The translations under genes and the position numbers were made by a program. This document shows positions 1 through 64,000 of a DNA stretch of 64,000 bases, piece by piece. Each line of letters starts with the position of its first letter. Positions within the stretch are counted from its first letter, which is position 1. The stretch comes from Prosthecobacter sp. (GTDB taxonomy: Bacteria; Verrucomicrobiota; Verrucomicrobiia; Verrucomicrobiales; Verrucomicrobiaceae): contig NZ_JAXMIH010000014.1 in the NCBI RefSeq assembly GCF_034366625.1, positions 186,001 to 250,000 of the forward strand. The letters are read 5' to 3'. The notes beneath the pieces are model-generated. The model ran no database searches, was not told the DNA's origin, and was given only the letters and a program-made list of their open reading frames with translations.

Positions 1-1
1 C

Positions 2-778
2 TGCTTCAAGAAGGTCAAAGAACTGATCGACTCCGGCGAGATCGGCGCGGTGCGCCGCGTGCATTGGGAGGTCACCAACTGGTTCCGCACCAACTACTAC
101 TACGCCACCGGCGGCTGGCGCGGCACTTGGAAGGGCGAAGGCGGCGGTGTGCTGATGAATCAATGCCCGCACAACCTCGACCTGTTCCAATGGCTGTTCG
201 GCATGCCGCAAAAGGTGCGCGGCTTCTGCCAGTTCGGCCGCTTCCATGAGATCGAGGTCGAGGACGATGTCACTGCGATCATGCAATACGACAACGGCAC
301 CACGGCCACGTTTGTCACCAGCACCGGCGAAGCGCCGGGCATCAACAAGCTCGAAATTTCCGCCGAGCAGGGCCGCCTGACCGTGACCGACGGCACGCGC
401 ATTCACTTCCAGCGCAACCGCCAGCCGATGAGCAAGTTCTGCATGGAAGCCGAGGCCGCCTTCGCCATGCCGGAAAGCTGGCACATGGACATCCCCGTCG
501 AGCAGACTGGCGGACAGCACGTCGAGATTTTGCAAAACTTCACCAACGCCATTTTGAAGGGTGAGCTGCTCCTCTCACCCGCCGCAGAAGGCATCCGCAG
601 TGTCGAACTGGCCAATGCCATCCTGCTTTCCACCTGGCAGGACAAAACGATCGAGCTGCCGATGTCCTCCGCCGACTACGAGCGCATCCTGATCGAGAAA
701 GGCGAGGCCTCGACCTTCCAGAAGACCAAGGTCGTCGCGAAAGCGACCGCCGATGACTTCGCGAAGAGTTTCCGCTGA
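2..778 (+). CDS. Gfo/Idh/MocA family oxidoreductase, 3' part (5' end outside window)
   Basis: The frame is open from the first bases of the window, so the N-terminal NAD(P)-binding Rossmann half is missing. What remains is the C-terminal alpha/beta domain of a Gfo/Idh/MocA dehydrogenase. The family signature that follows the catalytic lysine region is visible: W-x-V-T-N-W-F-R, then a glycine-rich GGWRGTW stretch and LMNQCPHNLDLFQWLFG, where the conserved histidine sits. These enzymes oxidise or reduce sugars and inositols with NAD(P). The substrate cannot be told from this part. The gene is followed by a strong hairpin at 792-817. An in-frame GTG at 50 would give 242 residues but is not a credible start, because the open frame continues upstream. 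Confidence 0.9.
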   Translation, partial: CFKKVKELIDSGEIGAVRRVHWEVTNWFRTNYYYATGGWRGTWKGEGGGVLMNQCPHNLDLFQWLFGMPQKVRGFCQFGRFHEIEVEDDVTAIMQYDNGTTATFVTSTGEAPGINKLEISAEQGRLTVTDGTRIHFQRNRQPMSKFCMEAEAAFAMPESWHMDIPVEQTGGQHVEILQNFTNAILKGELLLSPAAEGIRSVELANAILLSTWQDKTIELPMSSADYERILIEKGEASTFQKTKVVAKATADDFAKSFR

Positions 779-791
779 TCTTCAAAACCAT

Positions 792-822
792 GCCGCCACC
801 CATCACTGGGTGGCGGCTTCTT
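792..822 (+). terminator. Rho-independent terminator after the Gfo/Idh/MocA gene
   Basis: A perfect 11-bp inverted repeat (792-802 with 807-817, GCCGCCACCCA/TGGGTGGCGGC) with a 4-base loop is followed by a T-rich tail (ttcttgttt). It lies 14 bases past the stop and also separates this gene from the convergent aquaporin gene. Confidence 0.85.
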
Positions 823-849
823 GTTTGAATGCTGTGCTGAAGACCCGAG

Positions 850-1464
850 TTACTCGTCCACCTTCAGCTTGTTGAACACAAAGGCCGCCGCACCGGCACC
901 GGCGATGCAGAACACCCAGTAGGCCCAAAGCTGGCCGCCTTTGAGGATGTTCATCGCGACGGCACCCGTGGCGACCGCCGGATTGAAGGCCGCGCCCGAA
1001 ATGCCGCCCACGGCAAAGGCACCCATTGTCACCGTCAGGCCGATCGCCGCACCGTAGAAACTGTTGTTCGCGTTCGCCTTCGTGGTGGCGACATTCAGCA
1101 CCACCCATGCCAGCGCAAAGGTGCCGATGATCTCGGCCACGATCAGTTTGCTCAGTTCAAAATCCGCCGGAGCCGCCGCCTTGCCGCGCAGCCAGCTTAC
1201 CGCCACAGCGGCCAGCACCGCACCGACGACCTGGCAGAGGATGTAGGGCACCACGTCCTTTGTATCACACTTGCCGCGCAGCCAGACGGCCACGGTGACA
1301 GCAGGATTGAAATGGCCGCCGGAGATGTGTCCGCCGGCATAGATCATGACGGCCAGCGCCAGACCGATACCGATGGGAGCGAGCGGGTTTCCACCGATCA
1401 CGTTGTGACCGACGGCATAGACGAGGAAGAAGGTTCCGATAAGTTCAGTGATATATTTCTTCAT
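850..1464 (-). CDS. MIP family aquaporin/glycerol channel (AqpZ-like)
   Basis: A 204-residue polytopic membrane protein of the major intrinsic protein family. Both pore-forming NPA boxes are present, at about residues 53-55 (GGHFNPAVTV) and 161-163 (GAAFNPAVATG), and the N-terminal TELIGTFFLVY is typical of water channels. The protein moves water, possibly small neutral solutes, across the inner membrane. It is somewhat shorter than E. coli AqpZ but both halves of the channel repeat are there. It stands alone, convergent with the preceding gene. Specificity for water rather than glycerol is not settled from the sequence. Confidence 0.92.
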   Translation of the reverse strand: MKKYITELIGTFFLVYAVGHNVIGGNPLAPIGIGLALAVMIYAGGHISGGHFNPAVTVAVWLRGKCDTKDVVPYILCQVVGAVLAAVAVSWLRGKAAAPADFELSKLIVAEIIGTFALAWVVLNVATTKANANNSFYGAAIGLTVTMGAFAVGGISGAAFNPAVATGAVAMNILKGGQLWAYWVFCIAGAGAAAFVFNKLKVDE

Positions 1465-1538
1465 GGTGGCAGCATGAGACGAAATACGCGGGAGTTTGGC
1501 AAGAAAAACCCTTGAAAAGCTCCCATGCCGGTCACCCG

Positions 1539-2834
1539 CTATTTGGCGGCGTTTTGCTTCAATGCCTTCAAGGAAGGCGCTCCCTGAAGCCTCGCCAGCT
1601 CCGCAGTCACAATTTCCGCGCGCCGTGCCGCCTCCGCGCGGTCTTTCGTTTTCGCCTGCATCGCCGTGTTGAGTGCCGCGCGCAGCTTTTCAGCGGTGGC
1701 CGAGCTTTTGCCAGCCCCGCTGGCCGCCCAATCGTCCGCAAACGAGTTCAGGAGCCGGGTAAGTTCGGGATCGCTCTTTTCCAGCGTCACAATCACCTGC
1801 TGGATCTCTTCCGGCGTGGCCTCCGCCGCACCAGCGCTCGTGGCGGCGGTTTTCCGCGCTGTGGGCCAGAAAATCAACGCCAGCAGTGCCACCAGCACCA
1901 GTCCCACGAAGCCAAGCGTCAGTCCCATCTGCTGCTTTTGCGTCATTGCAGCGGCTTTCTTCTGCGGAGGGCCCTTCGGCCTGTGATCGGCAGTATCCGG
2001 TGGCGAAACGCCGGATTCCTGCTTCATCGCCGCATTGATATAAGCACGAAACTCACCCGCATCCTGGTAGCGCTTCTCGGGATCGGGATGGATGGCCTTG
2101 GCGATAATCTCGTCCCAGCGGGACGAAATCTTGGCATACAACGTGACCGGGCGGCGCGGAGTCTCCGGCACGCGGCCTGTCAGCATCTCGTAGAGCACCA
2201 CCCCGGCGGCAAAAATGTCCACACGGTGATCCGTCACGCTGCCGCCGCGAATCTCCGGCGCGGCGTAATCCGGCGTGCCCATCGGGTTGTCCTCCTCTGT
2301 TTCATTCGTGGGACGTGCCAGGCCAAAGTCGGCCACCTTCACATGGTCGGCGTCGTTGACCATGATATTCCCCGGCTTGATGTCGCGGTGGATGATGCCG
2401 TGCTGGTGCGCGAAGCTCAGCGCCTCGCAGAGCTGCATGGCCAGGTTCGTGGCCTTGCGCAGCGGCAGGTTGGTCTTGTGAATCAGGTCGTGCAGCGAAC
2501 GTCCCTCGATCCACTCCATCACGAGAAACAAATGACCTCCCGGCGTGATGCCAAAGTCGTACACGCCCACGATGTTGGTGTGATTGAGCTTCGCCATCGC
2601 CCGCGCCTCGGTTTTGAAGCGGTCGGCGAACCCCTGTTCTGCTCCAAATTTGGGCGGCAGGATTTTCACCGCCACCCACCTGGCAAGGCTGTCCTGCCAG
2701 GCTTTGTACACCGCGCCCATGCCGCCGCAGGCTGCCAGCTTTTCAAATTTGAACTGCGGCAGGTAGCCGGTCATCTCCTCGATGCTAGGCACATCGAACG
2801 ATAGTGGGTCACTGGAGGAAGCTTCTTCAGCCAT
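1539..2834 (-). CDS. Membrane-anchored Hanks-type Ser/Thr protein kinase (paralogue 1)
   Basis: About 431 residues. The cytoplasmic kinase domain spans about 30-270: glycine loop CGGMGAVYKA (35-45), catalytic Lys57 (VAVKILPP), HRDIKPGN (149-156), DFGLAR (169-174) and GTPDYAAPE. All catalytic residues are present, so it should be active. One transmembrane helix lies at about 304-323, followed by a charged, helical extracytoplasmic tail ending in APSLKALKQN. The ORF extends upstream, but the start at 2834 (MAEEAS) matches the N-terminus of the neighbouring paralogue. The first 270 residues are very similar to the next gene, pointing to tandem duplication. The ligand and targets are unknown. Confidence 0.9.
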   Translation of the reverse strand: MAEEASSSDPLSFDVPSIEEMTGYLPQFKFEKLAACGGMGAVYKAWQDSLARWVAVKILPPKFGAEQGFADRFKTEARAMAKLNHTNIVGVYDFGITPGGHLFLVMEWIEGRSLHDLIHKTNLPLRKATNLAMQLCEALSFAHQHGIIHRDIKPGNIMVNDADHVKVADFGLARPTNETEEDNPMGTPDYAAPEIRGGSVTDHRVDIFAAGVVLYEMLTGRVPETPRRPVTLYAKISSRWDEIIAKAIHPDPEKRYQDAGEFRAYINAAMKQESGVSPPDTADHRPKGPPQKKAAAMTQKQQMGLTLGFVGLVLVALLALIFWPTARKTAATSAGAAEATPEEIQQVIVTLEKSDPELTRLLNSFADDWAASGAGKSSATAEKLRAALNTAMQAKTKDRAEAARRAEIVTAELARLQGAPSLKALKQNAAK

Positions 2835-2904
2835 ATTTGTTATTATGCCCAGCCTCGGCCACGACGGCGAGCACAAACACAAAGGTCGTCTGCCCTGCCT
2901 GCGT

Positions 2905-4656
2905 TCAACGGATGGAAGTTGGCGGCATCCGCTGAGTTCCCAAACTGCCGCCGTCAGCCACGTTTTGCTTCAATGCCTTCAAGGATGGCGCTGCGCGGAG
3001 TTTCGCCAGTTCCGCCGCCACGGCTTCCGCCCGCTTGGCAGCCTCCACTTTGCCGGCGGCGGCGCGTTCCTTCGCCCTGGCTTGCACGAGTTCGCACTGC
3101 GCGGCACGCATTTTCTGTGCGGCGGAGTCCGCAGTGGATTGAATCGTTTCGAGCTGCACCTCATAGGTTTTGCGCAAGGTGTTCAGCACAGAGGGCCATG
3201 ACGGCTCCGGTTCATTCAACGGCTCACGGTTCGCCACATGCGAGATTTCACTGAGAAGATGATCACGCTGCTCCGGCATGAGTCCGTTCAGGCTGCGCTG
3301 AAGCGCCGGAATGTATTTGCCGGCCAGTTCCTGGATTTCCGGCTCCGCGTCGATCTCCTCACTGGCCGACCATTCCTCGCCAAATGCCGCCACCAACTGC
3401 GCCAGCTCCGGATCCCGTTCTTCCAGTTTCTGAATGGCCTCAAGCGGCGTTTCCGGGGCCGGAACGGGTGGCGGCGCGGGCGCTGGCATCGGAGCAGGCG
3501 CAGGCGTCGCAGCGGTCATGTTTTTGGCGAGCGGTTCCGGTGTTTTCTTTTCCGGTTCTGGTGCCGGCATCACCACGACAGGCTCCGGCTTGCTGACCTT
3601 CTCTTCAATCTTCGAAGCCTGCGGCTCCAGCTTTTCTGCGGCTTCTTCGGGTGTTTGTCGGACAGAAGCAACTGCCGCAGGTTTCGGATCTGGTTCTGAT
3701 TTAAACATCGCACCAAGAACAATGCCGATCATGATCACCGCCGTCCCGATCAACACCAAATGCAGTGGCTGGAGCGCGGCCTTCACCTTCGGCGCATCCT
3801 CCACCACCTCCACCACGGTCACGGCGGCAGCCTGCGCGGACTGGTTGACCAGCATCGAAATGTGCGCCCGGAATTCACGCGCGTCCTGAAAACGCTTCTC
3901 CGGCTCGGGATGCGTGGCCTTGTCGATCAGTTCATCCCAGCGTGGGGAAAGCGGTGCAAATTCCTGCACCGAGCGCCGTGGATGCTGCGGCACGCGGCCT
4001 GCGAGCATTTCATAAAGCACCACGCCGGCGGCGAAGATGTCCGCGCGTTGGTCCACCGCGCCCTTGCCGAGAATCTCCGGCGCCGCGTAGTCCGGCGTGC
4101 CGTACGGGTTTTCCTCCGCCTCGCCTGTGATCGGCCGGGCGAGGCCGAAGTCGGCCACCTTCACCTGCTCGTCCTCATTGACCATGATGTTGCCCGGCTT
4201 GATGTCGCGGTGCAGAATTTTGTGATTGTGCGCGTAGGCCAGCGCGTCGCAGAGCTGCATGGCCAGGCTGGCGGCTTTCCGCACCGGCAGGCTGCCCTTG
4301 TGAATGAGTTCATGCAGCGTGTGCCCCTGCACCCACTCCATCACCAGGTACAAATGCCCGCCCGTCGTGATGCCGAAGTCATACACCCCCACGATGTGCG
4401 TGTGGTTCAGCTTCGCCATCGCACGCGCCTCGGATTTGAAGCGATCGGCGAAGTCCTTCTCCGCACCAAACTCCGGCGGCAGGATTTTGATCGCCACCGG
4501 CCGGTCCAGGCTCTCCTGCCGCGCCTTGAACACGGCCCCCATGCCACCGTAGGCCGCCAGCTTTTCAAACTTATACTGCGGCAGAAGCGCAGTCATCTCC
4601 TCGACGCTGGGAACGTCAAACGGCGGCGGGTGATGATGCGGAGCTTCCTGGGACAT
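2905..4656 (-). CDS. Membrane-anchored Hanks-type Ser/Thr protein kinase (paralogue 2)
   Basis: 583 residues. The kinase domain at about 30-270 carries YGGMGAVFKA, VAIKILPP (Lys57), HRDIKPGN (149-156), DFGLAR and GTPDYAAPE. A single transmembrane helix at about 298-318 is followed by a proline/alanine/glutamate-rich linker (about 320-410). The helical C-terminal region contains the same APSLKALKQN motif as the adjacent paralogue, then about 18 extra residues. It lies 70 bp upstream of paralogue 1 on the same strand, so the two may be co-transcribed. The long extracytoplasmic linker suggests the tail spans part of the envelope. Substrates are unknown. Confidence 0.9.
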   Translation of the reverse strand: MSQEAPHHHPPPFDVPSVEEMTALLPQYKFEKLAAYGGMGAVFKARQESLDRPVAIKILPPEFGAEKDFADRFKSEARAMAKLNHTHIVGVYDFGITTGGHLYLVMEWVQGHTLHELIHKGSLPVRKAASLAMQLCDALAYAHNHKILHRDIKPGNIMVNEDEQVKVADFGLARPITGEAEENPYGTPDYAAPEILGKGAVDQRADIFAAGVVLYEMLAGRVPQHPRRSVQEFAPLSPRWDELIDKATHPEPEKRFQDAREFRAHISMLVNQSAQAAAVTVVEVVEDAPKVKAALQPLHLVLIGTAVIMIGIVLGAMFKSEPDPKPAAVASVRQTPEEAAEKLEPQASKIEEKVSKPEPVVVMPAPEPEKKTPEPLAKNMTAATPAPAPMPAPAPPPVPAPETPLEAIQKLEERDPELAQLVAAFGEEWSASEEIDAEPEIQELAGKYIPALQRSLNGLMPEQRDHLLSEISHVANREPLNEPEPSWPSVLNTLRKTYEVQLETIQSTADSAAQKMRAAQCELVQARAKERAAAGKVEAAKRAEAVAAELAKLRAAPSLKALKQNVADGGSLGTQRMPPTSIR

Positions 4657-4762
4657 GAAAAAGGCGGCGGACAGTAGCGAAACGCACGCTGGTGGCGACT
4701 AAAATCACCTCGGCGCACATTCCTGCTCTTGAAGCCTCCCATGCGCCATCCACTGTCCTGCA

Positions 4763-7435
4763 ATGATCCGTTCCTGCTGCCTCTTGCTTTTCTTCGTCTG
4801 TGCCGCTTCCGCCACCGATCTCACACTCAAGCCCGGCAACCTCGCTGCGGTGCTCGAACAGGCCCGCAAAGCTCCCAAACCCGTGCGCATCATCGTCGAA
4901 GACGGCGTGCATCCGATCACGGAGACGATCACGCTCGGCAAAGACGATTCGCAGGTGACGTGGAGCGGCAAGAACGCCATTTTCATGGCTGGGAAGCCGA
5001 TCACTGGCTGGGTCAAAGAAGGAGTGAAGTGGAAAGCCTTGCTGCCGGACAAGGCGTGGAAGTTTGAGCAGCTCTGGATCAATGGCCGCCGCGCCACGCT
5101 CGCCCGCTCGCCGAACAAAGGCTACCACCACATCACCGAGGCCGTCGGCGCGGGTGTGTTCCCGGATTTGAAGGAGAACATGAACTTCCACGCCTTCAGC
5201 ATCCCGGCGGAGCAATTTGAGGTGCTCAAAGCCATCCCGCAGGCCGAGAGAGACGACGTTTTGCTCACCGTGACTCATGCCTGGGCCGTGGGGCAGTGTC
5301 GCATCAAGGCGCTGAACGACGAAGCGCTCGCCGTGCAGATCAAAGGCCGCTCGCGCTATCCCTTCGTCGAGTTCGAGCCGGATCAGCGCTTCTGGATGGA
5401 GAACTACCGCGCCGCGCTCGATGCGCCGGGCGAGTGGTTCCTCGACAAGGCGAAGGGCGAAGTGCTCTACCTGCCGCTGCCCGGCGAGGACATGCCAAAG
5501 GCCGAAGTCATCGCGCCGTTGGTGACGAAGTTCATCGTCATGAAAGGCGCTCACGACGTGCGCTTTGAAGGCATCTCGTTTCAATACAGCCAGCATTTGT
5601 ATCCCGCCGATGGCCTGCACGATGGCCAAGCTGCAACGACGAGCGATGGCTGCATCGAGATCGAGGACTCGCGCGGCATTCAGTTCGAGAACTGCGAGAT
5701 CGCTCACACCGGTCTGCACGGCATTTGGTTCAAGAATGGCTGCGCCAACTCCTCGGTGAAGCATTGCCACCTCCACGACCTCGGAGGCGGTGGCGTGTAT
5801 GTCGGCGAAACGAAACGCCCGGAAGACGAACGGGTGAATCATCACATCATCGTCGATGACTGCATCATGCAGCACGGCGGGCGGCTGCATCCGAGCGCTT
5901 GCGGCGTGGTCTTTACGCACACGCAGCACTGCGCGGTCACGCATTGCGACATCGGCGACTTTTACTACACCGGCATCAGCGCCGGATGGAACTGGGGCTA
6001 TGGCGACACTGCCTCGCGCGAGACGTTGGTGGAGAACAATCACATCCATCATCTCGGCTGGGCTTACCTCAGCGACATGGGCGGCTTTTACGGCCTCGGC
6101 ACCTCGCCCGGCACTATCATTCGCGGAAATCATGTGCATCACATCGCCAGCCATCGCTACGGCGGCTGGGGTCTGTATAATGACGAAGGCGCCAGTGACA
6201 CGCTGATGGAAAACAACCTCGTGCATGACACCTGGAACGCCGGCTTTCACCAGCACTACGGCTACTTCAATACCGTGCGGAACAACATCTTCGCCTTTGG
6301 CAATTCCGCGCAGATCCAGGCCTCCCGAAACGAAGCACGCCTGCGTTTTCGCTACATGAACAACATCGTCGTATGGGACCCCGCATCGCCGCTGCTCGAT
6401 GGCGGCGAGTGGAACTGGAAGTTCTTCGACAAAACTGAGCGCGGCGATCCCAAAGACAGCCTCGTCTTCCGCAAAAACCTCTACTGGCCCACCGACGGCA
6501 AAATCCCCGCGCTTCTGACCAAGACGAAGTTCACCTGGGATGAATGGCGCAAAATGGGCCGCGACAACGGCAGCCGCTTTGCCGATCCCATGTTCGAAAA
6601 CATCGCCAAACGCGACTTCCGCCTCAAACCCGGCTCACCTGCCGAAAAGCTCGGCTTCAAGCCCTGGGACCTCACCTTGGCCGGAGTCCACAAAACAGAC
6701 GCGAAGTGGCACGAACTCGCCGCGAAGGGCCATGACTACCCCACCTGGGAAACAGAGGCGAAACCCTGGCCCGCACCACCCTACAAGGTCGATCAGAACT
6801 TCGAGCGCATCGCGCTGGGTATGATCGGCGTTCGTGGAGCGAAGTATGGCAGCGAAAACAAAGGAGAGAGCATCGGCGTGACCGACGAAGTCTCTTCCCC
6901 CATCCCCTCTGGTTCCGGGAAAACCACTGTCAACAACGGTCAACCACTGCAAACCACCGCCAACTTCCTTTCTAAGCGCAGCCTCAAAGTGCAGGACGCG
7001 CCCGGCTTGAAACACAGCTACGACCCCGTGCTCGACATCTACCCGAAATGGGAATCCGGCACCTTCCACGTCAGCTTCGACATCATGGCCCAGCCCGGTG
7101 CCGATTGGTTCTTCGAGATGCGCGCTGGCAATGGCGGCGAGTTCGCCGCTGGACCCTACATCCGCTGGCAAAAAGGCATCCTCGTCGCTAACGTCACCGC
7201 CAGCCACAAACTCGCCGAGCTGAAACCCGGCGAATGGCTCCGCATCGAGATCACCGCCACGACCGGCGGCGCGAAGTATGACGTGACGCTCACGCGACAA
7301 GACGGCACCAAGACCGACTTCAAATCCATCCCCTGCAAACCCACCTGGACCAACGCCAGCTACATGCTCTTCAGCTCCCTCGGCACGACGAAGACGGCGC
7401 TCTTCATTGATAATGTGAAGCTGGAGCAGCGGTGA
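4763..7435 (+). CDS. Secreted right-handed parallel beta-helix protein (polysaccharide-lyase-like) with C-terminal LamG-like domain
   Basis: 890 residues starting with a clear signal peptide (MIRSCCLLLFFVCAASA). The middle (about 240-560) is rich in repeats of the type 'V.NN.IHH.G', 'I.GN.VHHI' and 'MENNLVHDT', the ladder of asparagine-rich turns seen in right-handed parallel beta-helix (pectate-lyase superfamily) proteins. The C-terminal 190 residues resemble a concanavalin-like sheet domain. Such proteins bind or cleave plant or algal polysaccharides outside the cell. No catalytic residues can be assigned with confidence, so the substrate is open. The same reading frame continues after the TGA into the remnant described next. 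Confidence 0.8.
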   Translation: MIRSCCLLLFFVCAASATDLTLKPGNLAAVLEQARKAPKPVRIIVEDGVHPITETITLGKDDSQVTWSGKNAIFMAGKPITGWVKEGVKWKALLPDKAWKFEQLWINGRRATLARSPNKGYHHITEAVGAGVFPDLKENMNFHAFSIPAEQFEVLKAIPQAERDDVLLTVTHAWAVGQCRIKALNDEALAVQIKGRSRYPFVEFEPDQRFWMENYRAALDAPGEWFLDKAKGEVLYLPLPGEDMPKAEVIAPLVTKFIVMKGAHDVRFEGISFQYSQHLYPADGLHDGQAATTSDGCIEIEDSRGIQFENCEIAHTGLHGIWFKNGCANSSVKHCHLHDLGGGGVYVGETKRPEDERVNHHIIVDDCIMQHGGRLHPSACGVVFTHTQHCAVTHCDIGDFYYTGISAGWNWGYGDTASRETLVENNHIHHLGWAYLSDMGGFYGLGTSPGTIIRGNHVHHIASHRYGGWGLYNDEGASDTLMENNLVHDTWNAGFHQHYGYFNTVRNNIFAFGNSAQIQASRNEARLRFRYMNNIVVWDPASPLLDGGEWNWKFFDKTERGDPKDSLVFRKNLYWPTDGKIPALLTKTKFTWDEWRKMGRDNGSRFADPMFENIAKRDFRLKPGSPAEKLGFKPWDLTLAGVHKTDAKWHELAAKGHDYPTWETEAKPWPAPPYKVDQNFERIALGMIGVRGAKYGSENKGESIGVTDEVSSPIPSGSGKTTVNNGQPLQTTANFLSKRSLKVQDAPGLKHSYDPVLDIYPKWESGTFHVSFDIMAQPGADWFFEMRAGNGGEFAAGPYIRWQKGILVANVTASHKLAELKPGEWLRIEITATTGGAKYDVTLTRQDGTKTDFKSIPCKPTWTNASYMLFSSLGTTKTALFIDNVKLEQR

Positions 7436-7474
7436 GTCAGCCATGAAGAGCGGCATCCAGATCAGCGCCGACGA

Positions 7475-7642
7475 CAGGTCATCCTCGCCGTCCCCAACCG
7501 CGCCCGCGGCACCGGCGTCTCCCTCGACGGCAAGGACACGCTCTACGCCTTCTGCATGAACAAGATATGGAAACGCAAGATCCAGCAGCACGCACTGGGT
7601 GCATGGAGCCCGTGGACGAAGGTGGTGCCGAACAAGCTGTAG
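7475..7642 (+). pseudogene. C-terminal remnant of an SMP-30/gluconolactonase-like gene
   Basis: In one frame the stretch reads QVILAVPNRARGTGVSLDGK, then a DTLYAFC..KIWKRKI segment and ends NKL-stop. This matches the end of SMP-30/gluconolactonase-like beta-propellers (GVALSPDGKTLYV...KIWRRKV is the usual form). No start codon or N-terminal propeller is present. A short piece in another frame just upstream (GIQISADDR, from about 7450) may be the preceding part separated by a frameshift. I read it as a decayed gene tail left at the junction with the imported-looking gene downstream. Confidence 0.6.
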
Positions 7643-7724
7643 CGTCAATTGCATGCCAAATACCTGATGGCGATCCCAGAGCGTGCTTGTATGGAAGCAG
7701 TGTTTCCTTCAGAATTTTTCAACC

Positions 7725-9443
7725 ATGTTAGGTTCTCCTATACCAGAACAGCACGAAATCGGCAGGACGGCGCAGAGAGCCGTAGAGGATTATCTTTCCC
7801 CCTGCATTCCAACTCGCTTGGCACAAGGAGATGATTACGGCTACGACGCTTTTGTCCAACATGTGATCCCGGGTTGCCCACCACTAAGGACACCGATGGT
7901 CTTTGGACTACAGGTGAAGGGAACGTCGAAACTGATTGAGCAGAATCAATCGGAGCAACTCAAGGTCCGACATCTTGTGGAATGGACATCTACCCAGTTT
8001 CCAGTGCTGATCGCCCTCCACAGCATCCCTTCCAATACAACCAGATGGCGCTTTGCCGATGAAGTGGTGAATAACTTGGAGAATGAGTCACCCAAGTGGC
8101 GCACACAAACAACTGTGGCTGTGAATTTCAAAGACAGTGACGAGTATTTGCCTGAACAGTTTCACCCTTGGTTGGGCCGTTGCTTGGCCATGGCTTATGA
8201 TAAAGAGGGCGGCCACTCTCGATTTCACAAAGTGTGTAGGAGCGTTTTCCTGACTGAGATCTACCATGATCACGTTTTCACCGGCCAACATTTCAATATA
8301 GCTGCGGAACGACGCGGAGCGAGCATCGCAAATTGCGTAACCGGAATGCAGTGGTCCAAAGGGGAACTCGACGAAAAAGCAGTTACTGCGCGAAGGGTGT
8401 TGGCAGGAGCATTGCTTCTTTTTGACCAAGTTTACTTTCCGGCACAATTGATTCGATCCGCCGTGGCTGCTTTAGGTTTCCAGAGATTCATTAATCTCAC
8501 CAGGGAACAAAGACTGATTCCCGTTTGCGAACCGCTGAATTCAGAGGTGACATTTGTTGTGGAGCAGTCTGGGGTCGGCAATCTGCAAATACTCTCAGCC
8601 CCCGAAGCTGACATGCTAGGTGGAAACTTGGACGCTGTTGCGAAGGAGTTTCGCTTGCCTCGACTGTTTCATAAGGTTGTCGCAAATGCTGTCAAAGCAG
8701 TCTCTTATGACAACAAGATGCACCGCGAAATGATCGAAACAGCCAAATCCAAATTGATCCGGGATCTCTTTGGGCTGGGTGAGCAAAATCCACAAGGACA
8801 CGAAGCTCCGTGGTCAGCAGAGAGGCTTCTGCGAATTGTCAACATTGTAAAGTATTACTCTGTGGCTGACCAACTGGGAGTGGACGTTGTCGAGTTTGAA
8901 CCTGGCTTGGCGCAGCTTGCCCTAGCTCGCTGGGGAACAAGGGTGCGTTTTCATAGAGTTTATCAAGCGATGGACGAGCTTAACGCAGCGCTCAACGCGG
9001 CTTCATTGCCCGATATTGGACTTCTCGTAGAGAAGTTCGGGCTGGGCAGATGCGTCGATATCTCTCAGTCACCTGATGGGGCTAAATTTAGAGAATGGTT
9101 TTGGGGAGCCGCCGCAGATGCAGTTTCTACAACTGGTGATTTTTCAGGGCAGATTGCAGACAAGCTAAAGGAATTAACAGGCAAAGACTGCCCATTACCG
9201 AGAGAGCTTTTCATTCAGGGAGCAATCATCGAAGGCAAACTGGAGAAGTTAACAAGCAGACCCGGTGGCGAATTGGCTATGAAGAGGCAAAGACTGTTTA
9301 GCTCACATCGTCTGAGGGAGGCGATGAGCAGAAAACTCGGTAAGCTACCTGGCGCGCATGATTCGTGTCCTTGCGGCAACCATACTCATTTTGCAGCATG
9401 TTGCGGAAAGCTGCTTTTTAGCGGCACACACATTTCCGCGTGA
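7725..9443 (+). CDS. DUF4365 (PD-(D/E)XK-like) protein with C-terminal SEC-C zinc motif; candidate defence or DNA-processing gene
   Basis: 572 residues from ATG 7725; a GTG at 7683 would add 14 residues. The N-terminal ~150 residues fit DUF4365, a restriction-endonuclease-like fold: acidic residues in the first helix, Asp41 in DYGYDAF, and a Q-x-K at 63-65 (FGLQVKG) where the PD-(D/E)XK lysine sits. The last 25 residues hold an SEC-C type zinc motif (Cys548, Cys550, Cys559-Cys560 in CPCGNHTHFAACCG). The 400 residues between are unfamiliar. Codon use is visibly less GC-rich than in both neighbours (many TTT, AAA, ATT codons), and the gene sits alone beside a gene remnant. A nuclease role is inferred, not shown. 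Confidence 0.7.
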   Translation: MLGSPIPEQHEIGRTAQRAVEDYLSPCIPTRLAQGDDYGYDAFVQHVIPGCPPLRTPMVFGLQVKGTSKLIEQNQSEQLKVRHLVEWTSTQFPVLIALHSIPSNTTRWRFADEVVNNLENESPKWRTQTTVAVNFKDSDEYLPEQFHPWLGRCLAMAYDKEGGHSRFHKVCRSVFLTEIYHDHVFTGQHFNIAAERRGASIANCVTGMQWSKGELDEKAVTARRVLAGALLLFDQVYFPAQLIRSAVAALGFQRFINLTREQRLIPVCEPLNSEVTFVVEQSGVGNLQILSAPEADMLGGNLDAVAKEFRLPRLFHKVVANAVKAVSYDNKMHREMIETAKSKLIRDLFGLGEQNPQGHEAPWSAERLLRIVNIVKYYSVADQLGVDVVEFEPGLAQLALARWGTRVRFHRVYQAMDELNAALNAASLPDIGLLVEKFGLGRCVDISQSPDGAKFREWFWGAAADAVSTTGDFSGQIADKLKELTGKDCPLPRELFIQGAIIEGKLEKLTSRPGGELAMKRQRLFSSHRLREAMSRKLGKLPGAHDSCPCGNHTHFAACCGKLLFSGTHISA

Positions 9444-9548
9444 AATTCTCTTCAAAATTTACTGGCTGGTGGAGAGATTGGGATGAGGTGGCGAATGAAT
9501 CGGAAACGGCGAGTTTGATTCGATGATCAACCAACTCTAAACAATCGC

Positions 9549-10823
9549 ATGACCCGCCTCTCATTCATCCTCCTCTGCGTTCTCCCCATCTCTGCGGTGC
9601 AAATCATCGCCGCTGATGCCTCCCAGGCCGCCGAATCGGCGCACCGTGAGCTGTGGCGTCGCTTCATCGACAAGTATGGGATCATGATCGACTTCGCCGA
9701 CATGGACGGCAACGTCTCGCTGCCGACCCCGGAGGAGTGCAAGGCGGGCAAACCGAACGCGCTGGGCTGGTGGGCGCCGATTGAGAACGGGGCGATGTTC
9801 AACGGCCTCTACATGGATGCGGCGGTGAATCGCTGGAAGCGTACGAAGTCGGCGGAGGATGCCGCAAAGGCCCGCAAGCTGATGGAAGGACTGCTGCTGC
9901 TGAACTCGATCAGCGAGGTGAAGGGCTTCGTGGGTCGCGGTGTGAGCACGGATGGCAAGTCGCATTACCCGATGGGCTCGAATGACCAGACGATGCCGTG
10001 GTTCCTCGGCCTGTGGCGTTACTGGGAGTCGGACATCGCCACGGCGGCGGAGAAGACGCGCATCGCGAAGCATCTCGTTGAGACAGCGGAGGAGGTCGTT
10101 CGGCTGGGCTGGCAAATGCCCGCCGAAGAGCCTTTCAAAGTGCGCGGCAGCTTCAACGGCTTCCACTTTGAAGAAGCAGCTCGAATGCTCTTCACCATGA
10201 AGATGCTGCATCGCGTCACCGGCGATGAAAAGTGGCGCACGATGTATCTGGCGGAGCTGGAGAAGCGCGGCGGCGAGAAGCAGCTCTCCAAGCGCGAGAT
10301 CTGCGTCGGCGGCATGGTGTTTTGGTATTCCAGGAACCACAACTGGACCTCCTGCGCGGCGGTGGGCGGCTTGCGCGGCCTGTGGGAGCTGGAGACGGAC
10401 GCGGCGCTCAAGGCTGACTTTGCCCAAGGACTCGTCGCGAGCGCGAAACTGGCTACTGAGTGGCTTTCACTCGCGCAGCAGTTCGACAACGCGGACACAA
10501 GCCGCTTCGAGATGGACTGGCGCGTGATGAACGCCGAATGGAAGCCGCAGCAGACCGAGCACGAGGCGGTGGCTCTGGCGCAGGCGCAATTGAAAAACTT
10601 CATGAAGCTGGCTCCACGTCGCGGCAAAGAGACAGCCTTCATCCGCGAACCCACTGCGGCGGCATGGATCGTCACGCTGCTGCCTGACGCGGCGCTTTTG
10701 CAGCAACACGCCGCCGAAGTGGAGCAGGTGATCGCGCATTACGACTACACGAAGCTGTACTACTCGCAGTTCTTCTGGGTGGAGATGGCGTGGGAGCGGT
10801 TGCGGCAGCAAGACATCAGGTGA
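9549..10823 (+). CDS. Secreted protein, probably helical-toroid (six-hairpin) fold, function unknown
   Basis: 424 residues with an N-terminal signal peptide (about residues 1-22, ending near ISAVQIIAA). The body is mainly helical with many conserved aromatic residues (LGWWAPIENGAMFNG, PWFLGLWRYW, NGFHFEEAARML, WYSRNHNWTS). This is reminiscent of alpha/alpha-barrel glycosidases and lyases, but no family signature is clear. It is likely to act on carbohydrate in the periplasm or outside, given the neighbouring beta-helix protein. It ends 8 bp before the first of a run of acetyltransferase genes. I do not assign an enzymatic activity. Confidence 0.65.
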   Translation: MTRLSFILLCVLPISAVQIIAADASQAAESAHRELWRRFIDKYGIMIDFADMDGNVSLPTPEECKAGKPNALGWWAPIENGAMFNGLYMDAAVNRWKRTKSAEDAAKARKLMEGLLLLNSISEVKGFVGRGVSTDGKSHYPMGSNDQTMPWFLGLWRYWESDIATAAEKTRIAKHLVETAEEVVRLGWQMPAEEPFKVRGSFNGFHFEEAARMLFTMKMLHRVTGDEKWRTMYLAELEKRGGEKQLSKREICVGGMVFWYSRNHNWTSCAAVGGLRGLWELETDAALKADFAQGLVASAKLATEWLSLAQQFDNADTSRFEMDWRVMNAEWKPQQTEHEAVALAQAQLKNFMKLAPRRGKETAFIREPTAAAWIVTLLPDAALLQQHAAEVEQVIAHYDYTKLYYSQFFWVEMAWERLRQQDIR

Positions 10824-10831
10824 GAAAGGCC

Positions 10832-11275
10832 ATGGAGACGATGCACATCCGCCCATTCCAACCCTCGGATGAAGATACGGTCATCGCGCTGTGGAATGCC
10901 TGCGGACTCGTCGTGCCACAGAACAATCCCGTGCGCGACATCGCTCGCAAACTCCGCGTGAACCCGGAGTGGTTTCTCGTCGGTGAACTTGGTGGTGAGA
11001 TCGTCGGCACCTGCATGGCAGGTTATGAGGGCCATCGCGGCTGGATTAACTACCTCGCCGTGCGTCCCGATCATCAGCGGCAGGGCTTGGCGCGTGAGTT
11101 GATGAGCCACGCGGAGGCATTGCTGCGCGCTGTCGGCTGTCCGAAGATCAATTTGCAGGTGCGCAGCACGAACACCGCCGTGATCGCCTTCTATGAGTCC
11201 ATCGGCTTCGCCGTCGATGACGTGGTGAGCCTCGGCAAACGGCTGGAGCACGACACGCCTCCGCATCATCCATGA
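10832..11275 (+). CDS. GNAT acetyltransferase, YpeA-like
   Basis: 147 residues from ATG 10832, preceded by a purine-rich gagaaagg ribosome site. The sequence follows E. coli YpeA closely in pattern: I-R-x-F at the start, LWNACGL, NPVRDIARK, FLVGELGGEIVGT, GYEGHRGWINYLAV, the acetyl-CoA loop RRQGLA-type (HQRQGLARELM), GCPKINLQVR and a final VSLGKRLE. The family transfers acetyl groups from acetyl-CoA; the physiological acceptor of YpeA is not known. The stop overlaps the next start by 4 bp (ATGA), so the two are translationally coupled. Confidence 0.88.
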   Translation: METMHIRPFQPSDEDTVIALWNACGLVVPQNNPVRDIARKLRVNPEWFLVGELGGEIVGTCMAGYEGHRGWINYLAVRPDHQRQGLARELMSHAEALLRAVGCPKINLQVRSTNTAVIAFYESIGFAVDDVVSLGKRLEHDTPPHHP

Positions 11276-11751
11276 GCCAACACGCTTCCATCACGCTGCA
11301 TCAGGCCGCTGATTCATCGGCTCCAGGCTGCGATCTCGTGCGCCAGTGGTTGCGCGGGCACAACTGGGCCGTGAACCCTGGTTTCATGCAGAAGCTTCAG
11401 CAACCGGAGCATGAAGCGAAGCCGCTCGTGTTGCTGGCCATGGCTGATGATCGCGTCGTGGGCGGTCTGTTTGCGGAGACACAGTTGTCGTGGCTGCGCA
11501 TCTCGATCATGGCGGTCAGTCCCGAATCGCGCTCACAAGGCATCGGTGCCGCACTGCTGGCCGAGACCGAGCGCCTGGCGATCAAGCGTGGCTGCAAGCA
11601 TGCCTATGTGGATACGATGGAGTATCAAGCACCCCGCTTCTATCAAGCGCATGGCTTTAAGATCGTCGGCCAGATTCCAGACTGGGACTCTCACGGGCAC
11701 CAGAAGCTCTATTTGTCCAAGCGTCTCCACATGGAGACAGGCAACGCATGA
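11272..11751 (+). CDS. GNAT acetyltransferase
   Basis: 159 residues. A GNAT fold is supported by the beta4/alpha3 acetyl-CoA binding loop (SPESRSQGIGAALLAETERLA), followed by the beta5 strand (HAYVDTM) and the YQAHGFK motif before the last strand. The ATG lies inside the previous gene's end (ATGA overlap), and the gene itself overlaps the next one by 4 bp. The acceptor substrate is unknown. It is the second of three overlapping coding regions that form one operon. Confidence 0.87.
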   Translation: MSQHASITLHQAADSSAPGCDLVRQWLRGHNWAVNPGFMQKLQQPEHEAKPLVLLAMADDRVVGGLFAETQLSWLRISIMAVSPESRSQGIGAALLAETERLAIKRGCKHAYVDTMEYQAPRFYQAHGFKIVGQIPDWDSHGHQKLYLSKRLHMETGNA

Positions 11752-12788
11752 CGCCTGCTTTCACCCCGATGCGATACCAAGTTGTCACGCATAACCCAGA
11801 GTGGAAGCAGCGGTATGCCAGCGAGGCAGATCAGATCATTCGTACCCTGCACGGCATGGCTATGACGCTTCATCACATCGGGAGCACCGCCATCCCTGGC
11901 ATCTCGGCCAAACCGATCATCGACATTTTGATGGAAGTCGATGAACTCGACGCGCTGGATGCACGCCGTGCTGCGATGGAGCGGCTCGAATACGAGGCCA
12001 AGGGCGAGTTTGGCATCCTTGGACGCCGATACTTCCACAAGAACGATGCTTCAGGCATCCGAACTCATCAGGTGCATGCCTTTCAGGCTGGAAGCACAGG
12101 TGCCACGCGGCATCTGGCATTTCGCGATTACATGATTGCTCATCCAGTCGCGGCGCGAGCCTACAGCTCCCTGAAGGAGAGTCTGGCGCTCCAGCATCCC
12201 GACGACTTCGAAGCCTACATGGATGGAAAGGACGCCTTCATCAAAGAGCATGAAGCCAGGGCCGTGGCATGGAATCGGGAACGACATCGCCATGACTGCA
12301 TCGAGACCGAGCGCACTCGCCTGCGGCTTTTCGAGGATGCCGATGCTGAGCACGCCTTCACCTGGCTTTCCGACCCGGAGGTGATGCGCTTCATCCCAAG
12401 CGGCCCGGATGCGACGCTGGACGACACGCGACGCCGAATCGCGGCCTATCGTGCGCATCAGGACCGCCACGGCTTCAGCAAGCAGCTCATCATCCATCGC
12501 GAAAGCAGCCAGGCCATCGGCGATGCGGGCCTCTACCATCTGCCGGATGGAAAACGCATTGAACTCGGTTTCCGCATCGCCAAATCGCGCTGGGCACAGG
12601 GTTATGCCGTCGAGGTCGGTCGAGCGTGGCTCGCATGGTTCGACACGCATCTCGCTGACGAGCCGCTGTTCGCGGATGTGCATCCCGATCATCGCCGTTC
12701 TCAGCGTGTGCTGGAAAAACTTGGATTCTGCCGTTCATACGAGGAAACCGTGTTCGGCATGTCGATGCTGATTTATACACGCCGCTAA
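11748..12788 (+). CDS. GrpB-family protein fused to a RimJ-type GNAT acetyltransferase
   Basis: 346 residues with two domains. Residues about 8-180 match the GrpB/UPF0157 family (nucleotidyltransferase fold): HHIGSTAIPGISAKPIIDI, then RTHQVHAF, LAFRDYMIAHP and YSSLKESLA. Residues about 185-345 are a GNAT domain of the Acetyltransf_3 type: IETERTRLRLF, GLYHLPDGKRIELGF, AQGYAVEVGRAWL and HRRSQRVLEKLGF. The reading frame is continuous, with no stop between them. It overlaps the upstream GNAT by 4 bp. GrpB proteins are poorly characterised; the fusion suggests nucleotidyl- and acetyl-transfer to the same small molecule, which is inference. Confidence 0.85.
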   Translation: MTPAFTPMRYQVVTHNPEWKQRYASEADQIIRTLHGMAMTLHHIGSTAIPGISAKPIIDILMEVDELDALDARRAAMERLEYEAKGEFGILGRRYFHKNDASGIRTHQVHAFQAGSTGATRHLAFRDYMIAHPVAARAYSSLKESLALQHPDDFEAYMDGKDAFIKEHEARAVAWNRERHRHDCIETERTRLRLFEDADAEHAFTWLSDPEVMRFIPSGPDATLDDTRRRIAAYRAHQDRHGFSKQLIIHRESSQAIGDAGLYHLPDGKRIELGFRIAKSRWAQGYAVEVGRAWLAWFDTHLADEPLFADVHPDHRRSQRVLEKLGFCRSYEETVFGMSMLIYTRR

Positions 12789-12819
12789 GTTGTCTGCTTC
12801 GTAACGTTCTTCACCTGTC

Positions 12820-13791
12820 ATGAAACTCTTCCTTCCACTCCTCCTTCTCGCCGCATCGCCGGTCCTGGCCCAGGAATTGTCCGCGCCAAAACAAATCGTC
12901 CTCAGCACCGCTGAGAAAAGCCAGGTCGAGGTCAAACTCGATCAACCGTATGCCGGAAACACCAACCCGAAGCAGATGGTGGACGTCTATCTGCCGAAGA
13001 AGCGCAACAGCGACAAACCGCTGCCTGTCATCGCGATGATCCACGGCGGCGGCTGGGTGAACGGCGACCGCATCGGTTACGCGGCGCTTGGAATCCAATT
13101 CGCACGCACGGGTGATTATGCCGCCGTCGGCGTCGGCTACCGTCTCACCAAGGAAGCGCACTGGCCGGCGCAGGTGCATGACTGCAAGGCGGCGATCCGC
13201 TGGATTCGCGCACACGCGAAAGAATTGAACCTCGACGCGGACAAAATCGCTGTGTGGGGCAGCTCGGCGGGCGGCCATTTGTCGTCGCTGCTCGGCACCA
13301 GTGGCGATGTGAAGGAGCTGGAAGGCGATCTCGGTCCGAACACGAGCTTCAGCAGCCGCGTGCAATGCGTGGTGAATCTGTGCGGCCCGGAAGACTTCAC
13401 GCAGGGGCTGATGTTCGACAAAGACGGCAAACCCAACTGGAATGACGACGCGGTAAGCGGACTGCTGAGCGGAAACGCGCAGGAAAAGACAGCCGAGGCA
13501 AAAGCCGCCTCGCCGGTGACGCATGTCAGCAAGGATGACCCACCGTTCATCACCTTCCACGGCACGAAGGACCAACGCGTGGCCTTCCTGCACGCGGAGG
13601 CGATTCATGCCGCGCTGCAAAAGGCCGGTGTCACCTCGTTGCTCGTGCCGATCACGGACGGTGGGCATGGCTCCGTCAGTCATCCCGAGGTGAAGGTGCG
13701 CGGACAGCAGTTCACAGACAAAATCCTGCGCGGCATCGAGTCCACCATCGACACCTCGCCGCTCCAAGCACCACCGGAGGTGAAGAAGTAG
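12820..13791 (+). CDS. Secreted alpha/beta-hydrolase (BD-FAE/esterase-lipase type)
   Basis: 323 residues with a signal peptide (MKLFLPLLLLAASPVLA). The oxyanion-hole motif HGGGW is at 75-79, the nucleophile elbow GSSAG places Ser149, and the acid/His region is recognisable near the C-terminus (FHGTKDQRVAF and TDGGHGS). Proteins of this type in Planctomycetes and Verrucomicrobiota are esterases that deacylate polysaccharides. It lies 31 bp after the GrpB-GNAT gene and 20 bp before another GNAT gene, so it may sit in the same transcription unit, though its secreted nature sets it apart. Confidence 0.88.
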   Translation: MKLFLPLLLLAASPVLAQELSAPKQIVLSTAEKSQVEVKLDQPYAGNTNPKQMVDVYLPKKRNSDKPLPVIAMIHGGGWVNGDRIGYAALGIQFARTGDYAAVGVGYRLTKEAHWPAQVHDCKAAIRWIRAHAKELNLDADKIAVWGSSAGGHLSSLLGTSGDVKELEGDLGPNTSFSSRVQCVVNLCGPEDFTQGLMFDKDGKPNWNDDAVSGLLSGNAQEKTAEAKAASPVTHVSKDDPPFITFHGTKDQRVAFLHAEAIHAALQKAGVTSLLVPITDGGHGSVSHPEVKVRGQQFTDKILRGIESTIDTSPLQAPPEVKK

Positions 13792-13811
13792 CGGCACCAT
13801 GCCGCAGGCTC

Positions 13812-14246
13812 ATGAGCACGCCCGACTTCATCATTCGCGAAGGAATCGAGGCCATGGACTTCGAGCGCGTCCATGCCTGGCTGGCCGCCACGTATTGGAC
13901 GCCCGGCATCGCACGCGAAACGGTGGAGCGTGCCGCGCGACATTCGGCGCTGGTGATCGGTGCGTTTGATGCGGCTGGCATTCAAATCGGCTACGCACGC
14001 CTCGTTTCCGACAACACACGCTTCGCCTACCTGTGCGATGTCATTGTCGATGGGGCGCATCACGGCGGCGGCATCGGGCGGGCGATGGTTCGGCATTTTC
14101 TGGAACATCCCGAGTTTGCAACCGTCCGAACCTGGACACTCGCCACCCGTGATGCGCACACGGTTTATGCGCCGCTGGGCTTTCTGCCCGTCGTTGACCC
14201 AGTGAGCAGGCCGGATGACTGGATGGTGCTGCGAAGAAAGGAATGA
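13812..14246 (+). CDS. GNAT acetyltransferase
   Basis: 144 residues. The GNAT core is seen in FAYLCDVIVDGAHHGGGIGRAMVRHFL (beta4 plus acetyl-CoA loop) and in TRDAHTVYAPLGFLPV (alpha4 and beta6/7). The N-terminal WLAATYWTPG is typical of small GNATs related to E. coli YhhY/ElaA-like orphans. It ends 3 bp before the next GNAT gene. The acceptor is unknown. Confidence 0.85.
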   Translation: MSTPDFIIREGIEAMDFERVHAWLAATYWTPGIARETVERAARHSALVIGAFDAAGIQIGYARLVSDNTRFAYLCDVIVDGAHHGGGIGRAMVRHFLEHPEFATVRTWTLATRDAHTVYAPLGFLPVVDPVSRPDDWMVLRRKE

Positions 14247-14249
14247 TGT

Positions 14250-14789
14250 ATGAGCTGGACACCACGCCTCGCCACCTTGGATGACGTTCCCGCGCTGGAG
14301 GAACTCATTCCTCTCTCCGTGCGCGTGCTCCAGGCTCCGTATTACTCCGCCGCGCAGATGGCGGCGGCCATGGGGCCGGTCTTCGGCGTGGATCGTCAGT
14401 TGATCAGCGATGGCACCTACTTCGTCGTGGAGGATGCAGGCGTGATCATCGGCTGCGGCGGCTGGAGCCGGCGCAAGTCGCTCTTTGGTGCTGACACCGC
14501 CCGCGCTGCGGAAGATGCCATGCTTGATCCCGCGACCGATCCAGCGCGCATTCGCGCTTTCTTCATTCATCCCGACTGGGCACGACGCGGCATTGGCAAA
14601 GCCATTCTCACCGCCTGTGAGTCCGCCATCATCGCCGCAGGCTTCCCACAGGCCGAACTCGTCGCCACACTCGCCGGCGAGCCGCTTTATCTCGTGTGTG
14701 GCTACAGTGAGGCCGAGCGTTACGAAATCCCGATGAGCGGTGGCTTGACGCTGCCCGCAGTGCGCATGACAAAACGGCTCGCACCATGA
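14250..14789 (+). CDS. GNAT acetyltransferase
   Basis: 179 residues. Motifs are ATLDDVPALEELI at the start, the insertion CGGWSRRKSLFG, the acetyl-CoA loop HPDWARRGIGKAILTACESA, and LYLVCGYSEAERYEI. This pattern is common in GNATs with a roughly 30-residue insertion between strands 3 and 4. It overlaps the next gene by 4 bp. No substrate can be proposed. Confidence 0.86.
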   Translation: MSWTPRLATLDDVPALEELIPLSVRVLQAPYYSAAQMAAAMGPVFGVDRQLISDGTYFVVEDAGVIIGCGGWSRRKSLFGADTARAAEDAMLDPATDPARIRAFFIHPDWARRGIGKAILTACESAIIAAGFPQAELVATLAGEPLYLVCGYSEAERYEIPMSGGLTLPAVRMTKRLAP

Positions 14790-15286
14790 AGACAGCCGTC
14801 CGCAAAGCCACTGCCGCCGACGCAGCAGCACTGCTGCAACTCGTGCGCGACTGCGTGGCCGGAATGCGCGCCGCAGGCATCGAGCAATGGGACGAAGTGT
14901 ATCCCAATGCAGAAACCATCGCCCGCGACATCGAGGCAGGCACGCTGCATGTCCTGTGCGATGGCGACACAATCATTGCCAGCATCACCATCGACCACAA
15001 CATGGACCCGCTGTGGCAGAGCATGACGTGGAGCGCTGGGAGCGAACCTGCCGCAGCCGTGCATCGCCTCATGGTCCATCCATCCCAGCAAGGGCGCGGC
15101 TTTTCCAAGCTGCTGATGCAGCACGCCGAAACCGTGGCCCTTGAGCAAGGCTGCCTCAGCATCCGCCTCGACACCTTCCTGCAAAACCCCGCCGCCATGG
15201 CCCTGTATCCTCGCCTCGGCTATCAGCCCACTGGCACCGCCATGATGCGCAAAGGCGCGTTCGCGGGCTTTGAGAAGTTGCTTTGA
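14786..15286 (+). CDS. GNAT acetyltransferase
   Basis: 166 residues starting in the end of the preceding gene (ATGA). GNAT signatures are RKATAADAAALLQLV, the hydrophobic strand AAAVHRLMVHPSQQGRGFSKLLMQHAE, SIRLDTF and MALYPRLGYQPTGT. It is followed after 31 bp by the ThuA-like gene. It is one of seven GNAT domains encoded within about 6.6 kb. Confidence 0.87.
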   Translation: MKTAVRKATAADAAALLQLVRDCVAGMRAAGIEQWDEVYPNAETIARDIEAGTLHVLCDGDTIIASITIDHNMDPLWQSMTWSAGSEPAAAVHRLMVHPSQQGRGFSKLLMQHAETVALEQGCLSIRLDTFLQNPAAMALYPRLGYQPTGTAMMRKGAFAGFEKLL

Positions 15287-15317
15287 CGCAGACCGGCCCT
15301 GAAACGATTTCATCACC

Positions 15318-16226
15318 ATGAACACCCCCAACACACTCCACTTCCTCGGCGTTCTCCTCCTGCTCGGGCTTTTTCATTCGAACGTGATAGCTGCCGATCC
15401 AGGCCCGGTTCGTGTGCTGGTCTGGGATGAGCAGCAGCCGGAGCAGAAGCAAGCGTATGGCGATCTGTTTCTCGGCGAGACCATCGCCGCTCATCTGGCG
15501 AAGCAGCCTGGGTTCACCGTGAAGAACGTGAACCTCGAAACACCCGATCAGGGACTCGATGCCGCGACACTGGACGCCACGGATGTCATCATCTGGTGGG
15601 GACACAAGCAGCATGGCCGTGTGTCGCTTGCCGCCACGGAACGCGTTGTCCAACGAGTGATGGACGGCAAGCTTGCCCTGATCGCGCTGCATTCCGCACA
15701 TTTTGCGCAGCCGTTCATGCGGCTCATGCATGAGCGCGCGAAGCTGGATGCACCCGCTCTCGTCCCCGAAGCCGAGCGTGCGACGGCCAAACTTGACCTC
15801 ACGGCTCCGCTAAAACGTTACATGGCGAAGGCCGATTCGCCGCTCACGCCCGCGCTGGAGAAGATCGAAGGTGGCTACCGCCTCATTCCACCTGTGTGCG
15901 TGTTTCCATCATGGCGAGCCGATGCCGCGCCGAGTCATGTCACCACGCTGCTGCCCTCGCATCCCATCGCGCAAGGATTGCCAGCCAAATGGGACATTCC
16001 GCAGACCGAGATGTATTCCGAGCCTTTCCATGTGCCCAAGCCGGATGAAGTCGTGCTCGAAGAGCGCTGGGACAAAGGAGAACACTTCCGCAGCGGCAGC
16101 ATGTGGCGTGTCGGCAAAGGCCGGGTGTTCTATTTTCGTCCTGGTCACGAAACGTATCCCGTCTTCAAACAAGCTGAGCCCCTGCGCGTGATGGAAAACG
16201 CCACCCGCTGGCTCGCTCAACCTTGA
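15318..16226 (+). CDS. Secreted ThuA-like (trehalose-utilisation family) protein
   Basis: 302 residues with a signal peptide ending around IAADPG. The class I glutamine-amidotransferase-like fold of the ThuA family (PF06283) is visible: VRVLVWDEQQPEQK, TDVIIWWGHKQHGRV, LIALHSAHFAQPFM, HPIAQGLP and GRVFYFRPGHETYPVF. ThuA-like proteins accompany sugar oxidation genes in these bacteria. Their biochemical role is still unclear, and the name 'trehalose utilisation' comes from one rhizobial locus. It is not close to the trehalose genes at 43-47 kb. Confidence 0.88.
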   Translation: MNTPNTLHFLGVLLLLGLFHSNVIAADPGPVRVLVWDEQQPEQKQAYGDLFLGETIAAHLAKQPGFTVKNVNLETPDQGLDAATLDATDVIIWWGHKQHGRVSLAATERVVQRVMDGKLALIALHSAHFAQPFMRLMHERAKLDAPALVPEAERATAKLDLTAPLKRYMAKADSPLTPALEKIEGGYRLIPPVCVFPSWRADAAPSHVTTLLPSHPIAQGLPAKWDIPQTEMYSEPFHVPKPDEVVLEERWDKGEHFRSGSMWRVGKGRVFYFRPGHETYPVFKQAEPLRVMENATRWLAQP

Positions 16227-16233
16227 GCACCCC

Positions 16234-16698
16234 ATGTCGAAACACACCGCAGCCATCCATTGGCAAAACCACGGGCCCGACTTTCTGAAGCGCCAGTATT
16301 CGCGTGAGCATGCCTGGCACTTCGACGGCGGTGCTGTCGTCTCCGCCTCCCCTTCCCCGCACATCGTGCCTGCACCATGGTCGAATGCTGCCAGTGTCGA
16401 TCCCGAGGAAGCTTTCGTCGCCTCAGTCGCAAGCTGTCACATGCTCTGGTTCCTGCATGTGGCCATCAACGCCGGTTTTCTCGCTGAAAGCTACGACGAC
16501 AACGCCGAGGGCGTGATGACGAAGAATGAGCGAGGGCTTCTGTGGATCAGCCAGATCACCCTGCGACCACATATCATCTGGGGAGGTGCGAAGATTCCGA
16601 CGGCGGATGAAATCGCCCATCTGCATCATCTCGCCCACGAGCAGTGCTTCATCGCGAATTCGATCAAGACGGACGTTCAAGTGCAACCGCGAGACTGA
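16234..16698 (+). CDS. OsmC family peroxiredoxin-like protein
   Basis: 154 residues matching the OsmC/Ohr superfamily. The first reactive cysteine is Cys68 in VASVASCHMLWFLH and the second lies in the HEQCFIANSIKTDV segment near residue 138, the usual spacing. The N-terminal WQNHGPDFLKRQYSREHAW resembles the YhfA/OsmC-like 'RG' type. The family reduces organic hydroperoxides with these two cysteines. It ends 1 bp before the next start, so it is probably co-transcribed with the flanking genes. Confidence 0.88.
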   Translation: MSKHTAAIHWQNHGPDFLKRQYSREHAWHFDGGAVVSASPSPHIVPAPWSNAASVDPEEAFVASVASCHMLWFLHVAINAGFLAESYDDNAEGVMTKNERGLLWISQITLRPHIIWGGAKIPTADEIAHLHHLAHEQCFIANSIKTDVQVQPRD

Positions 16699-16699
16699 C

Positions 16700-17386
16700 A
16701 TGGGCAACGATTCCACAGAACCTCTCACCGGCTGTGCGCAGCCAGCACCTGAGATATTTGCTGGCCGGTTCATCACACTCACTCCACTCGATGTCGTGCA
16801 GGACGTGGAGGAACTCTTCGCCATCTCGCACGCCGATAACGCCACCCGCCAGCTATGGTGCCACATGCCACGCGGCCCGTTTGCGGATGTTCACGAGCAC
16901 GCCGCCTTCCTCCGTGAATGGCAGGCCACGCCAAACGTGATCGCCTTCACTGTGTGCGACACCTCCACGCAACGCATCCTCGGCAGCATCTCGTTGATGA
17001 GCATCCGCGCCGAGCACGGAGTGGCCGAACTCGGCAACATCTGGTATGCGCCGGCCGCGCAACGCACCAAGGCCAACACCGAGGCCTGCTTTCTGCTGCT
17101 GCGTCACTGTTTCGAAAAACTGCGCTACCGCCGCATGGAATGGAAGTGCGATGCCCGCAACGAACGCAGCCGCCGCGCCGCGCTTCGCCTCGGTTTCATG
17201 TTCGAGGGCATCTTCCGCCAGCACATGATCATCAAGGGTGAAAACCGCGACACCGCCTGGTTTGCCATGCTTGATCACGAATGGCCGCGCATCGGTGCGG
17301 CGATGCACCGCTGGCTTTACGAGGATGATTCGTTCTCGCTGGCTCGAATTATTGGCGATGGCGGCAGCGTACTCACCCGCGCATGA
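16700..17386 (+). CDS. RimJ/RimL-type GNAT acetyltransferase
   Basis: 228 residues from ATG 16700; the longer open frame upstream overlaps OsmC and is not used. Features are FAGRFITLTPLDVVQDVEELF, RILGSISLMSIRAEHGVAELGNIWYAP, LLLRHCFEKLRYRRMEWKCDARNERSRRAALRLGF and EGIFRQHMIIKGENRDTAWF. This is the pattern of Acetyltransf_3 proteins related to YjhQ/YdhI-type enzymes acting on N-termini or small molecules. The stop overlaps the next gene by 4 bp (ATGA). Confidence 0.88.
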   Translation: MGNDSTEPLTGCAQPAPEIFAGRFITLTPLDVVQDVEELFAISHADNATRQLWCHMPRGPFADVHEHAAFLREWQATPNVIAFTVCDTSTQRILGSISLMSIRAEHGVAELGNIWYAPAAQRTKANTEACFLLLRHCFEKLRYRRMEWKCDARNERSRRAALRLGFMFEGIFRQHMIIKGENRDTAWFAMLDHEWPRIGAAMHRWLYEDDSFSLARIIGDGGSVLTRA

Positions 17387-18522
17387 AACTCGCCCTGTTC
17401 ATTCTCCTTGCCGCGTCCTTTGTTTCCGCCGCTGAGACACCGAAGCCCAAACCCAAGCCGGAGTTTCAATACCAGACCGAGGGCATCCAGATCAGCATCC
17501 CCACGGCGGACGAGCCGCGCGTGACACAATTTGGCCCGGAGTCGGTCAAGGCTGCTGTGAAGTATCTGGAGGAGGGCGCGATCTCGTGGGTGCGGGAGAA
17601 ATCCTGCGTGAACTGCCACACCACCGGCCCCTACCTCACGGAGCGGCCAGCGTTGATCCCGCTGCTCGGCAAGGCGAACGAGGAGATCTTGGCCGACTTC
17701 GTCGAGTTCGTGCCGAAGGAGATCAAGGAGGTGAAGGAGACGGCGACCAAAAGCGGCCACAGGCACTATCCAGCCGCCTTCACCAGCGTGTGGCGCTCGT
17801 TGGGCCTCGCGGAGTGGGACAAGCACGTCACGCGCAAAACTTCGGAGCACACGGAAAAGTCGCTGCGGGACATGTTTGAGCGCCAGTCTGCCAGCGGAGC
17901 CTTCGTGAGCCACGGCGAGGTGGAGATCCCGCACATCACAACCGACTTCGAGCTTTCCCTGCAAGCCGCCCGCGCCATCACGGCGGCTCCAGGCTGGCTC
18001 TCCGGTCTCAAGGACGAAAAAATCATCGCCAAGGTCGGCAAGCTCAAGGCGTGGCTGAAACAGCCCGAACTCAAAAACGACTTCGACCGCGTTTTGCAGC
18101 TCCAACTGGCCGTTTATTTCCCGGAGCTCGTTTCATCCGAAGAACGCGAATCCGCGCTCGCGTTGCTTTCCTCCAGGCAGCACGCCGACGGCGGCTGGAG
18201 CACGCGGGACTTCTCCGCGCTGAACGACTGGCACTTCGAGATCAGTGACACAGTCTCCAAGCTCATCACCAGCCTGCCAGATGCCGCGAAACCGGAGAGC
18301 GATGCCTACATGACAGCCATCGCCATCGTGCTGATGCGCCAAAACGATGTGCCGGTGAAGGATGAACGCATCCAGCGTGGCATCGCTTGGCTCAAAAAAG
18401 AGCAGCGCGTGAGCGGCCGCTGGTGGATGCACTCGCTCTATCGCGGAAACTACCACTACATCACCTACATCGCGACGTGCCAGGCACTGAAGGCGCTCGC
18501 GCTGTGTGATGAGCTCCAATAG
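17383..18522 (+). CDS. Secreted squalene-cyclase-like toroid protein with a CxxCH haem-binding motif
   Basis: 379 residues with a signal peptide (to about residue 17) and a Pro/Lys-rich linker. A c-type haem motif CVNCH is at 75-79. The rest is made of alpha-hairpin repeats of the prenyltransferase/squalene-cyclase toroid type, including HADGGWSTRDFS, GIAWLKKEQRVSGRWWMHSL and YHYITYIATCQALKAL. There is no complete cytochrome c domain and no DXDD cyclase acid motif that I can see, so it is unlikely to be a true cyclase. Similar proteins occur among exported multidomain proteins of Planctomycetes and Verrucomicrobiota with unknown roles. It is convergent with the AraC gene, 3 bp apart. Confidence 0.75.
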   Translation: MKLALFILLAASFVSAAETPKPKPKPEFQYQTEGIQISIPTADEPRVTQFGPESVKAAVKYLEEGAISWVREKSCVNCHTTGPYLTERPALIPLLGKANEEILADFVEFVPKEIKEVKETATKSGHRHYPAAFTSVWRSLGLAEWDKHVTRKTSEHTEKSLRDMFERQSASGAFVSHGEVEIPHITTDFELSLQAARAITAAPGWLSGLKDEKIIAKVGKLKAWLKQPELKNDFDRVLQLQLAVYFPELVSSEERESALALLSSRQHADGGWSTRDFSALNDWHFEISDTVSKLITSLPDAAKPESDAYMTAIAIVLMRQNDVPVKDERIQRGIAWLKKEQRVSGRWWMHSLYRGNYHYITYIATCQALKALALCDELQ

Positions 18523-18525
18523 CAC

Positions 18526-19329
18526 TCACCTCCGCATCCGCCGATACGCCGCAGGCGATTCGCCCATGCGCTTGCGGAAATGCTGAGTGAAACTGCTCGC
18601 ATCCACAAAGCCGCACTGCTGCGCGATCTCGCTTGCGGTCAGGCTTGTCTCCTCCAGCAGCCGCACCGCCGCCAGCACCCGTGTCTTGAGCAAAAACTCC
18701 TGCGGGGTGATGCCAAACGCGCTCTGAAACCGGCGCTGAAGCTGTCGCAACGATTGTCCGCAGGATTTGGCCACGTCTTCGATCAACAGCGGCTTCGAGA
18801 AGTCACGACGGATGATTTCGACGGCTTGCGCCACGGTTTGAAACACCGGCAGCAGTCGTTCCGCCTCGTCTGGCCTGCGCAGCGTGCCCATCACGCCTTG
18901 CACGCGGCGCCGTTTGTCAAAGAGCGGCAGCTTCGTCACCAAAAACCAGTCCGGGATGCCCTGCGAGTCCCACCACAGCTCAATGCGCTCAATCACCTCC
19001 GCCTTGCCCGCCAGGAGGCGCTTGTCGTCATCCACATAGGCCTGCGCCATCGTGTCGGGATTGATGTCGAAGTCCGTGCGGCCGATGAACTCCGAGTCGT
19101 CGCGCATTTGATAGCGTTGCAGCAGCCCCTGGCTGGCAAACATGAGATGCCCCGTCTTGTTCTTGGCGAAGAAATACACACCCGGGATGTGATCAAACAG
19201 CCGCTGAAACAGCAGCGTCGGTTCCAGCGCGGCCATCCACGCGTTGCGGTCCCTGCGCCAGCGGGCGATTTCCGCCGCCGGGCGCTTGGGACGCTCACGG
19301 GGTTTGAGAGGTGTCGCATTTCGCATCAT
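18526..19329 (-). CDS. PAS domain-containing AraC family transcriptional regulator
   Basis: 267 residues from the ATG at 19329; a second ATG at 19326 is equally possible. The N-terminal part is a PAS-type sensor (FQRLFDHIPGVYFFAKNKTGHLMFASQG, FIGRTDFDINP, VQGVMGTLRRPDE). The C-terminal 100 residues are the double helix-turn-helix of AraC/XylS regulators, ending AGQSFTQHF-like (FVDASSFTQHFRKRMGESPAAYRRMR). It is divergent from the HUMPS decarboxylase gene, with 56 bp between starts, so it likely controls that gene and the dehydrogenase behind it. The ligand is unknown. Confidence 0.9.
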   Translation of the reverse strand: MMRNATPLKPRERPKRPAAEIARWRRDRNAWMAALEPTLLFQRLFDHIPGVYFFAKNKTGHLMFASQGLLQRYQMRDDSEFIGRTDFDINPDTMAQAYVDDDKRLLAGKAEVIERIELWWDSQGIPDWFLVTKLPLFDKRRRVQGVMGTLRRPDEAERLLPVFQTVAQAVEIIRRDFSKPLLIEDVAKSCGQSLRQLQRRFQSAFGITPQEFLLKTRVLAAVRLLEETSLTASEIAQQCGFVDASSFTQHFRKRMGESPAAYRRMRR

Positions 19330-19385
19330 CTTTGTCGTGACGATGGTGCATGGTTCTGCGTTAATCTGCAACCTCGCAGCCAACC

Positions 19386-20084
19386 ATGAAACCCATCGTC
19401 CAAATCTCCCTCGACCTCACCAACATCGACGAAGCGCTCGAAACCGCCGCTCTCGCCATGCGCGCCGGAGTGGACTGGCTGGAAGCAGGCACCCCGCTCA
19501 TCCTCGCCGAAGGTCTGCATGGTGTGCGCGCTTTGAGAAAAGCCTTCCCCAACACCCCGATCGTCGCCGACCTCAAAACGATGGATGGCGGCTATCTCGA
19601 AGCCGAGATGATGGCCAAGGCTGGTGCCACCCATGTCGTCGTGATGGCCCGTGCGCACGCCGAGACGATCAAATGTGTCGTCAAAGCCGGCAAAGATTTC
19701 GGCTGCAAGGTCATGGGCGACAACATGATCTGCGAAAGCATGATCGACGGCGCAAAGTTTCTCGAAGACCTCGGCTGCGACTACGTCATCCACCACATCG
19801 GCTATGACGAGCGTCGTGGCATCGCCGCTGCTGGCAAACGCATGCCCAGCCCGCTCGACCAGCTCCGCGAAGTCGTCAATGCCGTGAAAATTCCGGTGCA
19901 AGCCGTCGGCGGCCTCAGCTTGGAGCAGGCGATTCAGTGTCCGAAGTATGGCGCACCTCTCGTCGTGCTCGGCGCGCCGCTCACCATCGACGCCGACGCC
20001 TTCAAAACGGCGGATGGCAATCTAGAAGCCTCCCTGCGCATGATTTGCGAGGCCGTGCATGCCCAGGACATTCCCGCTTTCTAA
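19386..20084 (+). CDS. HUMPS-family (hexulose-phosphate synthase / keto-acid phosphate decarboxylase) TIM barrel
   Basis: 232 residues of the orotidine-monophosphate-decarboxylase superfamily. The diagnostic metal- and substrate-binding motif is VADLKTMDGG (Asp62-x-Lys64-x-x-Asp67), and the C-terminal phosphate loop is QAVGGLSLEQA...VVLGAPLT. The family contains 3-hexulose-6-phosphate synthase and 3-keto-L-gulonate-6-phosphate decarboxylase (UlaD). The usual partner 6-phospho-3-hexuloisomerase is absent here, and the neighbours are an alcohol dehydrogenase and PdxA. A decarboxylase acting on a phosphorylated 3-keto sugar acid therefore seems more likely than formaldehyde fixation. That is inference. 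Confidence 0.85.
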   Translation: MKPIVQISLDLTNIDEALETAALAMRAGVDWLEAGTPLILAEGLHGVRALRKAFPNTPIVADLKTMDGGYLEAEMMAKAGATHVVVMARAHAETIKCVVKAGKDFGCKVMGDNMICESMIDGAKFLEDLGCDYVIHHIGYDERRGIAAAGKRMPSPLDQLREVVNAVKIPVQAVGGLSLEQAIQCPKYGAPLVVLGAPLTIDADAFKTADGNLEASLRMICEAVHAQDIPAF

Positions 20085-20102
20085 TTTTACCTTCTCCCAA
20101 CC

Positions 20103-21131
20103 ATGAAATCCGCCGCCGTCGTCAACTTCGCGCCTGAAAAGGGCTCCGTCGAAATCCGTGAGATCGAAAAGCCCACCATCGGAGCCGAGGATGTGCTCCT
20201 TGAAGTCGCCAATGTCGGCGTCTGCGGCTCGGATCTGCATCAGTGGACGGCCGATCACTCCTGGCCGGTGAATTACCCCGTCGTGCTCGGGCATGAGTTC
20301 GGTGGGCACATCATTGAGGTCGGCAAGGACGTGGAAGGATGGAAGGAAGGCGACCGCGTTGTCTCCGAAACAGCGGCGATCATTTCCAAAGACAATCCGA
20401 TGACCCGTCGCGGTCTCTACAACCTCGACAACACCCGCAAAGGCTTCGGCTACGGCGTGAACGGCGCGATGACGAAGTATGTGCGCGTCCCCAGTCGCAT
20501 CCTGCATCATGTGCCGGATCAGCTTCCCTTCGAGCAGGCATGCCTCACCGAGCCCTGCTGTGTCGCCTACAATGCCGTCGTCAAAAACGCCCGCATCGAA
20601 CCCGGCGATCGTGTCGTTGTGCTCGGCCCAGGCACCATCGGCATCCTCTGCGCCGCGATGGCGAAGCAATGCGGTGCGCAGGTCGCCATCGTCGGACTTC
20701 AACAGGACGCGCATCGTCTTGAACTCGCCCGCAAACACTACGGCTGCGAGGTCATCATAGGCGACGCGAAGCCCTGGTCGATGGAACGCGACGGCCTCGG
20801 CTGCGATGGCGTCATCGACGCCGCCGGAGCCAGCGTCACGCTCAAGATCGCCCTCGACATCGTCCGCCCTGCCGGCTGGATCAGCAAAGTCGGCTGGGGT
20901 CCGCAGCCACTCGGTTTCAACATGGATCCACTCGTACAGAAGAACATCACCCTGCAAGGCAGTTTCAGCCACAACTGGCCCATCTGGGAGCGCGTCATCG
21001 CGTTGCTCAGCAGCGGCCAGTTTGATGTGAAGCCCATCATCGGCGGCGTCTGGCCCGTGACCGAGTGGCACGAGGCCTTTGAAAAAATGCACAAGGGCGA
21101 GGTGGTGAAGAGCGTGCTGCGACCGGTGTGA
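20103..21131 (+). CDS. Zinc-dependent medium-chain alcohol/polyol dehydrogenase lacking the structural-zinc cysteines
   Basis: 342 residues. The catalytic zinc site is intact: Cys41 (GVCGSDLH), His64-Glu65 (LGHEFGG) and the later EPCCVAYN. The NAD(P) fold shows VVVLGPGTIGILCA. In the lobe where relatives have four cysteines (CGxCxxCxxGxxNxC before RRGFGYGVNGA), this protein reads SKDNPMTRRGLYNLDNTRKG, so the structural zinc site is lost. It lies 18 bp after the HUMPS gene and is almost certainly co-transcribed with it. It probably oxidises a polyol or sugar-acid hydroxyl. The exact substrate is unknown. Confidence 0.9.
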   Translation: MKSAAVVNFAPEKGSVEIREIEKPTIGAEDVLLEVANVGVCGSDLHQWTADHSWPVNYPVVLGHEFGGHIIEVGKDVEGWKEGDRVVSETAAIISKDNPMTRRGLYNLDNTRKGFGYGVNGAMTKYVRVPSRILHHVPDQLPFEQACLTEPCCVAYNAVVKNARIEPGDRVVVLGPGTIGILCAAMAKQCGAQVAIVGLQQDAHRLELARKHYGCEVIIGDAKPWSMERDGLGCDGVIDAAGASVTLKIALDIVRPAGWISKVGWGPQPLGFNMDPLVQKNITLQGSFSHNWPIWERVIALLSSGQFDVKPIIGGVWPVTEWHEAFEKMHKGEVVKSVLRPV

Positions 21132-21140
21132 GCCGAGTCT

Positions 21141-22136
21141 TCACGCAGCCATCTTCGCGGCGAGCTTCACCGCTTCCACGAGACTGCTGCCATTGGCTTT
21201 GCCCTGCCAGGCGATGTCGCAGGCAGTGCCGTGATCGACGCTGGTGCGGGGCACTGGAAGGCCAAGCGTGGTGTTGACGGCGGTGTCGAAAGCGAGGGCT
21301 TTGAGCGGGATGAGCGCCTGGTCGTGATACATGCAGATATAAGCATCCACACTGCGGCGCTTGGCTGCGATGAAGGCCGTGTCGGGCGGCAGCGGGCCTT
21401 CGATGGTGATGCCTTTGGCGCGCGCGGCTTCGATGGCAGGAGCGATGATGTTTTCCTCCTCGCCACGGCCGAAGAGACCGTGCTCACCTGCGTGAGGATT
21501 GAGGCCGAGAACGGCGATCCTCGGCTTTTTGCCAAGCGCACGCTGAACAGAATCCACGGTGAGTTCGATGACGTCCAAAATGCGCGCGGTCGTCAGCGCG
21601 GGCACCACGTCCTGATAGCCGATGTGGACGGTGACGAGGCTGCAAATCATCTCCGCTGAGAAAAACGTCATGCAGGAGCGTTCGGCGGCCATTTTCTCGG
21701 CAAACATCTCGGTATGGCCAGGATGCTTGATGCCTGCGGCGTGGAGCGCCTCTTTGTTGAGTGGCGCGGTGGCCACAGCGGCGACTTGCTTCGCCAAGGC
21801 GGCCTGGATGCTCTTCTCGACGTAGCGATACCCTGCCGCGCCGGTTTTGGCGCTCACGATTCCGGGCATGAAGTCCTCGGCATCAAAACCAAAGAGGTCG
21901 AGCACCGCAGGGCCGTCGATGGAGTCGCATTTCTCCGCCCATTCGATCTCGGAAATGATGCGTTTGGGAGCGGGAAGATTCGTCTGACGTGCGCAACGGG
22001 CGAGGAGCCTGGCATCGCCAAAGATGACGGGCGTGGCGATGGCGCAGACCTCTTCGTTGGCGAGGAGCTGCAGGCAGACTTCAGGTCCGACCCCGGCGGG
22101 GTCGCCCATGGTGACGGCGATGAGTGGTTTGGGCAT
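21141..22136 (-). CDS. pdxA: 4-hydroxythreonine-4-phosphate dehydrogenase family protein (PdxA/PdxA2)
   Basis: 331 residues, full length. Family motifs are VTMGDPAGVGPEV at the start, TAPLNKEALHAAGIKHPGHTEMFA (substrate loop, about 123-146), VTVHIGYQDV, LGLNPHAGEHG and YHDQALIPLK, which hold the metal-binding histidines. PdxA makes 2-amino-3-oxo-4-phosphobutanoate for pyridoxal phosphate. PdxA2 relatives instead oxidise phosphorylated tetronates. The gene is convergent with the dehydrogenase, with 9 bp between stops. With a HUMPS decarboxylase nearby, both the biosynthetic and the PdxA2 readings remain open. Confidence 0.9.
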   Translation of the reverse strand: MPKPLIAVTMGDPAGVGPEVCLQLLANEEVCAIATPVIFGDARLLARCARQTNLPAPKRIISEIEWAEKCDSIDGPAVLDLFGFDAEDFMPGIVSAKTGAAGYRYVEKSIQAALAKQVAAVATAPLNKEALHAAGIKHPGHTEMFAEKMAAERSCMTFFSAEMICSLVTVHIGYQDVVPALTTARILDVIELTVDSVQRALGKKPRIAVLGLNPHAGEHGLFGRGEEENIIAPAIEAARAKGITIEGPLPPDTAFIAAKRRSVDAYICMYHDQALIPLKALAFDTAVNTTLGLPVPRTSVDHGTACDIAWQGKANGSSLVEAVKLAAKMAA

Positions 22137-22231
22137 GAATCAGTAAGTTGAACTGGCGGCGGCACCGCAGCGGGCCGACCACCATGCCGTGATGAACGGC
22201 ATGAGCAAGGTGGCGATGGAAGAGCGCTTAA

Positions 22232-22648
22232 TCATGCCGCCCTCGTGATGAACCACTCCACCGTGGCAGAGAGCACATGCTGGCCGGATTCGTCATACAA
22301 TTCGACCACGACCTCGATCAGGGCGCGTCCTTTGGCACCCAGGTCATGTTTCAGCGCTTCGATTTGCCCAAGCTTCATCGTCACGGAAGAAGTCACGCGG
22401 CCCCTGGCTGGCTTGCGAAACTTCGACTCCAGACGCCGCACGACGGGAATGATGCCCTCCACCCCAGTGAGGTGGCGGAGCAGGAATTCGCCGCTACTGG
22501 CTTCCGCGAGTGCGAGCAGGGCGCTCGCATGAACGGTGCCGAGGTGGTTTAAATACTGGCCGCCAGGCGGGAGCGCGAGCAGATGAGGGTCCGCGGCGGT
22601 CTGGAGACCGATGAACTGATTAAAGGGAAGATCGAGGACCGTTTGCAT
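22232..22648 (-). CDS. HotDog-fold thioesterase-like protein (DUF4442/PaaI type)
   Basis: 138 residues. The pattern LNHLGTVHASALLALAEASSGEFLL is the HotDog helix of PaaI/DUF4442 thioesterases, and VVRRLESKFRKPARGRVTSSV plus ALIEVVVELYDESGQHVLSATVEWFI are the following strands. The aspartate usual in PaaI is replaced in this helix by Glu/Ser, as in DUF4442 members. Acyl-CoA thioester hydrolysis is the likely role. It stands 95 bp from pdxA on the same strand. Confidence 0.8.
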   Translation of the reverse strand: MQTVLDLPFNQFIGLQTAADPHLLALPPGGQYLNHLGTVHASALLALAEASSGEFLLRHLTGVEGIIPVVRRLESKFRKPARGRVTSSVTMKLGQIEALKHDLGAKGRALIEVVVELYDESGQHVLSATVEWFITRAA

Positions 22649-22731
22649 GGGGCTTTAATCAGGAGCAAATCCACGGATAATAACAAGCTCTTGCCGCAAT
22701 TTGATACCCACTTGACCGTTCTCTGGGCTCC

Positions 22732-23409
22732 ATGAAAATCACTGTCTCTCTCCTCCTTCTCTCCACAGCCGCCTTCGCCGCCGACTACCCACGCGTCCTT
22801 TTCTCGGACGACTTCAACGCCGAAGGCTTCGGCAAGGCCTGGGGCCATTACAAAAGCTCCAGCATCGTCAAGGGGGGCGTGCTTGTCGGCATCACCGCGC
22901 CGACCTCCGATCATTCCGCCGTCGATAACATCCGCATCGAGGGCGAGCGCGATCTCCAGGTCTCCGTGAAGTTCCGTTTCGTCAGCGACAAGGCCAAGAG
23001 CTTCAACGTGTGGTTCGACGACAAGAACTACAAAGGCTCCCACGCCGGCCACATTTGCCAGGCCACGATTTCTCCGACGAGTGTGAACCTCGCCGATGCC
23101 AAGACCGGCGGCTTCGACCTCACCGGCGGCCTCTACGAGCGCAAAAAGGCCAACCAGCTCACCGAGGACGAAAAGAAGATGCTCGCCAGCAAAGCGAAGC
23201 GCGTCCCGACAAAGGTCAGCCTCGGCGAATGGCACACTCTTGTCGTGCAGACCGAGGGTGACGCGATCCGTGTGAGCATCGACGGCAAAGACGCGGGCAG
23301 CTTCCAATCCGCCGGCATCGCGCATGACACGAAGTCGCTCATCAGCCTCACCACGAACGCTGTGGATGTGGAATACGACGATTTCAGCATCAAGGGCATG
23401 GCGAAGTAA
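22732..23409 (+). CDS. Secreted concanavalin-like (DUF1080/LamG-type) protein
   Basis: 225 residues with a signal peptide (MKITVSLLLLSTAAFA). The remainder looks like one beta-sandwich: LFSDDFNAEGFGKAWGH, SDHSAVDNIRIEGERDLQVSVKFRF, the LGEWHTLVVQTEGDAIRVSIDGKDAGSF strand pair and VDVEYDDFSI. The GEWHT-I-x-GD-x-IxVxxDGK pattern is typical of 3-keto-disaccharide-hydrolase-like (DUF1080) and LamG domains in Verrucomicrobiota and Planctomycetes. It probably binds or processes glycans outside the cytoplasm. It is convergent with the pseudopilin gene. Confidence 0.8.
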   Translation: MKITVSLLLLSTAAFAADYPRVLFSDDFNAEGFGKAWGHYKSSSIVKGGVLVGITAPTSDHSAVDNIRIEGERDLQVSVKFRFVSDKAKSFNVWFDDKNYKGSHAGHICQATISPTSVNLADAKTGGFDLTGGLYERKKANQLTEDEKKMLASKAKRVPTKVSLGEWHTLVVQTEGDAIRVSIDGKDAGSFQSAGIAHDTKSLISLTTNAVDVEYDDFSIKGMAK

Positions 23410-23421
23410 GCCTTCGCATGT

Positions 23422-24048
23422 TCACCAGTTCTTGATCCATTTGGCACCGAGTTTGGCGTCGTTCTCGGTGTCTTTGGATGTGGACATGATGTTTTTGTCA
23501 TCCTCGGCGAACGACCAGACGTCGTAGGTGGCGTTGATGTTGGTCTTCTTCTCGGCGTCGGCCTTGACGTATTGAAACGGCCTGCCGAAAGCGTCCACGA
23601 GGAAGTAATTGTTCCCCACCTTTCGCCACATGCCTTCTGGCATGTCCCGCAAGATGGCATTCTTGATTTCCTCCGCACTGACCCTGCCATCAGATTGAGG
23701 TTCTCCCTTCTCGGCGCTTCCAGCTCCTTTGACAGCGTCGTAACCATCGCCCCGGAGCGCTTGATAAAGGCATTTGGCTGCGCCAATACGATACACTTTG
23801 CCCGGCATGATCTCGGCGGTCTCATCAGGATTCACTGGTTCCGGATACTCACCATATTCCTCGCGATAGCGCTCCAAGGCGGACTCGATGCTCTGCTTGG
23901 TGCCTTGAGTCACGTGACGTTTGGAAGATCCTGGACTCCCACTGCTGACAACAAGCGCCGCGAGAAGAACGATGATGCCAATGACAACGAGCAGTTCCAT
24001 CAGCGTAAAGCCGCTGGCACCACGAGCACGTTCTATGTCGGGATTCAT
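23422..24048 (-). CDS. Type II secretion/type IV pilin-like pseudopilin (GspG type)
   Basis: 208 residues. The prepilin peptidase site and N-methylation helix are clear: short basic leader, then G13/F14 followed by FTLMELLVVIGIIVLLAALVV with Glu at mature position 5. The globular part contains IESALERYREEYGEYPEP and VDAFGRPFQY, typical of GspG-like major pseudopilins. A set of isolated pseudopilins of this kind is common in Verrucomicrobiota and Planctomycetes. No other secretion gene is adjacent, so the system it serves is not known. Confidence 0.88.
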   Translation of the reverse strand: MNPDIERARGASGFTLMELLVVIGIIVLLAALVVSSGSPGSSKRHVTQGTKQSIESALERYREEYGEYPEPVNPDETAEIMPGKVYRIGAAKCLYQALRGDGYDAVKGAGSAEKGEPQSDGRVSAEEIKNAILRDMPEGMWRKVGNNYFLVDAFGRPFQYVKADAEKKTNINATYDVWSFAEDDKNIMSTSKDTENDAKLGAKWIKNW

Positions 24049-24320
24049 GCAGCACAGTAACTCTTTTCAAAACCCTGCCAAGCCTGCATCATGACGATGC
24101 ATCGCGCGTGGAACTGCGGCATCTCTGTCTTAGCCAACCCCTGTTCCACCAATGCCTATTCGTTACTGCTCCGCCACGGTTCGCACGGCGCGCTCGATCC
24201 AGTTTTCGAGGCCTTTGCCTTGCTCCGGATGCGGGCTGCAGGCACAAATTGCTGAGGAGGACGTATTTCGCACAGACTTTGTCGTGGTGAAAAACCGGCA
24301 GGCCTCGTTATGCTCGGATC
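24049..24320. other. Intergenic region between pseudopilin and SDR genes
   Basis: This 272-bp stretch separates two divergent genes and should hold both promoters. No convincing gene is seen. A core CTTTGTCGTGG lies at 24277-24287, 34 bp before the SDR start, and resembles sequences upstream of two other metabolic genes (see findings). No clear -10/-35 pair of the sigma-70 type was found. Confidence 0.5.
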
Positions 24321-25121
24321 ATGCGCCTCGAAAACAAAGTCATCATCGTCACAGGAAGCTGCACCGGCATTGGCAAAGCCATCGCGAAGCGTTGCGTCGC
24401 GGAAGGAGCCAAAGTCGTGATTCATGGATTGGAACAAGACCTCGGCGATCAAACCCTGGCCGAACTCGGTGCAGAGAACGCCACGCTTGTCATCAAAGAC
24501 CTCGCCGACGAGGACGCGCCTCAGTTGCTCGTCGAAAAGGCCGTGGCGGCCTTCGGCAAACTCGACGCCGTCGTTAACAACGCCGCGCAAGTCGGTCTCG
24601 GCAACATTCACGACACCGATGGCAAGTGGTTCCGCCGCATGCTCGAAATCAACTGCGTGGTGCCTTATCTCCTCATCCGAGCCGCCTTGCCGCATCTCCG
24701 CGAGTCGCACGGCAGCGTCATCAACATCGGCAGCGTCAACGCCTGGAGCGGCGAGCCGAATCTGATGCCCTACAGCGTCTCCAAAGGGGCGCTCATGACC
24801 CTGACGCGCAATCTGGGTGACACGCTCATGCGTGAGGACAGCGTGCGCGTGAATCAAATCAACCCCGGCTGGGTGCTCACCGAGAATGAGGCCAAGCGCA
24901 AACGCGAGCATGGCCTCAAGGACGACTGGTATGCCGATCTGCCCAAGGTCTATGCCCCCGCCGGCCGCATCCTCTGGCCGGAGGAGATCGCCGCCTGCGC
25001 CGCGTGGCTCCTCGCCGACGAATGCGGTCCCATCAGCGGCCAGGTCTTTGATCTGGAGCAGCATCCCTTCATCGGCCGCAATCCGCCGAAGGATGCGACG
25101 ACGATTCCGGCGAAGCCTTGA
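24321..25121 (+). CDS. Short-chain dehydrogenase/reductase (SDR)
   Basis: 266 residues, classical SDR. The nucleotide motif TGSCTGIGKAIA is at 12-23, NNAA is present, the catalytic Ser is in INIGSVNAW, and the Tyr-x-x-x-Lys is in MPYSVSKGALMTLTRNL. The closing PAGRILWPEEIAACAAWLLADECGPISGQVFD is typical of sugar and glucose-dehydrogenase-like SDRs. It probably acts on a sugar or sugar acid, as in many Verrucomicrobiota carbohydrate loci. The gene ends 49 bp before the ECF sigma gene but shows no functional link to it. Confidence 0.9.
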   Translation: MRLENKVIIVTGSCTGIGKAIAKRCVAEGAKVVIHGLEQDLGDQTLAELGAENATLVIKDLADEDAPQLLVEKAVAAFGKLDAVVNNAAQVGLGNIHDTDGKWFRRMLEINCVVPYLLIRAALPHLRESHGSVINIGSVNAWSGEPNLMPYSVSKGALMTLTRNLGDTLMREDSVRVNQINPGWVLTENEAKRKREHGLKDDWYADLPKVYAPAGRILWPEEIAACAAWLLADECGPISGQVFDLEQHPFIGRNPPKDATTIPAKP

Positions 25122-25170
25122 GATTGCCCCGTGAATTGACAGGCGGTTGTGACACGGCCACCCTGTTTGC

Positions 25171-25701
25171 GTGGACGAGACTCTCCCGCCTGCCAAAGCC
25201 GATGCCGGCTCCTCGGAACTGCTGCCGCAGGTCTATGATGATCTGCGCAAGCTGGCCCGCGGGATGGTGGCGGCCAATGCCCAGCAGACGCTGACGGCGA
25301 CGGCGCTGGTGCATGAGGCGTGGATGCGCGTGTCCAAAGACGCCGCACCGCGCTGGGAAAACCGCCGTCACTTCTTCGGCGCGGCGGCGCAGGCCATGCG
25401 GCGCATCCTGATCAATCGCGCGCGTGACAAACACCGCCTCAAGCGCGGCGGGAATCATGAGCATGTGGTCCTGGAGGATGTGGAGATCGCCGCGCCTGCG
25501 CCCGAGGAGGAGCTGCTGGCGCTGGATGAGGCGCTGGAGCGGCTGGCGAAAGAGGACCCGTTCCTCGCCGAGGTCGTGGGGTTGCGCCATTTCGTGGGGC
25601 TGAAGTGGCATGAGATCGCGGAGATGACCGGAGTCGAAGAGCGGGAGCTGCACCGGCAGTGGACCTTCGTGCGCGCCTGGCTACGAACCGAGCTGACCTG
25701 A
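25171..25701 (+). CDS. ECF RNA polymerase sigma factor (TIGR02999-like, kinase-associated type)
   Basis: 176 residues from a GTG start. Sigma region 2 contains LLPQVYDDLRKLARGMV, TLTATALVHEAWMRV and the FFGAAAQAMRRILINRARDKHRLKRGG stretch that is diagnostic of the TIGR02999 ECF family. Region 4 is FVGLKWHEIAEMTGVEERELHRQWTFVRAWL. This family is expanded in Planctomycetes, Acidobacteria and Verrucomicrobiota and is usually encoded next to a Ser/Thr kinase rather than an anti-sigma factor, as here. A consensus-like TTGACA lies at 25136-25141 but its matching -10 box is poor. The likely targets are the three promoters with TTTTTTGCCG-N14-CGGGGCATG at 25703, 27843 and 28427. Confidence 0.92.
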   Translation: MDETLPPAKADAGSSELLPQVYDDLRKLARGMVAANAQQTLTATALVHEAWMRVSKDAAPRWENRRHFFGAAAQAMRRILINRARDKHRLKRGGNHEHVVLEDVEIAAPAPEEELLALDEALERLAKEDPFLAEVVGLRHFVGLKWHEIAEMTGVEERELHRQWTFVRAWLRTELT

Positions 25702-25702
25702 A

Positions 25703-25735
25703 TTTTTTGCCGTTTTGGACCCGTGACGGGGCATG
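25703..25735 (+). promoter_or_regulatory. Candidate ECF sigma promoter 1 (upstream of the receptor kinase)
   Basis: TTTTTTGCCG at 25703-25712, 14 bases, then CGGGGCATG at 25727-25735. The box starts right at the sigma gene's stop codon and ends 43 bases before the kinase ATG (25779). The two boxes and the spacing are identical to sites at 27843 and 28427. Confidence 0.8.
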
Positions 25736-25778
25736 TCTTGCTGACGATGCCATTTTTTCGACTTTCGACCTGCCAGCC

Positions 25779-27821
25779 ATGTCCTCTCCCTCTTCCCCCA
25801 TTTCACGACAGAAGGACATCTTCCTCGCGGCACGCGAGATCGCGGACTCCGGGGAGCGTTCCCGCTTCATCAAGGAGGCATGCGGTGACGACGCGGAGCT
25901 ACTGCGGCGCATTGAGGCGATGCTGGAGACGGAGGCTGCGCCGGACGATTTTCTGGAGCCGGACCCGACTCTGGCAGAATCCGTCGCGATACCCGGCACG
26001 GGGGACAAGGTCGGTTACTTCGGCGACTATGTGCTGCTGGACGAGATCGCCCACGGTTCTTCCGGCGTGGTGTTTCGGGCCCGGCAGGTGTCTCTGGACC
26101 GTGTGGTGGCGCTGAAGATGCTGCGGGACCGCCCGCTGCTGACCACGGAGGCGGACACCCGGCGGCTGCGTGCGGAGGCCACGGCCGCCGCCTCGTTGGA
26201 TCACCCGAACATCGTGCCCATCTATGAGGTCGGTGAGCATGAGGGGCAGCCGTATTTCAGCATGAAGCTCGTCGAGGGTGGCACGCTGCAGTTTCGCGCG
26301 GCAGAGTACCAGACAGATCCCCTCAAAGCCGTGGCACTCATGGTCAAAGTTGCGCGCGCGGTGCATCACGCGCACGCCAAGGGCATCCTGCATCGCGATT
26401 TGAAGCCGGGGAACATCCTGCTCGATGCCGCCGGTGAGCCGCACATCACCGACTTCGGCCTGGCGCGAAAAATCGGCCTGGAGTCGGGTTTGACGATGAC
26501 CGGGATGGCGATGGGCACGCCGCACTACATGAGCCCGGAGCAGGCGCGCGGTGGCGGCCGCGAACTCACACCCGCCACGGACATCTACAGTCTCGGCGCG
26601 ATCCTTTATGAGCTGGTGGAAGGCCGGCACATGTTTCAGTCGGAAGACTTGATCGAGCTGCTAAAGCAGGTGGCTGAGAAATCGCCGCCCGCGCCGCGCA
26701 CGCCGCACCATGATCTCGCGGCGATCATGATGAAGTGCCTGGAGAAGTCTCCGTCCGCCCGCTACGCCACCGCGGAGGAGCTGGCCGCTGCCCTGGAGCG
26801 CTGGTTGCAAACACGGCCCGCCTCCTCACAGCCTGAGGCCGTGGCGAAACGAACGCGCCTCCGCCGGGCGGCGTGGATCACGGCGGCGGTCGCCGCCTGC
26901 GTGGCGCTCGTGGCCGGCCTCACGCTCTGGATGTCGGGGCGTGTCGTGGTGACCACACTGGAGGATGAACTGGATCCCCCTGGCATCACGGGCACGGGCC
27001 TGTCCTTGCGCGAAGCCGTGCGTGATGCGCCGGAAGGCGGGCGCATCGTCTTTTCCCGCGCAGGCAAAATCACGCTGTCCAGCGCGCTCGGCGGCATCCA
27101 CCTCTCCCGGCGCATTGAGATCAGCGGTCCTGATGTGGAGATTCACAACGGTCCTGACATCAATCGCGCGATGTTCATCGACTCAGGCGCGAAAGTCAGC
27201 TTGCGCGGTCTCACGCTCAGCGGCGAGGCAGAATCCGCCCATCTGCACGGCAGCGTGGGTGCGATCGAGAACAACGGCGAACTGACGGCCACGGACTGCC
27301 GCTTCTTGAAGCATGGCGGCGGCGGTCTTGGAGGGGCCATCCTCAGCGAAGGCGGGCTCACGCTGCGGCGCTGCGTGTTTCAGGGCAACTTCAGCAACAT
27401 GATGGGCGGCGCGCTCAACATCAAATGCACCGGTGCGCAGCAGGTGGACATCGAGGACTGCCTCTTCACCGGCAATGTCTGTCACGGCAACGGTGGCAGT
27501 GCCATCAACATCGCCTTGCAATCATCGCAGGCTCAGGCGCGTCTGACGCGTTGCACCGTGACCGGCAACATCTGGGATCCCGCCTCCAAGCGCGATCCCG
27601 CCACCGCACAGGAACGTTTGGCCACACCTTCCGTGCTTGTGGGCGGAGCGCTCCGCTGCCGGGGCAACCCGGTCACCCTGGACCACTGCATCGTGGCTGG
27701 CAATGAGGCGCGAAGCGCTGGCGAGAGGGACATTTACGGCGAATTCACCCAGGCCGGTCCCAACTTCATCGGCGGCGACCCGAAGGACGCGCCTGCCGGT
27801 CTTGGTGTCAGCGTGAAGTGA
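25779..27821 (+). CDS. Receptor Ser/Thr protein kinase with extracytoplasmic CSLREA/parallel beta-helix domain
   Basis: 680 residues from ATG 25779; an upstream in-frame ATG overlaps the sigma gene and the promoter, so it is not used. Residues 10-60 are the helical N-terminal segment common in these kinases (DIFLAAREI...LLRRIEAML). The kinase domain (about 84-345) has HGSSGVVFRA, Lys113, HRDLKPGN (205-212), DFGLAR (225-230) and GTPHYMSPEQ, so it should be active. A transmembrane helix lies at about 364-385. The outer part begins VVTTLEDELDP..LSLREA (408-413), a CSLREA-type entry motif, then beta-helix turns with repeated cysteines (LTATDCRFLKHGG, LTLRRCVFQGNF, VDIEDCLFTGN, ARLTRCTVTGN). It probably senses an envelope or surface cue and acts on the adjacent sigma factor. 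Confidence 0.9.
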   Translation: MSSPSSPISRQKDIFLAAREIADSGERSRFIKEACGDDAELLRRIEAMLETEAAPDDFLEPDPTLAESVAIPGTGDKVGYFGDYVLLDEIAHGSSGVVFRARQVSLDRVVALKMLRDRPLLTTEADTRRLRAEATAAASLDHPNIVPIYEVGEHEGQPYFSMKLVEGGTLQFRAAEYQTDPLKAVALMVKVARAVHHAHAKGILHRDLKPGNILLDAAGEPHITDFGLARKIGLESGLTMTGMAMGTPHYMSPEQARGGGRELTPATDIYSLGAILYELVEGRHMFQSEDLIELLKQVAEKSPPAPRTPHHDLAAIMMKCLEKSPSARYATAEELAAALERWLQTRPASSQPEAVAKRTRLRRAAWITAAVAACVALVAGLTLWMSGRVVVTTLEDELDPPGITGTGLSLREAVRDAPEGGRIVFSRAGKITLSSALGGIHLSRRIEISGPDVEIHNGPDINRAMFIDSGAKVSLRGLTLSGEAESAHLHGSVGAIENNGELTATDCRFLKHGGGGLGGAILSEGGLTLRRCVFQGNFSNMMGGALNIKCTGAQQVDIEDCLFTGNVCHGNGGSAINIALQSSQAQARLTRCTVTGNIWDPASKRDPATAQERLATPSVLVGGALRCRGNPVTLDHCIVAGNEARSAGERDIYGEFTQAGPNFIGGDPKDAPAGLGVSVK

Positions 27822-27842
27822 GGCGTTGAGATTATTTTCAGC

Positions 27843-27875
27843 TTTTTTGCCGGAATCATCCCTGGGCGGGGCATG
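27843..27875 (+). promoter_or_regulatory. Candidate ECF sigma promoter 2 (upstream of small exported protein 1)
   Basis: TTTTTTGCCG at 27843-27852, 14 bases, CGGGGCATG at 27867-27875; the gene's ATG is at 27922. The boxes are identical to the sites at 25703 and 28427. Confidence 0.8.
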
Positions 27876-27921
27876 AGCAGGTGAACGGAGCTTTGCGCTC
27901 CGTCCGTCACCATCCGCCGCC

Positions 27922-28266
27922 ATGAAACACACCTTCCGCTTCCTCGTCCGCGTCGCCTGCGCGATTCTCCTCCTCAGCACCGCCACCATGGCCCTCGCTG
28001 ATCTACCTCAACAACGCAAAGCTCTCGACGAACTCCAGGCCGCGAAGAAAGCCGACGATCCGATGCCCTTGCTGGAGTCCGCCAAGAACCGCATCACCAA
28101 AGCCAACAAGGGCAACAAGGGCGGGGACAAGGAGGACGTGATCGACAAGATCGACGAGGCCATCAAGGAGTTGCAAGCCGGCAACAAGAGCAAAATGGAG
28201 CAGAAAATCAACGCGGCCATCGCCAACCTCCATCAGGGCAAAGACAAGTCGAAACGTCCGAAATGA
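27922..28266 (+). CDS. Small exported helical protein 1 of the ECF/kinase locus
   Basis: 114 residues. A signal peptide (MKHTFRFLVRVACAILLLSTATMALA) precedes a highly charged, helical mature part. The sequence LPQQRKALDELQAAKKADDP, MPLLESAKNRITKA and VIDKIDEAIKELQAGN can be aligned along its whole length with the next gene's product, so they are paralogues. There are no cysteines in the mature part and no known domain. The mature protein is Lys/Asn-rich and could be a periplasmic helical-hairpin protein. It follows the second ECF-type promoter and is closed by a terminator at 28309-28340, so it is its own transcript. Confidence 0.8.
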   Translation: MKHTFRFLVRVACAILLLSTATMALADLPQQRKALDELQAAKKADDPMPLLESAKNRITKANKGNKGGDKEDVIDKIDEAIKELQAGNKSKMEQKINAAIANLHQGKDKSKRPK

Positions 28267-28308
28267 GGCGTGGTGGCGGCACGGCCGCATGTTGAACCGC
28301 GCTTTTGG

Positions 28309-28340
28309 GAGCACCTGCACGGCAGGTGCTCTTTTGTTTT
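28309..28340 (+). terminator. Rho-independent terminator after small exported protein 1
   Basis: A perfect 10-bp stem GAGCACCTGC/GCAGGTGCTC (28309-28318 with 28322-28331), a 3-base loop and the tail ttttgtttt. This means the two small genes are separate transcripts, each with its own copy of the promoter. Confidence 0.9.
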
Positions 28341-28426
28341 CAGCGTGAGGTGCGCGTTCTGGTGAACGTGCCATGGCGACCCCGCCTCCAGGCCCCTCAC
28401 GCGGCACTCTTTGAAAATAACCTGGC

Positions 28427-28459
28427 TTTTTTGCCGGAACGAAACTCGGACGGGGCATG
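28427..28459 (+). promoter_or_regulatory. Candidate ECF sigma promoter 3 (upstream of small exported protein 2)
   Basis: TTTTTTGCCG at 28427-28436, 14 bases, CGGGGCATG at 28451-28459; the gene starts at 28529. The flank shared with site 2 extends to GGAA after the first box. Confidence 0.8.
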
Positions 28460-28528
28460 TGGTGAGTGAACCCTGGGAACTCACTCCCAGACCACCCAAA
28501 CGACACCCACCCAAACACATCCAAGAAT

Positions 28529-28846
28529 ATGAACCACTACCTCACCCGCATCCTCGCCGTCGTCTGCATCACGCTCGGACTATGCAGCACGCTGAATGCC
28601 GTCGAACCCCGCATGGAGAAGGCCATCCAGCTTCTTCAGCAGGCGCAAGCCTCCCCGAACCCCGTGCCGCTGCTCGAAAAAGCCCAGGAGCACCTCCAGA
28701 ACGCCACGGGCAACAAGGCCGGCTTCAAAGTTGATGCCGTCAAGACCATCAAGCAGGCCATCAAAGCTGCCCAGCGCGGCGGCAACGTCCAGGCGCAGAT
28801 CGGCCAGGCCATCGCGCAGGTCCAGGCCGGCATCAGCGCCCGCTGA
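28529..28846 (+). CDS. Small exported helical protein 2 of the ECF/kinase locus
   Basis: 105 residues from ATG 28529; a longer ORF starts at 28466 but would bury the signal peptide. The signal peptide is MNHYLTRILAVVCITLGLCSTLNA. The mature part, from EPRMEKAIQLLQQAQ, aligns with the preceding paralogue: PVPLLEKAQEHLQNATGNKA..VDAVKTIKQAIKAAQRG against the corresponding MPLLESAKNRI region. It is predicted helical and amphipathic, with no cysteine in the mature part. I know of no named family. It follows the third ECF-type promoter. The function is unknown; it may be a stress-induced periplasmic protein. Confidence 0.8.
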   Translation: MNHYLTRILAVVCITLGLCSTLNAVEPRMEKAIQLLQQAQASPNPVPLLEKAQEHLQNATGNKAGFKVDAVKTIKQAIKAAQRGGNVQAQIGQAIAQVQAGISAR

Positions 28847-28897
28847 CATCCCGGCCGCCTGCTGCCGGTCAAACCACGCTGGCAGTGTCTCTGCCCG

Positions 28898-28939
28898 CCA
28901 TCCCCGGCAAACGGAGGCTTCTCCGATGGCCAGGGGTGG
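28898..28939 (+). terminator. Possible hairpin terminator after small exported protein 2
   Basis: A two-part inverted structure, with outer CCATCCCCGGC pairing with GCCAGGGGTGG apart from bulges and inner CGGAG-gctt-CTCCG. It lies about 50 bases past the stop. There is no clear T run, so termination is uncertain. Confidence 0.4.
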
Positions 28940-29118
28940 CGATTTCGTCGGATCGTGAGGAGCTCGTGGTTGCTACGGCAAGACCGTGCGCACGGGAACT
29001 GGGATAGTTTGGCTGGCAATCGGAGCCGCGAGTCGCAAATCACACACACTTTGTCGTGGCGGTGGTGATAGCCGCTGGCTCATTGGTTCGTCATCTGACG
29101 TTCTTCACTCCCACCACC

Positions 29119-30006
29119 ATGCCCAAACTCGCCGCCTTCCCCAAAGCCTTCATGCAGGCCCTCTGCAAAGAAGGGACGATGACCGTCTCCGAATGGATCA
29201 CGCTCGCCTCCAAACTCGATGTGCAGGGCCTCGAATGGTATGCGGGCTTCCTGGAGATGGCGGATGAGAAGAACTGGCCACGCTTCCGCCAGGAGGTCGA
29301 AGACACTGGCAAGGTGATCCCCATGATGTGCTGCTCGCCGGATTTCACGCATCCCAACGCCTCCTTCCGCGAAAAGGAGATCGCGAAGCAGAAACGCTGG
29401 ATCGACATGACGCACACGCTCGGTGGATCGTATTGCCGTGTGCTCAGCGGTCAGCGTCGGCCGGAGCTGACGCTGGATGAAGGTGTGAAACTGGCTGCTG
29501 AGTCGATCTACGCCTGCCTGCCGTATGCGCAGGAGCGCGACATCACGCTGATCATCGAGAACCACTACAAAGACGACTTCTGGGAGTATCCCGAGTTCGC
29601 GCAGAAGATGGATGTCTTCTGCAAGCTCGTCGATGCCGTGAATCACCCGAACTTCGGCGTGAACTACGACCCCTCGAACACCTACCTCGCGGGTGAGGAC
29701 CCCATCGAGTTACTGAAACGTGTTTCACATCGCGTCGTCACCATGCACGCCAGCGACCGCTACCTCGCCGAGGGCACCATCGAAGACCTTCGCAAAGAAG
29801 AAGACGGTGCCCAAGGCTACGCCAAACGCCTCCGCCACGGCGAGATCGGCAAAGGCCTCAACGACTACGACGCCATCTTCAGCGAACTTAAAAGCAAGGG
29901 CTTCAACGGCTGGATCAGCATCGAAGACGGTGTCGATGGTATGGAGCAGCTCGCGAGAAGCGTCGAGTTCTTGAAGAAGAAGATCGCGCAGCACTGGCAA
30001 CCGTAG
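29119..30006 (+). CDS. Sugar phosphate isomerase/epimerase-like TIM-barrel protein
   Basis: 295 residues from ATG 29119 (MPKLAAFPKAF); the frame is open further upstream but the homology begins here. The AP-endonuclease-2/xylose-isomerase-like barrel is recognised from GLEWYAGFLE, ITLIIENHY (metal Glu), NFGVNYDPSNTYLAGEDP, VVTMHASDRY and FNGWISIEDGVDGMEQLARSVEFL. These are typical of IolE/YcjR-like isomerases and epimerases in Verrucomicrobiota and Planctomycetes. The substrate is likely a sugar or keto-inositol. A CTTTGTCGTGG element lies about 60 bp upstream. Confidence 0.9.
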   Translation: MPKLAAFPKAFMQALCKEGTMTVSEWITLASKLDVQGLEWYAGFLEMADEKNWPRFRQEVEDTGKVIPMMCCSPDFTHPNASFREKEIAKQKRWIDMTHTLGGSYCRVLSGQRRPELTLDEGVKLAAESIYACLPYAQERDITLIIENHYKDDFWEYPEFAQKMDVFCKLVDAVNHPNFGVNYDPSNTYLAGEDPIELLKRVSHRVVTMHASDRYLAEGTIEDLRKEEDGAQGYAKRLRHGEIGKGLNDYDAIFSELKSKGFNGWISIEDGVDGMEQLARSVEFLKKKIAQHWQP

Positions 30007-30343
30007 ATCTCGCCTCTGCGAGATGAGCCGAGGATGCCGTTCAGCATCTCGTGATGGCAAACTGTTGGGCAGCGCTTGGCGTCCGCGAAAACCCTTTTTG
30101 GTCGTCGCGAAGTCAATCACCCCGGCTGCTTTTTCCAAAATCGCGTTTGCAGGACACTGGTGCGTTTAAAAGCCATGCAAGCGCAAGCCCGGAGGAATTG
30201 GCCGCAACCGAGACGCCCTCATAATGGATTCCACTATGCCAAAATTGCGGTGGTTCATGACGCAACGAACCGTAGCGGGCCACAATATCGGAACAACCAG
30301 CAGCGGGCATGATGGCGGCGTCAATCAAACCAAACAACGCGCC
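30007..30343. other. Intergenic region upstream of the PocR/AraC-type regulator
   Basis: 337 bp without a gene. A hairpin ATCTCGC-ctct-GCGAGAT at 30007-30024 directly follows the isomerase stop and may end its transcript. GCGTTT occurs twice, at 30143-30148 and 30162-30167, 19 bp apart, which could be an AraC-type direct-repeat operator for autoregulation. The rest shows nothing recognisable. An upstream in-frame ATG at 30224 does not look like a genuine start. Confidence 0.45.
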
Positions 30344-31168
30344 ATGAACACCACCACATCCTCCATCACCGCCCGTCAGCGTTTTATTCTGAATCTTGCC
30401 GAAAGCGAACTCTTTCAGCATTACCAGAAGGCGTTTCACACCCTCACCAGCCTGCCGCTGAACCTGGAGTCTGTGGGCGAAGACGTTCACATCGACAGCA
30501 TCGCCACCCGCACGGGCATCGCGGGTGTCGTCGAAACCCAGGTTCCCGTTCGTGTGGGTAAAAACACCATCGCGGTCATGCTTACCGGCGGTGTCCGCCT
30601 CCAGCCCGCAAACGCTGACACCTTCGCTCCTGTGGCCAAGGCCCTGCTGGATGACAACCGCTCCGCCGCTGAAATTCGCAGCGCCAAGGTACAGTTCGAA
30701 CATGTCCCGGTGATGCAGCCGGAGCGTTACGATGCAGCCATCGCCATTCTGCAATCCTTCGCCCTTCAGCTCGGCGACAGCGCCCACCGCCTCCTGTTTG
30801 CCAATGCCACGCACGAACCCGAGGCCGTGCGCAATGCAAAGGTGTTCATCCATCAGCACCTTGCCGAGCCCATGTCCCTCGAAGCTGTCGCCCGTGCGGT
30901 GAACGTCAGCCCCTTCCACTTCTGCAAGCTGTTCAAGCGCGCCACCGGCCTCACCTTCACGGATTTCGTGAACCGCGCCCGCGTGGAAAAAGCCAAGCGC
31001 ATGCTGATGAAGCCTGCCGCCCGTATCACCGAAGTGGCCTACGATGTCGGCTTCCAGAGCCTGTCCCATTTCAACCGCAGCTTCCGCCGCATCGCCGATG
31101 AATCCCCCACGGAATTTCGCGGCCGCATGAAGAACGGCTCGCCCCTGCATCTCGCAGCCGCTGCATAA
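30344..31168 (+). CDS. AraC family regulator with PocR-like sensory domain
   Basis: 274 residues from ATG 30344. The N-terminal ~160 residues (LFQHYQKAFHTLTSLPLNLE, ETQVPVRVGKNTIAVMLTGGVRL, FEHVPVMQPERYDAAIAIL) look like a PocR-type ligand domain. The C-terminal 100 residues are the AraC double HTH: FIHQHLAEPMSLEAVARAVNVSPFHFCKLFKRATGLTFTDFVNRARVEKAKRML and ITEVAYDVGFQSLSHFNRSFRRI. It may regulate the isomerase before it or the Gfo/Idh gene after it. A terminator at 31227 separates it from the latter. Confidence 0.88.
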   Translation: MNTTTSSITARQRFILNLAESELFQHYQKAFHTLTSLPLNLESVGEDVHIDSIATRTGIAGVVETQVPVRVGKNTIAVMLTGGVRLQPANADTFAPVAKALLDDNRSAAEIRSAKVQFEHVPVMQPERYDAAIAILQSFALQLGDSAHRLLFANATHEPEAVRNAKVFIHQHLAEPMSLEAVARAVNVSPFHFCKLFKRATGLTFTDFVNRARVEKAKRMLMKPAARITEVAYDVGFQSLSHFNRSFRRIADESPTEFRGRMKNGSPLHLAAAA

Positions 31169-31226
31169 GCCGCCACACACAAGCTTGTCGCCATGCGCAT
31201 CGCTTTGCGATGTTTCGACGACACGG

Positions 31227-31276
31227 CCCCGGAGAGGAAGCCCGAGCGCGTTGGGTGCCCCTCTCCGGGGTTTTTT
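31227..31276 (+). terminator. Rho-independent terminator after the AraC/PocR gene
   Basis: An 11-bp perfect stem CCCCGGAGAGG/CCTCTCCGGGG (31227-31237 with 31260-31270), a 22-base loop and six T residues at 31271-31276. Confidence 0.85.
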
Positions 31277-31379
31277 GTGCCCGGATGGGACGTGGATGCG
31301 GACTTGACCCGCCTGCGCTCACTGCCCAAACTCGCGCTCCTCACCCAACCAAGAACCAGGAACCCAGAACATTTTGATT

Positions 31380-32606
31380 ATGAGCCGGAAAATTCGTTAT
31401 GGCATGATCGGCGGCGGACGTGGCGCCTTCATCGGCGGCGTTCATCGCATCGCAGCGGCAATCGACCAGCAGATTGAACTCGTCTGCGGCGCATTCTCCT
31501 CCAATCCGGAAAAATCAAAGGCCAGCGGCGCTGATTTCTACCTGCCCGCCGAGCGCTGCTACGGCACCTTTGAGGAAATGCTCCGCACCGAAGCCGCGCT
31601 GCCTGCGGACAAACGCATGGACTTCGTCTCCATCGTCACGCCGAACCACATGCACTTTCCAGCGGCGAAGCTCGCGCTGGAGAGCGGCTTCCACGTGCTC
31701 TCCGACAAACCGGCGACCTTCAATCTCGCGCAGGCGAAGGAACTAGCGGGCATCGTGAAGAGGTCCGGCAAGCTCTACGGTGTCACTTACAATTACACCG
31801 GCTATCCGATGATGCGTCAGGCGCGCCAGATGATCGAGCAGGGCAAACTGGGCAACATCCGCAAGGTCGTCGTCGAATACCCGCAGGGCTGGCTCGCCAC
31901 GATGTTGGAAAACACCGGACAAAAACAAGCATCCTGGCGCGTCGATCCGGCGATCTGCGGAGCCGCCGGTTGCATGGGCGACATCGGCACGCACGCGATC
32001 AACCTCACCGAATACGTCACCGGTTTGCACATCAAGGAACTCGCTGCCGACCTCACCATCTTCCTCGGCAAAGAAGGTCGTCGTCTCGAAGATGATGGCA
32101 ACGTGCTGCTGCGCTTCACCAACGGTGCCAAGGGCGTGCTGCACTCCAGCCAGATCAGCGTCGGCTGCGAAAACAACCTCAGCCTCCGCGTCTATGGCGA
32201 ACTGGGCGGCATCGAATGGAATCAGCTCGATCCCAACACGATGATTGTCACCTCGCTCGACCAGCCGAAGCAGATCTATCGCACCAGCATGGGTTACCTC
32301 GGCAGCGCCGCCGCCGCCGCCACGCGCACGCCTGCGGGTCATCCCGAGGGCTACCTGGAAGGCTTCGCGAACATCTACAAAAACTTCACCAACCACATCC
32401 GCGCCGTCGAGGCCGGCACCACGCCGAACCCGCTCGACATGGATTACCCGACAATCGAGGAAGGCGTCGCCGGTATGGCCTTCATCGAAGCTGTCGTGGC
32501 ATCCTCCGCCAACAACGCCGCCTGGACGCCGCTCGACTTCACGCCTTCAGCTCGCGCGAAGTATGGCGATGCGTCGCTGAACTCGGATCGCGGTGGCCTC
32601 AGCTAG
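31380..32606 (+). CDS. Gfo/Idh/MocA family oxidoreductase
   Basis: 408 residues from ATG 31380 (a TTG two codons upstream is less likely). The Rossmann motif is RYGMIGGGRGAFIGGVHRIA, the family's catalytic dyad is in HVLSDKPATFNLAQAKEL, and the second domain shows QKQASWRVDPAICGAAGCMGDIGTHAINL with the active-site Asp/His pair. The insertion AAICGAAGCMGDIGTHA is typical of the long (about 390-residue) clade common in Planctomycetes and Verrucomicrobiota. It probably oxidises a sugar or inositol derivative with NAD(P). It follows the AraC regulator and isomerase genes, which may supply or use its substrate. Confidence 0.92.
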   Translation: MSRKIRYGMIGGGRGAFIGGVHRIAAAIDQQIELVCGAFSSNPEKSKASGADFYLPAERCYGTFEEMLRTEAALPADKRMDFVSIVTPNHMHFPAAKLALESGFHVLSDKPATFNLAQAKELAGIVKRSGKLYGVTYNYTGYPMMRQARQMIEQGKLGNIRKVVVEYPQGWLATMLENTGQKQASWRVDPAICGAAGCMGDIGTHAINLTEYVTGLHIKELAADLTIFLGKEGRRLEDDGNVLLRFTNGAKGVLHSSQISVGCENNLSLRVYGELGGIEWNQLDPNTMIVTSLDQPKQIYRTSMGYLGSAAAAATRTPAGHPEGYLEGFANIYKNFTNHIRAVEAGTTPNPLDMDYPTIEEGVAGMAFIEAVVASSANNAAWTPLDFTPSARAKYGDASLNSDRGGLS

Positions 32607-32634
32607 CAGCGAATCGGCGTGCGTCGCAGAGAAC

Positions 32635-32667
32635 ACGAGAGGAGCATCGAAGTGCGCCTCTTCGTGC
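32635..32667. terminator. Possible bidirectional hairpin between convergent genes
   Basis: An imperfect inverted repeat CACGAGAGG...CCTCTTCGTG between the Gfo/Idh gene (+) and the GNAT-methyltransferase gene (-). There is no strong T run in either direction. Confidence 0.35.
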
Positions 32668-32705
32668 TAGAGAATCTGATCGGGTGCTGGTGGCGGGGCG
32701 GAAAG

Positions 32706-33857
32706 TCATCGCTCGCGAGGCTGGTTGGTGAGTTGGTAGGCGACGAAGTAAAACGATTTGCCAGTATTGAGATCATGACGCTCGTCTTCAAGCCGTGAAA
32801 AGCCCTGTGCAGAGAGCAAATCGTCCAGATGTGTCGGGCTGACGAATGCGAATGCCGGTTGAAGCTGCGTGAGGCTGGGAAAGGGTGAGACACTGACTTC
32901 TGGCAGGCCATCGGCCGGCAGTTGGAGGACTGTGGCGAAGATGCCGGCGGCGGTCAGAAGCGACGGCAGGTAGGAGCAAAAAACATCCAGGCGAAGATAC
33001 TCCAACACGAGGCCAGCAAAGATGCACTCGACCGGTTCGATGGCTGGCGCCCCCTGCGATAAGTCATGGAGGACCGGCTGAAACTCGGCAAAGGACGCAC
33101 CGTGCCGACTGGCGCAGACCCGCAGATAGTCGGGGTTAAAGTCCAGAGCGACCACGCGCCGCACGATGGCGGAATCAACCAGTTCCAAACCATTGCCTCC
33201 CGCCGCGCCAAATATCGCCAGCGAGCGTGGCTGAAAGCGGGTGACGATGCTCTGCAATGTGGAGGCGAGCAGCTGTGACTGCGCGACGGACGGCAATGCC
33301 ATGTGAGCCTCGTAGTCGCTGAGCGGGATGCGCAGCCACGGATTGGGATCGGGTAATCGCTTCGACATCACCACGCTGCGGTAGTTCGTCTCATCCCACG
33401 AGACATGTTGGATGAAACGAAAGCCCAGCCGCTCATACCATCGCACGAGATGCGTCGCTCCCTCGGCGGTATCGAGCGCGAGTTCCGTAGCGCCATGCTG
33501 GAACGCGCGTCGTTCAATGACGCGCATCAACCGTGCCCCAAGGCCGTTTCGTTGCAGATCGGGCCGCACGGCAAACTGACCGAACGACCAAACGCCCGGC
33601 TGCGAATACCAGGCACAGCGAGACTCGGCCTCTGGAGCACGCAACGTCGCCGTTCCAACGATGGCGCCATCAAGCTCCGCGACGATGGAGATGCCGCCCT
33701 GCAATCGCTGCTGTGTTGTCGCCTCATCCTGGTGCGTCGCGAGATACTTGAAGCCCATTGCTGCCAACGGCGTATAGGAGGTGTGCAGCAATTCGGTGAT
33801 GGCCGCGACGGAGTCATCTGGCCGCAGTTCCCGTATGCGAATGTGCTCGATGTTCAT
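32706..33857 (-). CDS. GNAT acetyltransferase fused to a SAM-dependent methyltransferase
   Basis: 383 residues. Residues about 5-170 are a GNAT domain (IRELRPDDSVAAITELLH, FGQFAVRPDLQRNGLGARLMRVIERRA, LDTAEGATHLVRWYERLGFRF). After a short linker, residues about 190-375 form a class I methyltransferase-like domain (SLAIFGAAGGNGLELVD as the SAM motif I, VVALDFNPDYLRVC as motif II, PVECIFAGLVLEYLRLDVFCSYL, GIFATVLQLP). The frame is continuous. The substrate is unknown; acetylation and methylation of one small molecule, perhaps an antibiotic or amino compound, is inference. It stands at the edge of the orphan-gene region at 32.7-43 kb. Confidence 0.85.
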   Translation of the reverse strand: MNIEHIRIRELRPDDSVAAITELLHTSYTPLAAMGFKYLATHQDEATTQQRLQGGISIVAELDGAIVGTATLRAPEAESRCAWYSQPGVWSFGQFAVRPDLQRNGLGARLMRVIERRAFQHGATELALDTAEGATHLVRWYERLGFRFIQHVSWDETNYRSVVMSKRLPDPNPWLRIPLSDYEAHMALPSVAQSQLLASTLQSIVTRFQPRSLAIFGAAGGNGLELVDSAIVRRVVALDFNPDYLRVCASRHGASFAEFQPVLHDLSQGAPAIEPVECIFAGLVLEYLRLDVFCSYLPSLLTAAGIFATVLQLPADGLPEVSVSPFPSLTQLQPAFAFVSPTHLDDLLSAQGFSRLEDERHDLNTGKSFYFVAYQLTNQPRER

Positions 33858-33874
33858 GACTCATTCAGTAAGCC

Positions 33875-33892
33875 CACGGGTCGAGGCCCGTG
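33875..33892 (-). terminator. Possible hairpin terminator after the serine hydrolase gene
   Basis: The stem CACGGG/CCCGTG with a 6-base loop lies about 60 bp past the stop of the gene ending at 33953. No T tract follows. The interval between the two genes (33858-33952) shows nothing else. Confidence 0.3.
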
Positions 33893-33952
33893 CGAGTGTC
33901 CGTCTCGACGGAGGAATGATTCGAGTTTGTATTCATGGGCAACATCATGCGG

Positions 33953-35365
33953 TCATTCGCTCGCCGTCACGAATTTCTGACGCGTCAGTTCCACGGTCTT
34001 CGTCTTTTTCCGCTCCGGATCGAGCAACTCCATCGACACCTTCGTCCCGACCGGTCCGCCCATCATCTCCAGGCACTCCTTGAGCGGTTTGCCTTCGATG
34101 GATGTGCCGTTGATTTTCTGGATCAGGAGTCCGGGAGCCAGCCCCGCCTTTCCCGCCGGTGACTTCGGAAAGACGCGGGTGATTCGCACGATCCCCGTCG
34201 CGTCATCGGAGCCGAGCGCCGCGCCGAGGCCGATGACTTCGCGCACGGGCATCTCGATATTCGCCTTCGTCAGCGGCAGGTCCTGCAGGATGAGCCAGCC
34301 CACAGCAGCGGAACTGGTCACGCGTTGATTGGTCAGCACCACCACGCCGCGGCGCTGCTTCCGGTCGAAGCCGATGAACGCGCTGAAACCAAATGTGCCA
34401 CCGGCATGCCCCAGCAACTCCGAGCCGGGCGGAGTGTAGGAATCGCCATCCACCCAGGGCATGGCCGTCCGGCCAAAGTTTGCCGCGCCCGTGTGACGAA
34501 TCACCTGCGACTCCGCGATGAGCGGCCCCAGTTCCGACGCTGTGAAACCAAGCTGGGCGGAGACATACTTGAGCAGATCGTTGACGGAGGATTTCAACGC
34601 GCCCGCCCCGGCCATGACTTGCAGGTTGAGGTTCGCCGCGCGTTCGCCATTCGGCGCGTGTCCCGTCGCCATGCGGCTTTTCATTTCTGGCGTGAGCGTG
34701 GTGCGCGTGCTGTCCATGTGCAGCGGACGGCAGATTCGCCTGAGGACCAGTGACTCGAACGATTCGCCCGACGCCCGTTCCATCGCGTGACCCAGCAAAC
34801 TCATCCCGGCATTGGAATACTCAAACCTGGCGCCGGGCGCATTCGTCAGTTGGTGGGACTTCAGGAAGGCATACAAATCTTCCACCGTGTAGGCGTTATA
34901 CCCCACCCTTGGTTCCTTGCTCGAAAGGTTATCCACGTTGAACGGCAGTCCCGAATCCTGCGCGGCCAGGTGCCGCAGCGTGATGGGCTTCCCTTCGAAC
35001 GACGGCACCCTGACGTCCTTCGGCAAATACTTCGCCACCGGATCGTCGAGCTTCCACATGCCGCCCCGGTCCATGTCCATCGCCACCAGCGAGGTGAACG
35101 TCTTGGTCACCGAACCAATCTCGAAGACCGTGTCGCCATCCACCTCTCCATCGGTTCCATCGTCCAGCTTCCCGGCAGCGAACACGCGTGTGCCCGTGCT
35201 GTCCAGCAACCCGACCACCATGCCCGCGTTTCCCTTCGCGTAGCTCTCGCGCAAGCAGGCTTGCACCGCCTCCCCGTCCGCGGTGGTGAAGGTCTTTTGC
35301 GCCGCAGCCTGAAATGGGACGGCCAACAGGAGATTAGCGAAGAGAAGAGATGTGGTTGTGTTCAT
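33953..35365 (-). CDS. Secreted class C beta-lactamase-like serine hydrolase with C-terminal PDZ domain
   Basis: 470 residues with a signal peptide (to about residue 22). The serine-hydrolase catalytic set is present: Ser85-Val-Thr-Lys88 (SxxK), YSN in ARFEYSNAGMSLLG, and LGHAGGTFGF as the KTG-equivalent. The C-terminal ~90 residues form a PDZ domain (VFPKSPAGKAGLAPGLLIQKINGTSIEGKPLKECLEMM). Enzymes of this type are usually D-aminopeptidases or esterases acting on peptides or cell-wall pieces rather than antibiotics. The attached PDZ is uncommon but known. It precedes the DUF5069 gene and a short palindrome. Confidence 0.9.
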   Translation of the reverse strand: MNTTTSLLFANLLLAVPFQAAAQKTFTTADGEAVQACLRESYAKGNAGMVVGLLDSTGTRVFAAGKLDDGTDGEVDGDTVFEIGSVTKTFTSLVAMDMDRGGMWKLDDPVAKYLPKDVRVPSFEGKPITLRHLAAQDSGLPFNVDNLSSKEPRVGYNAYTVEDLYAFLKSHQLTNAPGARFEYSNAGMSLLGHAMERASGESFESLVLRRICRPLHMDSTRTTLTPEMKSRMATGHAPNGERAANLNLQVMAGAGALKSSVNDLLKYVSAQLGFTASELGPLIAESQVIRHTGAANFGRTAMPWVDGDSYTPPGSELLGHAGGTFGFSAFIGFDRKQRRGVVVLTNQRVTSSAAVGWLILQDLPLTKANIEMPVREVIGLGAALGSDDATGIVRITRVFPKSPAGKAGLAPGLLIQKINGTSIEGKPLKECLEMMGGPVGTKVSMELLDPERKKTKTVELTRQKFVTASE

Positions 35366-35396
35366 GGTGTCATTGCCGTTGCGGTCAGCATTTTCT

Positions 35397-35437
35397 GCCT
35401 AGCGCTTTATTCATGGTATGCAGCGCATGGTTGAGGC
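35397..35437 (-). repeat. Palindrome with GCAGCGCATGGTTGAGGC, possible degenerate attC
   Basis: The ends GCCT...AGGC and the inner GCGCT/AGCGC pair form a 41-nt hairpin beginning 3 bases after the DUF5069 stop. It shares GCAGCGCATGGTTGA with the larger palindrome at 35953. On the minus strand it starts GCCTCAAC and ends GCTAGGC, close to but not matching the attC core sites RYYYAAC/GTTRRRY. At 41 nt it is shorter than known attC sites. Confidence 0.4.
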
Positions 35438-35439
35438 TC

Positions 35440-35856
35440 TTATGGCTTTCTTTCTTCGTCGACCTCATAGAAATCAAAGTAGGTGCGGATATCGGAGCGA
35501 TGGCCCAGCCCATACTTCTCCTTGTATTCCTGCAAGTCGATCGAGGGCGAATCAGTATCGCGCCAACCTCGCTTGATCATATATTCGTTCCACACGTGAA
35601 TCTCAACCTCTGACGGCCTCTTCCCTGTGGCGAAGCACCATTCGAGGATCTCTTCGTCCGTCCCGCCAGTGGCGACCCTCTCGACCAGCGCCTCGTAAGT
35701 CACGCCGAGAAACCGCACGCACCGACGATCGAAACCCAGCCCCATGTAAGGAAGGTAGTCATCTGGCAACTGGCCGCTCGCGCGCAACCGAATCTTTCTC
35801 AGCATGCGAGGAACCCAGACCAAGCCACCGACTTTCTCATATGGACTAATGAACAT
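35440..35856 (-). CDS. DUF5069 family protein
   Basis: 138 residues from ATG 35856; an upstream start at 35880 would take in the palindrome. It matches the DUF5069 pattern: FISPYEKVGGLVWVPRMLRKIRL, DDYLPYMGLGFDRRCVRFLGV, ALVERVATGGTDEEILEWCF and EIHVWNEYMIKRGW. These are small cytosolic proteins of unknown function, widespread in Planctomycetes and Verrucomicrobiota. The gene starts 10 bases after a candidate attC-like site and ends 3 bases before a second related palindrome, which is the layout of an integron gene cassette. Confidence 0.85.
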   Translation of the reverse strand: MFISPYEKVGGLVWVPRMLRKIRLRASGQLPDDYLPYMGLGFDRRCVRFLGVTYEALVERVATGGTDEEILEWCFATGKRPSEVEIHVWNEYMIKRGWRDTDSPSIDLQEYKEKYGLGHRSDIRTYFDFYEVDEERKP

Positions 35857-35866
35857 AAGATTTCTT

Positions 35867-35959
35867 TGCCAACGACCCAAGCTCAGCGACGGCGGCCACG
35901 AGACGCGCCGATTGCAACCGCGACGGCCAGCCGCCGTTTGCTGCAGCGCATGGTTGAAC
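35867..35959 (-). repeat. Candidate attC-like site (93 nt)
   Basis: Read on the minus strand it begins GTTCAAC, a perfect RYYYAAC core, and ends GTTGGCA, one base off GTTRRRY. Between them the arms GCGCT(G)CAGC..ACGGCGGC and GCCGCCGTC..GCTGAGC pair with a few unpaired bases, leaving a long terminal loop. This fits the R''-L''...L'-R' design of integron attC sites. It lies directly upstream of DUF5069 and downstream of the GNAT-VOC gene. No integrase gene is in the window. Confidence 0.45.
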
Positions 35960-35980
35960 GAGTTGCCGCGTGTATTGGCA

Positions 35981-36811
35981 TCAGATTCTGGGTTGAAGTA
36001 GATCCCATAGGTTTCCGTAAAGATCCTCGAACACGGCTACCGTGCCGTAGCTTCCCTCCTTTGGCTCACGCACAAAGACGATGCCCTTGGCTTTGTAATC
36101 GCGAAAGTCACGCCAGAAGTCATCAGTGACGAGAAACAGAAACACCCGGCCGCCGGTTTGATTTCCGATCCGTGACGCCTGTTCTTCGCTGGTCGCTCGC
36201 GCGAGAAGCAACCGAGTTTCCGCTGATCCCGGTGGAGCGACGATGACCCAACGTTTGTCCTGCTCTGGAATGCAGGTGTCTTCCACCAAAGTGAAGCCGA
36301 GCTTTCCGACGTAGAAATCGATGGCTTCATCGTATTCGCGCACGACGAGCGCGATTTGTCCGAGCGACTGCTGCATGGTAGGCGGCATCTTTTGGTCGTG
36401 GTCATGGCCCGCATAAATCCACATCGGCTCGGTCTTGCCCGCGCGCTCGAAACCGCACTTGCGGTAAAACTCAATCGCCCGGCCATCGGCGACGAGCATG
36501 TGCTGGTGAAACCCGGCGTAGCGCGCCATGAGCATCTGCATCAGTCGCGTGCCGATGCCACGCCCATGATATTCGGGAAGCACGAGCAAGTGCGGGTAGT
36601 AAACGACCAGATGTCCGTCCGAGATTGCGTTGCCGAGTCCGACAAGCTTGCTGCCATCCCAAGCCGTGACCAGCGAGTGCGACGCCAGCAGCGCCTTGTG
36701 CAACAGCTCGGGCTTGTTTGCTGAGGACCATTCATTGGCGCGGTAAAGCTCCAAGACGCCTTCAAGCGGCAACTCGCGTGTGTCGCTGTATCGAACGTCG
36801 GCGGATGGCAT
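35981..36811 (-). CDS. GNAT acetyltransferase fused to a VOC (glyoxalase-fold) domain
   Basis: 276 residues. Residues about 5-140 form a GNAT domain (LPLEGVLELYRANEW, HLVVYYPHLLVLPEYHGRGIGTRLMQML, EFYRKCGFERAGKTEPM). After a short linker, residues about 150-276 form a VOC/glyoxalase domain (GQIALVVREYDEAIDFYVGKLGFTLVED, GRVFLFLVTDDFWRDFRDYKAKGI, GTVAVFEDLYGNLWDLLQ). The fusion is a single frame. VOC domains often confer resistance to antibiotics or toxic metabolites, so a two-module detoxifying protein is possible but untested. A cassette-like boundary lies just 3' of it. Confidence 0.87.
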   Translation of the reverse strand: MPSADVRYSDTRELPLEGVLELYRANEWSSANKPELLHKALLASHSLVTAWDGSKLVGLGNAISDGHLVVYYPHLLVLPEYHGRGIGTRLMQMLMARYAGFHQHMLVADGRAIEFYRKCGFERAGKTEPMWIYAGHDHDQKMPPTMQQSLGQIALVVREYDEAIDFYVGKLGFTLVEDTCIPEQDKRWVIVAPPGSAETRLLLARATSEEQASRIGNQTGGRVFLFLVTDDFWRDFRDYKAKGIVFVREPKEGSYGTVAVFEDLYGNLWDLLQPRI

Positions 36812-36835
36812 AGGCGTGTGATGCTGGGGTTTGAT

Positions 36836-37696
36836 TCAGGCACCTGCGGTGCGGGTGCTTTGGAAGATTTCGTCACTCAATTTACCTTCAGCCACTTTCC
36901 CGACCGGCCCGGTCATGCGGACAAGGAAATTGTCGTCCACTTCAATCGCCAGCGAGCCGCCCGGCATGTGGACGGTGATCGTCGAATCACACAGGCCGAT
37001 CTTTTTCGCGACTGCCGCAGCCGCGCAACTGCTGCTGCCGGAGGCCAGCGTGTAGCCGGCTCCGCGCTCCCAGATTTCGATCCGGATGTTTGCCCGATCC
37101 AGCACCTGCATGAACTGCACGTTGGTCCGATTCGGGAATCGGCTGTCGGTTTCAATGAGCGGGCCGAGCAAAGTTGCTTCGGCCTTGGAGACCTGCGGGC
37201 GAAGGATCACGCAATGCGGATTGCCAATAGTCGCGGCGGTGAATTCCAACGCCTGTCCTGCGATCTCCATGGTTTCGCGAATCACCTCGCGCGGCGGGCC
37301 GGGCACCGGAATTTCGCCGCTGTGAAAGCAGACCCGGCCCATCTCGACGGTCACCGAGCGGCCTTGCTCATGGACCCGGCAAAGGACCTCACCGCCCGGC
37401 GTCACGACCGTGAACGGCGCGTCGCTCACGAGCCGCCGATCCCACAGGTATCGCGCGAAAATCCGCAGGCCGTTTCCGCTTTTCTCGGCCTCGCTCCCAT
37501 CCGGGTTCAGGATTCGCACACGGAACTCGGTCGGATCAGAACTCGGCTCACGAACCAGGATGCCGTCCGAACCGATCCCGAAATGGCGGTCGCATATTCG
37601 GCGAACAACCGTGGGCGATAGCAACTCCACGAAATCGTCTCGTTCGACGACCAGGCAGTCATTTCCCAACGCTTGATACTTGGCGAATTGCATCAT
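36836..37696 (-). CDS. dapF: Diaminopimelate epimerase-like protein with both active-site cysteines replaced by serine
   Basis: 286 residues with the DapF fold and motifs: FAKYQALGNDCLVVER, DRHFGIGSDGILV, FRVRILNPDGSEAEKSGNGLRIFARYL, TIGNPHCVI, TNVQFMQVL and RGAGYTLASGSSSCAAAAVA. In typical DapF the catalytic pair sits in CGNG (Cys73) and ACGTG (Cys217-219). Here both are serine (Ser73 and Ser219), with all other family motifs kept. It may therefore not interconvert LL- and meso-diaminopimelate by the usual thiol mechanism. It lies in the run of orphan minus-strand genes, away from lysine genes, and 10 bp after the methyltransferase gene in genomic order. The symbol names the family only. Confidence 0.85.
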   Translation of the reverse strand: MMQFAKYQALGNDCLVVERDDFVELLSPTVVRRICDRHFGIGSDGILVREPSSDPTEFRVRILNPDGSEAEKSGNGLRIFARYLWDRRLVSDAPFTVVTPGGEVLCRVHEQGRSVTVEMGRVCFHSGEIPVPGPPREVIRETMEIAGQALEFTAATIGNPHCVILRPQVSKAEATLLGPLIETDSRFPNRTNVQFMQVLDRANIRIEIWERGAGYTLASGSSSCAAAAVAKKIGLCDSTITVHMPGGSLAIEVDDNFLVRMTGPVGKVAEGKLSDEIFQSTRTAGA

Positions 37697-37705
37697 CTGG
37701 AATTA

Positions 37706-38449
37706 TCACGGCTTGCAAAAAAGATAGTAGCCAAAGCCGAGCGTATCACGACCCCAGCGCCGGTAGGCATCACGCCAGGCACGAATGCGTTCCCTGAATG
37801 GCACCGCATCCGGGTCTTGGGGATGGTCGCGGACGAAACGTTCCATCGAGAGGCAATACAGTCCCTCATAGTGGTCCCATTCATCGTCATTGCTCACGCA
37901 CGAGTAAAGCGGCATCAACCCGGCGGCGATGCCTGCGGACTCGTTGCCCCGATGGTTGCAGTAGTCCGTCAGACCGGCGCCGAGGAACGCGAGATACTCC
38001 GCTGCCGGTTCCCGCTTCCAATAACCATCGGCAATGAGCACCTGACCACCTGGACGCACCAGATGGGACAGAGCAGTGAGAGCCTGGTCAAACTTGCCGT
38101 AAGCGTGAGTGGAGCCGATGCACAGTGCCACATCGAAGGATTCAGGTTCCAATGCCACGTCGGCCACCCGAGCCTCGTGCAACTCCACGAACCCGCTGAT
38201 ACCACGGGATTCAACGCTGGCACGCGCTGCGCTCACAAGTTCGCCGTTCGGATCCACGCCGACCCCGGCCACCCCGTATCGTGCAATGACACGGAGCAAC
38301 AGGTCAGCCTTGCCACAACCGACATCCAGCACCCGCCCCGACTTGGGCAAATCGAGCAGTTCGACCAGCTGGTCGGCCTTGGCTGAACTCAATGGACTGC
38401 AAAAGACATGATCGCGATGGGCGAGGGTGGAGAAGCGGAGACGGTTCAT
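37706..38449 (-). CDS. SAM-dependent class I methyltransferase
   Basis: 247 residues from ATG 38449; a longer frame extends upstream into the neighbouring gene and is not used. Motif I is GRVLDVGCGKADLLLR, motif II VGVDPNGELV, motif III ESFDVALCIGSTHAYG, and post-motif regions are HLVRPGGQVLIADGYW and DGYWKREPAAEYLAFLGAG. Family and substrate are not identifiable beyond the Methyltransf_25/11 type. It is next to a second methyltransferase on the same strand, with 43 bp between them. Confidence 0.88.
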   Translation of the reverse strand: MNRLRFSTLAHRDHVFCSPLSSAKADQLVELLDLPKSGRVLDVGCGKADLLLRVIARYGVAGVGVDPNGELVSAARASVESRGISGFVELHEARVADVALEPESFDVALCIGSTHAYGKFDQALTALSHLVRPGGQVLIADGYWKREPAAEYLAFLGAGLTDYCNHRGNESAGIAAGLMPLYSCVSNDDEWDHYEGLYCLSMERFVRDHPQDPDAVPFRERIRAWRDAYRRWGRDTLGFGYYLFCKP

Positions 38450-38492
38450 GTGTGTTTGGTGAGCAGTGTTTGAATGACTGAGAGGAAGGATG

Positions 38493-39266
38493 CTAGTTTT
38501 CCAGCGATGTTCGCGGTTCCCTGCCCACGATCTCGCACCACGCCTGGGCAAAGATGGCATCGGGATGCCGGCTCCAATTACGGAGAGCTGCGGCCTCGGC
38601 GCGGGCGTCGGCTGCGGCCAGTTGGAGCGCAAGATACTCACCGATGACAGGCGGCGGCTGGTAGCACTCGTAGGTTGCCGAGAAAGCAAGCGACGTGAAA
38701 CCTGCGGAGCGCAGCAAGCCGGGAAACTTGCGACCCACATGAACATCACCGCCGTTGGCGATCTGAAGCTCGGTGTAACGCCCGATGGCCGACTGCAAGC
38801 CCGGCGTGTCCGGCGCGACGATGAATCCGCCCCAGTCCGGACTGCGAAGGGCGACTTGGCCGCCGGGAGCAAGTACCCGGCGCACCTCCGCCAGCGCCGC
38901 GTCAGGAACGGAAAGGTGCTCGAAGACCGCATGCGCGAAGACGACATCGAAGGACGCATCCGGGAATGGCAGCTCATAAATGGAACCGACCTCGAAGGTC
39001 GCGTTCGTGAGGCCGAGGCTGGCCGCGTGGCTCCGGGCACGCTCAATCTGTGATGCCTCGCGATCAATGCCGGTCACATGGCCGGAACGAACAATGCGCG
39101 CGAAGTCGCAGGTCACAGATCCCGGTCCACAACCGCAGTCGAGCAACCGCGACGAGTCGCGCAGATGCGGCAGCAGAAACGCAGCGTGGGTCTGCGCGGA
39201 GCGCTTGGCCATGAAGTCGCTCGCGTTCTGCGTGTAGCCGGGAGTGTAGTTTTCGCTGGTTTGCAT
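38493..39266 (-). CDS. SAM-dependent class I methyltransferase (UbiE/arsenite-methyltransferase-like)
   Basis: 257 residues from ATG 39266; a TTG four codons upstream is possible. The motifs are SSRLLDCGCGPGSVTCDFA (I), VTGIDREASQIERA (II), FPDASFDVVFAHAVFEHL (III) and LAPGGQVALRSPDWGG. The set resembles UbiE/Methyltransf_11 enzymes acting on small molecules. It stands in tandem with another methyltransferase and near a nitrilase-type gene, but no pathway can be named. Confidence 0.88.
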   Translation of the reverse strand: MQTSENYTPGYTQNASDFMAKRSAQTHAAFLLPHLRDSSRLLDCGCGPGSVTCDFARIVRSGHVTGIDREASQIERARSHAASLGLTNATFEVGSIYELPFPDASFDVVFAHAVFEHLSVPDAALAEVRRVLAPGGQVALRSPDWGGFIVAPDTPGLQSAIGRYTELQIANGGDVHVGRKFPGLLRSAGFTSLAFSATYECYQPPPVIGEYLALQLAAADARAEAAALRNWSRHPDAIFAQAWCEIVGREPRTSLEN

Positions 39267-39286
39267 AATTCGATTCAAGTGGGCGG

Positions 39287-39634
39287 TTAGGCACCTGTCT
39301 CTCCTCCTTCCGGTCCATAAAAGGCAACCCAGACGACGAAGTCGGATGAGAAATCCTCGAAGCGGTGAATCTGGCCGGACGGAACGAACAAGAATGAACC
39401 AGCCGCAACCGAGTGACGCTGCTCTCCGTCGAAGAATGAACCCGTCCCACGAGTGACAAAGTAAATCTCGTCTCGTGTGTGCGGCTTCTGCGGGTCGTGA
39501 CCGACCGGCGTGTAAAGCTCAACCACAAGCGAGCCATGCGAAAAGATGGGAACTGCAAGATTGCCGAGCGGTGGCGGGCCTTTGGCGAGGGCCTCAGCCA
39601 AACTGACATGGGCAATGCGTGTGGACGGTTTCAT
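39287..39634 (-). CDS. Cupin-domain protein
   Basis: About 115 residues if translation starts at the ATG at 39634 (MKPSTRIAHVS); an alternative ATG at 39691 adds 19 residues, and no ribosome site decides between them. The cupin barrel is clear: VELYTPVGHDPQKPHTRDEIYFVTRGTGSFFDGEQRHSVAAGSFLFVPSGQIHRFEDFS. His and Glu residues are in the usual metal-binding places of both cupin motifs. The role is unknown. Confidence 0.8.
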   Translation of the reverse strand: MKPSTRIAHVSLAEALAKGPPPLGNLAVPIFSHGSLVVELYTPVGHDPQKPHTRDEIYFVTRGTGSFFDGEQRHSVAAGSFLFVPSGQIHRFEDFSSDFVVWVAFYGPEGGETGA

Positions 39635-39710
39635 CTGGAAGGAGGAAGCGGTTAATACTTGGCGAAGAGCATTCGGGTCATGGCGACGCATGAATGGTCA
39701 ATCGTTTCAT

Positions 39711-40526
39711 TCATATAGGAACTCTGTTCGGAGCGGTGAAAACCTCGTCAGCGACATTGCTTGTGCAACCCATCTCCACCAGACGACCCGTCCAGCCATT
39801 TGGCGTGGCTGTGGCTAGAACGAGACTCTCGCTGGTCGCGCCAGCTTGCGCGATGAGCGCGCCGGACTCATCCCAAATCGCGCTTCTTCCCGCCATCGGA
39901 TAGCCGCCCGTTGGCGATGCGTAATTCGCTATCACTGCCAAGAATCGATACTGGCGCGCATAACCGGACATCGCTGCTTCGGCTTCGGCGATCCCCTTTG
40001 GCGTGAAGGCCAAGCCAGCGGCATAGATGGTCGCGTTCTGTTGGCTGGCATCCGCCGCGTGCCTTGGATTGCTGATGTCCGCACAGATGGCGATGCCAAC
40101 AGCTCTGCCGTGACAGTGACAGACGACCACATCGTCCGATGGAATGAAGTGCTGCTCTTCGCCTGGATGGAGAAAGCGCTTTCGATAAACCTCGACCGGC
40201 AGTTGTGGCCTGATGATGAACGCCCCGATGTAGGGTTTGACCTCATCCGAACGAACGGGGCACCCGGCGATGATCGTCACGCTCAGTTTGTCCGACAGTT
40301 CCTGCAACGGGGCGAGATGGGCGTCGCGTGCATCGAGCGCCAGTTCGGCGGCCACCGTCGGTTCGTAGCCTGTCAGCGAGAGTTCCGGGAACACAACCAC
40401 CTTCGCATGATGTCCGGCCGCGCGAACGACGAATTCAGCATGCCGTCGAACGTTTTGGGCGATGTCGCCCTTCACGGAACTCGATTGTGCGGCGGCTATC
40501 GTGAACTCGTGGATGTTCGTGCTCAT
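39711..40526 (-). CDS. Carbon-nitrogen hydrolase (nitrilase superfamily)
   Basis: 271 residues. The catalytic triad of the nitrilase superfamily is visible: Glu48 (VVVFPELSLTGYE), Lys116 (VYRKRFLHPGEE) and Cys148 (GIAICADISNP). The order and spacing match amidase-type members (about 270 residues). It hydrolyses an amide or nitrile; the substrate is not known. It overlaps the small membrane-protein gene by 4 bp, so the two are co-expressed. Confidence 0.9.
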   Translation of the reverse strand: MSTNIHEFTIAAAQSSSVKGDIAQNVRRHAEFVVRAAGHHAKVVVFPELSLTGYEPTVAAELALDARDAHLAPLQELSDKLSVTIIAGCPVRSDEVKPYIGAFIIRPQLPVEVYRKRFLHPGEEQHFIPSDDVVVCHCHGRAVGIAICADISNPRHAADASQQNATIYAAGLAFTPKGIAEAEAAMSGYARQYRFLAVIANYASPTGGYPMAGRSAIWDESGALIAQAGATSESLVLATATPNGWTGRLVEMGCTSNVADEVFTAPNRVPI

Positions 40527-40741
40527 TCTCGATGCGGGGGATCATCCGTGGTGTCCCCGATGGCTTTGGCCAGCATCTTGTTGGAAGCCAGCATGGGGCC
40601 GAGCAGCAACAGCGGAAGAATGACCGGCCACGGAAACTTGGTGGATGCGAGGGCGAAGTGCAGAACTGCTGGCAACACGATCGCCGCGAGCCAGCAAATC
40701 GTGTTGGTCTTCAGGAGCTTGGTCTTTTCGGCGTTTGTCAT
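40523..40741 (-). CDS. Small membrane protein
   Basis: 72 residues from ATG 40741; the upstream frame is open further but the start MTNAEKTKLLKTN is the most natural. Two hydrophobic stretches (TICWLAAIVLPAVLHFAL and WPVILPLLLLGPMLAS) predict two transmembrane helices, followed by a charged tail. It overlaps the nitrilase gene (ATGA) and would be translated first. No family is recognised. Confidence 0.65.
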   Translation of the reverse strand: MTNAEKTKLLKTNTICWLAAIVLPAVLHFALASTKFPWPVILPLLLLGPMLASNKMLAKAIGDTTDDPPHRE

Positions 40742-40851
40742 GGTGTGTTGGTTGGGTTGTGTCGTTGGAAGATGCACGTGATACCACCAACGAGCAGGGC
40801 GCTTGTTCTCCCCCGTTCTAACATGCAGAACGCCTGTTCTCACTTTTTTTA

Positions 40852-40943
40852 ATCAGATCGACACCCGGCTTGCCGGTCTTCACGGAAGCGTAGATCGCAT
40901 CAATGGCCTGCAGCAGACGCAGGGCCTGCTCCGGCCTGTTCAG
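40852..40943 (-). pseudogene. 3' remnant of a Gfo/Idh/MocA dehydrogenase gene
   Basis: On the minus strand it reads LNRPEQALRLLQAIDAIYASVKTGK, matching the end of the intact dehydrogenase at 42234-43313 (LNTPEQALRLMQVIDAVYAS and so on). The DNA is about 88% identical to 42233-42323 by eye, with one extra base just before the stop that shifts the frame. It is in the same orientation as the intact gene, 1.3 kb away, so genes 40940-42151 lie between a remnant and its relative. Confidence 0.8.
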
Positions 40944-41398
40944 ACATCAGCGTTGAGCGTGGCGGCGAGGTAGCCGTCGAAGTCTGGTGTTGCGCTCTGT
41001 TGCAAAACATGAGCAACCCACGCATCGCGCTCGAATGCCTGAAGGCGCAAGTCCCAGACACACGCCGACAGGCCGGTGGGCGTGACGTAAGTGAAGTCGT
41101 CGGGATGCGCCGTGGGAGAGACGAAGACATGGTGATGAAGCTCGTTCTCATCGGCCCAGAAATCGAGAAACACGAAGTTGGAGGTGCGGCCGTCGTGAAC
41201 GCCGAGGAAGCCGAGATGGTAGTGGCGAAGATCGGCACGCAATGAGCGAAGATGCTGCGATGCGATGCGCTGAGCCGCTGTCACCAACTCGGGACGCGGC
41301 TGCGGACGGGCATAGGCGATGCCGTAGAGCTTGATGCGCCAGTCGTCCACGCACCAGAGGTCGAGGAATCGGATGGGGCGTGGCTCATAAGGTGTCAT
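40940..41398 (-). CDS. Conserved hypothetical protein
   Basis: 152 residues, cytosolic (no signal peptide or membrane segment). It starts MTPYEPRPIRFLDLWCVDDWRIK and contains GFLGVHDGRTSNFVFLDFWADENELHHHVFVS and TGLSACVWDLRLQAFERDAWV. I do not recognise a family. Its ORF overlaps the start of the MmcQ/YjbR gene's end by 4 bp, so it is probably co-transcribed with it. The 3' end runs into the dehydrogenase remnant. Confidence 0.65.
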   Translation of the reverse strand: MTPYEPRPIRFLDLWCVDDWRIKLYGIAYARPQPRPELVTAAQRIASQHLRSLRADLRHYHLGFLGVHDGRTSNFVFLDFWADENELHHHVFVSPTAHPDDFTYVTPTGLSACVWDLRLQAFERDAWVAHVLQQSATPDFDGYLAATLNADV

Positions 41399-41781
41399 TC
41401 CGCCGTCCCTCCACCTTGGCTCCGTCCTTTGCGCCCAGTTGTTTTCTTTGGTGAACTCACCAAGCGCCAGGCCATGCTCAACAAATCAGAGAAGGCGGTC
41501 CGATCGATCCGCGACAGTCGCACGAGCACGATGGGATGGTTCGCGTAATGCTCCGTCAGGTAGTAAATGAGCGGCGCTGCCGCAATCAATCGGTCGCGCT
41601 GATCGCAATCGAGCCGAACGGCAATCGAGTTCGGCTCGGCTGAGCTGTGAAAAGCCGGGCATGCGAGGAGCTTCCCGCGCACCTTCCATGAGGGAGCGCC
41701 GTGAATAGTGCTCTCTACAACGTCCGGCAGCGTCAGGGCAATCTCCCGGACCACGTCAATGTCCAAGGTCTTCTTTGCCAT
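41395..41781 (-). CDS. MmcQ/YjbR family protein
   Basis: 128 residues matching the MmcQ/YjbR (CyaY-like fold) family: TLDIDVVREIALTLPDVVESTIHGAPSWKVRGKLLA, NSIAVRLDCDQRDRLI, YLTEHYANHPIVLVRL and LLSMAWRLVSSPKK. The family has a DNA-binding-like fold but no settled biochemical role. It overlaps the next gene by 4 bp. Confidence 0.85.
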   Translation of the reverse strand: MAKKTLDIDVVREIALTLPDVVESTIHGAPSWKVRGKLLACPAFHSSAEPNSIAVRLDCDQRDRLIAAAPLIYYLTEHYANHPIVLVRLSRIDRTAFSDLLSMAWRLVSSPKKTTGRKGRSQGGGTAE

Positions 41782-41797
41782 AACGTGTCAGGCCTCG

Positions 41798-42151
41798 CTA
41801 TTTGAGATGAGTCACCACATTGATGACCACGCCATTGGGGTCTGCCACGAAGAAGCGGCGAACACCCCACGGTTCGTTCGTCAACGGGTAAACAATGGGC
41901 AGGCCAAGCGCGACGGCTTTGACATGCACGGCGTCAACGTCTTCAACCTCAATGGAGATATTCGGATTGGGGACAGCCGATGCAGACGGCTGCATCAGTG
42001 TGATCTGAGCCGTCGGATTGCCGGGGGATACAAACGTCAAGATCCAACCCATGTCCATGGCCAGATCCAAGCCAAGAAAGTCCGCATAGAACTTCCGGCT
42101 GTCATCCATTCGCTCCGACGTAATGTCGGGCACGATTCTCTTTATGCTCAT
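41798..42151 (-). CDS. VOC-family (glyoxalase/bleomycin-resistance-like) protein
   Basis: 117 residues. The betaalphabetabetabeta repeat of VOC proteins is seen in VPDITSERMDDSRKFYADFLGLDLAMDMGWILTFVSPG, SIEVEDVDAVHVKAVALGLPIVYPLTNEPWGVRRFFVADPNGVVINVV. It may bind or modify a small toxic compound. It lies 16 bp after the MmcQ/YjbR gene in genomic order. Confidence 0.85.
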   Translation of the reverse strand: MSIKRIVPDITSERMDDSRKFYADFLGLDLAMDMGWILTFVSPGNPTAQITLMQPSASAVPNPNISIEVEDVDAVHVKAVALGLPIVYPLTNEPWGVRRFFVADPNGVVINVVTHLK

Positions 42152-42192
42152 AAGCTTTTGGGGTTATGACTGCGCCGAATGAAGTCTTGTTA

Positions 42193-42218
42193 CCTCCGAT
42201 GCCCTTCGGCATCGGAGG
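42193..42218 (-). terminator. Hairpin, probable terminator of the Gfo/Idh/MocA gene
   Basis: A perfect 11-bp stem CCTCCGATGCC/GGCATCGGAGG with a 4-base loop, 15 bp after the stop of the gene ending at 42234. There is no T run on the minus strand, so the terminator is less certain than the stem. Confidence 0.5.
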
Positions 42219-42233
42219 CAGAAATGCCCTTGA

Positions 42234-43313
42234 TCAAATCGACACCGGCTTGCCGGTCTTCGCGGAGGCGTAAACCGCGTCGATGACCTGCATCAGGCGC
42301 AGGGCTTGCTCCGGCGTGTTCAGAGGAGCGGCTTTGCCATCAAGGAATTCGATGAAATTCGCGGCGGAGCCGATGCGGCCCATGTCTTCGCATGCTGGCG
42401 TGGTGATGCTGCGGTTCACACTGTGGCCGTTTTCCTGGACATAGAGTTCGCAGGTGTCGATGGCGGTGTTGTCGAATCCGTCGATGCCAAAGAGGCGTTC
42501 CACTCTGCCACCAGCCTTCGTGCCCTGGAAGACCACGGAGACCTCCTCGCGCTTCACCATTTCAGCCCAGGAGACCTGGAGACTCAGCACCTGGCCGGTC
42601 TTGAAGGTCACGAAACCATGCGCCGAATTTTCCACATCAGTCGTGCCGCCCACGCGGTCGGGAATGCCCCACGGGCCTTTGAATTGCTTGTCGGTGATGA
42701 AATCCGAGAAGGTCTGGCCCAGCGCGTGCGCAGGTTCGGGATAGCCCATGAAATACATCGCGAGGTCCACCATGTGCAGCAGATCAATGAGTGAACCGCC
42801 GCCAGCGAGTTCCTTGGTGGTGAACCAGCCGCCGAAGCCCGGGATGCCCGTGCGGCGAATCCATTTGGCCTGCGCCGAATTGATGGTACCGGCCACGCCT
42901 TGGTTGATGTAGGTCATCATGGCCTGCGATTCAGGCCGGGCGCGGTTGTTGAAGTTGAAGAGCACCTGCTTTTTGGCTTTTTTGGCGGCAACGATGATCT
43001 CCTTCACCTCGTCCGCGCTCAGCGCTGGTGGTTTTTCACAGAAGACGTGCTTACCGGCTTCGAGACACTGGATCGTCAGGGACTTGTGAAATTTGTTGGG
43101 AACGATCACGCTCACGGCGTCGATCTCCGGATTTCCCAGCAAGGCATCCACGGTGTCATAGGGGGTGGTGATGCCCCACTTCGCCGCAGCCTTGGCAGCA
43201 GCCCCGAGAGCCGGATCGGCCACGGCCAGGATCTCCGCTCCCGCCTGGCGGAACCCCGCCGTGTGATACTGCAACATGCCGCCAGCTCCGATGACTCCTA
43301 CTTTGATGGACAT
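42234..43313 (-). CDS. Gfo/Idh/MocA family oxidoreductase
   Basis: 359 residues. The nucleotide-binding motif is KVGVIGAGGMLQYHTAGFRQAG, the family Lys is in GKHVFCEKPPALSADEV, and the C-terminal domain includes NFNNRARPESQAMMTYI, RRTGIPGFGGWFTTKELAGGGSLIDLLHMVDLAMYFMG with the active-site Asp/His positions, and SLIDLLHM. Its 3' end has a degenerate relative at 40852. It precedes otsB in genomic order, but they are on one strand with 141 bp between, and no functional tie to trehalose is evident. The substrate is probably a sugar or inositol. Confidence 0.92.
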   Translation of the reverse strand: MSIKVGVIGAGGMLQYHTAGFRQAGAEILAVADPALGAAAKAAAKWGITTPYDTVDALLGNPEIDAVSVIVPNKFHKSLTIQCLEAGKHVFCEKPPALSADEVKEIIVAAKKAKKQVLFNFNNRARPESQAMMTYINQGVAGTINSAQAKWIRRTGIPGFGGWFTTKELAGGGSLIDLLHMVDLAMYFMGYPEPAHALGQTFSDFITDKQFKGPWGIPDRVGGTTDVENSAHGFVTFKTGQVLSLQVSWAEMVKREEVSVVFQGTKAGGRVERLFGIDGFDNTAIDTCELYVQENGHSVNRSITTPACEDMGRIGSAANFIEFLDGKAAPLNTPEQALRLMQVIDAVYASAKTGKPVSI

Positions 43314-43454
43314 AAAGGTGTGTGTTTAAGGTGGTTGATAAATTTTGAACGACGGGCGCGAGAATGTCGATTGAGCACAGCCGAGTCAAGGCTTGAAAAC
43401 AGGGGTGGTGAATCTACGACAATCAAGGGATCAACTTGATGCGACGCAGCGGCA

Positions 43455-44261
43455 TCAGGCGAACGCGTTTCCGAACCGCGCCGCAGTCCTCACCGTCGCC
43501 ATCCAGTCCAACAAAGCCGCGCTGTCGCTCGGATCATGCAACCTGACACGGGCGGCTGAACCCAGGCCGTCACCGACAATGAACGTCCAGCCGCCCGGCA
43601 GTTCGCGAAACGCGTCGAGATCTGACGCGTCATCGCCCATGAAGGCGGTGGTGCCTGCGGTCACGCAACACTGCTCCATGAACCGGCGCAGCGCGGTTCC
43701 TTTGTCCCAGTCAATGGCGGGGCGGATCTCCCAGATGCGTTTGGCGGGCCGCACGACCAAGGGCGCGACAGCCTGCACGGCTGATTTCACCAGATGCTGC
43801 ACCTCGGCGTGGCAGGATTCAGCCGCCTGCCGGTAGTGGACGGAGAGGGTCAGATGTTTATCCTCAATCCACACGCCGGGGAGGTGCGCCAAGACGGGAG
43901 AAAGCTCTGCCAGCACTTCGCGCAGGGCTGGCCCGGCGGCAGCGGCACCGGGAGCCAGAACCGTTGTGCCATCGGACCCTGACATCTCCAGCCCGTGATT
44001 GCCCGCATAGAGCACGCCGGCCAGATCAAGCCGCTGCTGCACATCCGCCAGGGAGCGGCCAGAGATCACGGCGAGAGTGACGCCCGGCTGCGAGACGAGG
44101 CGCTGCAGGATGGTCTTGGTGGAAGCCGGGAGACGCACTTCATCCGCATGAGACGCCAAGGGTGCGAGCGTGCCATCGAAGTCGCAGCCGATCAGAATCC
44201 GCAGACTGGCAAGCAGCCACTCTCGCAAGGCGTCGCGTTGTTCAGTCCAGTGAGGTGACAT
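43455..44261 (-). CDS. otsB: Trehalose-6-phosphate phosphatase
   Basis: 268 residues of the HAD superfamily. The DxD nucleophile motif is IGCDFDGTLAPL (Asp27/Asp29), motif II is VISGRSL, the cap strands follow, and the C-terminal motif is TAFMGDDASDLDAF. GxxxxRP-type residues characteristic of OtsB are present (WEIRPAIDWDKGTAL). It dephosphorylates trehalose 6-phosphate to trehalose. Its start codon lies 20 bp inside the otsA gene, so the two are translationally coupled. Confidence 0.93.
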   Translation of the reverse strand: MSPHWTEQRDALREWLLASLRILIGCDFDGTLAPLASHADEVRLPASTKTILQRLVSQPGVTLAVISGRSLADVQQRLDLAGVLYAGNHGLEMSGSDGTTVLAPGAAAAGPALREVLAELSPVLAHLPGVWIEDKHLTLSVHYRQAAESCHAEVQHLVKSAVQAVAPLVVRPAKRIWEIRPAIDWDKGTALRRFMEQCCVTAGTTAFMGDDASDLDAFRELPGGWTFIVGDGLGSAARVRLHDPSDSAALLDWMATVRTAARFGNAFA

Positions 44262-45768
44262 CGTTCAGGGCGGTCTCGGGAATGTCGAGTTTCATGAGCT
44301 GCGAGAGGATGCTGCCAGCCCAGCGATAGACATTGTTGTGGGCCACCTTCTCGCGCATGGCCTTCATGCGGCGCTCGCGCTCCTCCGGTTCCATGGTGAG
44401 CGCCTGATGAATGGCCTGGGTCGTCTCATGAATGGCAAAGGGGTTCACTCCCAGCGAGGTGTCCAGCTCGCGAAAGGCGCCGGTGAACTTGCTCAAGATG
44501 AGGACGCCGTCGTTGTCAGTTCGGCTCGCGACAAACTCCTTGGCCACGAGGTTCATGCCGTCGTGCAGCGAGTTCACAATGAAAAAGCGGCACAGCCGGT
44601 GCAGCGCCACCATGTCCGCCGCGCCATACTGCTGTTTCAGAAACACCACCGGCTGCCAGCCCAGGCGGCCCCAACGCCAGTTGATGTGATCAACGAGGCC
44701 CTCGATCTCATCCTCCTCCGCCTGATACTCCGGCAGATGCGAGCGGCTGGGGGCGGCGATCTGCACAAAGGAAAATTTCGCGCGCCACTCGGGATACGTC
44801 TCGATGAAGTAGTCCAGCGCGCGCAGCCGGTCAGGAATGCCCTTCGTATAGTCGAGCCGTTCAATGCCCGCACCCAGCAGACGGTCGCCCAGACGGAGTT
44901 TCCGGCGCCATTTTGCCATGGCGGCTTCAACCTCGGGGCTGGCCACCTGCGACGCAGCGGCCTCGAAATCGATGCTGATCGGGAATGGACACACGCTCGT
45001 GATGTGACCACCACGGGTGATCTGCCAGCGTTCGCGGTCCACCATCGCTTCGAGCGAGCGGTCCACGGTCTCAAAAAAGTTCTGGCAGTGATTTCGGATG
45101 TGGAAACCTAACAGATCGTTGCCCAGCATGCCATCCACCAGCTCCTGCGACCAAGGGCAGGTGCGAAACATCTCGGGGTTCGGCCAGGGAATGTGCCAGA
45201 ACTGTGCGACGACAAGATTTTCGCCGCCCATCTCCTTCACCATGCGCGGCAGCAGGCAAAAATGGTAGTCCTGGATGAAGATGATGGCGGGGCCTGCGCC
45301 CGCCTCTTCGATCACCGCTTTGGCAAACAACCGATTTACTTCCTGATAGCTCTCCCAGTTTGCAATTCTGAAGATGGGACGCTTGAAAGCGATGTGGCAC
45401 AGCGGCCACAGCCCTTCATTGGCAAAACCATAGTAGTAGCCTTCCTCCTGCTCCGGTGTCAGCCACACACGACGCAGCGTGTAGCTCGGATTCTGGGGTG
45501 GCACGGCCAGGCGGTCATGCTCATCCACGGTGTCGCGGTCGGCATTGCCCGCGCCGTGGGCGATCCAGGTGCCCTTGGTGGCGGCCAGGATGGGACGCAG
45601 GGCCGTGGCCAGACCGCCGGTGGTTTCGACACACTCAAGATCACCGCCGTCCCCATAACGGTGCATATGCGGCTCACGATTGGAAACCACGATGAACTTT
45701 ACGCCGCCGAGACGTGTCTGGATCAGTTCACGCAGCAGTTCCTTGGTCCAAGTTCGGCTGGATATCAT
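44242..45768 (-). CDS. otsA: Trehalose-6-phosphate synthase
   Basis: 508 residues, GT20 family. Signatures are FIVVSNREPHMHRY at the start of the catalytic fold, QDYHFCLLPRMV, LLGFHIRNHCQNF, GIERLDYTKGIPDRL (nucleotide-sugar loop), FVQIAAPSRS and NSLHDGMNLVAKEFVA. A roughly 22-residue N-terminal extension precedes the Rossmann start. It makes trehalose 6-phosphate from UDP-glucose and glucose 6-phosphate and overlaps otsB by 20 bp. It is divergent from the trehalase gene 77 bp away. Trehalose is expected to serve as osmolyte and reserve. Confidence 0.94.
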   Translation of the reverse strand: MISSRTWTKELLRELIQTRLGGVKFIVVSNREPHMHRYGDGGDLECVETTGGLATALRPILAATKGTWIAHGAGNADRDTVDEHDRLAVPPQNPSYTLRRVWLTPEQEEGYYYGFANEGLWPLCHIAFKRPIFRIANWESYQEVNRLFAKAVIEEAGAGPAIIFIQDYHFCLLPRMVKEMGGENLVVAQFWHIPWPNPEMFRTCPWSQELVDGMLGNDLLGFHIRNHCQNFFETVDRSLEAMVDRERWQITRGGHITSVCPFPISIDFEAAASQVASPEVEAAMAKWRRKLRLGDRLLGAGIERLDYTKGIPDRLRALDYFIETYPEWRAKFSFVQIAAPSRSHLPEYQAEEDEIEGLVDHINWRWGRLGWQPVVFLKQQYGAADMVALHRLCRFFIVNSLHDGMNLVAKEFVASRTDNDGVLILSKFTGAFRELDTSLGVNPFAIHETTQAIHQALTMEPEERERRMKAMREKVAHNNVYRWAGSILSQLMKLDIPETALNDVTSLD

Positions 45769-45781
45769 GGTGCGGCCCAGG

Positions 45782-45810
45782 TTGACTGGTGGAAGGATTT
45801 TTGTTGAAAT
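45782..45810 (+). promoter_or_regulatory. Possible sigma-70-type promoter for the trehalase gene
   Basis: TTGACT at 45782-45787, 17 bases, then TGAAAT at 45805-45810, 35 bp before the trehalase ATG. The -10 box is only a partial match, so the assignment is tentative. Confidence 0.35.
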
Positions 45811-45845
45811 TCACATCTGTCATCTGCTTGTGAATCGTTCATAGG

Positions 45846-47486
45846 ATGAAACGTCCGCCACATGGCAAAGGGCGGCATAAAAACCTTCAGGCCGGCACAC
45901 GCGTGAACAAGGAAGAACAACCATTCCCCTACACGGGTGACATCGCCCGGCTCGTGCATCACATCCAGTCGGAATGGCACGGCCTGAGCCGCGGGCTGCG
46001 CCAGGTGGCGCAGGCGATTTGCGATGTGAAACTTGGAGCGGAGCATGCATACACCTGCCCGATCTACATCTCGCCTTCCGAAGATCTCCCGCGCGTGCAG
46101 CGCATCTTTGAAAAATCGCTTGGCGACGATCAGATGACCACGCTTCGGCTCAAGGTGCTGCCGCCTGATCCTGCGCGCATCGAGGAACACGGCCTGCTGT
46201 TCCTGCCGGGACGCTATGTCGTGCCCGGCGGTCGTTTTAACGAAATGTACGGCTGGGACAGCTACTTCATGGCGCTTGGCCTGCTGCGGCAGGGACGCGT
46301 GCCCATGGCGCGGGCGATCGCGGATCAGTGCCTGTATCAAGTCGAGCACTACGGCACCGTCCTCACGGCCAACCGCACCTACTATCTCACGCGCTCACAT
46401 CCGCCACTGCTGGGGCGGCTGGTGCTCGCGGTGTATCGCGCCACCGGTGATCTCACCTGGCTGCGACGCGCGCTGCCGCTGTTGGAAAAGTTTTACTACT
46501 ATTGGACGGTGCCGCCACACCTCGTGTCTGGCCTCAATCTTTCCCGCTACTATGATTTTGCCCGCGGACCTGCACCGGAGGTGGAACGGGGCGAAGTCGA
46601 TGAGCACGGCCGCAATCACTATGAGCGGTTGCGCATGAATCTCGCCGCAGGCGGTGAGTATGTGCAGGACGCCAGTGCCTTTCTCGATCCCGTGACCGGC
46701 ATGCTAACCGCCCATGCGTACCACTCGGACCGCAGCATGCGCGAGTCAGGTTTTGACGTGAGCGGCCGTTTTGGTTTCGCGAATCTCGACGTGCTCGACA
46801 TCCTGCCCGTCTGCCTCAACACACTGCTCTGGCGGCTGGAGGTCGATATTGCCAAAGTTCGTGCGTTTCTCGACGCCACCACCGAGCTCGACGTCTGGCA
46901 TGATCGCGCCAGTCAGCGCGCCGCAGCCATCAACGAACGTTTCTGGGACGAGGAAGCGGGCTTGTTCTTTGATTATGACGGACGGGCAGGCCGTCGCCGT
47001 TCGTATCCGTTTGCCACCACGTTCTGGCCAATGTGGGCCGGGCTGGCGAGCAGGGAGCAGGCGGCGCGCATCGTTGCGAGTCTGCCGGAATTCGAAGCCG
47101 CCGGCGGCCTGCTCACCAGCCTGCACCTCAGCGGCTGTCAGTGGGACAAGCCCTTTGGCTGGGCGCCACTGAACTACATGGCCGTCATGGGGCTGCACCG
47201 GTATGGCTATCGCAACGAGGCACGGCGAATCGCGCGGCGTTTTGTGACACTGGTGACTTCCGAGTTCTGCCGCACCGGCTTGTTGTTTGAGAAGTATGAT
47301 GTTGAGAACATGACCAGCGATGTGGAGGGCAAGATCCAGTTCGGCTATCCCACCAATGAAACTGGTTTTGGCTGGACCAATGCCTGCACGATGGAGTTGC
47401 TCGATTATCTGGGCTGTCTGGGCGATCTCGATACAGAGCAGACCTTCACCGCGAGGATTCAACTGCCACCGCAGGCACCGAAGTAG
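45846..47486 (+). CDS. Trehalase, GH37-type, cytoplasmic
   Basis: 546 residues without a signal peptide, so probably cytoplasmic. The two GH37 signatures are present: PGGRFNEMYGWDSY at 127-140 and QWDKPFGWAP at 432-441. The active-site regions follow: acid in MRESGFDVSGRF and a Glu-bearing YPTNETGFGWTNA near 500. It hydrolyses trehalose to two glucose units. The opposing otsA-otsB pair makes the sugar, so turnover of trehalose can be controlled from one intergenic region. Confidence 0.93.
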   Translation: MKRPPHGKGRHKNLQAGTRVNKEEQPFPYTGDIARLVHHIQSEWHGLSRGLRQVAQAICDVKLGAEHAYTCPIYISPSEDLPRVQRIFEKSLGDDQMTTLRLKVLPPDPARIEEHGLLFLPGRYVVPGGRFNEMYGWDSYFMALGLLRQGRVPMARAIADQCLYQVEHYGTVLTANRTYYLTRSHPPLLGRLVLAVYRATGDLTWLRRALPLLEKFYYYWTVPPHLVSGLNLSRYYDFARGPAPEVERGEVDEHGRNHYERLRMNLAAGGEYVQDASAFLDPVTGMLTAHAYHSDRSMRESGFDVSGRFGFANLDVLDILPVCLNTLLWRLEVDIAKVRAFLDATTELDVWHDRASQRAAAINERFWDEEAGLFFDYDGRAGRRRSYPFATTFWPMWAGLASREQAARIVASLPEFEAAGGLLTSLHLSGCQWDKPFGWAPLNYMAVMGLHRYGYRNEARRIARRFVTLVTSEFCRTGLLFEKYDVENMTSDVEGKIQFGYPTNETGFGWTNACTMELLDYLGCLGDLDTEQTFTARIQLPPQAPK

Positions 47487-47672
47487 CCCAGGCAGTTTCG
47501 TGACATGAAGCAACGGTAAAGACGCCTTGAGGGAGATGCGCGCCTTGCCTCGCGACTCTCTCCCTGTAGGCGGCCTGCGGCGACCCGTGGCGCTGCACCC
47601 GGCTCGTCATTCGGATTTCGACATTCGTCATTTCAAAGCTTCTATTCCTGCCGAATCCCCGTTTCTTGTCCC

Positions 47673-48164
47673 ATGCCCGTCATCACTCGCCCAGCCTCCG
47701 CAGCCGATCTCGACGCCATCAACGCGATCTACAATCACTACGTCGAGCACAGCACCTGCACCTACCAAACCGTGCCCAGCACCGCGCAGGAACGCCTCGT
47801 CTGGTTTGACGCGCACGGACCCGAGCATCCCGTGATCGTCGCCGAGGAAAACGGCCAGATCATCGGCTGGGGATCGCTCAGCCGCTTTCATCCACGTGAG
47901 GCCTACTGCCACAGCGTCGAAGACTCGGTTTATCTGCATCACGAGCATCGGGGCAAAGGCCTCGGCTCTCTCTTGCTCGCCGAACTGCTGCGTCTGGCGA
48001 AGGAAATCGGCCACCACACCGTCCTTGGAGGCGCTGATTCAGAACAAACCGCCAGCATCGCCCTCCACGTCAAATTTGGCTTCGAACAAGTCTCCCGTCT
48101 CAAGGAAGTCGGCTACAAGCACGGCCGCTGGCTCGATGTGATCTGGATGCAGAAGATGCTTTAG
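47673..48164 (+). CDS. GNAT acetyltransferase (phosphinothricin acetyltransferase-like)
   Basis: 163 residues. The Pat-family start TRPASAADLDAINAIYNHYVEHSTCTYQT, the AENGQIIGWGSLSRFHPREAY strand, VEDSVYLHHEHRGKGLGSLLLAELLRLA (acetyl-CoA loop) and GFEQVSRLKEVGYKHGRWLDVIWMQKML are conserved in the family of phosphinothricin/methionine-sulfone N-acetyltransferases. It stands alone between the trehalase gene and the DUF1501 gene. Confidence 0.9.
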   Translation: MPVITRPASAADLDAINAIYNHYVEHSTCTYQTVPSTAQERLVWFDAHGPEHPVIVAEENGQIIGWGSLSRFHPREAYCHSVEDSVYLHHEHRGKGLGSLLLAELLRLAKEIGHHTVLGGADSEQTASIALHVKFGFEQVSRLKEVGYKHGRWLDVIWMQKML

Positions 48165-48245
48165 CGGATGGGGCCGGCTTTGGGACAGCATTGACGTTTG
48201 CTACCCAACCCGCTAGAACCGACCCACATCCAACGTCTTCACGCC

Positions 48246-49619
48246 ATGCCCCGCGACCTTGCCCCGCTCTCCCGCCGCCGCCTCCTTGGCACGACGGCGA
48301 TGGGCCTGTCCAGCGTGGCGCTTTCGTCCCTCATGGCCGAGTCGCGCTCGCACTTCCCGGCGAAGGCGAAGCGCGTGATCTGGCTCTTCATGCACGGCGG
48401 GCCGAGCCATGTCGATTTGTTCGATCCGAAGCCCGAACTCATCCGTCACGCGGGCAAACCGCTGCCGGAGAGCTACGGCACCGTCGAAACGCGGCGCAAG
48501 GTCGCGCAGAACCCGCTGCTGGCTCCAGTGAAGCCGTTTCGAAAGCACGGGCAGAGCGGCATCGAGATCAGCGACTTCCTGCCGCACATGGCGGGTATCG
48601 CCGATGAGATGTGCGTCATCAGGAGTTGCCATGGCGACAGCGTGAATCATCCGCAGTCGGTTTATCAGATGAACACCGGCTCCATCCAGATGGGCAAGCC
48701 GAGCCTGGGAAGCTGGGTGTCGTATGGCCTCGGCTCCGAGAACGCGGACATGCCCGCGTTCGTCGTGCTGCCCGATCCAGGCGGTGGTTTGAAAGGCGGC
48801 CCGCCCGCCTGGGGCAGCGGCTTTCTGCCCGCGACGTATCAAGGCACCACCATGCGTGCCGGAGACAATCCCATCTTGCATCTGCAAAGCCCGCAGAGCA
48901 GCGCCCGCCAGCGTGCCACGCTCGATCTCATCCAGCAGATGAACGCGCAGCATCAGGCCAAGCGCGAGGCCGACAGCGAACTCGACGCCCGCATCCGCGC
49001 CTACGAGCTGGCCTTCCGCATGCAAAGCGCCGCGCCGGAAGCCGTGGACATTTCGCGCGAAACCGAGGCCACGAAGCACCTCTACGGCATCGACGACCCG
49101 ACGACGAAGGAGTTCGGCACGCGCTGCCTGCTCGCGCGGCGCATGATTGAGCGAGGAGTGCGTTTCGTGCAGCTCTACTCCGGCGACACCAACGGTTGGG
49201 ACGCGCACGAGAACGTGATGAAGAACCACACCGAGTATTGCGCCCGCACCGACAAGCCCGTGGCCGGTTTGATTCGCGATTTGAAGCAACGCGGCCTGCT
49301 GGAGGACACGCTCGTCATCTGGGGCGGCGAATTCGGCCGCATGCCGATGAGCGAAAAGGGCGTGGGCCGCGATCACAACCCCTGGGGCTACACGACCGTG
49401 CTGTTCGGCGCAGGCGTGAAGCACGGCCACATCCACGGTGCCACCGACGACTTCGGCCTGCGTGCCGCTAAGGACAAAGTCCACATTCACGACCTGCACG
49501 CCACGATCCTGCACACCCTCGGCCTGGATCACGACCGCCTCACCTTCCGCCTCAACGGTCTCGACCAGAAGCTCACCGGCGTGGAAGAATGCCATGTCGT
49601 GAAAAGCATCCTCGCATGA
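48246..49619 (+). CDS. DUF1501 secreted protein with twin-arginine signal
   Basis: 457 residues from ATG 48246. The leader contains SRRRLLGTTAMG, a Tat-type signal. The DUF1501 body is recognised by WLFMHGGPSHVDLFDPKPEL, KPFRKHGQSGIEISDFLPHMA, NHPQSVYQMNTGSIQMGKPSLGSWV, LLARRMIERGVRFVQLYSGDTNGWDAHENV and VIWGGEFGRMPMSEKGVGRDHNPWGYT. This protein family is related to sulfatases/alkaline phosphatases and is a hallmark of Planctomycetes-Verrucomicrobiota genomes, usually paired with DUF1549/DUF1553 proteins. Its substrate is unknown. The next gene overlaps by 4 bp. Confidence 0.92.
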   Translation: MPRDLAPLSRRRLLGTTAMGLSSVALSSLMAESRSHFPAKAKRVIWLFMHGGPSHVDLFDPKPELIRHAGKPLPESYGTVETRRKVAQNPLLAPVKPFRKHGQSGIEISDFLPHMAGIADEMCVIRSCHGDSVNHPQSVYQMNTGSIQMGKPSLGSWVSYGLGSENADMPAFVVLPDPGGGLKGGPPAWGSGFLPATYQGTTMRAGDNPILHLQSPQSSARQRATLDLIQQMNAQHQAKREADSELDARIRAYELAFRMQSAAPEAVDISRETEATKHLYGIDDPTTKEFGTRCLLARRMIERGVRFVQLYSGDTNGWDAHENVMKNHTEYCARTDKPVAGLIRDLKQRGLLEDTLVIWGGEFGRMPMSEKGVGRDHNPWGYTTVLFGAGVKHGHIHGATDDFGLRAAKDKVHIHDLHATILHTLGLDHDRLTFRLNGLDQKLTGVEECHVVKSILA

Positions 49620-51325
49620 AACCGGCCTGCATCGCCTTCACCCTGCTGCTGATCGCGAATCACGCGCACGGTGTCGCGATTCATGCTTCCGCCGATCCGG
49701 TGAAGGATGAACCGAAGATCTCCGCGAAGGATCGCGAGCACTGGGCCTTCAAACCGCTGCAAATCACGTCTGGCAAAACAGGCATCGACGATTTCATCCA
49801 GCCGCAGCCCAAAGCTGATCCTGCCACGCTTATCCGCCGCCTCACATTCGATCTCACCGGCCTGCCGCCCACACCGGAGGAGGTTTCATCCTTCATCCTT
49901 CAACCTTCATCTTTCGAGTCCGTCGTGGACAAACTGCTCGCGAGTCCACGCTACGGCGAACACTGGGCTCAATGGTGGCTCGATCTCGCCCGCTTCGCCG
50001 AAACCGACGGCTTTGAATACGACGCCGATCGCGGCCGCGCCTGGCAGTATCGCGACTGGGTCGTCGACGCGATGAACCGCGACATGCCGTTCGACGAATT
50101 CGTGCAGAAACAGATCGCGGGAGATTTGATGGGCGATGAAACGGCCACGGGATTCCTCTTTGCCTGCCCGGACATGCCCGACCTCAACAAACAAGACGAG
50201 CGCCGGCATGTGCTGCTCAACGACATCACCACCACCGTCGGCTCCGTTTACCTCGGCCTCACCGTCGGCTGTGCGCAGTGTCACGATCATGCGTATGATC
50301 CCATCAGCCAGGCCGATTTCTACCGACTGCGCGCCTTCTTTGACAACACGGTGCTGCCCAAGGAGCGCAAACCGCTCGGCCCGTTTGTGCGCGTCTTCAC
50401 CGAAGGCGTGCCTGCCAGCACTGTCTTCGTGCGTGGCGACTTCAAACGGCCCGGTCCCGCCATTCAGCCCGCGTTTCCACGCCTTTTCGGCGAAACACCG
50501 CCGAATGCGGATCGTGCCGTGCTCGCAAAGTGGCTCGCAAGCAAGGACAACGCGATCTTCCTGCGCACGATGGCGAATCGAATCTGGCAGCAGCACTTCG
50601 GCAAGCCACTCGCCGCCATCCCCGGCGATCTTGGTCATCAAGGCGAAGCCCCAAGCGAACCCGCGCTGCTCGATTGGCTTGCTGCCGAGTTACCGCGTCA
50701 AAATTGGAGTCTCAAAAAGCTGCACAAGGTCATCGTGATGTCGAAACACTACCAGCAGGCCGCTCTGCCGCGCAAACGTCTCACCGGCGAGATGCTGCGC
50801 GATGCCATGCTGAGTGTCAGCGGCCAGCTCAATCTCAAAACGGGCGGTCCCGGCGTGAAACTGCCGCTGCCGAAGGAAATCAGCGACACCCTGCTCAAAA
50901 AGCAGCACGAGGTGAACCCCGATGCCACCGAGCACAACCGCCGCAGCATCTACACCTTCGCCCGCCGCAATTTACGAAATCCGTTGTTCGAGTTGTTCGA
51001 CCGCCCCGACGCCCAAATCAGCTGTGCCCGCCGCAACGAGTCCACCACCGCCCCGCAGGCCCTCATGCTGCTGAATTCCGAGTTCGCCCACGGCATCGCC
51101 ACCAAACTCGCCACCGATTTGAATGCAGCACACGGCTCCGATGCCGCCGCGCTCATCACTGATGCCACACAGCGTTGTCTCGCACGCCAGCCAACCAAGG
51201 CGGAGATCGAAGCCGGGCAAAAATTCCTCCAAAAGCAGACCGCGCTGACATCCAACTTCCAAGCCGCTCTTGCCGACTACTGCCTGGCCTTGCTGAACTC
51301 GAACGAGTTCGTGTATATCGACTGA
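49616..51325 (+). CDS. DUF1549/DUF1553 domain-containing secreted protein (short form)
   Basis: 569 residues from the ATG that overlaps the DUF1501 stop (ATGA). A signal peptide (MKPACIAFTLLLIANHAHG) precedes DUF1549 (LIRRLTFDLTGLPPTPEEV, LLASPRYGEHWAQWWLDLARFAETDGFEYD, VGCAQCHDHAYDPISQADFYRL with a haem-like CxxCH) and DUF1553 (RTMANRIWQQHFGKPL, RDAMLSVSGQLNLKTGG, SCARRNESTTAPQALMLLNSEF). Many relatives are 700-1100 residues with an N-terminal cytochrome module; that module and the middle beta domain are missing here. The partner of the DUF1501 protein is likely to work in the same envelope complex. Confidence 0.9.
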   Translation: MKPACIAFTLLLIANHAHGVAIHASADPVKDEPKISAKDREHWAFKPLQITSGKTGIDDFIQPQPKADPATLIRRLTFDLTGLPPTPEEVSSFILQPSSFESVVDKLLASPRYGEHWAQWWLDLARFAETDGFEYDADRGRAWQYRDWVVDAMNRDMPFDEFVQKQIAGDLMGDETATGFLFACPDMPDLNKQDERRHVLLNDITTTVGSVYLGLTVGCAQCHDHAYDPISQADFYRLRAFFDNTVLPKERKPLGPFVRVFTEGVPASTVFVRGDFKRPGPAIQPAFPRLFGETPPNADRAVLAKWLASKDNAIFLRTMANRIWQQHFGKPLAAIPGDLGHQGEAPSEPALLDWLAAELPRQNWSLKKLHKVIVMSKHYQQAALPRKRLTGEMLRDAMLSVSGQLNLKTGGPGVKLPLPKEISDTLLKKQHEVNPDATEHNRRSIYTFARRNLRNPLFELFDRPDAQISCARRNESTTAPQALMLLNSEFAHGIATKLATDLNAAHGSDAAALITDATQRCLARQPTKAEIEAGQKFLQKQTALTSNFQAALADYCLALLNSNEFVYID

Positions 51326-51328
51326 ATC

Positions 51329-51751
51329 ATGGAAACACCCCTTCCTCCGCAGCGCGGAGCCTTCATCGCCAAACTCGGCGCGTGGCTGCAACTCGTACAA
51401 TTGTATGGCGTCGCAATCGTGGTGGCGAGCATGAACAGGGCTTTTCGAGAACTCGGCAGCAATGGCGGTGCGGATCCAACCAAGTTAAGCGCTGCCATTG
51501 GTGAAATTCTAATCGGTGTTTTTAGCGGGATAATCATAGCCTTGCCTGGTTTGCTGTTGATCATCATTGCCATCACAGCACTCCGCTATCGTGCAGTGTG
51601 GATGTTCTGGTTCCTTTGCATCTACGGCGGCCTGATGACTTTCAGTTACCTTTTTCCTGTCGGCCTGTTCTTCCTGATCTACGCGTTGGTGAAGAAGGAT
51701 GAGTTTCTGCGTCTGCAGCAACCGTCAGCGCCATCCATTCAATTCCCTTGA
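51329..51751 (+). CDS. Small MotA/TolQ/ExbB-like membrane protein
   Basis: 140 residues with two or three hydrophobic stretches (LYGVAIVVASM, EILIGVFSGIIIALPGLLLIIIAIT and WMFWFLCIYGGLMTFSYLF). The pattern 'GAWLQLVQLYGV..MNRAFRELGSNGGADPTKLSAAIGE' is like the second-helix region of ExbB/TolQ-type proteins seen in Verrucomicrobiota. It lies 3 bp after the DUF1549 gene. It is too short to be a full ExbB; the function is uncertain. Confidence 0.55.
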   Translation: METPLPPQRGAFIAKLGAWLQLVQLYGVAIVVASMNRAFRELGSNGGADPTKLSAAIGEILIGVFSGIIIALPGLLLIIIAITALRYRAVWMFWFLCIYGGLMTFSYLFPVGLFFLIYALVKKDEFLRLQQPSAPSIQFP

Positions 51752-51868
51752 ATAGCGAAGACCGTCGCGAAACGAACGCGAGTGTGTCGAAGACCACTCG
51801 CCACTTGCTGGTGAAGCGTTGGCGGTAGGAAAGTCAGGCGAGTAGAATACTCGCGCTCCAAAGGCGAA

Positions 51869-51892
51869 GGCGCCGGGGTTTCCCCCGACGCC
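51869..51892 (-). terminator. Likely terminator of rnpB
   Basis: On the minus strand, GGCGTCGGGG pairs with CCCCGGCGCC (one G-U) around a GAAA tetraloop, just downstream of the RNase P RNA's 3' end. The T run is short. Confidence 0.5.
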
Positions 51893-51899
51893 TCCATGT

Positions 51900-52331
51900 G
51901 GATCGGCCCTCATAAGCCGGATTCTGTGTCCCCGACATCTTGCGACGCCTGGCTGTGATCATTTATCTGTCGGGCTGAGCGACCAGCCCGCCCTCGCTTG
52001 CGCGATGGTGCGACTATTACCCGGAGTCATCCATCCCTTGCGGGACTTGCGGCCAGGCGGGCCTTTCTCCTGTTCTGTCTTGCACCGCATGAGGTTTGTC
52101 GTGCCCCCTTCCTCGCGGTTGGGGCGGTGGGCTCTTACCCCGCCGTTTCACCCTTACCCTTCGTAGCTCGTGAGAGCGAAGAAGGGCGGTTTGTTTTCTG
52201 TGACACTGTCTGTGACCGCGGCTTGCACCGCAGCCCCCACGCTTTCACGTGGCATGCTGCCCTGTGGTGTCCGGACTTTCCTCTGGCATCCCGCCTTGCA
52301 GCAAAACACCAGCGATCACTCCGACCGACCC
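51900..52331 (-). ncRNA. rnpB: RNase P RNA (bacterial type A)
   Basis: Conserved blocks are present in the right order: GAGGAAAGTCC at 52273-52283 with the CCGGAC...ACAGGGCA continuation (P4 5' part), AGATAAATGATC at 51957-51968, and ACAGAATCCGGCTTAT (51912-51927) near the 3' end. The ends pair: 52331-52323 (GGGTCGGTC) with 51908-51900 (GGCCGATCC) gives a 9-bp P1 helix. About 432 nt is normal for type A. It is the catalytic RNA that matures tRNA 5' ends. A sigma-70-like promoter and a terminator flank it. Confidence 0.95.
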
Positions 52332-52337
52332 GCTGCC

Positions 52338-52366
52338 AGATTAGTGTTCGCTGCCACAAAGTCCAA
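52338..52366 (-). promoter_or_regulatory. Sigma-70-type promoter of rnpB
   Basis: On the minus strand, TTGGAC (52366-52361), 17 bases, TAATCT (52343-52338). The -10 ends 7 bases before the inferred first nucleotide of the RNA. It gives a picture of the housekeeping promoter in this organism. Confidence 0.75.
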
Positions 52367-52368
52367 CC

Positions 52369-52839
52369 TCAATTCCCGGCGGCGTCTCTGTAAAGGCGGC
52401 TCAGCGTATGACCGGCCGTGTAGCGAAGATCACTGATCTTCCACACGCCGCCCTGCTGGACAAAAGTGAACGTGTTGCGCTTTTTCTGACCGGCATTTTC
52501 AAAAGTGACCAGCACGCTGGTCCGGCCTTTCACGGTGGCGGCCTGGTGAATGACAAAATCTTTGAGCAGCAAGTCCTGGGCGTCATAGAGAGGATCGGCA
52601 CCAAGGGCACCAAGTTCTCCCTGCGATGCCACGGCATCCTTCCAGATCATATCAGCCAGCTCTTTGGCGAAGAAGCGATCCACCAGGGCACGATCCTGGT
52701 CCTGGAAGAACGGCGACTTCTGCGCGTCATGCGTCTTGTAAAGCTGTGCCACCAAAGCCTCGGGCGTCACCGCTTTGTCGGCGGCTGAGAGGTTCAGACT
52801 GAAGGAAACGAGCAGCAGAAAGAGCGAAAAGTGGCGCAT
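52369..52839 (-). CDS. Exported DUF3828-like protein
   Basis: 156 residues with a signal peptide (MRHFSLFLLLVSFSLNLSA). The mature part has the pattern VAQLYKTHDAQKSPFF, VDRFFAKELADMIWKDA, DPLYDAQDLLLKDFVIHQAATVKGRTSVLVTFENAGQKKRNTFTFVQQGGVWKISDLRYT, typical of DUF3828 (SnoaL/NTF2-like) proteins. These are periplasmic proteins of unknown function. It starts upstream of the sulfatase in the genome but is on the same strand, with no evident link. Confidence 0.75.
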   Translation of the reverse strand: MRHFSLFLLLVSFSLNLSAADKAVTPEALVAQLYKTHDAQKSPFFQDQDRALVDRFFAKELADMIWKDAVASQGELGALGADPLYDAQDLLLKDFVIHQAATVKGRTSVLVTFENAGQKKRNTFTFVQQGGVWKISDLRYTAGHTLSRLYRDAAGN

Positions 52840-52883
52840 GCGGTTGTTATCGCCGCAAAGCCGCCGAAGTCGAGATTCTCTGC

Positions 52884-54407
52884 TCAGTCTTCACACTTTT
52901 TCTTCTTTTTCGGCTCCTCCGGCAGCGGCTGACCTTTCTGTGCGGCCTCCCATTCGGCGTAGCCCTTGTTCTTGCGGTTGCCGAGATACTTGTAGGTGTC
53001 GAAGATCGCCGCATTACCGAGCACACGCGGGTCTTTCTCCTCCTTCAAGATGGACTCCATCTTCTCGCGCAATTCCTTCTTAGTGGCGGCGAATTTGGGA
53101 TCAGCGGCGAGGTTCTTCAGGCACTCGGGATCGTTGGCGATGTCAAACAGCTCCTCCTCGGCGCGGTAGGCGAAGGCGAGATCGTAGAACGGCCCCTTGT
53201 TCTCGACGATCCACGCTTTGGTGGGGCCATCGTCACAGTTGCGGTAGCCGGTTTCAGGATTGCACGCAGGCCAGCGCTCGGGGTGGTAGTTGTGGCTGTA
53301 AAAGAACTCCGGCGTGCGAATGGCGCGCACGGGATAGCCCCAGTCGTTCGGACGACCGATGTCGTGACGCTCCTTCCCGGCGAGCATGATTTTGCGATCC
53401 TCAACGAAGCCGCTCTTGTCGCTGCGCAGAATGTTCACGAGGCTTTTGCCGCTCATCTGCTCGTGAACGGGCAATCCGGCGAGTTCGAGGTAGGTCGGCG
53501 CGAGATCGCGCACGTTGATAAAATCCTCGACGACGCGATCCGGCTTGATGCCCTTCCCCCAACGCATCGCCAGCGGCAGATGATAGCCGTCTTCGTAAAT
53601 CTGGCCCTTCACGCGTGGGAACGGCATGCCGTGGTCGGAGGTGACGATGATCAGCGTGTCTTCGAGCAGGCCCTGCTTCTCCAGCATCTCCATCGCCCGG
53701 CCGATGTAGGCGTCGGCATATTCGACCTCGATGGCGTAATCGGCGAGATCACCGCGCACGGTGTCATTGTCGGGCAGATAGCCGGGCACCTTCACATCGC
53801 TGAGTTTTTTGCCCATGCGCACGCCGGAATCGAGCTCGTAGCCACGATGCGGCTCCTGGAAACCCATCCAGAAGCAGAAGGGCTTCTTAGCATCGCGTTG
53901 TTCGAGGAATTTGGCGAAGTTGGCCGTGTAGTCATTCTTGCCAATGCCAGAGGCTGGCGGCGTGGCTTTCACCTCATCAAAACTCGGCCCGGCAGGATTG
54001 CGCGTGCGGCCATTGAGCTTGAAATCGCCCGGTCCCCAGCCTTTGCCGGTCAAACCGATGTCGTAGCCGCCTTTCTCGATCAGATCAGGATACACGGCGA
54101 ACTTCGGCGGGAAGATGCCGCCATGGCAGACGGCTTCCTCAAGCTGCCATGAGTTGCGACCGGTCAGAATCGTCGCACGGCAGGGACTGCACTTAGGATT
54201 GGAGGTGAAGGCGTTCTTGAACAGCACGCCCTCTTTCGCCACGCGGTCGAAGTTCGGCGTTTTGACCCAGTCACAGCCATAAGCCCCCGCATGCTGCCAG
54301 CCCCAGTCATCGAAGATGATGAACAGGATGTTCGGACGCGGCGCATCGGCGGCATGGGTGGCCGGAAGGAACGTGAAGATGACGAGAGCGAGCAGGAGGA
54401 GCTTCAT
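52884..54407 (-). CDS. Secreted formylglycine-dependent sulfatase
   Basis: 507 residues from ATG 54407; the longer frame above it overlaps gcvP's end. A signal peptide (to about residue 20) precedes PNILFIIFDDWGW (metal Asp33-Asp34) and the sulfatase motif Cys73-Ser-Pro-Cys-Arg77 (CSPCRATILTGR), where Cys73 would become formylglycine. VTSDHGMPFPRVKGQIYEDGYHLP supplies the second metal site. The C-terminus is lysine-rich. It hydrolyses sulfate esters of a polysaccharide or glycan, which fits the secreted carbohydrate genes elsewhere. It is 25 bp downstream of gcvP on the same strand. Confidence 0.92.
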   Translation of the reverse strand: MKLLLLALVIFTFLPATHAADAPRPNILFIIFDDWGWQHAGAYGCDWVKTPNFDRVAKEGVLFKNAFTSNPKCSPCRATILTGRNSWQLEEAVCHGGIFPPKFAVYPDLIEKGGYDIGLTGKGWGPGDFKLNGRTRNPAGPSFDEVKATPPASGIGKNDYTANFAKFLEQRDAKKPFCFWMGFQEPHRGYELDSGVRMGKKLSDVKVPGYLPDNDTVRGDLADYAIEVEYADAYIGRAMEMLEKQGLLEDTLIIVTSDHGMPFPRVKGQIYEDGYHLPLAMRWGKGIKPDRVVEDFINVRDLAPTYLELAGLPVHEQMSGKSLVNILRSDKSGFVEDRKIMLAGKERHDIGRPNDWGYPVRAIRTPEFFYSHNYHPERWPACNPETGYRNCDDGPTKAWIVENKGPFYDLAFAYRAEEELFDIANDPECLKNLAADPKFAATKKELREKMESILKEEKDPRVLGNAAIFDTYKYLGNRKNKGYAEWEAAQKGQPLPEEPKKKKKCED

Positions 54408-54432
54408 GCGCGGTGAAACGCGCATGAGGAGA

Positions 54433-57261
<2,829 letters not shown>

Positions 57262-57314
57262 TCGAAGGCAGGGCTTTTTCGGAAGCCCGGAAACTAACAA
57301 GCCGGAGGCCGGTG

Positions 57315-58139
57315 TCACTTGCCAAACAACGCCCAAAACTTTTTCTCCGAGGCTTTTTGCTTGCCCTTGGCTTCACGCAAAAAGGGAGCCAGCGCTGCCA
57401 GGTTCATGATCCAGTGGTTCAGCCAGTTCAGCGGCCAGCGCAGCGGACGGGCGAAATCAACGAACAGCACGACGCGGTAGCCGTCGGTGTCATTCCAGAC
57501 CTCGTGATTGTAGGTGTCGTCAAAAATCACCGCCTTGCCCTCCTGCCAGGCATAAACTTGGTCGGCGATGCGAATGCGGCACTCATGACGAGGTTCCGGC
57601 ACCATCAGGCCGAGGTGCAAGCGTAAAACACCCGCCCACGGACCGCGATGATGCGGGATGTGCTTCCGGGGCGACAGGATCGAGAAGAAGCCAGTCGTGC
57701 AGCCGGGAATCATGCCCAGCACCTTCATCGTCTCCGGGCAGTTGCGGGCGTTTTGCTCGCAGTCCATGCCAATCCCCTTCAGGAAGAAAGTCTTCCACTG
57801 GTCATCGCCCTGGATCATGCCGACTTCTTTGACAATGTCCTGGAAGCTCGGCATCGCGTCGCGGTATTGCATCACCGCATCGAGTTCCGCGCGCACCTTG
57901 GTCCAGTCGGCCTCGATCTGCGTCACCCACGGAAACTGCCGGGAGTCATAGATCGGCGGATCGCCATGGAGCGAACAGTGCGCGATGACGGTCTCGACGA
58001 TGTCTTGCAGCCAGTTGGTGATCCGCTCCAGCAGGCCCCTGGCCGGAAAGGTGCGATGGCGACGGTGGTAGGCATCGATCGGCTTGAGTTCAAAACCGAC
58101 GGGAACAGCAGCGACAGGAAATGAAGCTTCGGGTGGCAT
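57315..58139 (-). CDS. Aspartyl/asparaginyl beta-hydroxylase-like protein
   Basis: 274 residues with the AspH/beta-hydroxylase jelly-roll core: [32 protein letters not shown] (metal His and 2-oxoglutarate Arg), [30 protein letters not shown] (second metal His). It is preceded by a region with [20 protein letters not shown]. Members are Fe(II)/2-oxoglutarate oxygenases or lipid-modifying relatives (LpxO-like). The C-terminal end is hydrophobic ([19 protein letters not shown]), hinting at membrane attachment. It is placed between gcvH and gcvP, which is unusual. Confidence 0.88.
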
Positions 58140-58244
58140 GGCTCAGATGTCCGTCATGAGTAACGAATCCGTCACCCAATGCAGCCAAAAATTGTATGCC
58201 GATTTTGCGAGCGGGCTTCTCCCAGCTTGCAGGCAGAAGCGTGC

Positions 58245-58625
58245 TTAGCCGATGTGCTTGCGATACGCCTCGGCGTTCATCAAAGCATCTGCCTCGGCAG
58301 AGTTCGAGGGCTTGATCTTGAAGATCCAGCCGCCGAGGTAAGGGTCGCGATTGAGGAGGCCGGGATCGTTGCTGAGCGTCTCGTTGACCGCCACGATTTC
58401 GCCCGAAACCGGAGCATAAATGTCACTGGCAGCCTTCACGGACTCAATCACACAGACCTGCTGGCCGGCGCTGACCTGGGTGCCCAGTTTCGGCGGATCA
58501 ACGAAGACCACATCGGTCAGTTCGGCCTGCGCGTGATCGGTGATGCCGACAGGAGCCGGATCTTGCATGGGGTCGATCCATTCGTGGGAGTCGCGGTAGC
58601 GGAGGTTGTCAGGGACGTTGCTCAT
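58245..58625 (-). CDS. gcvH: Glycine cleavage system H-protein
   Basis: 126 residues, the normal length. The lipoyl-carrying Lys64 is in [24 protein letters not shown], and the start resembles other H-proteins ([10 protein letters not shown]). It shuttles the aminomethyl group between P-, T- and L-proteins. It lies 18 bp downstream of gcvT on the same strand and is followed after 105 bp by the beta-hydroxylase-like gene. Confidence 0.95.
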
Positions 58626-58643
58626 GAGGATGTCAGTTGAGAA

Positions 58644-59759
58644 TTAAAGAGAAGGCTTGCGGTAAAACGGCTTTTTCACCACCTCGGCAGGAAAGCGGCG
58701 GCCACGGATTTCGATTTCGAGGGTGGTGCCGATCGCCGCAGCATTCAAAGGCACATAAGCCATGCCGATTCCGGCTGAGAGACTGGGCGATTGCGTGCCG
58801 CTGCACACTTCGCCGACGATCTGACCGGCATGCGCCACGGGGTAATGCGGACGCGGCGGCGGCGCGACACCGGTCATGCGGAAGGCGGCGAGTTTGTCTG
58901 GCAATCCGGCGGCTTTTTGAGCCACCAAGGCTTCACGGCCCGTGAAATCGCCCTTGTCGAGATCGACGAAGAACCCAAGCCCGGCCTGCAACGGCGTGCG
59001 ATCTTCGGAGAGATCGTTGCCATTGAGAGGATAGCCCATTTCAAGACGCAGGGTGTCGCGTGCGCCGAGTCCGCAAGGCACGCCGCCTGCGGCTTTCACA
59101 GCATCCACGATTTTGCGGAACCACGTTTCGGCAATTTCGGCGGGCATGAAAAACTCAAATCCCTCCTCGCCCGTGTAGCCGGTGCCGCACAGCCACATCG
59201 GACCGTTGTCGGTCATCGTGACGAGAATCGTGTTGTGCTCAGGAAACGAACCGGCACTGCCAAAAACCGCAGCCGCCACCTCGCGGGCTTTCGGTCCCTG
59301 GATGGCCAGACCGGCGGTGAAGTCACTCGCGTTGGCCATCATCACATCATCATCCTTTGTGAGCTGGGATTCGAGGTGCTCCCAGTCCGCGTCGATGCGC
59401 GAGGCATTCACCACGAGGAAAAACTCGCGCTCGCTGGTGCGGTAGGCGATCAGATCGTCGATCACACCGCCCTTTTTGTTGAGGAGCAGTGTGTACTGGC
59501 CCTGGCCTGGTTGGAGTGAGTTGATGTTGTTGGTCAGTACCCGGTTCAGGAAGGCTTCCGCGCCTTTCCCGCTCACGATGAACTGGCCCATATGCGAGAT
59601 GTCGAACACGCCGACGCTCTGCCGCACGACCTTGTGCTCTTCGACGATGCCTGTGTATTGAACCGGCATGTCCCAGCCGGCAAAGGGCACCATGCGCGCG
59701 CCCATTTCGACATGCACGGCGTGCAATGGGGTGCGGCGGAGCGGGGCGGGGTCGGACAT
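58644..59759 (-). CDS. gcvT: Glycine cleavage system T-protein (aminomethyltransferase)
   Basis: 371 residues. GcvT signatures are LRRTPLHAVHVEMGARMVPFAGWDMPVQYTG, FDISHMGQFIVSGKGAEAFLNRVLTN, GYTGEEGFEFFMPAE and LGARDTLRLEMGYPLNGNDLSEDRTPLQAGLGFFVDL. It releases ammonia and passes a one-carbon unit to tetrahydrofolate. It is the first gene of the minus-strand cluster, and its promoter should lie in 59760-59886, shared with the divergent M3 peptidase gene. Confidence 0.95.
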   Translation of the reverse strand: MSDPAPLRRTPLHAVHVEMGARMVPFAGWDMPVQYTGIVEEHKVVRQSVGVFDISHMGQFIVSGKGAEAFLNRVLTNNINSLQPGQGQYTLLLNKKGGVIDDLIAYRTSEREFFLVVNASRIDADWEHLESQLTKDDDVMMANASDFTAGLAIQGPKAREVAAAVFGSAGSFPEHNTILVTMTDNGPMWLCGTGYTGEEGFEFFMPAEIAETWFRKIVDAVKAAGGVPCGLGARDTLRLEMGYPLNGNDLSEDRTPLQAGLGFFVDLDKGDFTGREALVAQKAAGLPDKLAAFRMTGVAPPPRPHYPVAHAGQIVGEVCSGTQSPSLSAGIGMAYVPLNAAAIGTTLEIEIRGRRFPAEVVKKPFYRKPSL

Positions 59760-59886
59760 CGTCCGCGCATGGTGTGAAGCGCCGCCGGTTTGTCAATCTG
59801 CGCGGCATTTTGAGCAAAGAACAACATGGCAATGTCGTTTGCCTCGCCCCGCAAACACTCCATACTCCGCCCGCCAAAACCCCACC

Positions 59887-62007
59887 ATGGCAGCACCCTT
59901 CCTCACCCAGGATTTCCACATCCGCTGGTCCACGCTGACCCCCGAACACATCGAAGCCGACATCCGCGCCGCCTTGGAAAAGGCCCAGGCGAATCTTGAC
60001 GCGCTCATCGATCAGGACCGCGGCAAGATGAAATTCGACACCGTCGTGCTCGGCCTCGACGAAACCACCCGCGATCTGAACGAAGCCTGGGGCCTCGTCA
60101 CACATCTCGACGCATTGTGCAACTCCCCCGCCCTGCGCGAGGCTCACAACAAGATGCTGGCGGAGGTAAGCTCCTTCTTCGCCAAGATTCCGCTCAACGA
60201 GCATCTCTGGGACCTGCTCGTCACCTACAGCAAGACCGAAGAGGCGAAAAAACTCACGCCGGTGCGCCAGCGCGCGCTGCAAGAGGCGATGGAAGGTTTC
60301 ATTCAGGCTGGCGCCGACCTGCCGCCGGAGAAGAAAAAACGCGTCGAGGAGATCGAGTCCGAGCTCTCCCAGCTCACGCAGAAGTATTCCGAGAACGTGC
60401 TCGATTCGACGAACAAGTGGGAACTCGTCATCGACGATGTGAACCGCCTCAAAGGCATGCCCCCTTCCGCCATCGACGCCGCCCGCGCCGACGCCGCCGC
60501 GAAAAATCTCGGCACACCGGAGAAACCGGCCTACCGCCTGACCTTGAAAGCCCCCTCGATGATTCCAGTCATGGAGTATCTCGAGGATGACAGCATCCGC
60601 CGCCAGATGTGGGAGGGCTCCAGCGCCATCGGACGCGGCGGCGAGCACGACAACACCGAGCAGGTGTGGAAAATCCTGCGCCTGCGCCACGAGAAGGCGC
60701 TGATCATGGGCAAGGCGAACTTCGCCGATCATGTGCTGGCTCATCGCATGGCCAAGACAGGCCAGAGCGCGACGCGGTTCATTGAAGATTTGTATTCACG
60801 CGTGCGTGAGGCCTTCGAGCGTGAAACGATCGCGCTGCAGGAATACCGTGCCGACAGCGCGCATCAGGCCACCAACTTGTTCCAACCCTGGGAAGTCGCC
60901 TTCTGGGCCGAAAAGCAGCGCAAGGCGAAGTACGACTTCGATGAGGAGGAACTGCGACCCTACTTCCCGCTCGACAGGGTTCTCGGCGGCATGTTCCGCC
61001 TCGCGGAGATGGTTTTTGACCTGCGTTTCGTCGGACGCGAGGTGATTTATGTCGAGCCAGGCAAAGAAGCCCCCGCCAACATCAGCACGCAGCCTGGCAA
61101 GCAGGGCCCCGTCGAAGTCTGGCACCCGGAGGTGAAGTTTTACGAGGTGCGCAATGAAAAAGGCGCCCACATCGGCTCCTTCTATGCCGACTGGCATCCG
61201 CGTGACTCGAAACGCGGCGGCGCGTGGATGAACTATCTCAAAATGGGCGTGCCTCCCAGCGGTGACCGTGACCGCCGTCTGCACCTGGGCCTCATCTGCG
61301 GCAACATGACGCCGCCCGTCGATGGCAAGCCCGCGCTCCTCACGCACGACGAGGTCTGCACCGTTTTCCACGAATTCGGCCACCTGCTGCACCAGCTCTG
61401 CGGCAACGTTGAAATTCCCGCGCTCAACGGCGTCAGTGTTTACTGGGATTTCGTCGAGCTGCCCTCGCAGCTCATGGAGAACTTCTGCTGGGAGCGCGAG
61501 AGCCTCGATCTCTTCGCCCGACATCATGAAACAGGCGAAGCCATCCCGCCGAGACTGTTCAAGAAGATGCAGGCCGCGAAAAACTACCGCAGCGCCAGCG
61601 ACATCATGCGCCAGCTCGCCTTTGGCAAGCTCGACCTCGAACTGCACATGCGCCACGCCACCACCGAAGGCGCAGATCTCGACCAACTGGCCCGCAAGAT
61701 TCTCGACGGCTATCTGATGCCGTTGAAGACCGAACAGCCCACCATCGCGCGTCGTTTCGGCCATCTGTTCAGCAGCCCCGTCGGTTACGCCGCCGGTTAT
61801 TACAGCTACAAATGGGCCGAAGTGCTCGATGCGGATGCGTTCACGCGTTTCCAGAAGGAAGGCGTGCTCAATCCCGCCGTCGGTCGCGAGTTTCGTGAGC
61901 TGATCTTGAGCAAAGGCAACTCCGAGGATCCCGCGAAGCTCTTCCATGATTTCATGGGCCGCGATCCTGACGCGATGGCGCTGCTGGTGCGTGCCGGGCT
62001 GGCCTGA
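59887..62007 (+). CDS. M3 family oligopeptidase (PrlC/oligopeptidase A type)
   Basis: 706 residues from ATG 59887; the longer ORF upstream overlaps the gcvT 5' end. The zinc motif HEFGH is at 495-499 (CTVFHEFGHLLHQLCG), with the downstream Glu-bearing WDFVELPSQLMENFCWE. The N-terminal helical part LIDQDRGKMKFDTVVLGLDE and the C-terminal SSPVGYAAGYYSYKWAEVLDADAF match the family. It degrades short peptides in the cytoplasm. It is convergent with the MFS gene, the stop codons being directly adjacent. Confidence 0.95.
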   Translation: MAAPFLTQDFHIRWSTLTPEHIEADIRAALEKAQANLDALIDQDRGKMKFDTVVLGLDETTRDLNEAWGLVTHLDALCNSPALREAHNKMLAEVSSFFAKIPLNEHLWDLLVTYSKTEEAKKLTPVRQRALQEAMEGFIQAGADLPPEKKKRVEEIESELSQLTQKYSENVLDSTNKWELVIDDVNRLKGMPPSAIDAARADAAAKNLGTPEKPAYRLTLKAPSMIPVMEYLEDDSIRRQMWEGSSAIGRGGEHDNTEQVWKILRLRHEKALIMGKANFADHVLAHRMAKTGQSATRFIEDLYSRVREAFERETIALQEYRADSAHQATNLFQPWEVAFWAEKQRKAKYDFDEEELRPYFPLDRVLGGMFRLAEMVFDLRFVGREVIYVEPGKEAPANISTQPGKQGPVEVWHPEVKFYEVRNEKGAHIGSFYADWHPRDSKRGGAWMNYLKMGVPPSGDRDRRLHLGLICGNMTPPVDGKPALLTHDEVCTVFHEFGHLLHQLCGNVEIPALNGVSVYWDFVELPSQLMENFCWERESLDLFARHHETGEAIPPRLFKKMQAAKNYRSASDIMRQLAFGKLDLELHMRHATTEGADLDQLARKILDGYLMPLKTEQPTIARRFGHLFSSPVGYAAGYYSYKWAEVLDADAFTRFQKEGVLNPAVGREFRELILSKGNSEDPAKLFHDFMGRDPDAMALLVRAGLA

Positions 62008-63216
62008 TCACGCCGGAGTGCGCACTCGTCCGCGATACGCGACGGCAAAGAACACGCAAACCACGGCGGTGAGCGCCGTCTCACCCCACCAGAAGCGGGA
62101 CCAGTCGGTGATGCCCAGCCTTGTGCAGGCGTTGTACCACCAGCCGCCGCCGAGGAAACCGATGAGACTGCCCACACCGCTCATGAGCAGCGCGAGCAGT
62201 GCCTGGGCACGCACACGCCATTTCGGGTCGATGCGCTCTTCGAGATAGATCTGCGTGGTGATGAAATAAAGCGTGAAGGCGAAACCATGCAGCAGCGTCC
62301 CGGCCATGAGCCAGGGCAGCGTGCCGAACGCATTGAATGAGTAGCGCACCACGCAGATGGCGATGCCGGAGAGGAAGACCCACTTCAACCGCACGCGGGC
62401 CAGAACGCCCGCCAGCAGCAGCATGACGAGGATTTCCGTGGTCTGGCCGAGCGAAAGCACGGCGGAGATGTTTTTCACGCCCAGATCGCTGAGATGGCGC
62501 GAGGTGTAGGGATAAAACGCGGCGAGTGGAATGCAGTAGAGCGCCGCTGTGATGAAGACGACGCGGTGATCGCGATGCTTGAGCAGTTCGAGGGCATCAA
62601 GGCCGAGAATCTGCCGCCAGGTGCGGTGCTGCATCACTTCGCCGGGCGGAATCATCGGCAGCCGCCAAGTCAGCGTCATCACGACCAGCCACAGTCCCGA
62701 CGCCGTGACACCGGCCACCAGCGAAGCGTCCGCGCGCAACACGAAACTCACGATCCAGCAGCCGACCATCCATCCCATGGTGGCCCAGGCGCGCAGCGGG
62801 CCGAACTGGCTCTTCGCATCATGAAGCTGTGAAAAAACGATGCTGCTGGCCACGCTCCACACCGGCGTGGCCACGAGTGCCTGCGCCTGCGCGCAGGCCA
62901 GCACCGCCGCATCACTCCAGCCCCAGGCCAGCGAGCCACAGGTGATGAGCAGGGCCAGGCTGGTAAGCGCCGTGAGCCAGCGCAGCAGCAGCACCGGCGC
63001 GTGCTTTTGATCCGCCAGCGCCGCCACAAACAGCGGCGAGATGAAGGCGGCGATGGATGTCGTGGAAAACACCCACGGCACCAGATGGCCGCGGCCATGC
63101 GCGGTGAACACATTCGCCAGTGGCACGCTCCACATGCCCATCGGCATCGCCGTGCAGAAAAACAACGTCGCAAGCGAGGTGCGGCTGGCTTTGGCATCCG
63201 TGGCGGGGGCGGGCAT
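62008..63216 (-). CDS. MFS transporter (nucleoside:H+ symporter-like)
   Basis: 402 residues from ATG 63216; the ORF runs on upstream through the trxB gene and is not used. Twelve hydrophobic segments are expected, e.g. [69 protein letters not shown]. The pattern [19 protein letters not shown] and the [38 protein letters not shown] block fit the nucleoside:H+ symporter branch of MFS (NupG/YegT type). The transported compound is not established. Confidence 0.87.
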
Positions 63217-63339
63217 CGTTGGGGAATAAACCGGGTTCGGCCAAACTCCAACGGCGAGACTGGAAAAAGCGCTCCTTGCGCCCCCGGCCCGCCTTTCCAT
63301 CTTCCGCGACCTTCCCCCCTCCCCCACCCACTTTCTCTC

Positions 63340-64000
63340 ATGGAAAATGTCATCATCATCGGCACCGGCTGCGCCGGCTACACTGCGGCGATCTACACCG
63401 GACGCGCGAATTTGAAGCCCCTGATCCTCTCCGGCAACATGCCCGGCGGCCAGCTCACCACGACGACCGAGGTGGAAAACTTCCCCGGCTTCCCCAACGG
63501 CATCATGGGACCGGAGTTGATGATGAACATGCAGACACAGGCGGAGAAATTCGGCGCACGCATCGAGTACTCGCTGGTCAGCAGCGTCAAAAAGACCGCC
63601 GCAGGCCATTTTGAAGTCACCACCGAAGGCGGCACGGTCTATGAGGCGCACAGCGTCATCATCGCCACCGGCGCCTCGCCGAAGCACCTCGGCATGCCCA
63701 ACGAAAAATCCCTCATCGGCCACGGTTTGACCAGTTGCGCCACCTGCGACGGCGCTTTCTACCGCAACGTGCCTGTCTGCGTCATCGGCGGCGGCGACAG
63801 CGCCTGCGAGGAGGCCATGTTCCTCACGAAATTCGCCAGCACCGTCTATTTGATCCATCGCCGCGACACGTTGCGCGCCTCGAAGATCATGGCGGACCGC
63901 ACGCTGGCCAATCCGAAGATCAAGCCCGTCTGGAACAGCACCATCAGTGAATACCTGACCGATGAAAAAGGCGAGATGCGCGCCGTGACCCTGCAAAACC
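63340..64000 (+). CDS. trxB: Thioredoxin reductase, 5' part (3' end outside window)
   Basis: The first 220 residues are present. The FAD motif is [20 protein letters not shown] and the redox pair is Cys133-Ala-Thr-Cys136 in [29 protein letters not shown], followed by the NADPH motif. It reduces thioredoxin with NADPH. The start ATG 63340 is divergent from the MFS gene with 123 bp between. The frame is open to the end of the window. Confidence 0.95.

Follow-up and report, generated by a model that had tools for sequence, protein, structure and literature searches.

The closest described systems are the ECF43 pairs EcfP/PknT of Vibrio parahaemolyticus and EcfK/PknS of Xanthomonas citri, in which an ECF sigma factor likewise lies beside a transmembrane Ser/Thr kinase. 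As described in the available text of PMC8999054 and PMC13147305, both sigma factors lack the DAED motif in region 2.2 and carry a threonine at the phosphorylated position, and their known outputs are a regulon for polymyxin resistance and a type VI secretion system. For the Planctomycetes groups ECF59, ECF61, ECF62 and ECF217, regulation by an adjacent Ser/Thr kinase has also been proposed, and all groups but ECF43 retain DAED or a comparable acidic motif, as far as the available text of PMC8999054 describes them. Our literature search found no report on an ECF sigma factor with a Ser/Thr kinase in Verrucomicrobia or on a TIGR02999 sigma factor, and a published logo for this clade may still exist.

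In the 64,000-nt stretch of Prosthecobacter sp. DNA that was analysed (the window), a sigma factor gene, a receptor-type kinase gene and two genes for small exported proteins form what is probably a compact cassette, in which an ECF43-like, kinase-activated sigma factor would serve a private, self-amplifying regulon (Table 1). The sequence-only reading had assigned the sigma factor to the TIGR02999 type with no anti-sigma gene nearby, and both points held. The protein scored above the curated TIGR02999 cut-off of 126.15 bits, being the only one of 18 matches in the genome to do so, and above the PF07638 cut-off of 21.1 bits, while none of the eight neighbouring proteins scanned (21.1–32.6 kb) matched an anti-sigma family. 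Searches for similar solved structures found nothing relevant at E values up to 1. Region 2.2 contains TATA in place of DAED, and its Thr44 corresponds in position to the threonine that, by the accounts in PMC8999054 and PMC13147305, is phosphorylated in EcfP. In the family-search alignment, the acidic motif was absent and the threonine present in all 21 sigma factors; the threonine was also found in 95 of 95 members of a wider set, whose 80 named loci were partly found via a threonine-containing seed. The absence of DAED with a QTTA-type threonine, together with a Hanks-type kinase directly downstream and no anti-sigma match, agrees with the description of ECF43, and we call the sigma factor ECF43-like on its region 2.2 motif and kinase neighbour. 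The missing acidic motif distinguishes it from ECF59, ECF61, ECF62 and ECF217, a separation made by motif description (PMC8999054, available text). Unlike the ECF43 examples, it is predicted to drive its own kinase gene and genes for small exported proteins, all at one locus.

Table 1. Features of the sigma factor–kinase locus, in window coordinates
Feature	Position	Strand	Basis
ECF sigma factor gene (TIGR02999 / Sigma70_ECF), GTG start, 176 aa	25171..25701	+	PF07638 151.3 bits; TIGR02999 180.2 bits
Thr44 codon (third residue of the region 2.2 TATA), putative phosphorylation site	25300..25302	+	Alignment of 21 sigma factors
Site 1, TTTTTTGCCG-N14-CGGGGCATG, predicted kinase-gene promoter	25703..25735	+	
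Receptor-type Ser/Thr kinase gene, 680 aa	25779..27821	+	PF00069 159 bits, residues 85–333
Predicted extracytoplasmic beta-helix ectodomain, kinase residues 388–680	26940..27818	+	PF13229 24.9 bits; beta-rich model
Site 2, predicted to be the promoter of small gene 1	27843..27875	+	
Small exported protein 1 (114 aa); predicted four-helix bundle with a signal peptide recognised by eye	27922..28266	+	Weak PF16785 SMBP match
Terminator-like hairpin behind small gene 1, 12 pairs then T-rich tail	28307..28333	+	
Site 3, predicted to be the promoter of small gene 2	28427..28459	+	
Small exported protein 2 (105 aa), paralogous to protein 1	28529..28846	+	33–35% identity to protein 1

The two-box sequence occurs exactly where the sequence-only reading had placed it, at 25703, 27843 and 28427 on the + strand, with no mismatch at any of the 19 box positions and with 14-base spacers of three different sequences. 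In 100 dinucleotide shuffles of the window, matches with up to 3 mismatches arose 0.06 times on average. The boxes resemble −35 (TTGCCG) and −10 (GGGGCATG) elements. Their proposed position shortly upstream of the kinase and small exported genes was confirmed, with distances from site end to gene start of 44 nt (kinase, ATG at 25779), 47 nt (first small ORF) and 70 nt (second small ORF, start picked by paralog alignment). We take the sites to be promoters, a prediction that is well supported, above all by the comparison with related loci. A sigma-70-type promoter scan found none for the sigma factor gene, and the window search found no motif copy upstream of it, so any feedback would pass through the kinase gene.

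The motif, for which the earlier reading had suggested a genome-wide search, was rare: in the 6.65-Mb assembly (96.67% complete), only the three window sites matched with up to 2 mismatches. At 3 mismatches, four additional matches were found against 1 for a reversed-pattern control, each lying inside an open frame of 265 codons or more. When the pattern was relaxed to 15 fixed bases with up to 2 mismatches, the genome yielded 37 matches and the reversed control 9. Three of these were the window sites; among the other 34, 17 (L210–L226) lay under open frames of at least 423 codons, which in G+C-rich DNA does not prove coding, and L006 was one of the remaining 17. The unlinked matches were not counted as targets, those examined (L210–L226) lying under long open frames, and a weak unlinked target elsewhere in the genome may exist.

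We then compared nine loci of the close sigma clade, defining a slot as the gap behind the sigma factor gene or the gap before the next exported gene. The motif, with up to 4 mismatches and a spacing of 14, was found in 15 of 16 slots, against a background of 13 matches when 89 other loci (2.76 million strand-bases) were searched. Among spacers of 8–20 bases, only 14 fitted these nine loci (mean of 2.06 mismatches versus at least 4.94 for all others). Of the 6 family genomes with a close sigma factor, 5 had sites with up to 1 mismatch, compared with 1 of the 62 other genomes (Fisher p = 3.4e-6), and TGCCG was constant across all 18 sites. The gap matching that of site 1 carried a site at L057, L058, L059, L061 and L062 (2–4 mismatches) and at L113 (6 mismatches); L111 had none between sigma factor and kinase, and at L060 the gene directly behind the sigma factor is not a kinase. 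Sites behind the kinase were found at L057, L058, L059, L062, L111 and L113 (0–4 mismatches). In two of the five other two-site loci, both sites shared an unusual −10 box (GGTGCATG at L059, TGCGCATG at L113), whereas the two sites of L057, L058 and L062 were not alike. Boxes also preceded further kinase paralogs in genomes G002 and G020. The idea of a regulon, which would fail if the motif were common in coding DNA and absent from orthologous loci, survives this sequence comparison, since copies of the motif are few in the genome and recur in matching slots when orthologous loci from further genera are examined. The available text on known ECF43 systems (PMC8999054, PMC13147305, PMC8103513) showed no target promoter with the form TGCCG-N18-GCATG.

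The same sites bear on two other explanations. The boxes could be an operator for another DNA-binding regulator, through the imperfect dyad TGCC...GGCA, or a leader-RNA hairpin, and not a sigma promoter. The TGCC–GGCA pairing is possible in 12 of the 18 sites (one via G–T) but broken in 6, where the left arm never compensates, and for this reason we do not prefer a dyad or hairpin; the co-occurrence with one sigma clade and the uniform orientation toward the following gene across the 16 slots (by a same-strand slot search) also count against it, making it distinctly improbable. That the triplicate sites are a by-product, without regulatory meaning, of a recent duplication of a small gene with its upstream region would fit the paralogy of the two small genes, but these have diverged too far for a recent copy, the spacers differ while the boxes are identical, and the same boxes precede unrelated exported genes at different loci in other genera, so that we give this account almost no weight.

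Thirty farther members gave no support for a single motif across the whole sigma family. GCCG-N18-GCAT was found in 1 of them (0.07 expected). CGCAT, which was chosen after viewing the sequences, was found in 10 (3.2 expected, 0/400 shuffles) and CGCAT followed by G or T in 8 (2.2 expected), while GCAT followed by G or T was hardly enriched (10 of 30; 6.5 expected, 32/400 shuffles). No unselected 5- or 6-mer exceeded the shuffle maximum, and the commonest spaced pair, TGAG-N19-CGCA, was counted in 5 of 30 without a shuffle control. The CGCAT-type signal is a lead only.

In the kinase, the HRDLKPxN and DFG motifs were unchanged across four homologs. The ectodomain score was slightly under the PF13229 cut-off of 25.9 bits; its model was beta-rich, with pLDDT of 70–95 in most 10-residue blocks, and the whole kinase model, from four sequences, had a mean pLDDT of 59.7, mostly below 50 in the kinase domain. 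A hydrophobic segment recognised by eye and the predicted beta-helix suggest that the kinase may sense an envelope cue. Ectodomains at some other loci looked C-type-lectin-like or leucine-rich. Strict pairing of ectodomain with output was rejected, as beta-helix kinases precede differing products: small proteins (window, L059), a 164-aa protein together with YQGRV proteins (L111) and, at L062, a protein of 313 aa.

The exported outputs differ among loci, with two paralogous predicted four-helix proteins in the window and, for example, long YQGRV proteins elsewhere. Small gene 1 has a third, near-identical copy (C7:134826-135170); no two-box site was seen in the upstream stretch examined, so this copy would be expressed by other means. 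Five terminator-like sites were found (2.9 expected), and the hairpin behind small gene 1 had the longest stem. In small size and predicted four-helix fold, the proteins resemble SmbP, which has histidine-rich metal-binding repeats. These repeats are absent here, with one histidine per mature sequence as read from the alignment, and both proteins scored below the PF16785 gathering score of 29 (22.1 and 13.6 bits). In the PDB sequence search, SmbP matched over most of its length (E = 0.039) as the fifth of nine rows, outscored by YqeY and designed helical proteins. Foldseek gave no match at E ≤ 0.001, with SmbP at rank 16 (TM 0.77 on target), and SmbP was absent among the best 50 rows of a second aligner; cytochrome b562 and other helix bundles also matched. 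On these searches, metal binding by likeness to SmbP is not supported.

From these data we infer that the sigma factor binds the two-box sites, that the kinase phosphorylates it on sensing a signal and that the small proteins serve as output. The membrane kinase, with its extracytoplasmic beta-helix sensor, would phosphorylate the adjoining sigma factor, most likely at Thr44 in region 2.2, where the acidic residues that normally bind RNA polymerase are missing. The activated sigma factor would recognise TTTTTTGCCG-N14-CGGGGCATG and transcribe the kinase gene, giving positive feedback, as well as the genes for the two exported four-helix proteins. The sites might instead be promoters of a sigma factor limited by its own supply or an unlinked factor, the kinase having other substrates. 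For kinase-linked groups that contain DAED, a different mode of action is assumed (PMC8999054, available text), and EcfK T51A remains functional (PMC13147305, available text), so that the threonine need not be essential; the kinase nevertheless lies directly downstream of the sigma factor in 7 of the 9 close-clade loci (counting the split L062 kinase). Kinase-dependent activation appears more likely because the acidic motif is missing and the threonine conserved throughout the family-search set, and we consider limitation by supply or an unlinked factor rather unlikely.

Direct kinase activation of an ECF sigma factor has been tested in a few proteobacteria (PMC8999054, PMC13147305, available text); for many relatives in Verrucomicrobiota and Planctomycetota, kinase control is, as far as we have seen, argued from sequence alone. 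A defined target promoter for one sigma clade would allow regulons to be read from sequence, and its sharp definition makes the sigma–promoter pairing testable with reporters. The exchanged kinase ectodomains raise the question of which signals are sensed. We offer with little confidence the broader idea of a portable switch, made up of sigma factor, kinase domain and two-box promoter, with exchanged sensors and outputs, the exported product acting back on the ectodomain outside the cytoplasm; the plugged-in sensors would be beta-helix, C-type-lectin-like and leucine-rich, and the outputs four-helix and long YQGRV proteins. With three promoters in 3.7 kb and no other genome copy within 2 mismatches, the locus would be a minimal natural positive-feedback switch, which relatives may reuse with other sensors and other exported products.

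The sequence-only reading had proposed a regulon served by three copies of a two-box promoter, TTTTTTGCCG-N14-CGGGGCATG. The three copies were confirmed in the window in their positions, in the N14 distance and in their box bases (19/19 identical in each), and their 14-base spacers all differ. From window shuffles, 0.06 matches were expected at ≤3 mismatches. The genome-wide search that this reading had called for was run on the assembly containing the window (6.65 Mb in 30 contigs, completeness 96.67%) and returned no match at ≤2 mismatches beyond the three sites, while the four matches with 3 mismatches were all inside open frames. A looser motif pattern gave 37 matches in the assembly versus 9 for a reversed control; 34 of the 37 were outside the locus, and the 17 of these 34 that were given as loci all fell within open frames of at least 423 codons.

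Coordinates of the locus and associated features (window positions unless a contig is named)
Feature	Position	Strand
Locus, ECF sigma gene to small gene 2	25171-28846	+
Site 1, upstream of kinase gene	25703	
Site 2, upstream of small gene 1	27843	
Site 3, upstream of small gene 2	28427	
TIM-barrel gene downstream of locus	29119-30006	
Third copy of small protein 1 (L205)	G000:C7:134826-135170	

The first gene was predicted from the sequence to encode a TIGR02999-type ECF sigma factor, and the profile search bore this out: its product belongs to Sigma70_ECF / TIGR02999, and of the 18 TIGR02999 matches in this genome it alone lies above the cut-off. The second gene encodes a kinase of 680 aa with HRDLKPxN and DFG conserved across four homologs and a hydrophobic segment seen by eye at about residues 363-385. 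Its C-terminal part matched a right-handed beta-helix family slightly under the cut-off and is beta-rich in the structure model (pLDDT mostly 70-95). The two small genes 3' of the kinase gene code for paralogous products (33-35% identity), each with a signal peptide identified by eye. For small protein 1, structure modelling gave a four-helix bundle with a mean pLDDT of 75.3 and values of about 90 or more in the core helices. A terminator-like hairpin of 12 pairs between small gene 1 and site 3 (scan: 5 such sites versus 2.9 expected) fits separate transcription. No motif copy was found upstream of the sigma gene, and no sigma-70-type promoter was found by a consensus scan of 25050-29120.

Sequence comparison lends the regulon reading good support: the slots and N14 spacing at related loci and the co-occurrence with a close sigma agree with it. 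The close-clade set comprised nine loci (the window, L057-L062, L111 and L113), and L110, L112 and L109, presumed repeats of the loci in G002, G020 and G022, were not entered separately. The 16 slots were picked with the gene maps already known; they are the intervals that follow the sigma gene and the kinase gene and, in the window, also the one after small gene 1. The best match had ≤4 mismatches in 15 of them, the exception being the first L113 slot with 6, and mean mismatches over slots were 2.06 at a spacer of 14 and at least 4.94 at every other spacer of 8-20. In 89 other loci, which include L105 and L106 chosen for stray matches, there were 13 matches at ≤4 mismatches over 2.76 million strand-bases in all; by our own arithmetic, ∼0.014 matches would be expected at this density in the ∼3.1 kb searched. 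Two additional sites, in G002 and G020, lie upstream of further kinase paralogs. TGCCG and positions 27, 29 and 31 were invariant across the resulting 18 sites. At two of the five other two-site loci (L059 and L113) an unusual -10 box is common to both sites, as expected if a sigma factor and its promoters change together, and at the other three (L057, L058 and L062) the boxes differ between the two sites. In the 260 nt behind each of 84 farther sigmas (≤57% identity), no site was found at ≤4 mismatches, the fewest being 5, in four of them; within the close clade, L111 and L112 likewise had no site in the 260 nt behind the sigma.

A relative of the locus sigma was found in 23 of the 68 family genomes, and six carry a close relative (at least 64% identity in the best copy, the next genome reaching 55%): G000, which is the genome of the window, G022, G002, G004, G009 and G020. 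Sites at ≤1 mismatch occurred in G000, G002, G004, G009, G020 and G017, that is, in 5 of the 6 close-sigma genomes versus 1 of the 62 others (Fisher p 3.4e-6). The G022 sigma reaches the contig end, with the region downstream of it outside the data, and the G017 site sits inside a 288-codon frame. In a phylum sample of 387 genomes, such sites were found in four (G000, G002, G180 and G257), the last two having one each, both inside open frames.

A beta-helix-type kinase ectodomain was present in the window, L057, L059, L111 and L062. In L062 the kinase is split over two open frames (516 and 239 aa), lying ∼2.1 kb past the start of the sigma gene. The ectodomain is C-type-lectin-like in L058 (PF00059, 25.3 bits versus a cut-off of 22.6) and leucine-rich in L113 (25 bits, cut-off 27). 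Behind the second site, a small four-helix protein was found in the window and L059, and exported proteins of 1615, 313, 164 and 504 aa in L058, L062, L111 and L113, respectively; the L057 contig ends there, and in L060 a site lies upstream of a 164-aa exported protein. An exported pair recurs behind the second site in L058, L111 and L113, its long member starting YQGRV...FRFAL; the second member in L058 and L111 is a GPRTSANY protein of 298-301 aa, and the L111 members had no Pfam match. Downstream of the window locus stands a TIM-barrel gene that shares 94-95% identity with the gene immediately 5' of the sigma gene in G020 and G004 (L060 and L061), whereas the sigmas are only ∼60% identical.

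A long conserved leader follows a related sigma gene in L064, L065, L068, L069 and L072, and the next gene, in place of the kinase, encodes a Lys/Pro/Ala-rich, histone-H1-like protein. In L063 and L070 another two-box pattern, TGA(G/T)TCA ... CGCATG, lies upstream of both the sigma gene and the kinase gene, which suggests sigma autoregulation in that clade.

The small-protein profile matched the four-helix protein SmbP at E=0.039 (row 5 of nine), and Foldseek placed 3u8v at rank 16 (TM 0.77), with no match reaching E 0.001. Unlike SmbP, the small proteins lack histidine repeats, and for this reason they were not labelled as metal-binding. The family was found in 16 of the 68 family genomes; since none of the copies listed outside the window's genome and G009 is at a sigma/kinase locus of this type, it is wider than the regulon. 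The L205 copy shares 86% identity with small protein 1; the motif was absent from its printed upstream stretch, and an addiction-module-like gene pair was seen by eye 3' of it.

Region 2.2 of the locus sigma reads TATA at the place of DAED in ordinary ECF factors, and the Thr at its third position is kept in all 21 aligned sigmas and in 95/95 sigmas of a larger collection; its 80 named loci had in part been retrieved by a seed containing this Thr. According to two reports, DAED is absent from ECF43 members, where the consensus is QTTA; EcfP has STTA, of which the second Thr is the target of PknT phosphorylation, and EcfK T51A is still functional, with linker phosphosites contributing (PMC8999054, PMC13147305). 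Like the ECF43 members described there, the locus sigma has no DAED and carries Thr at the EcfP phospho-position, and by analogy with ECF43 the kinase may phosphorylate it. In the most economical reading, the kinase would activate the neighbouring sigma, positive feedback would arise through the kinase promoter at site 1, and the activated sigma would induce the two exported proteins.
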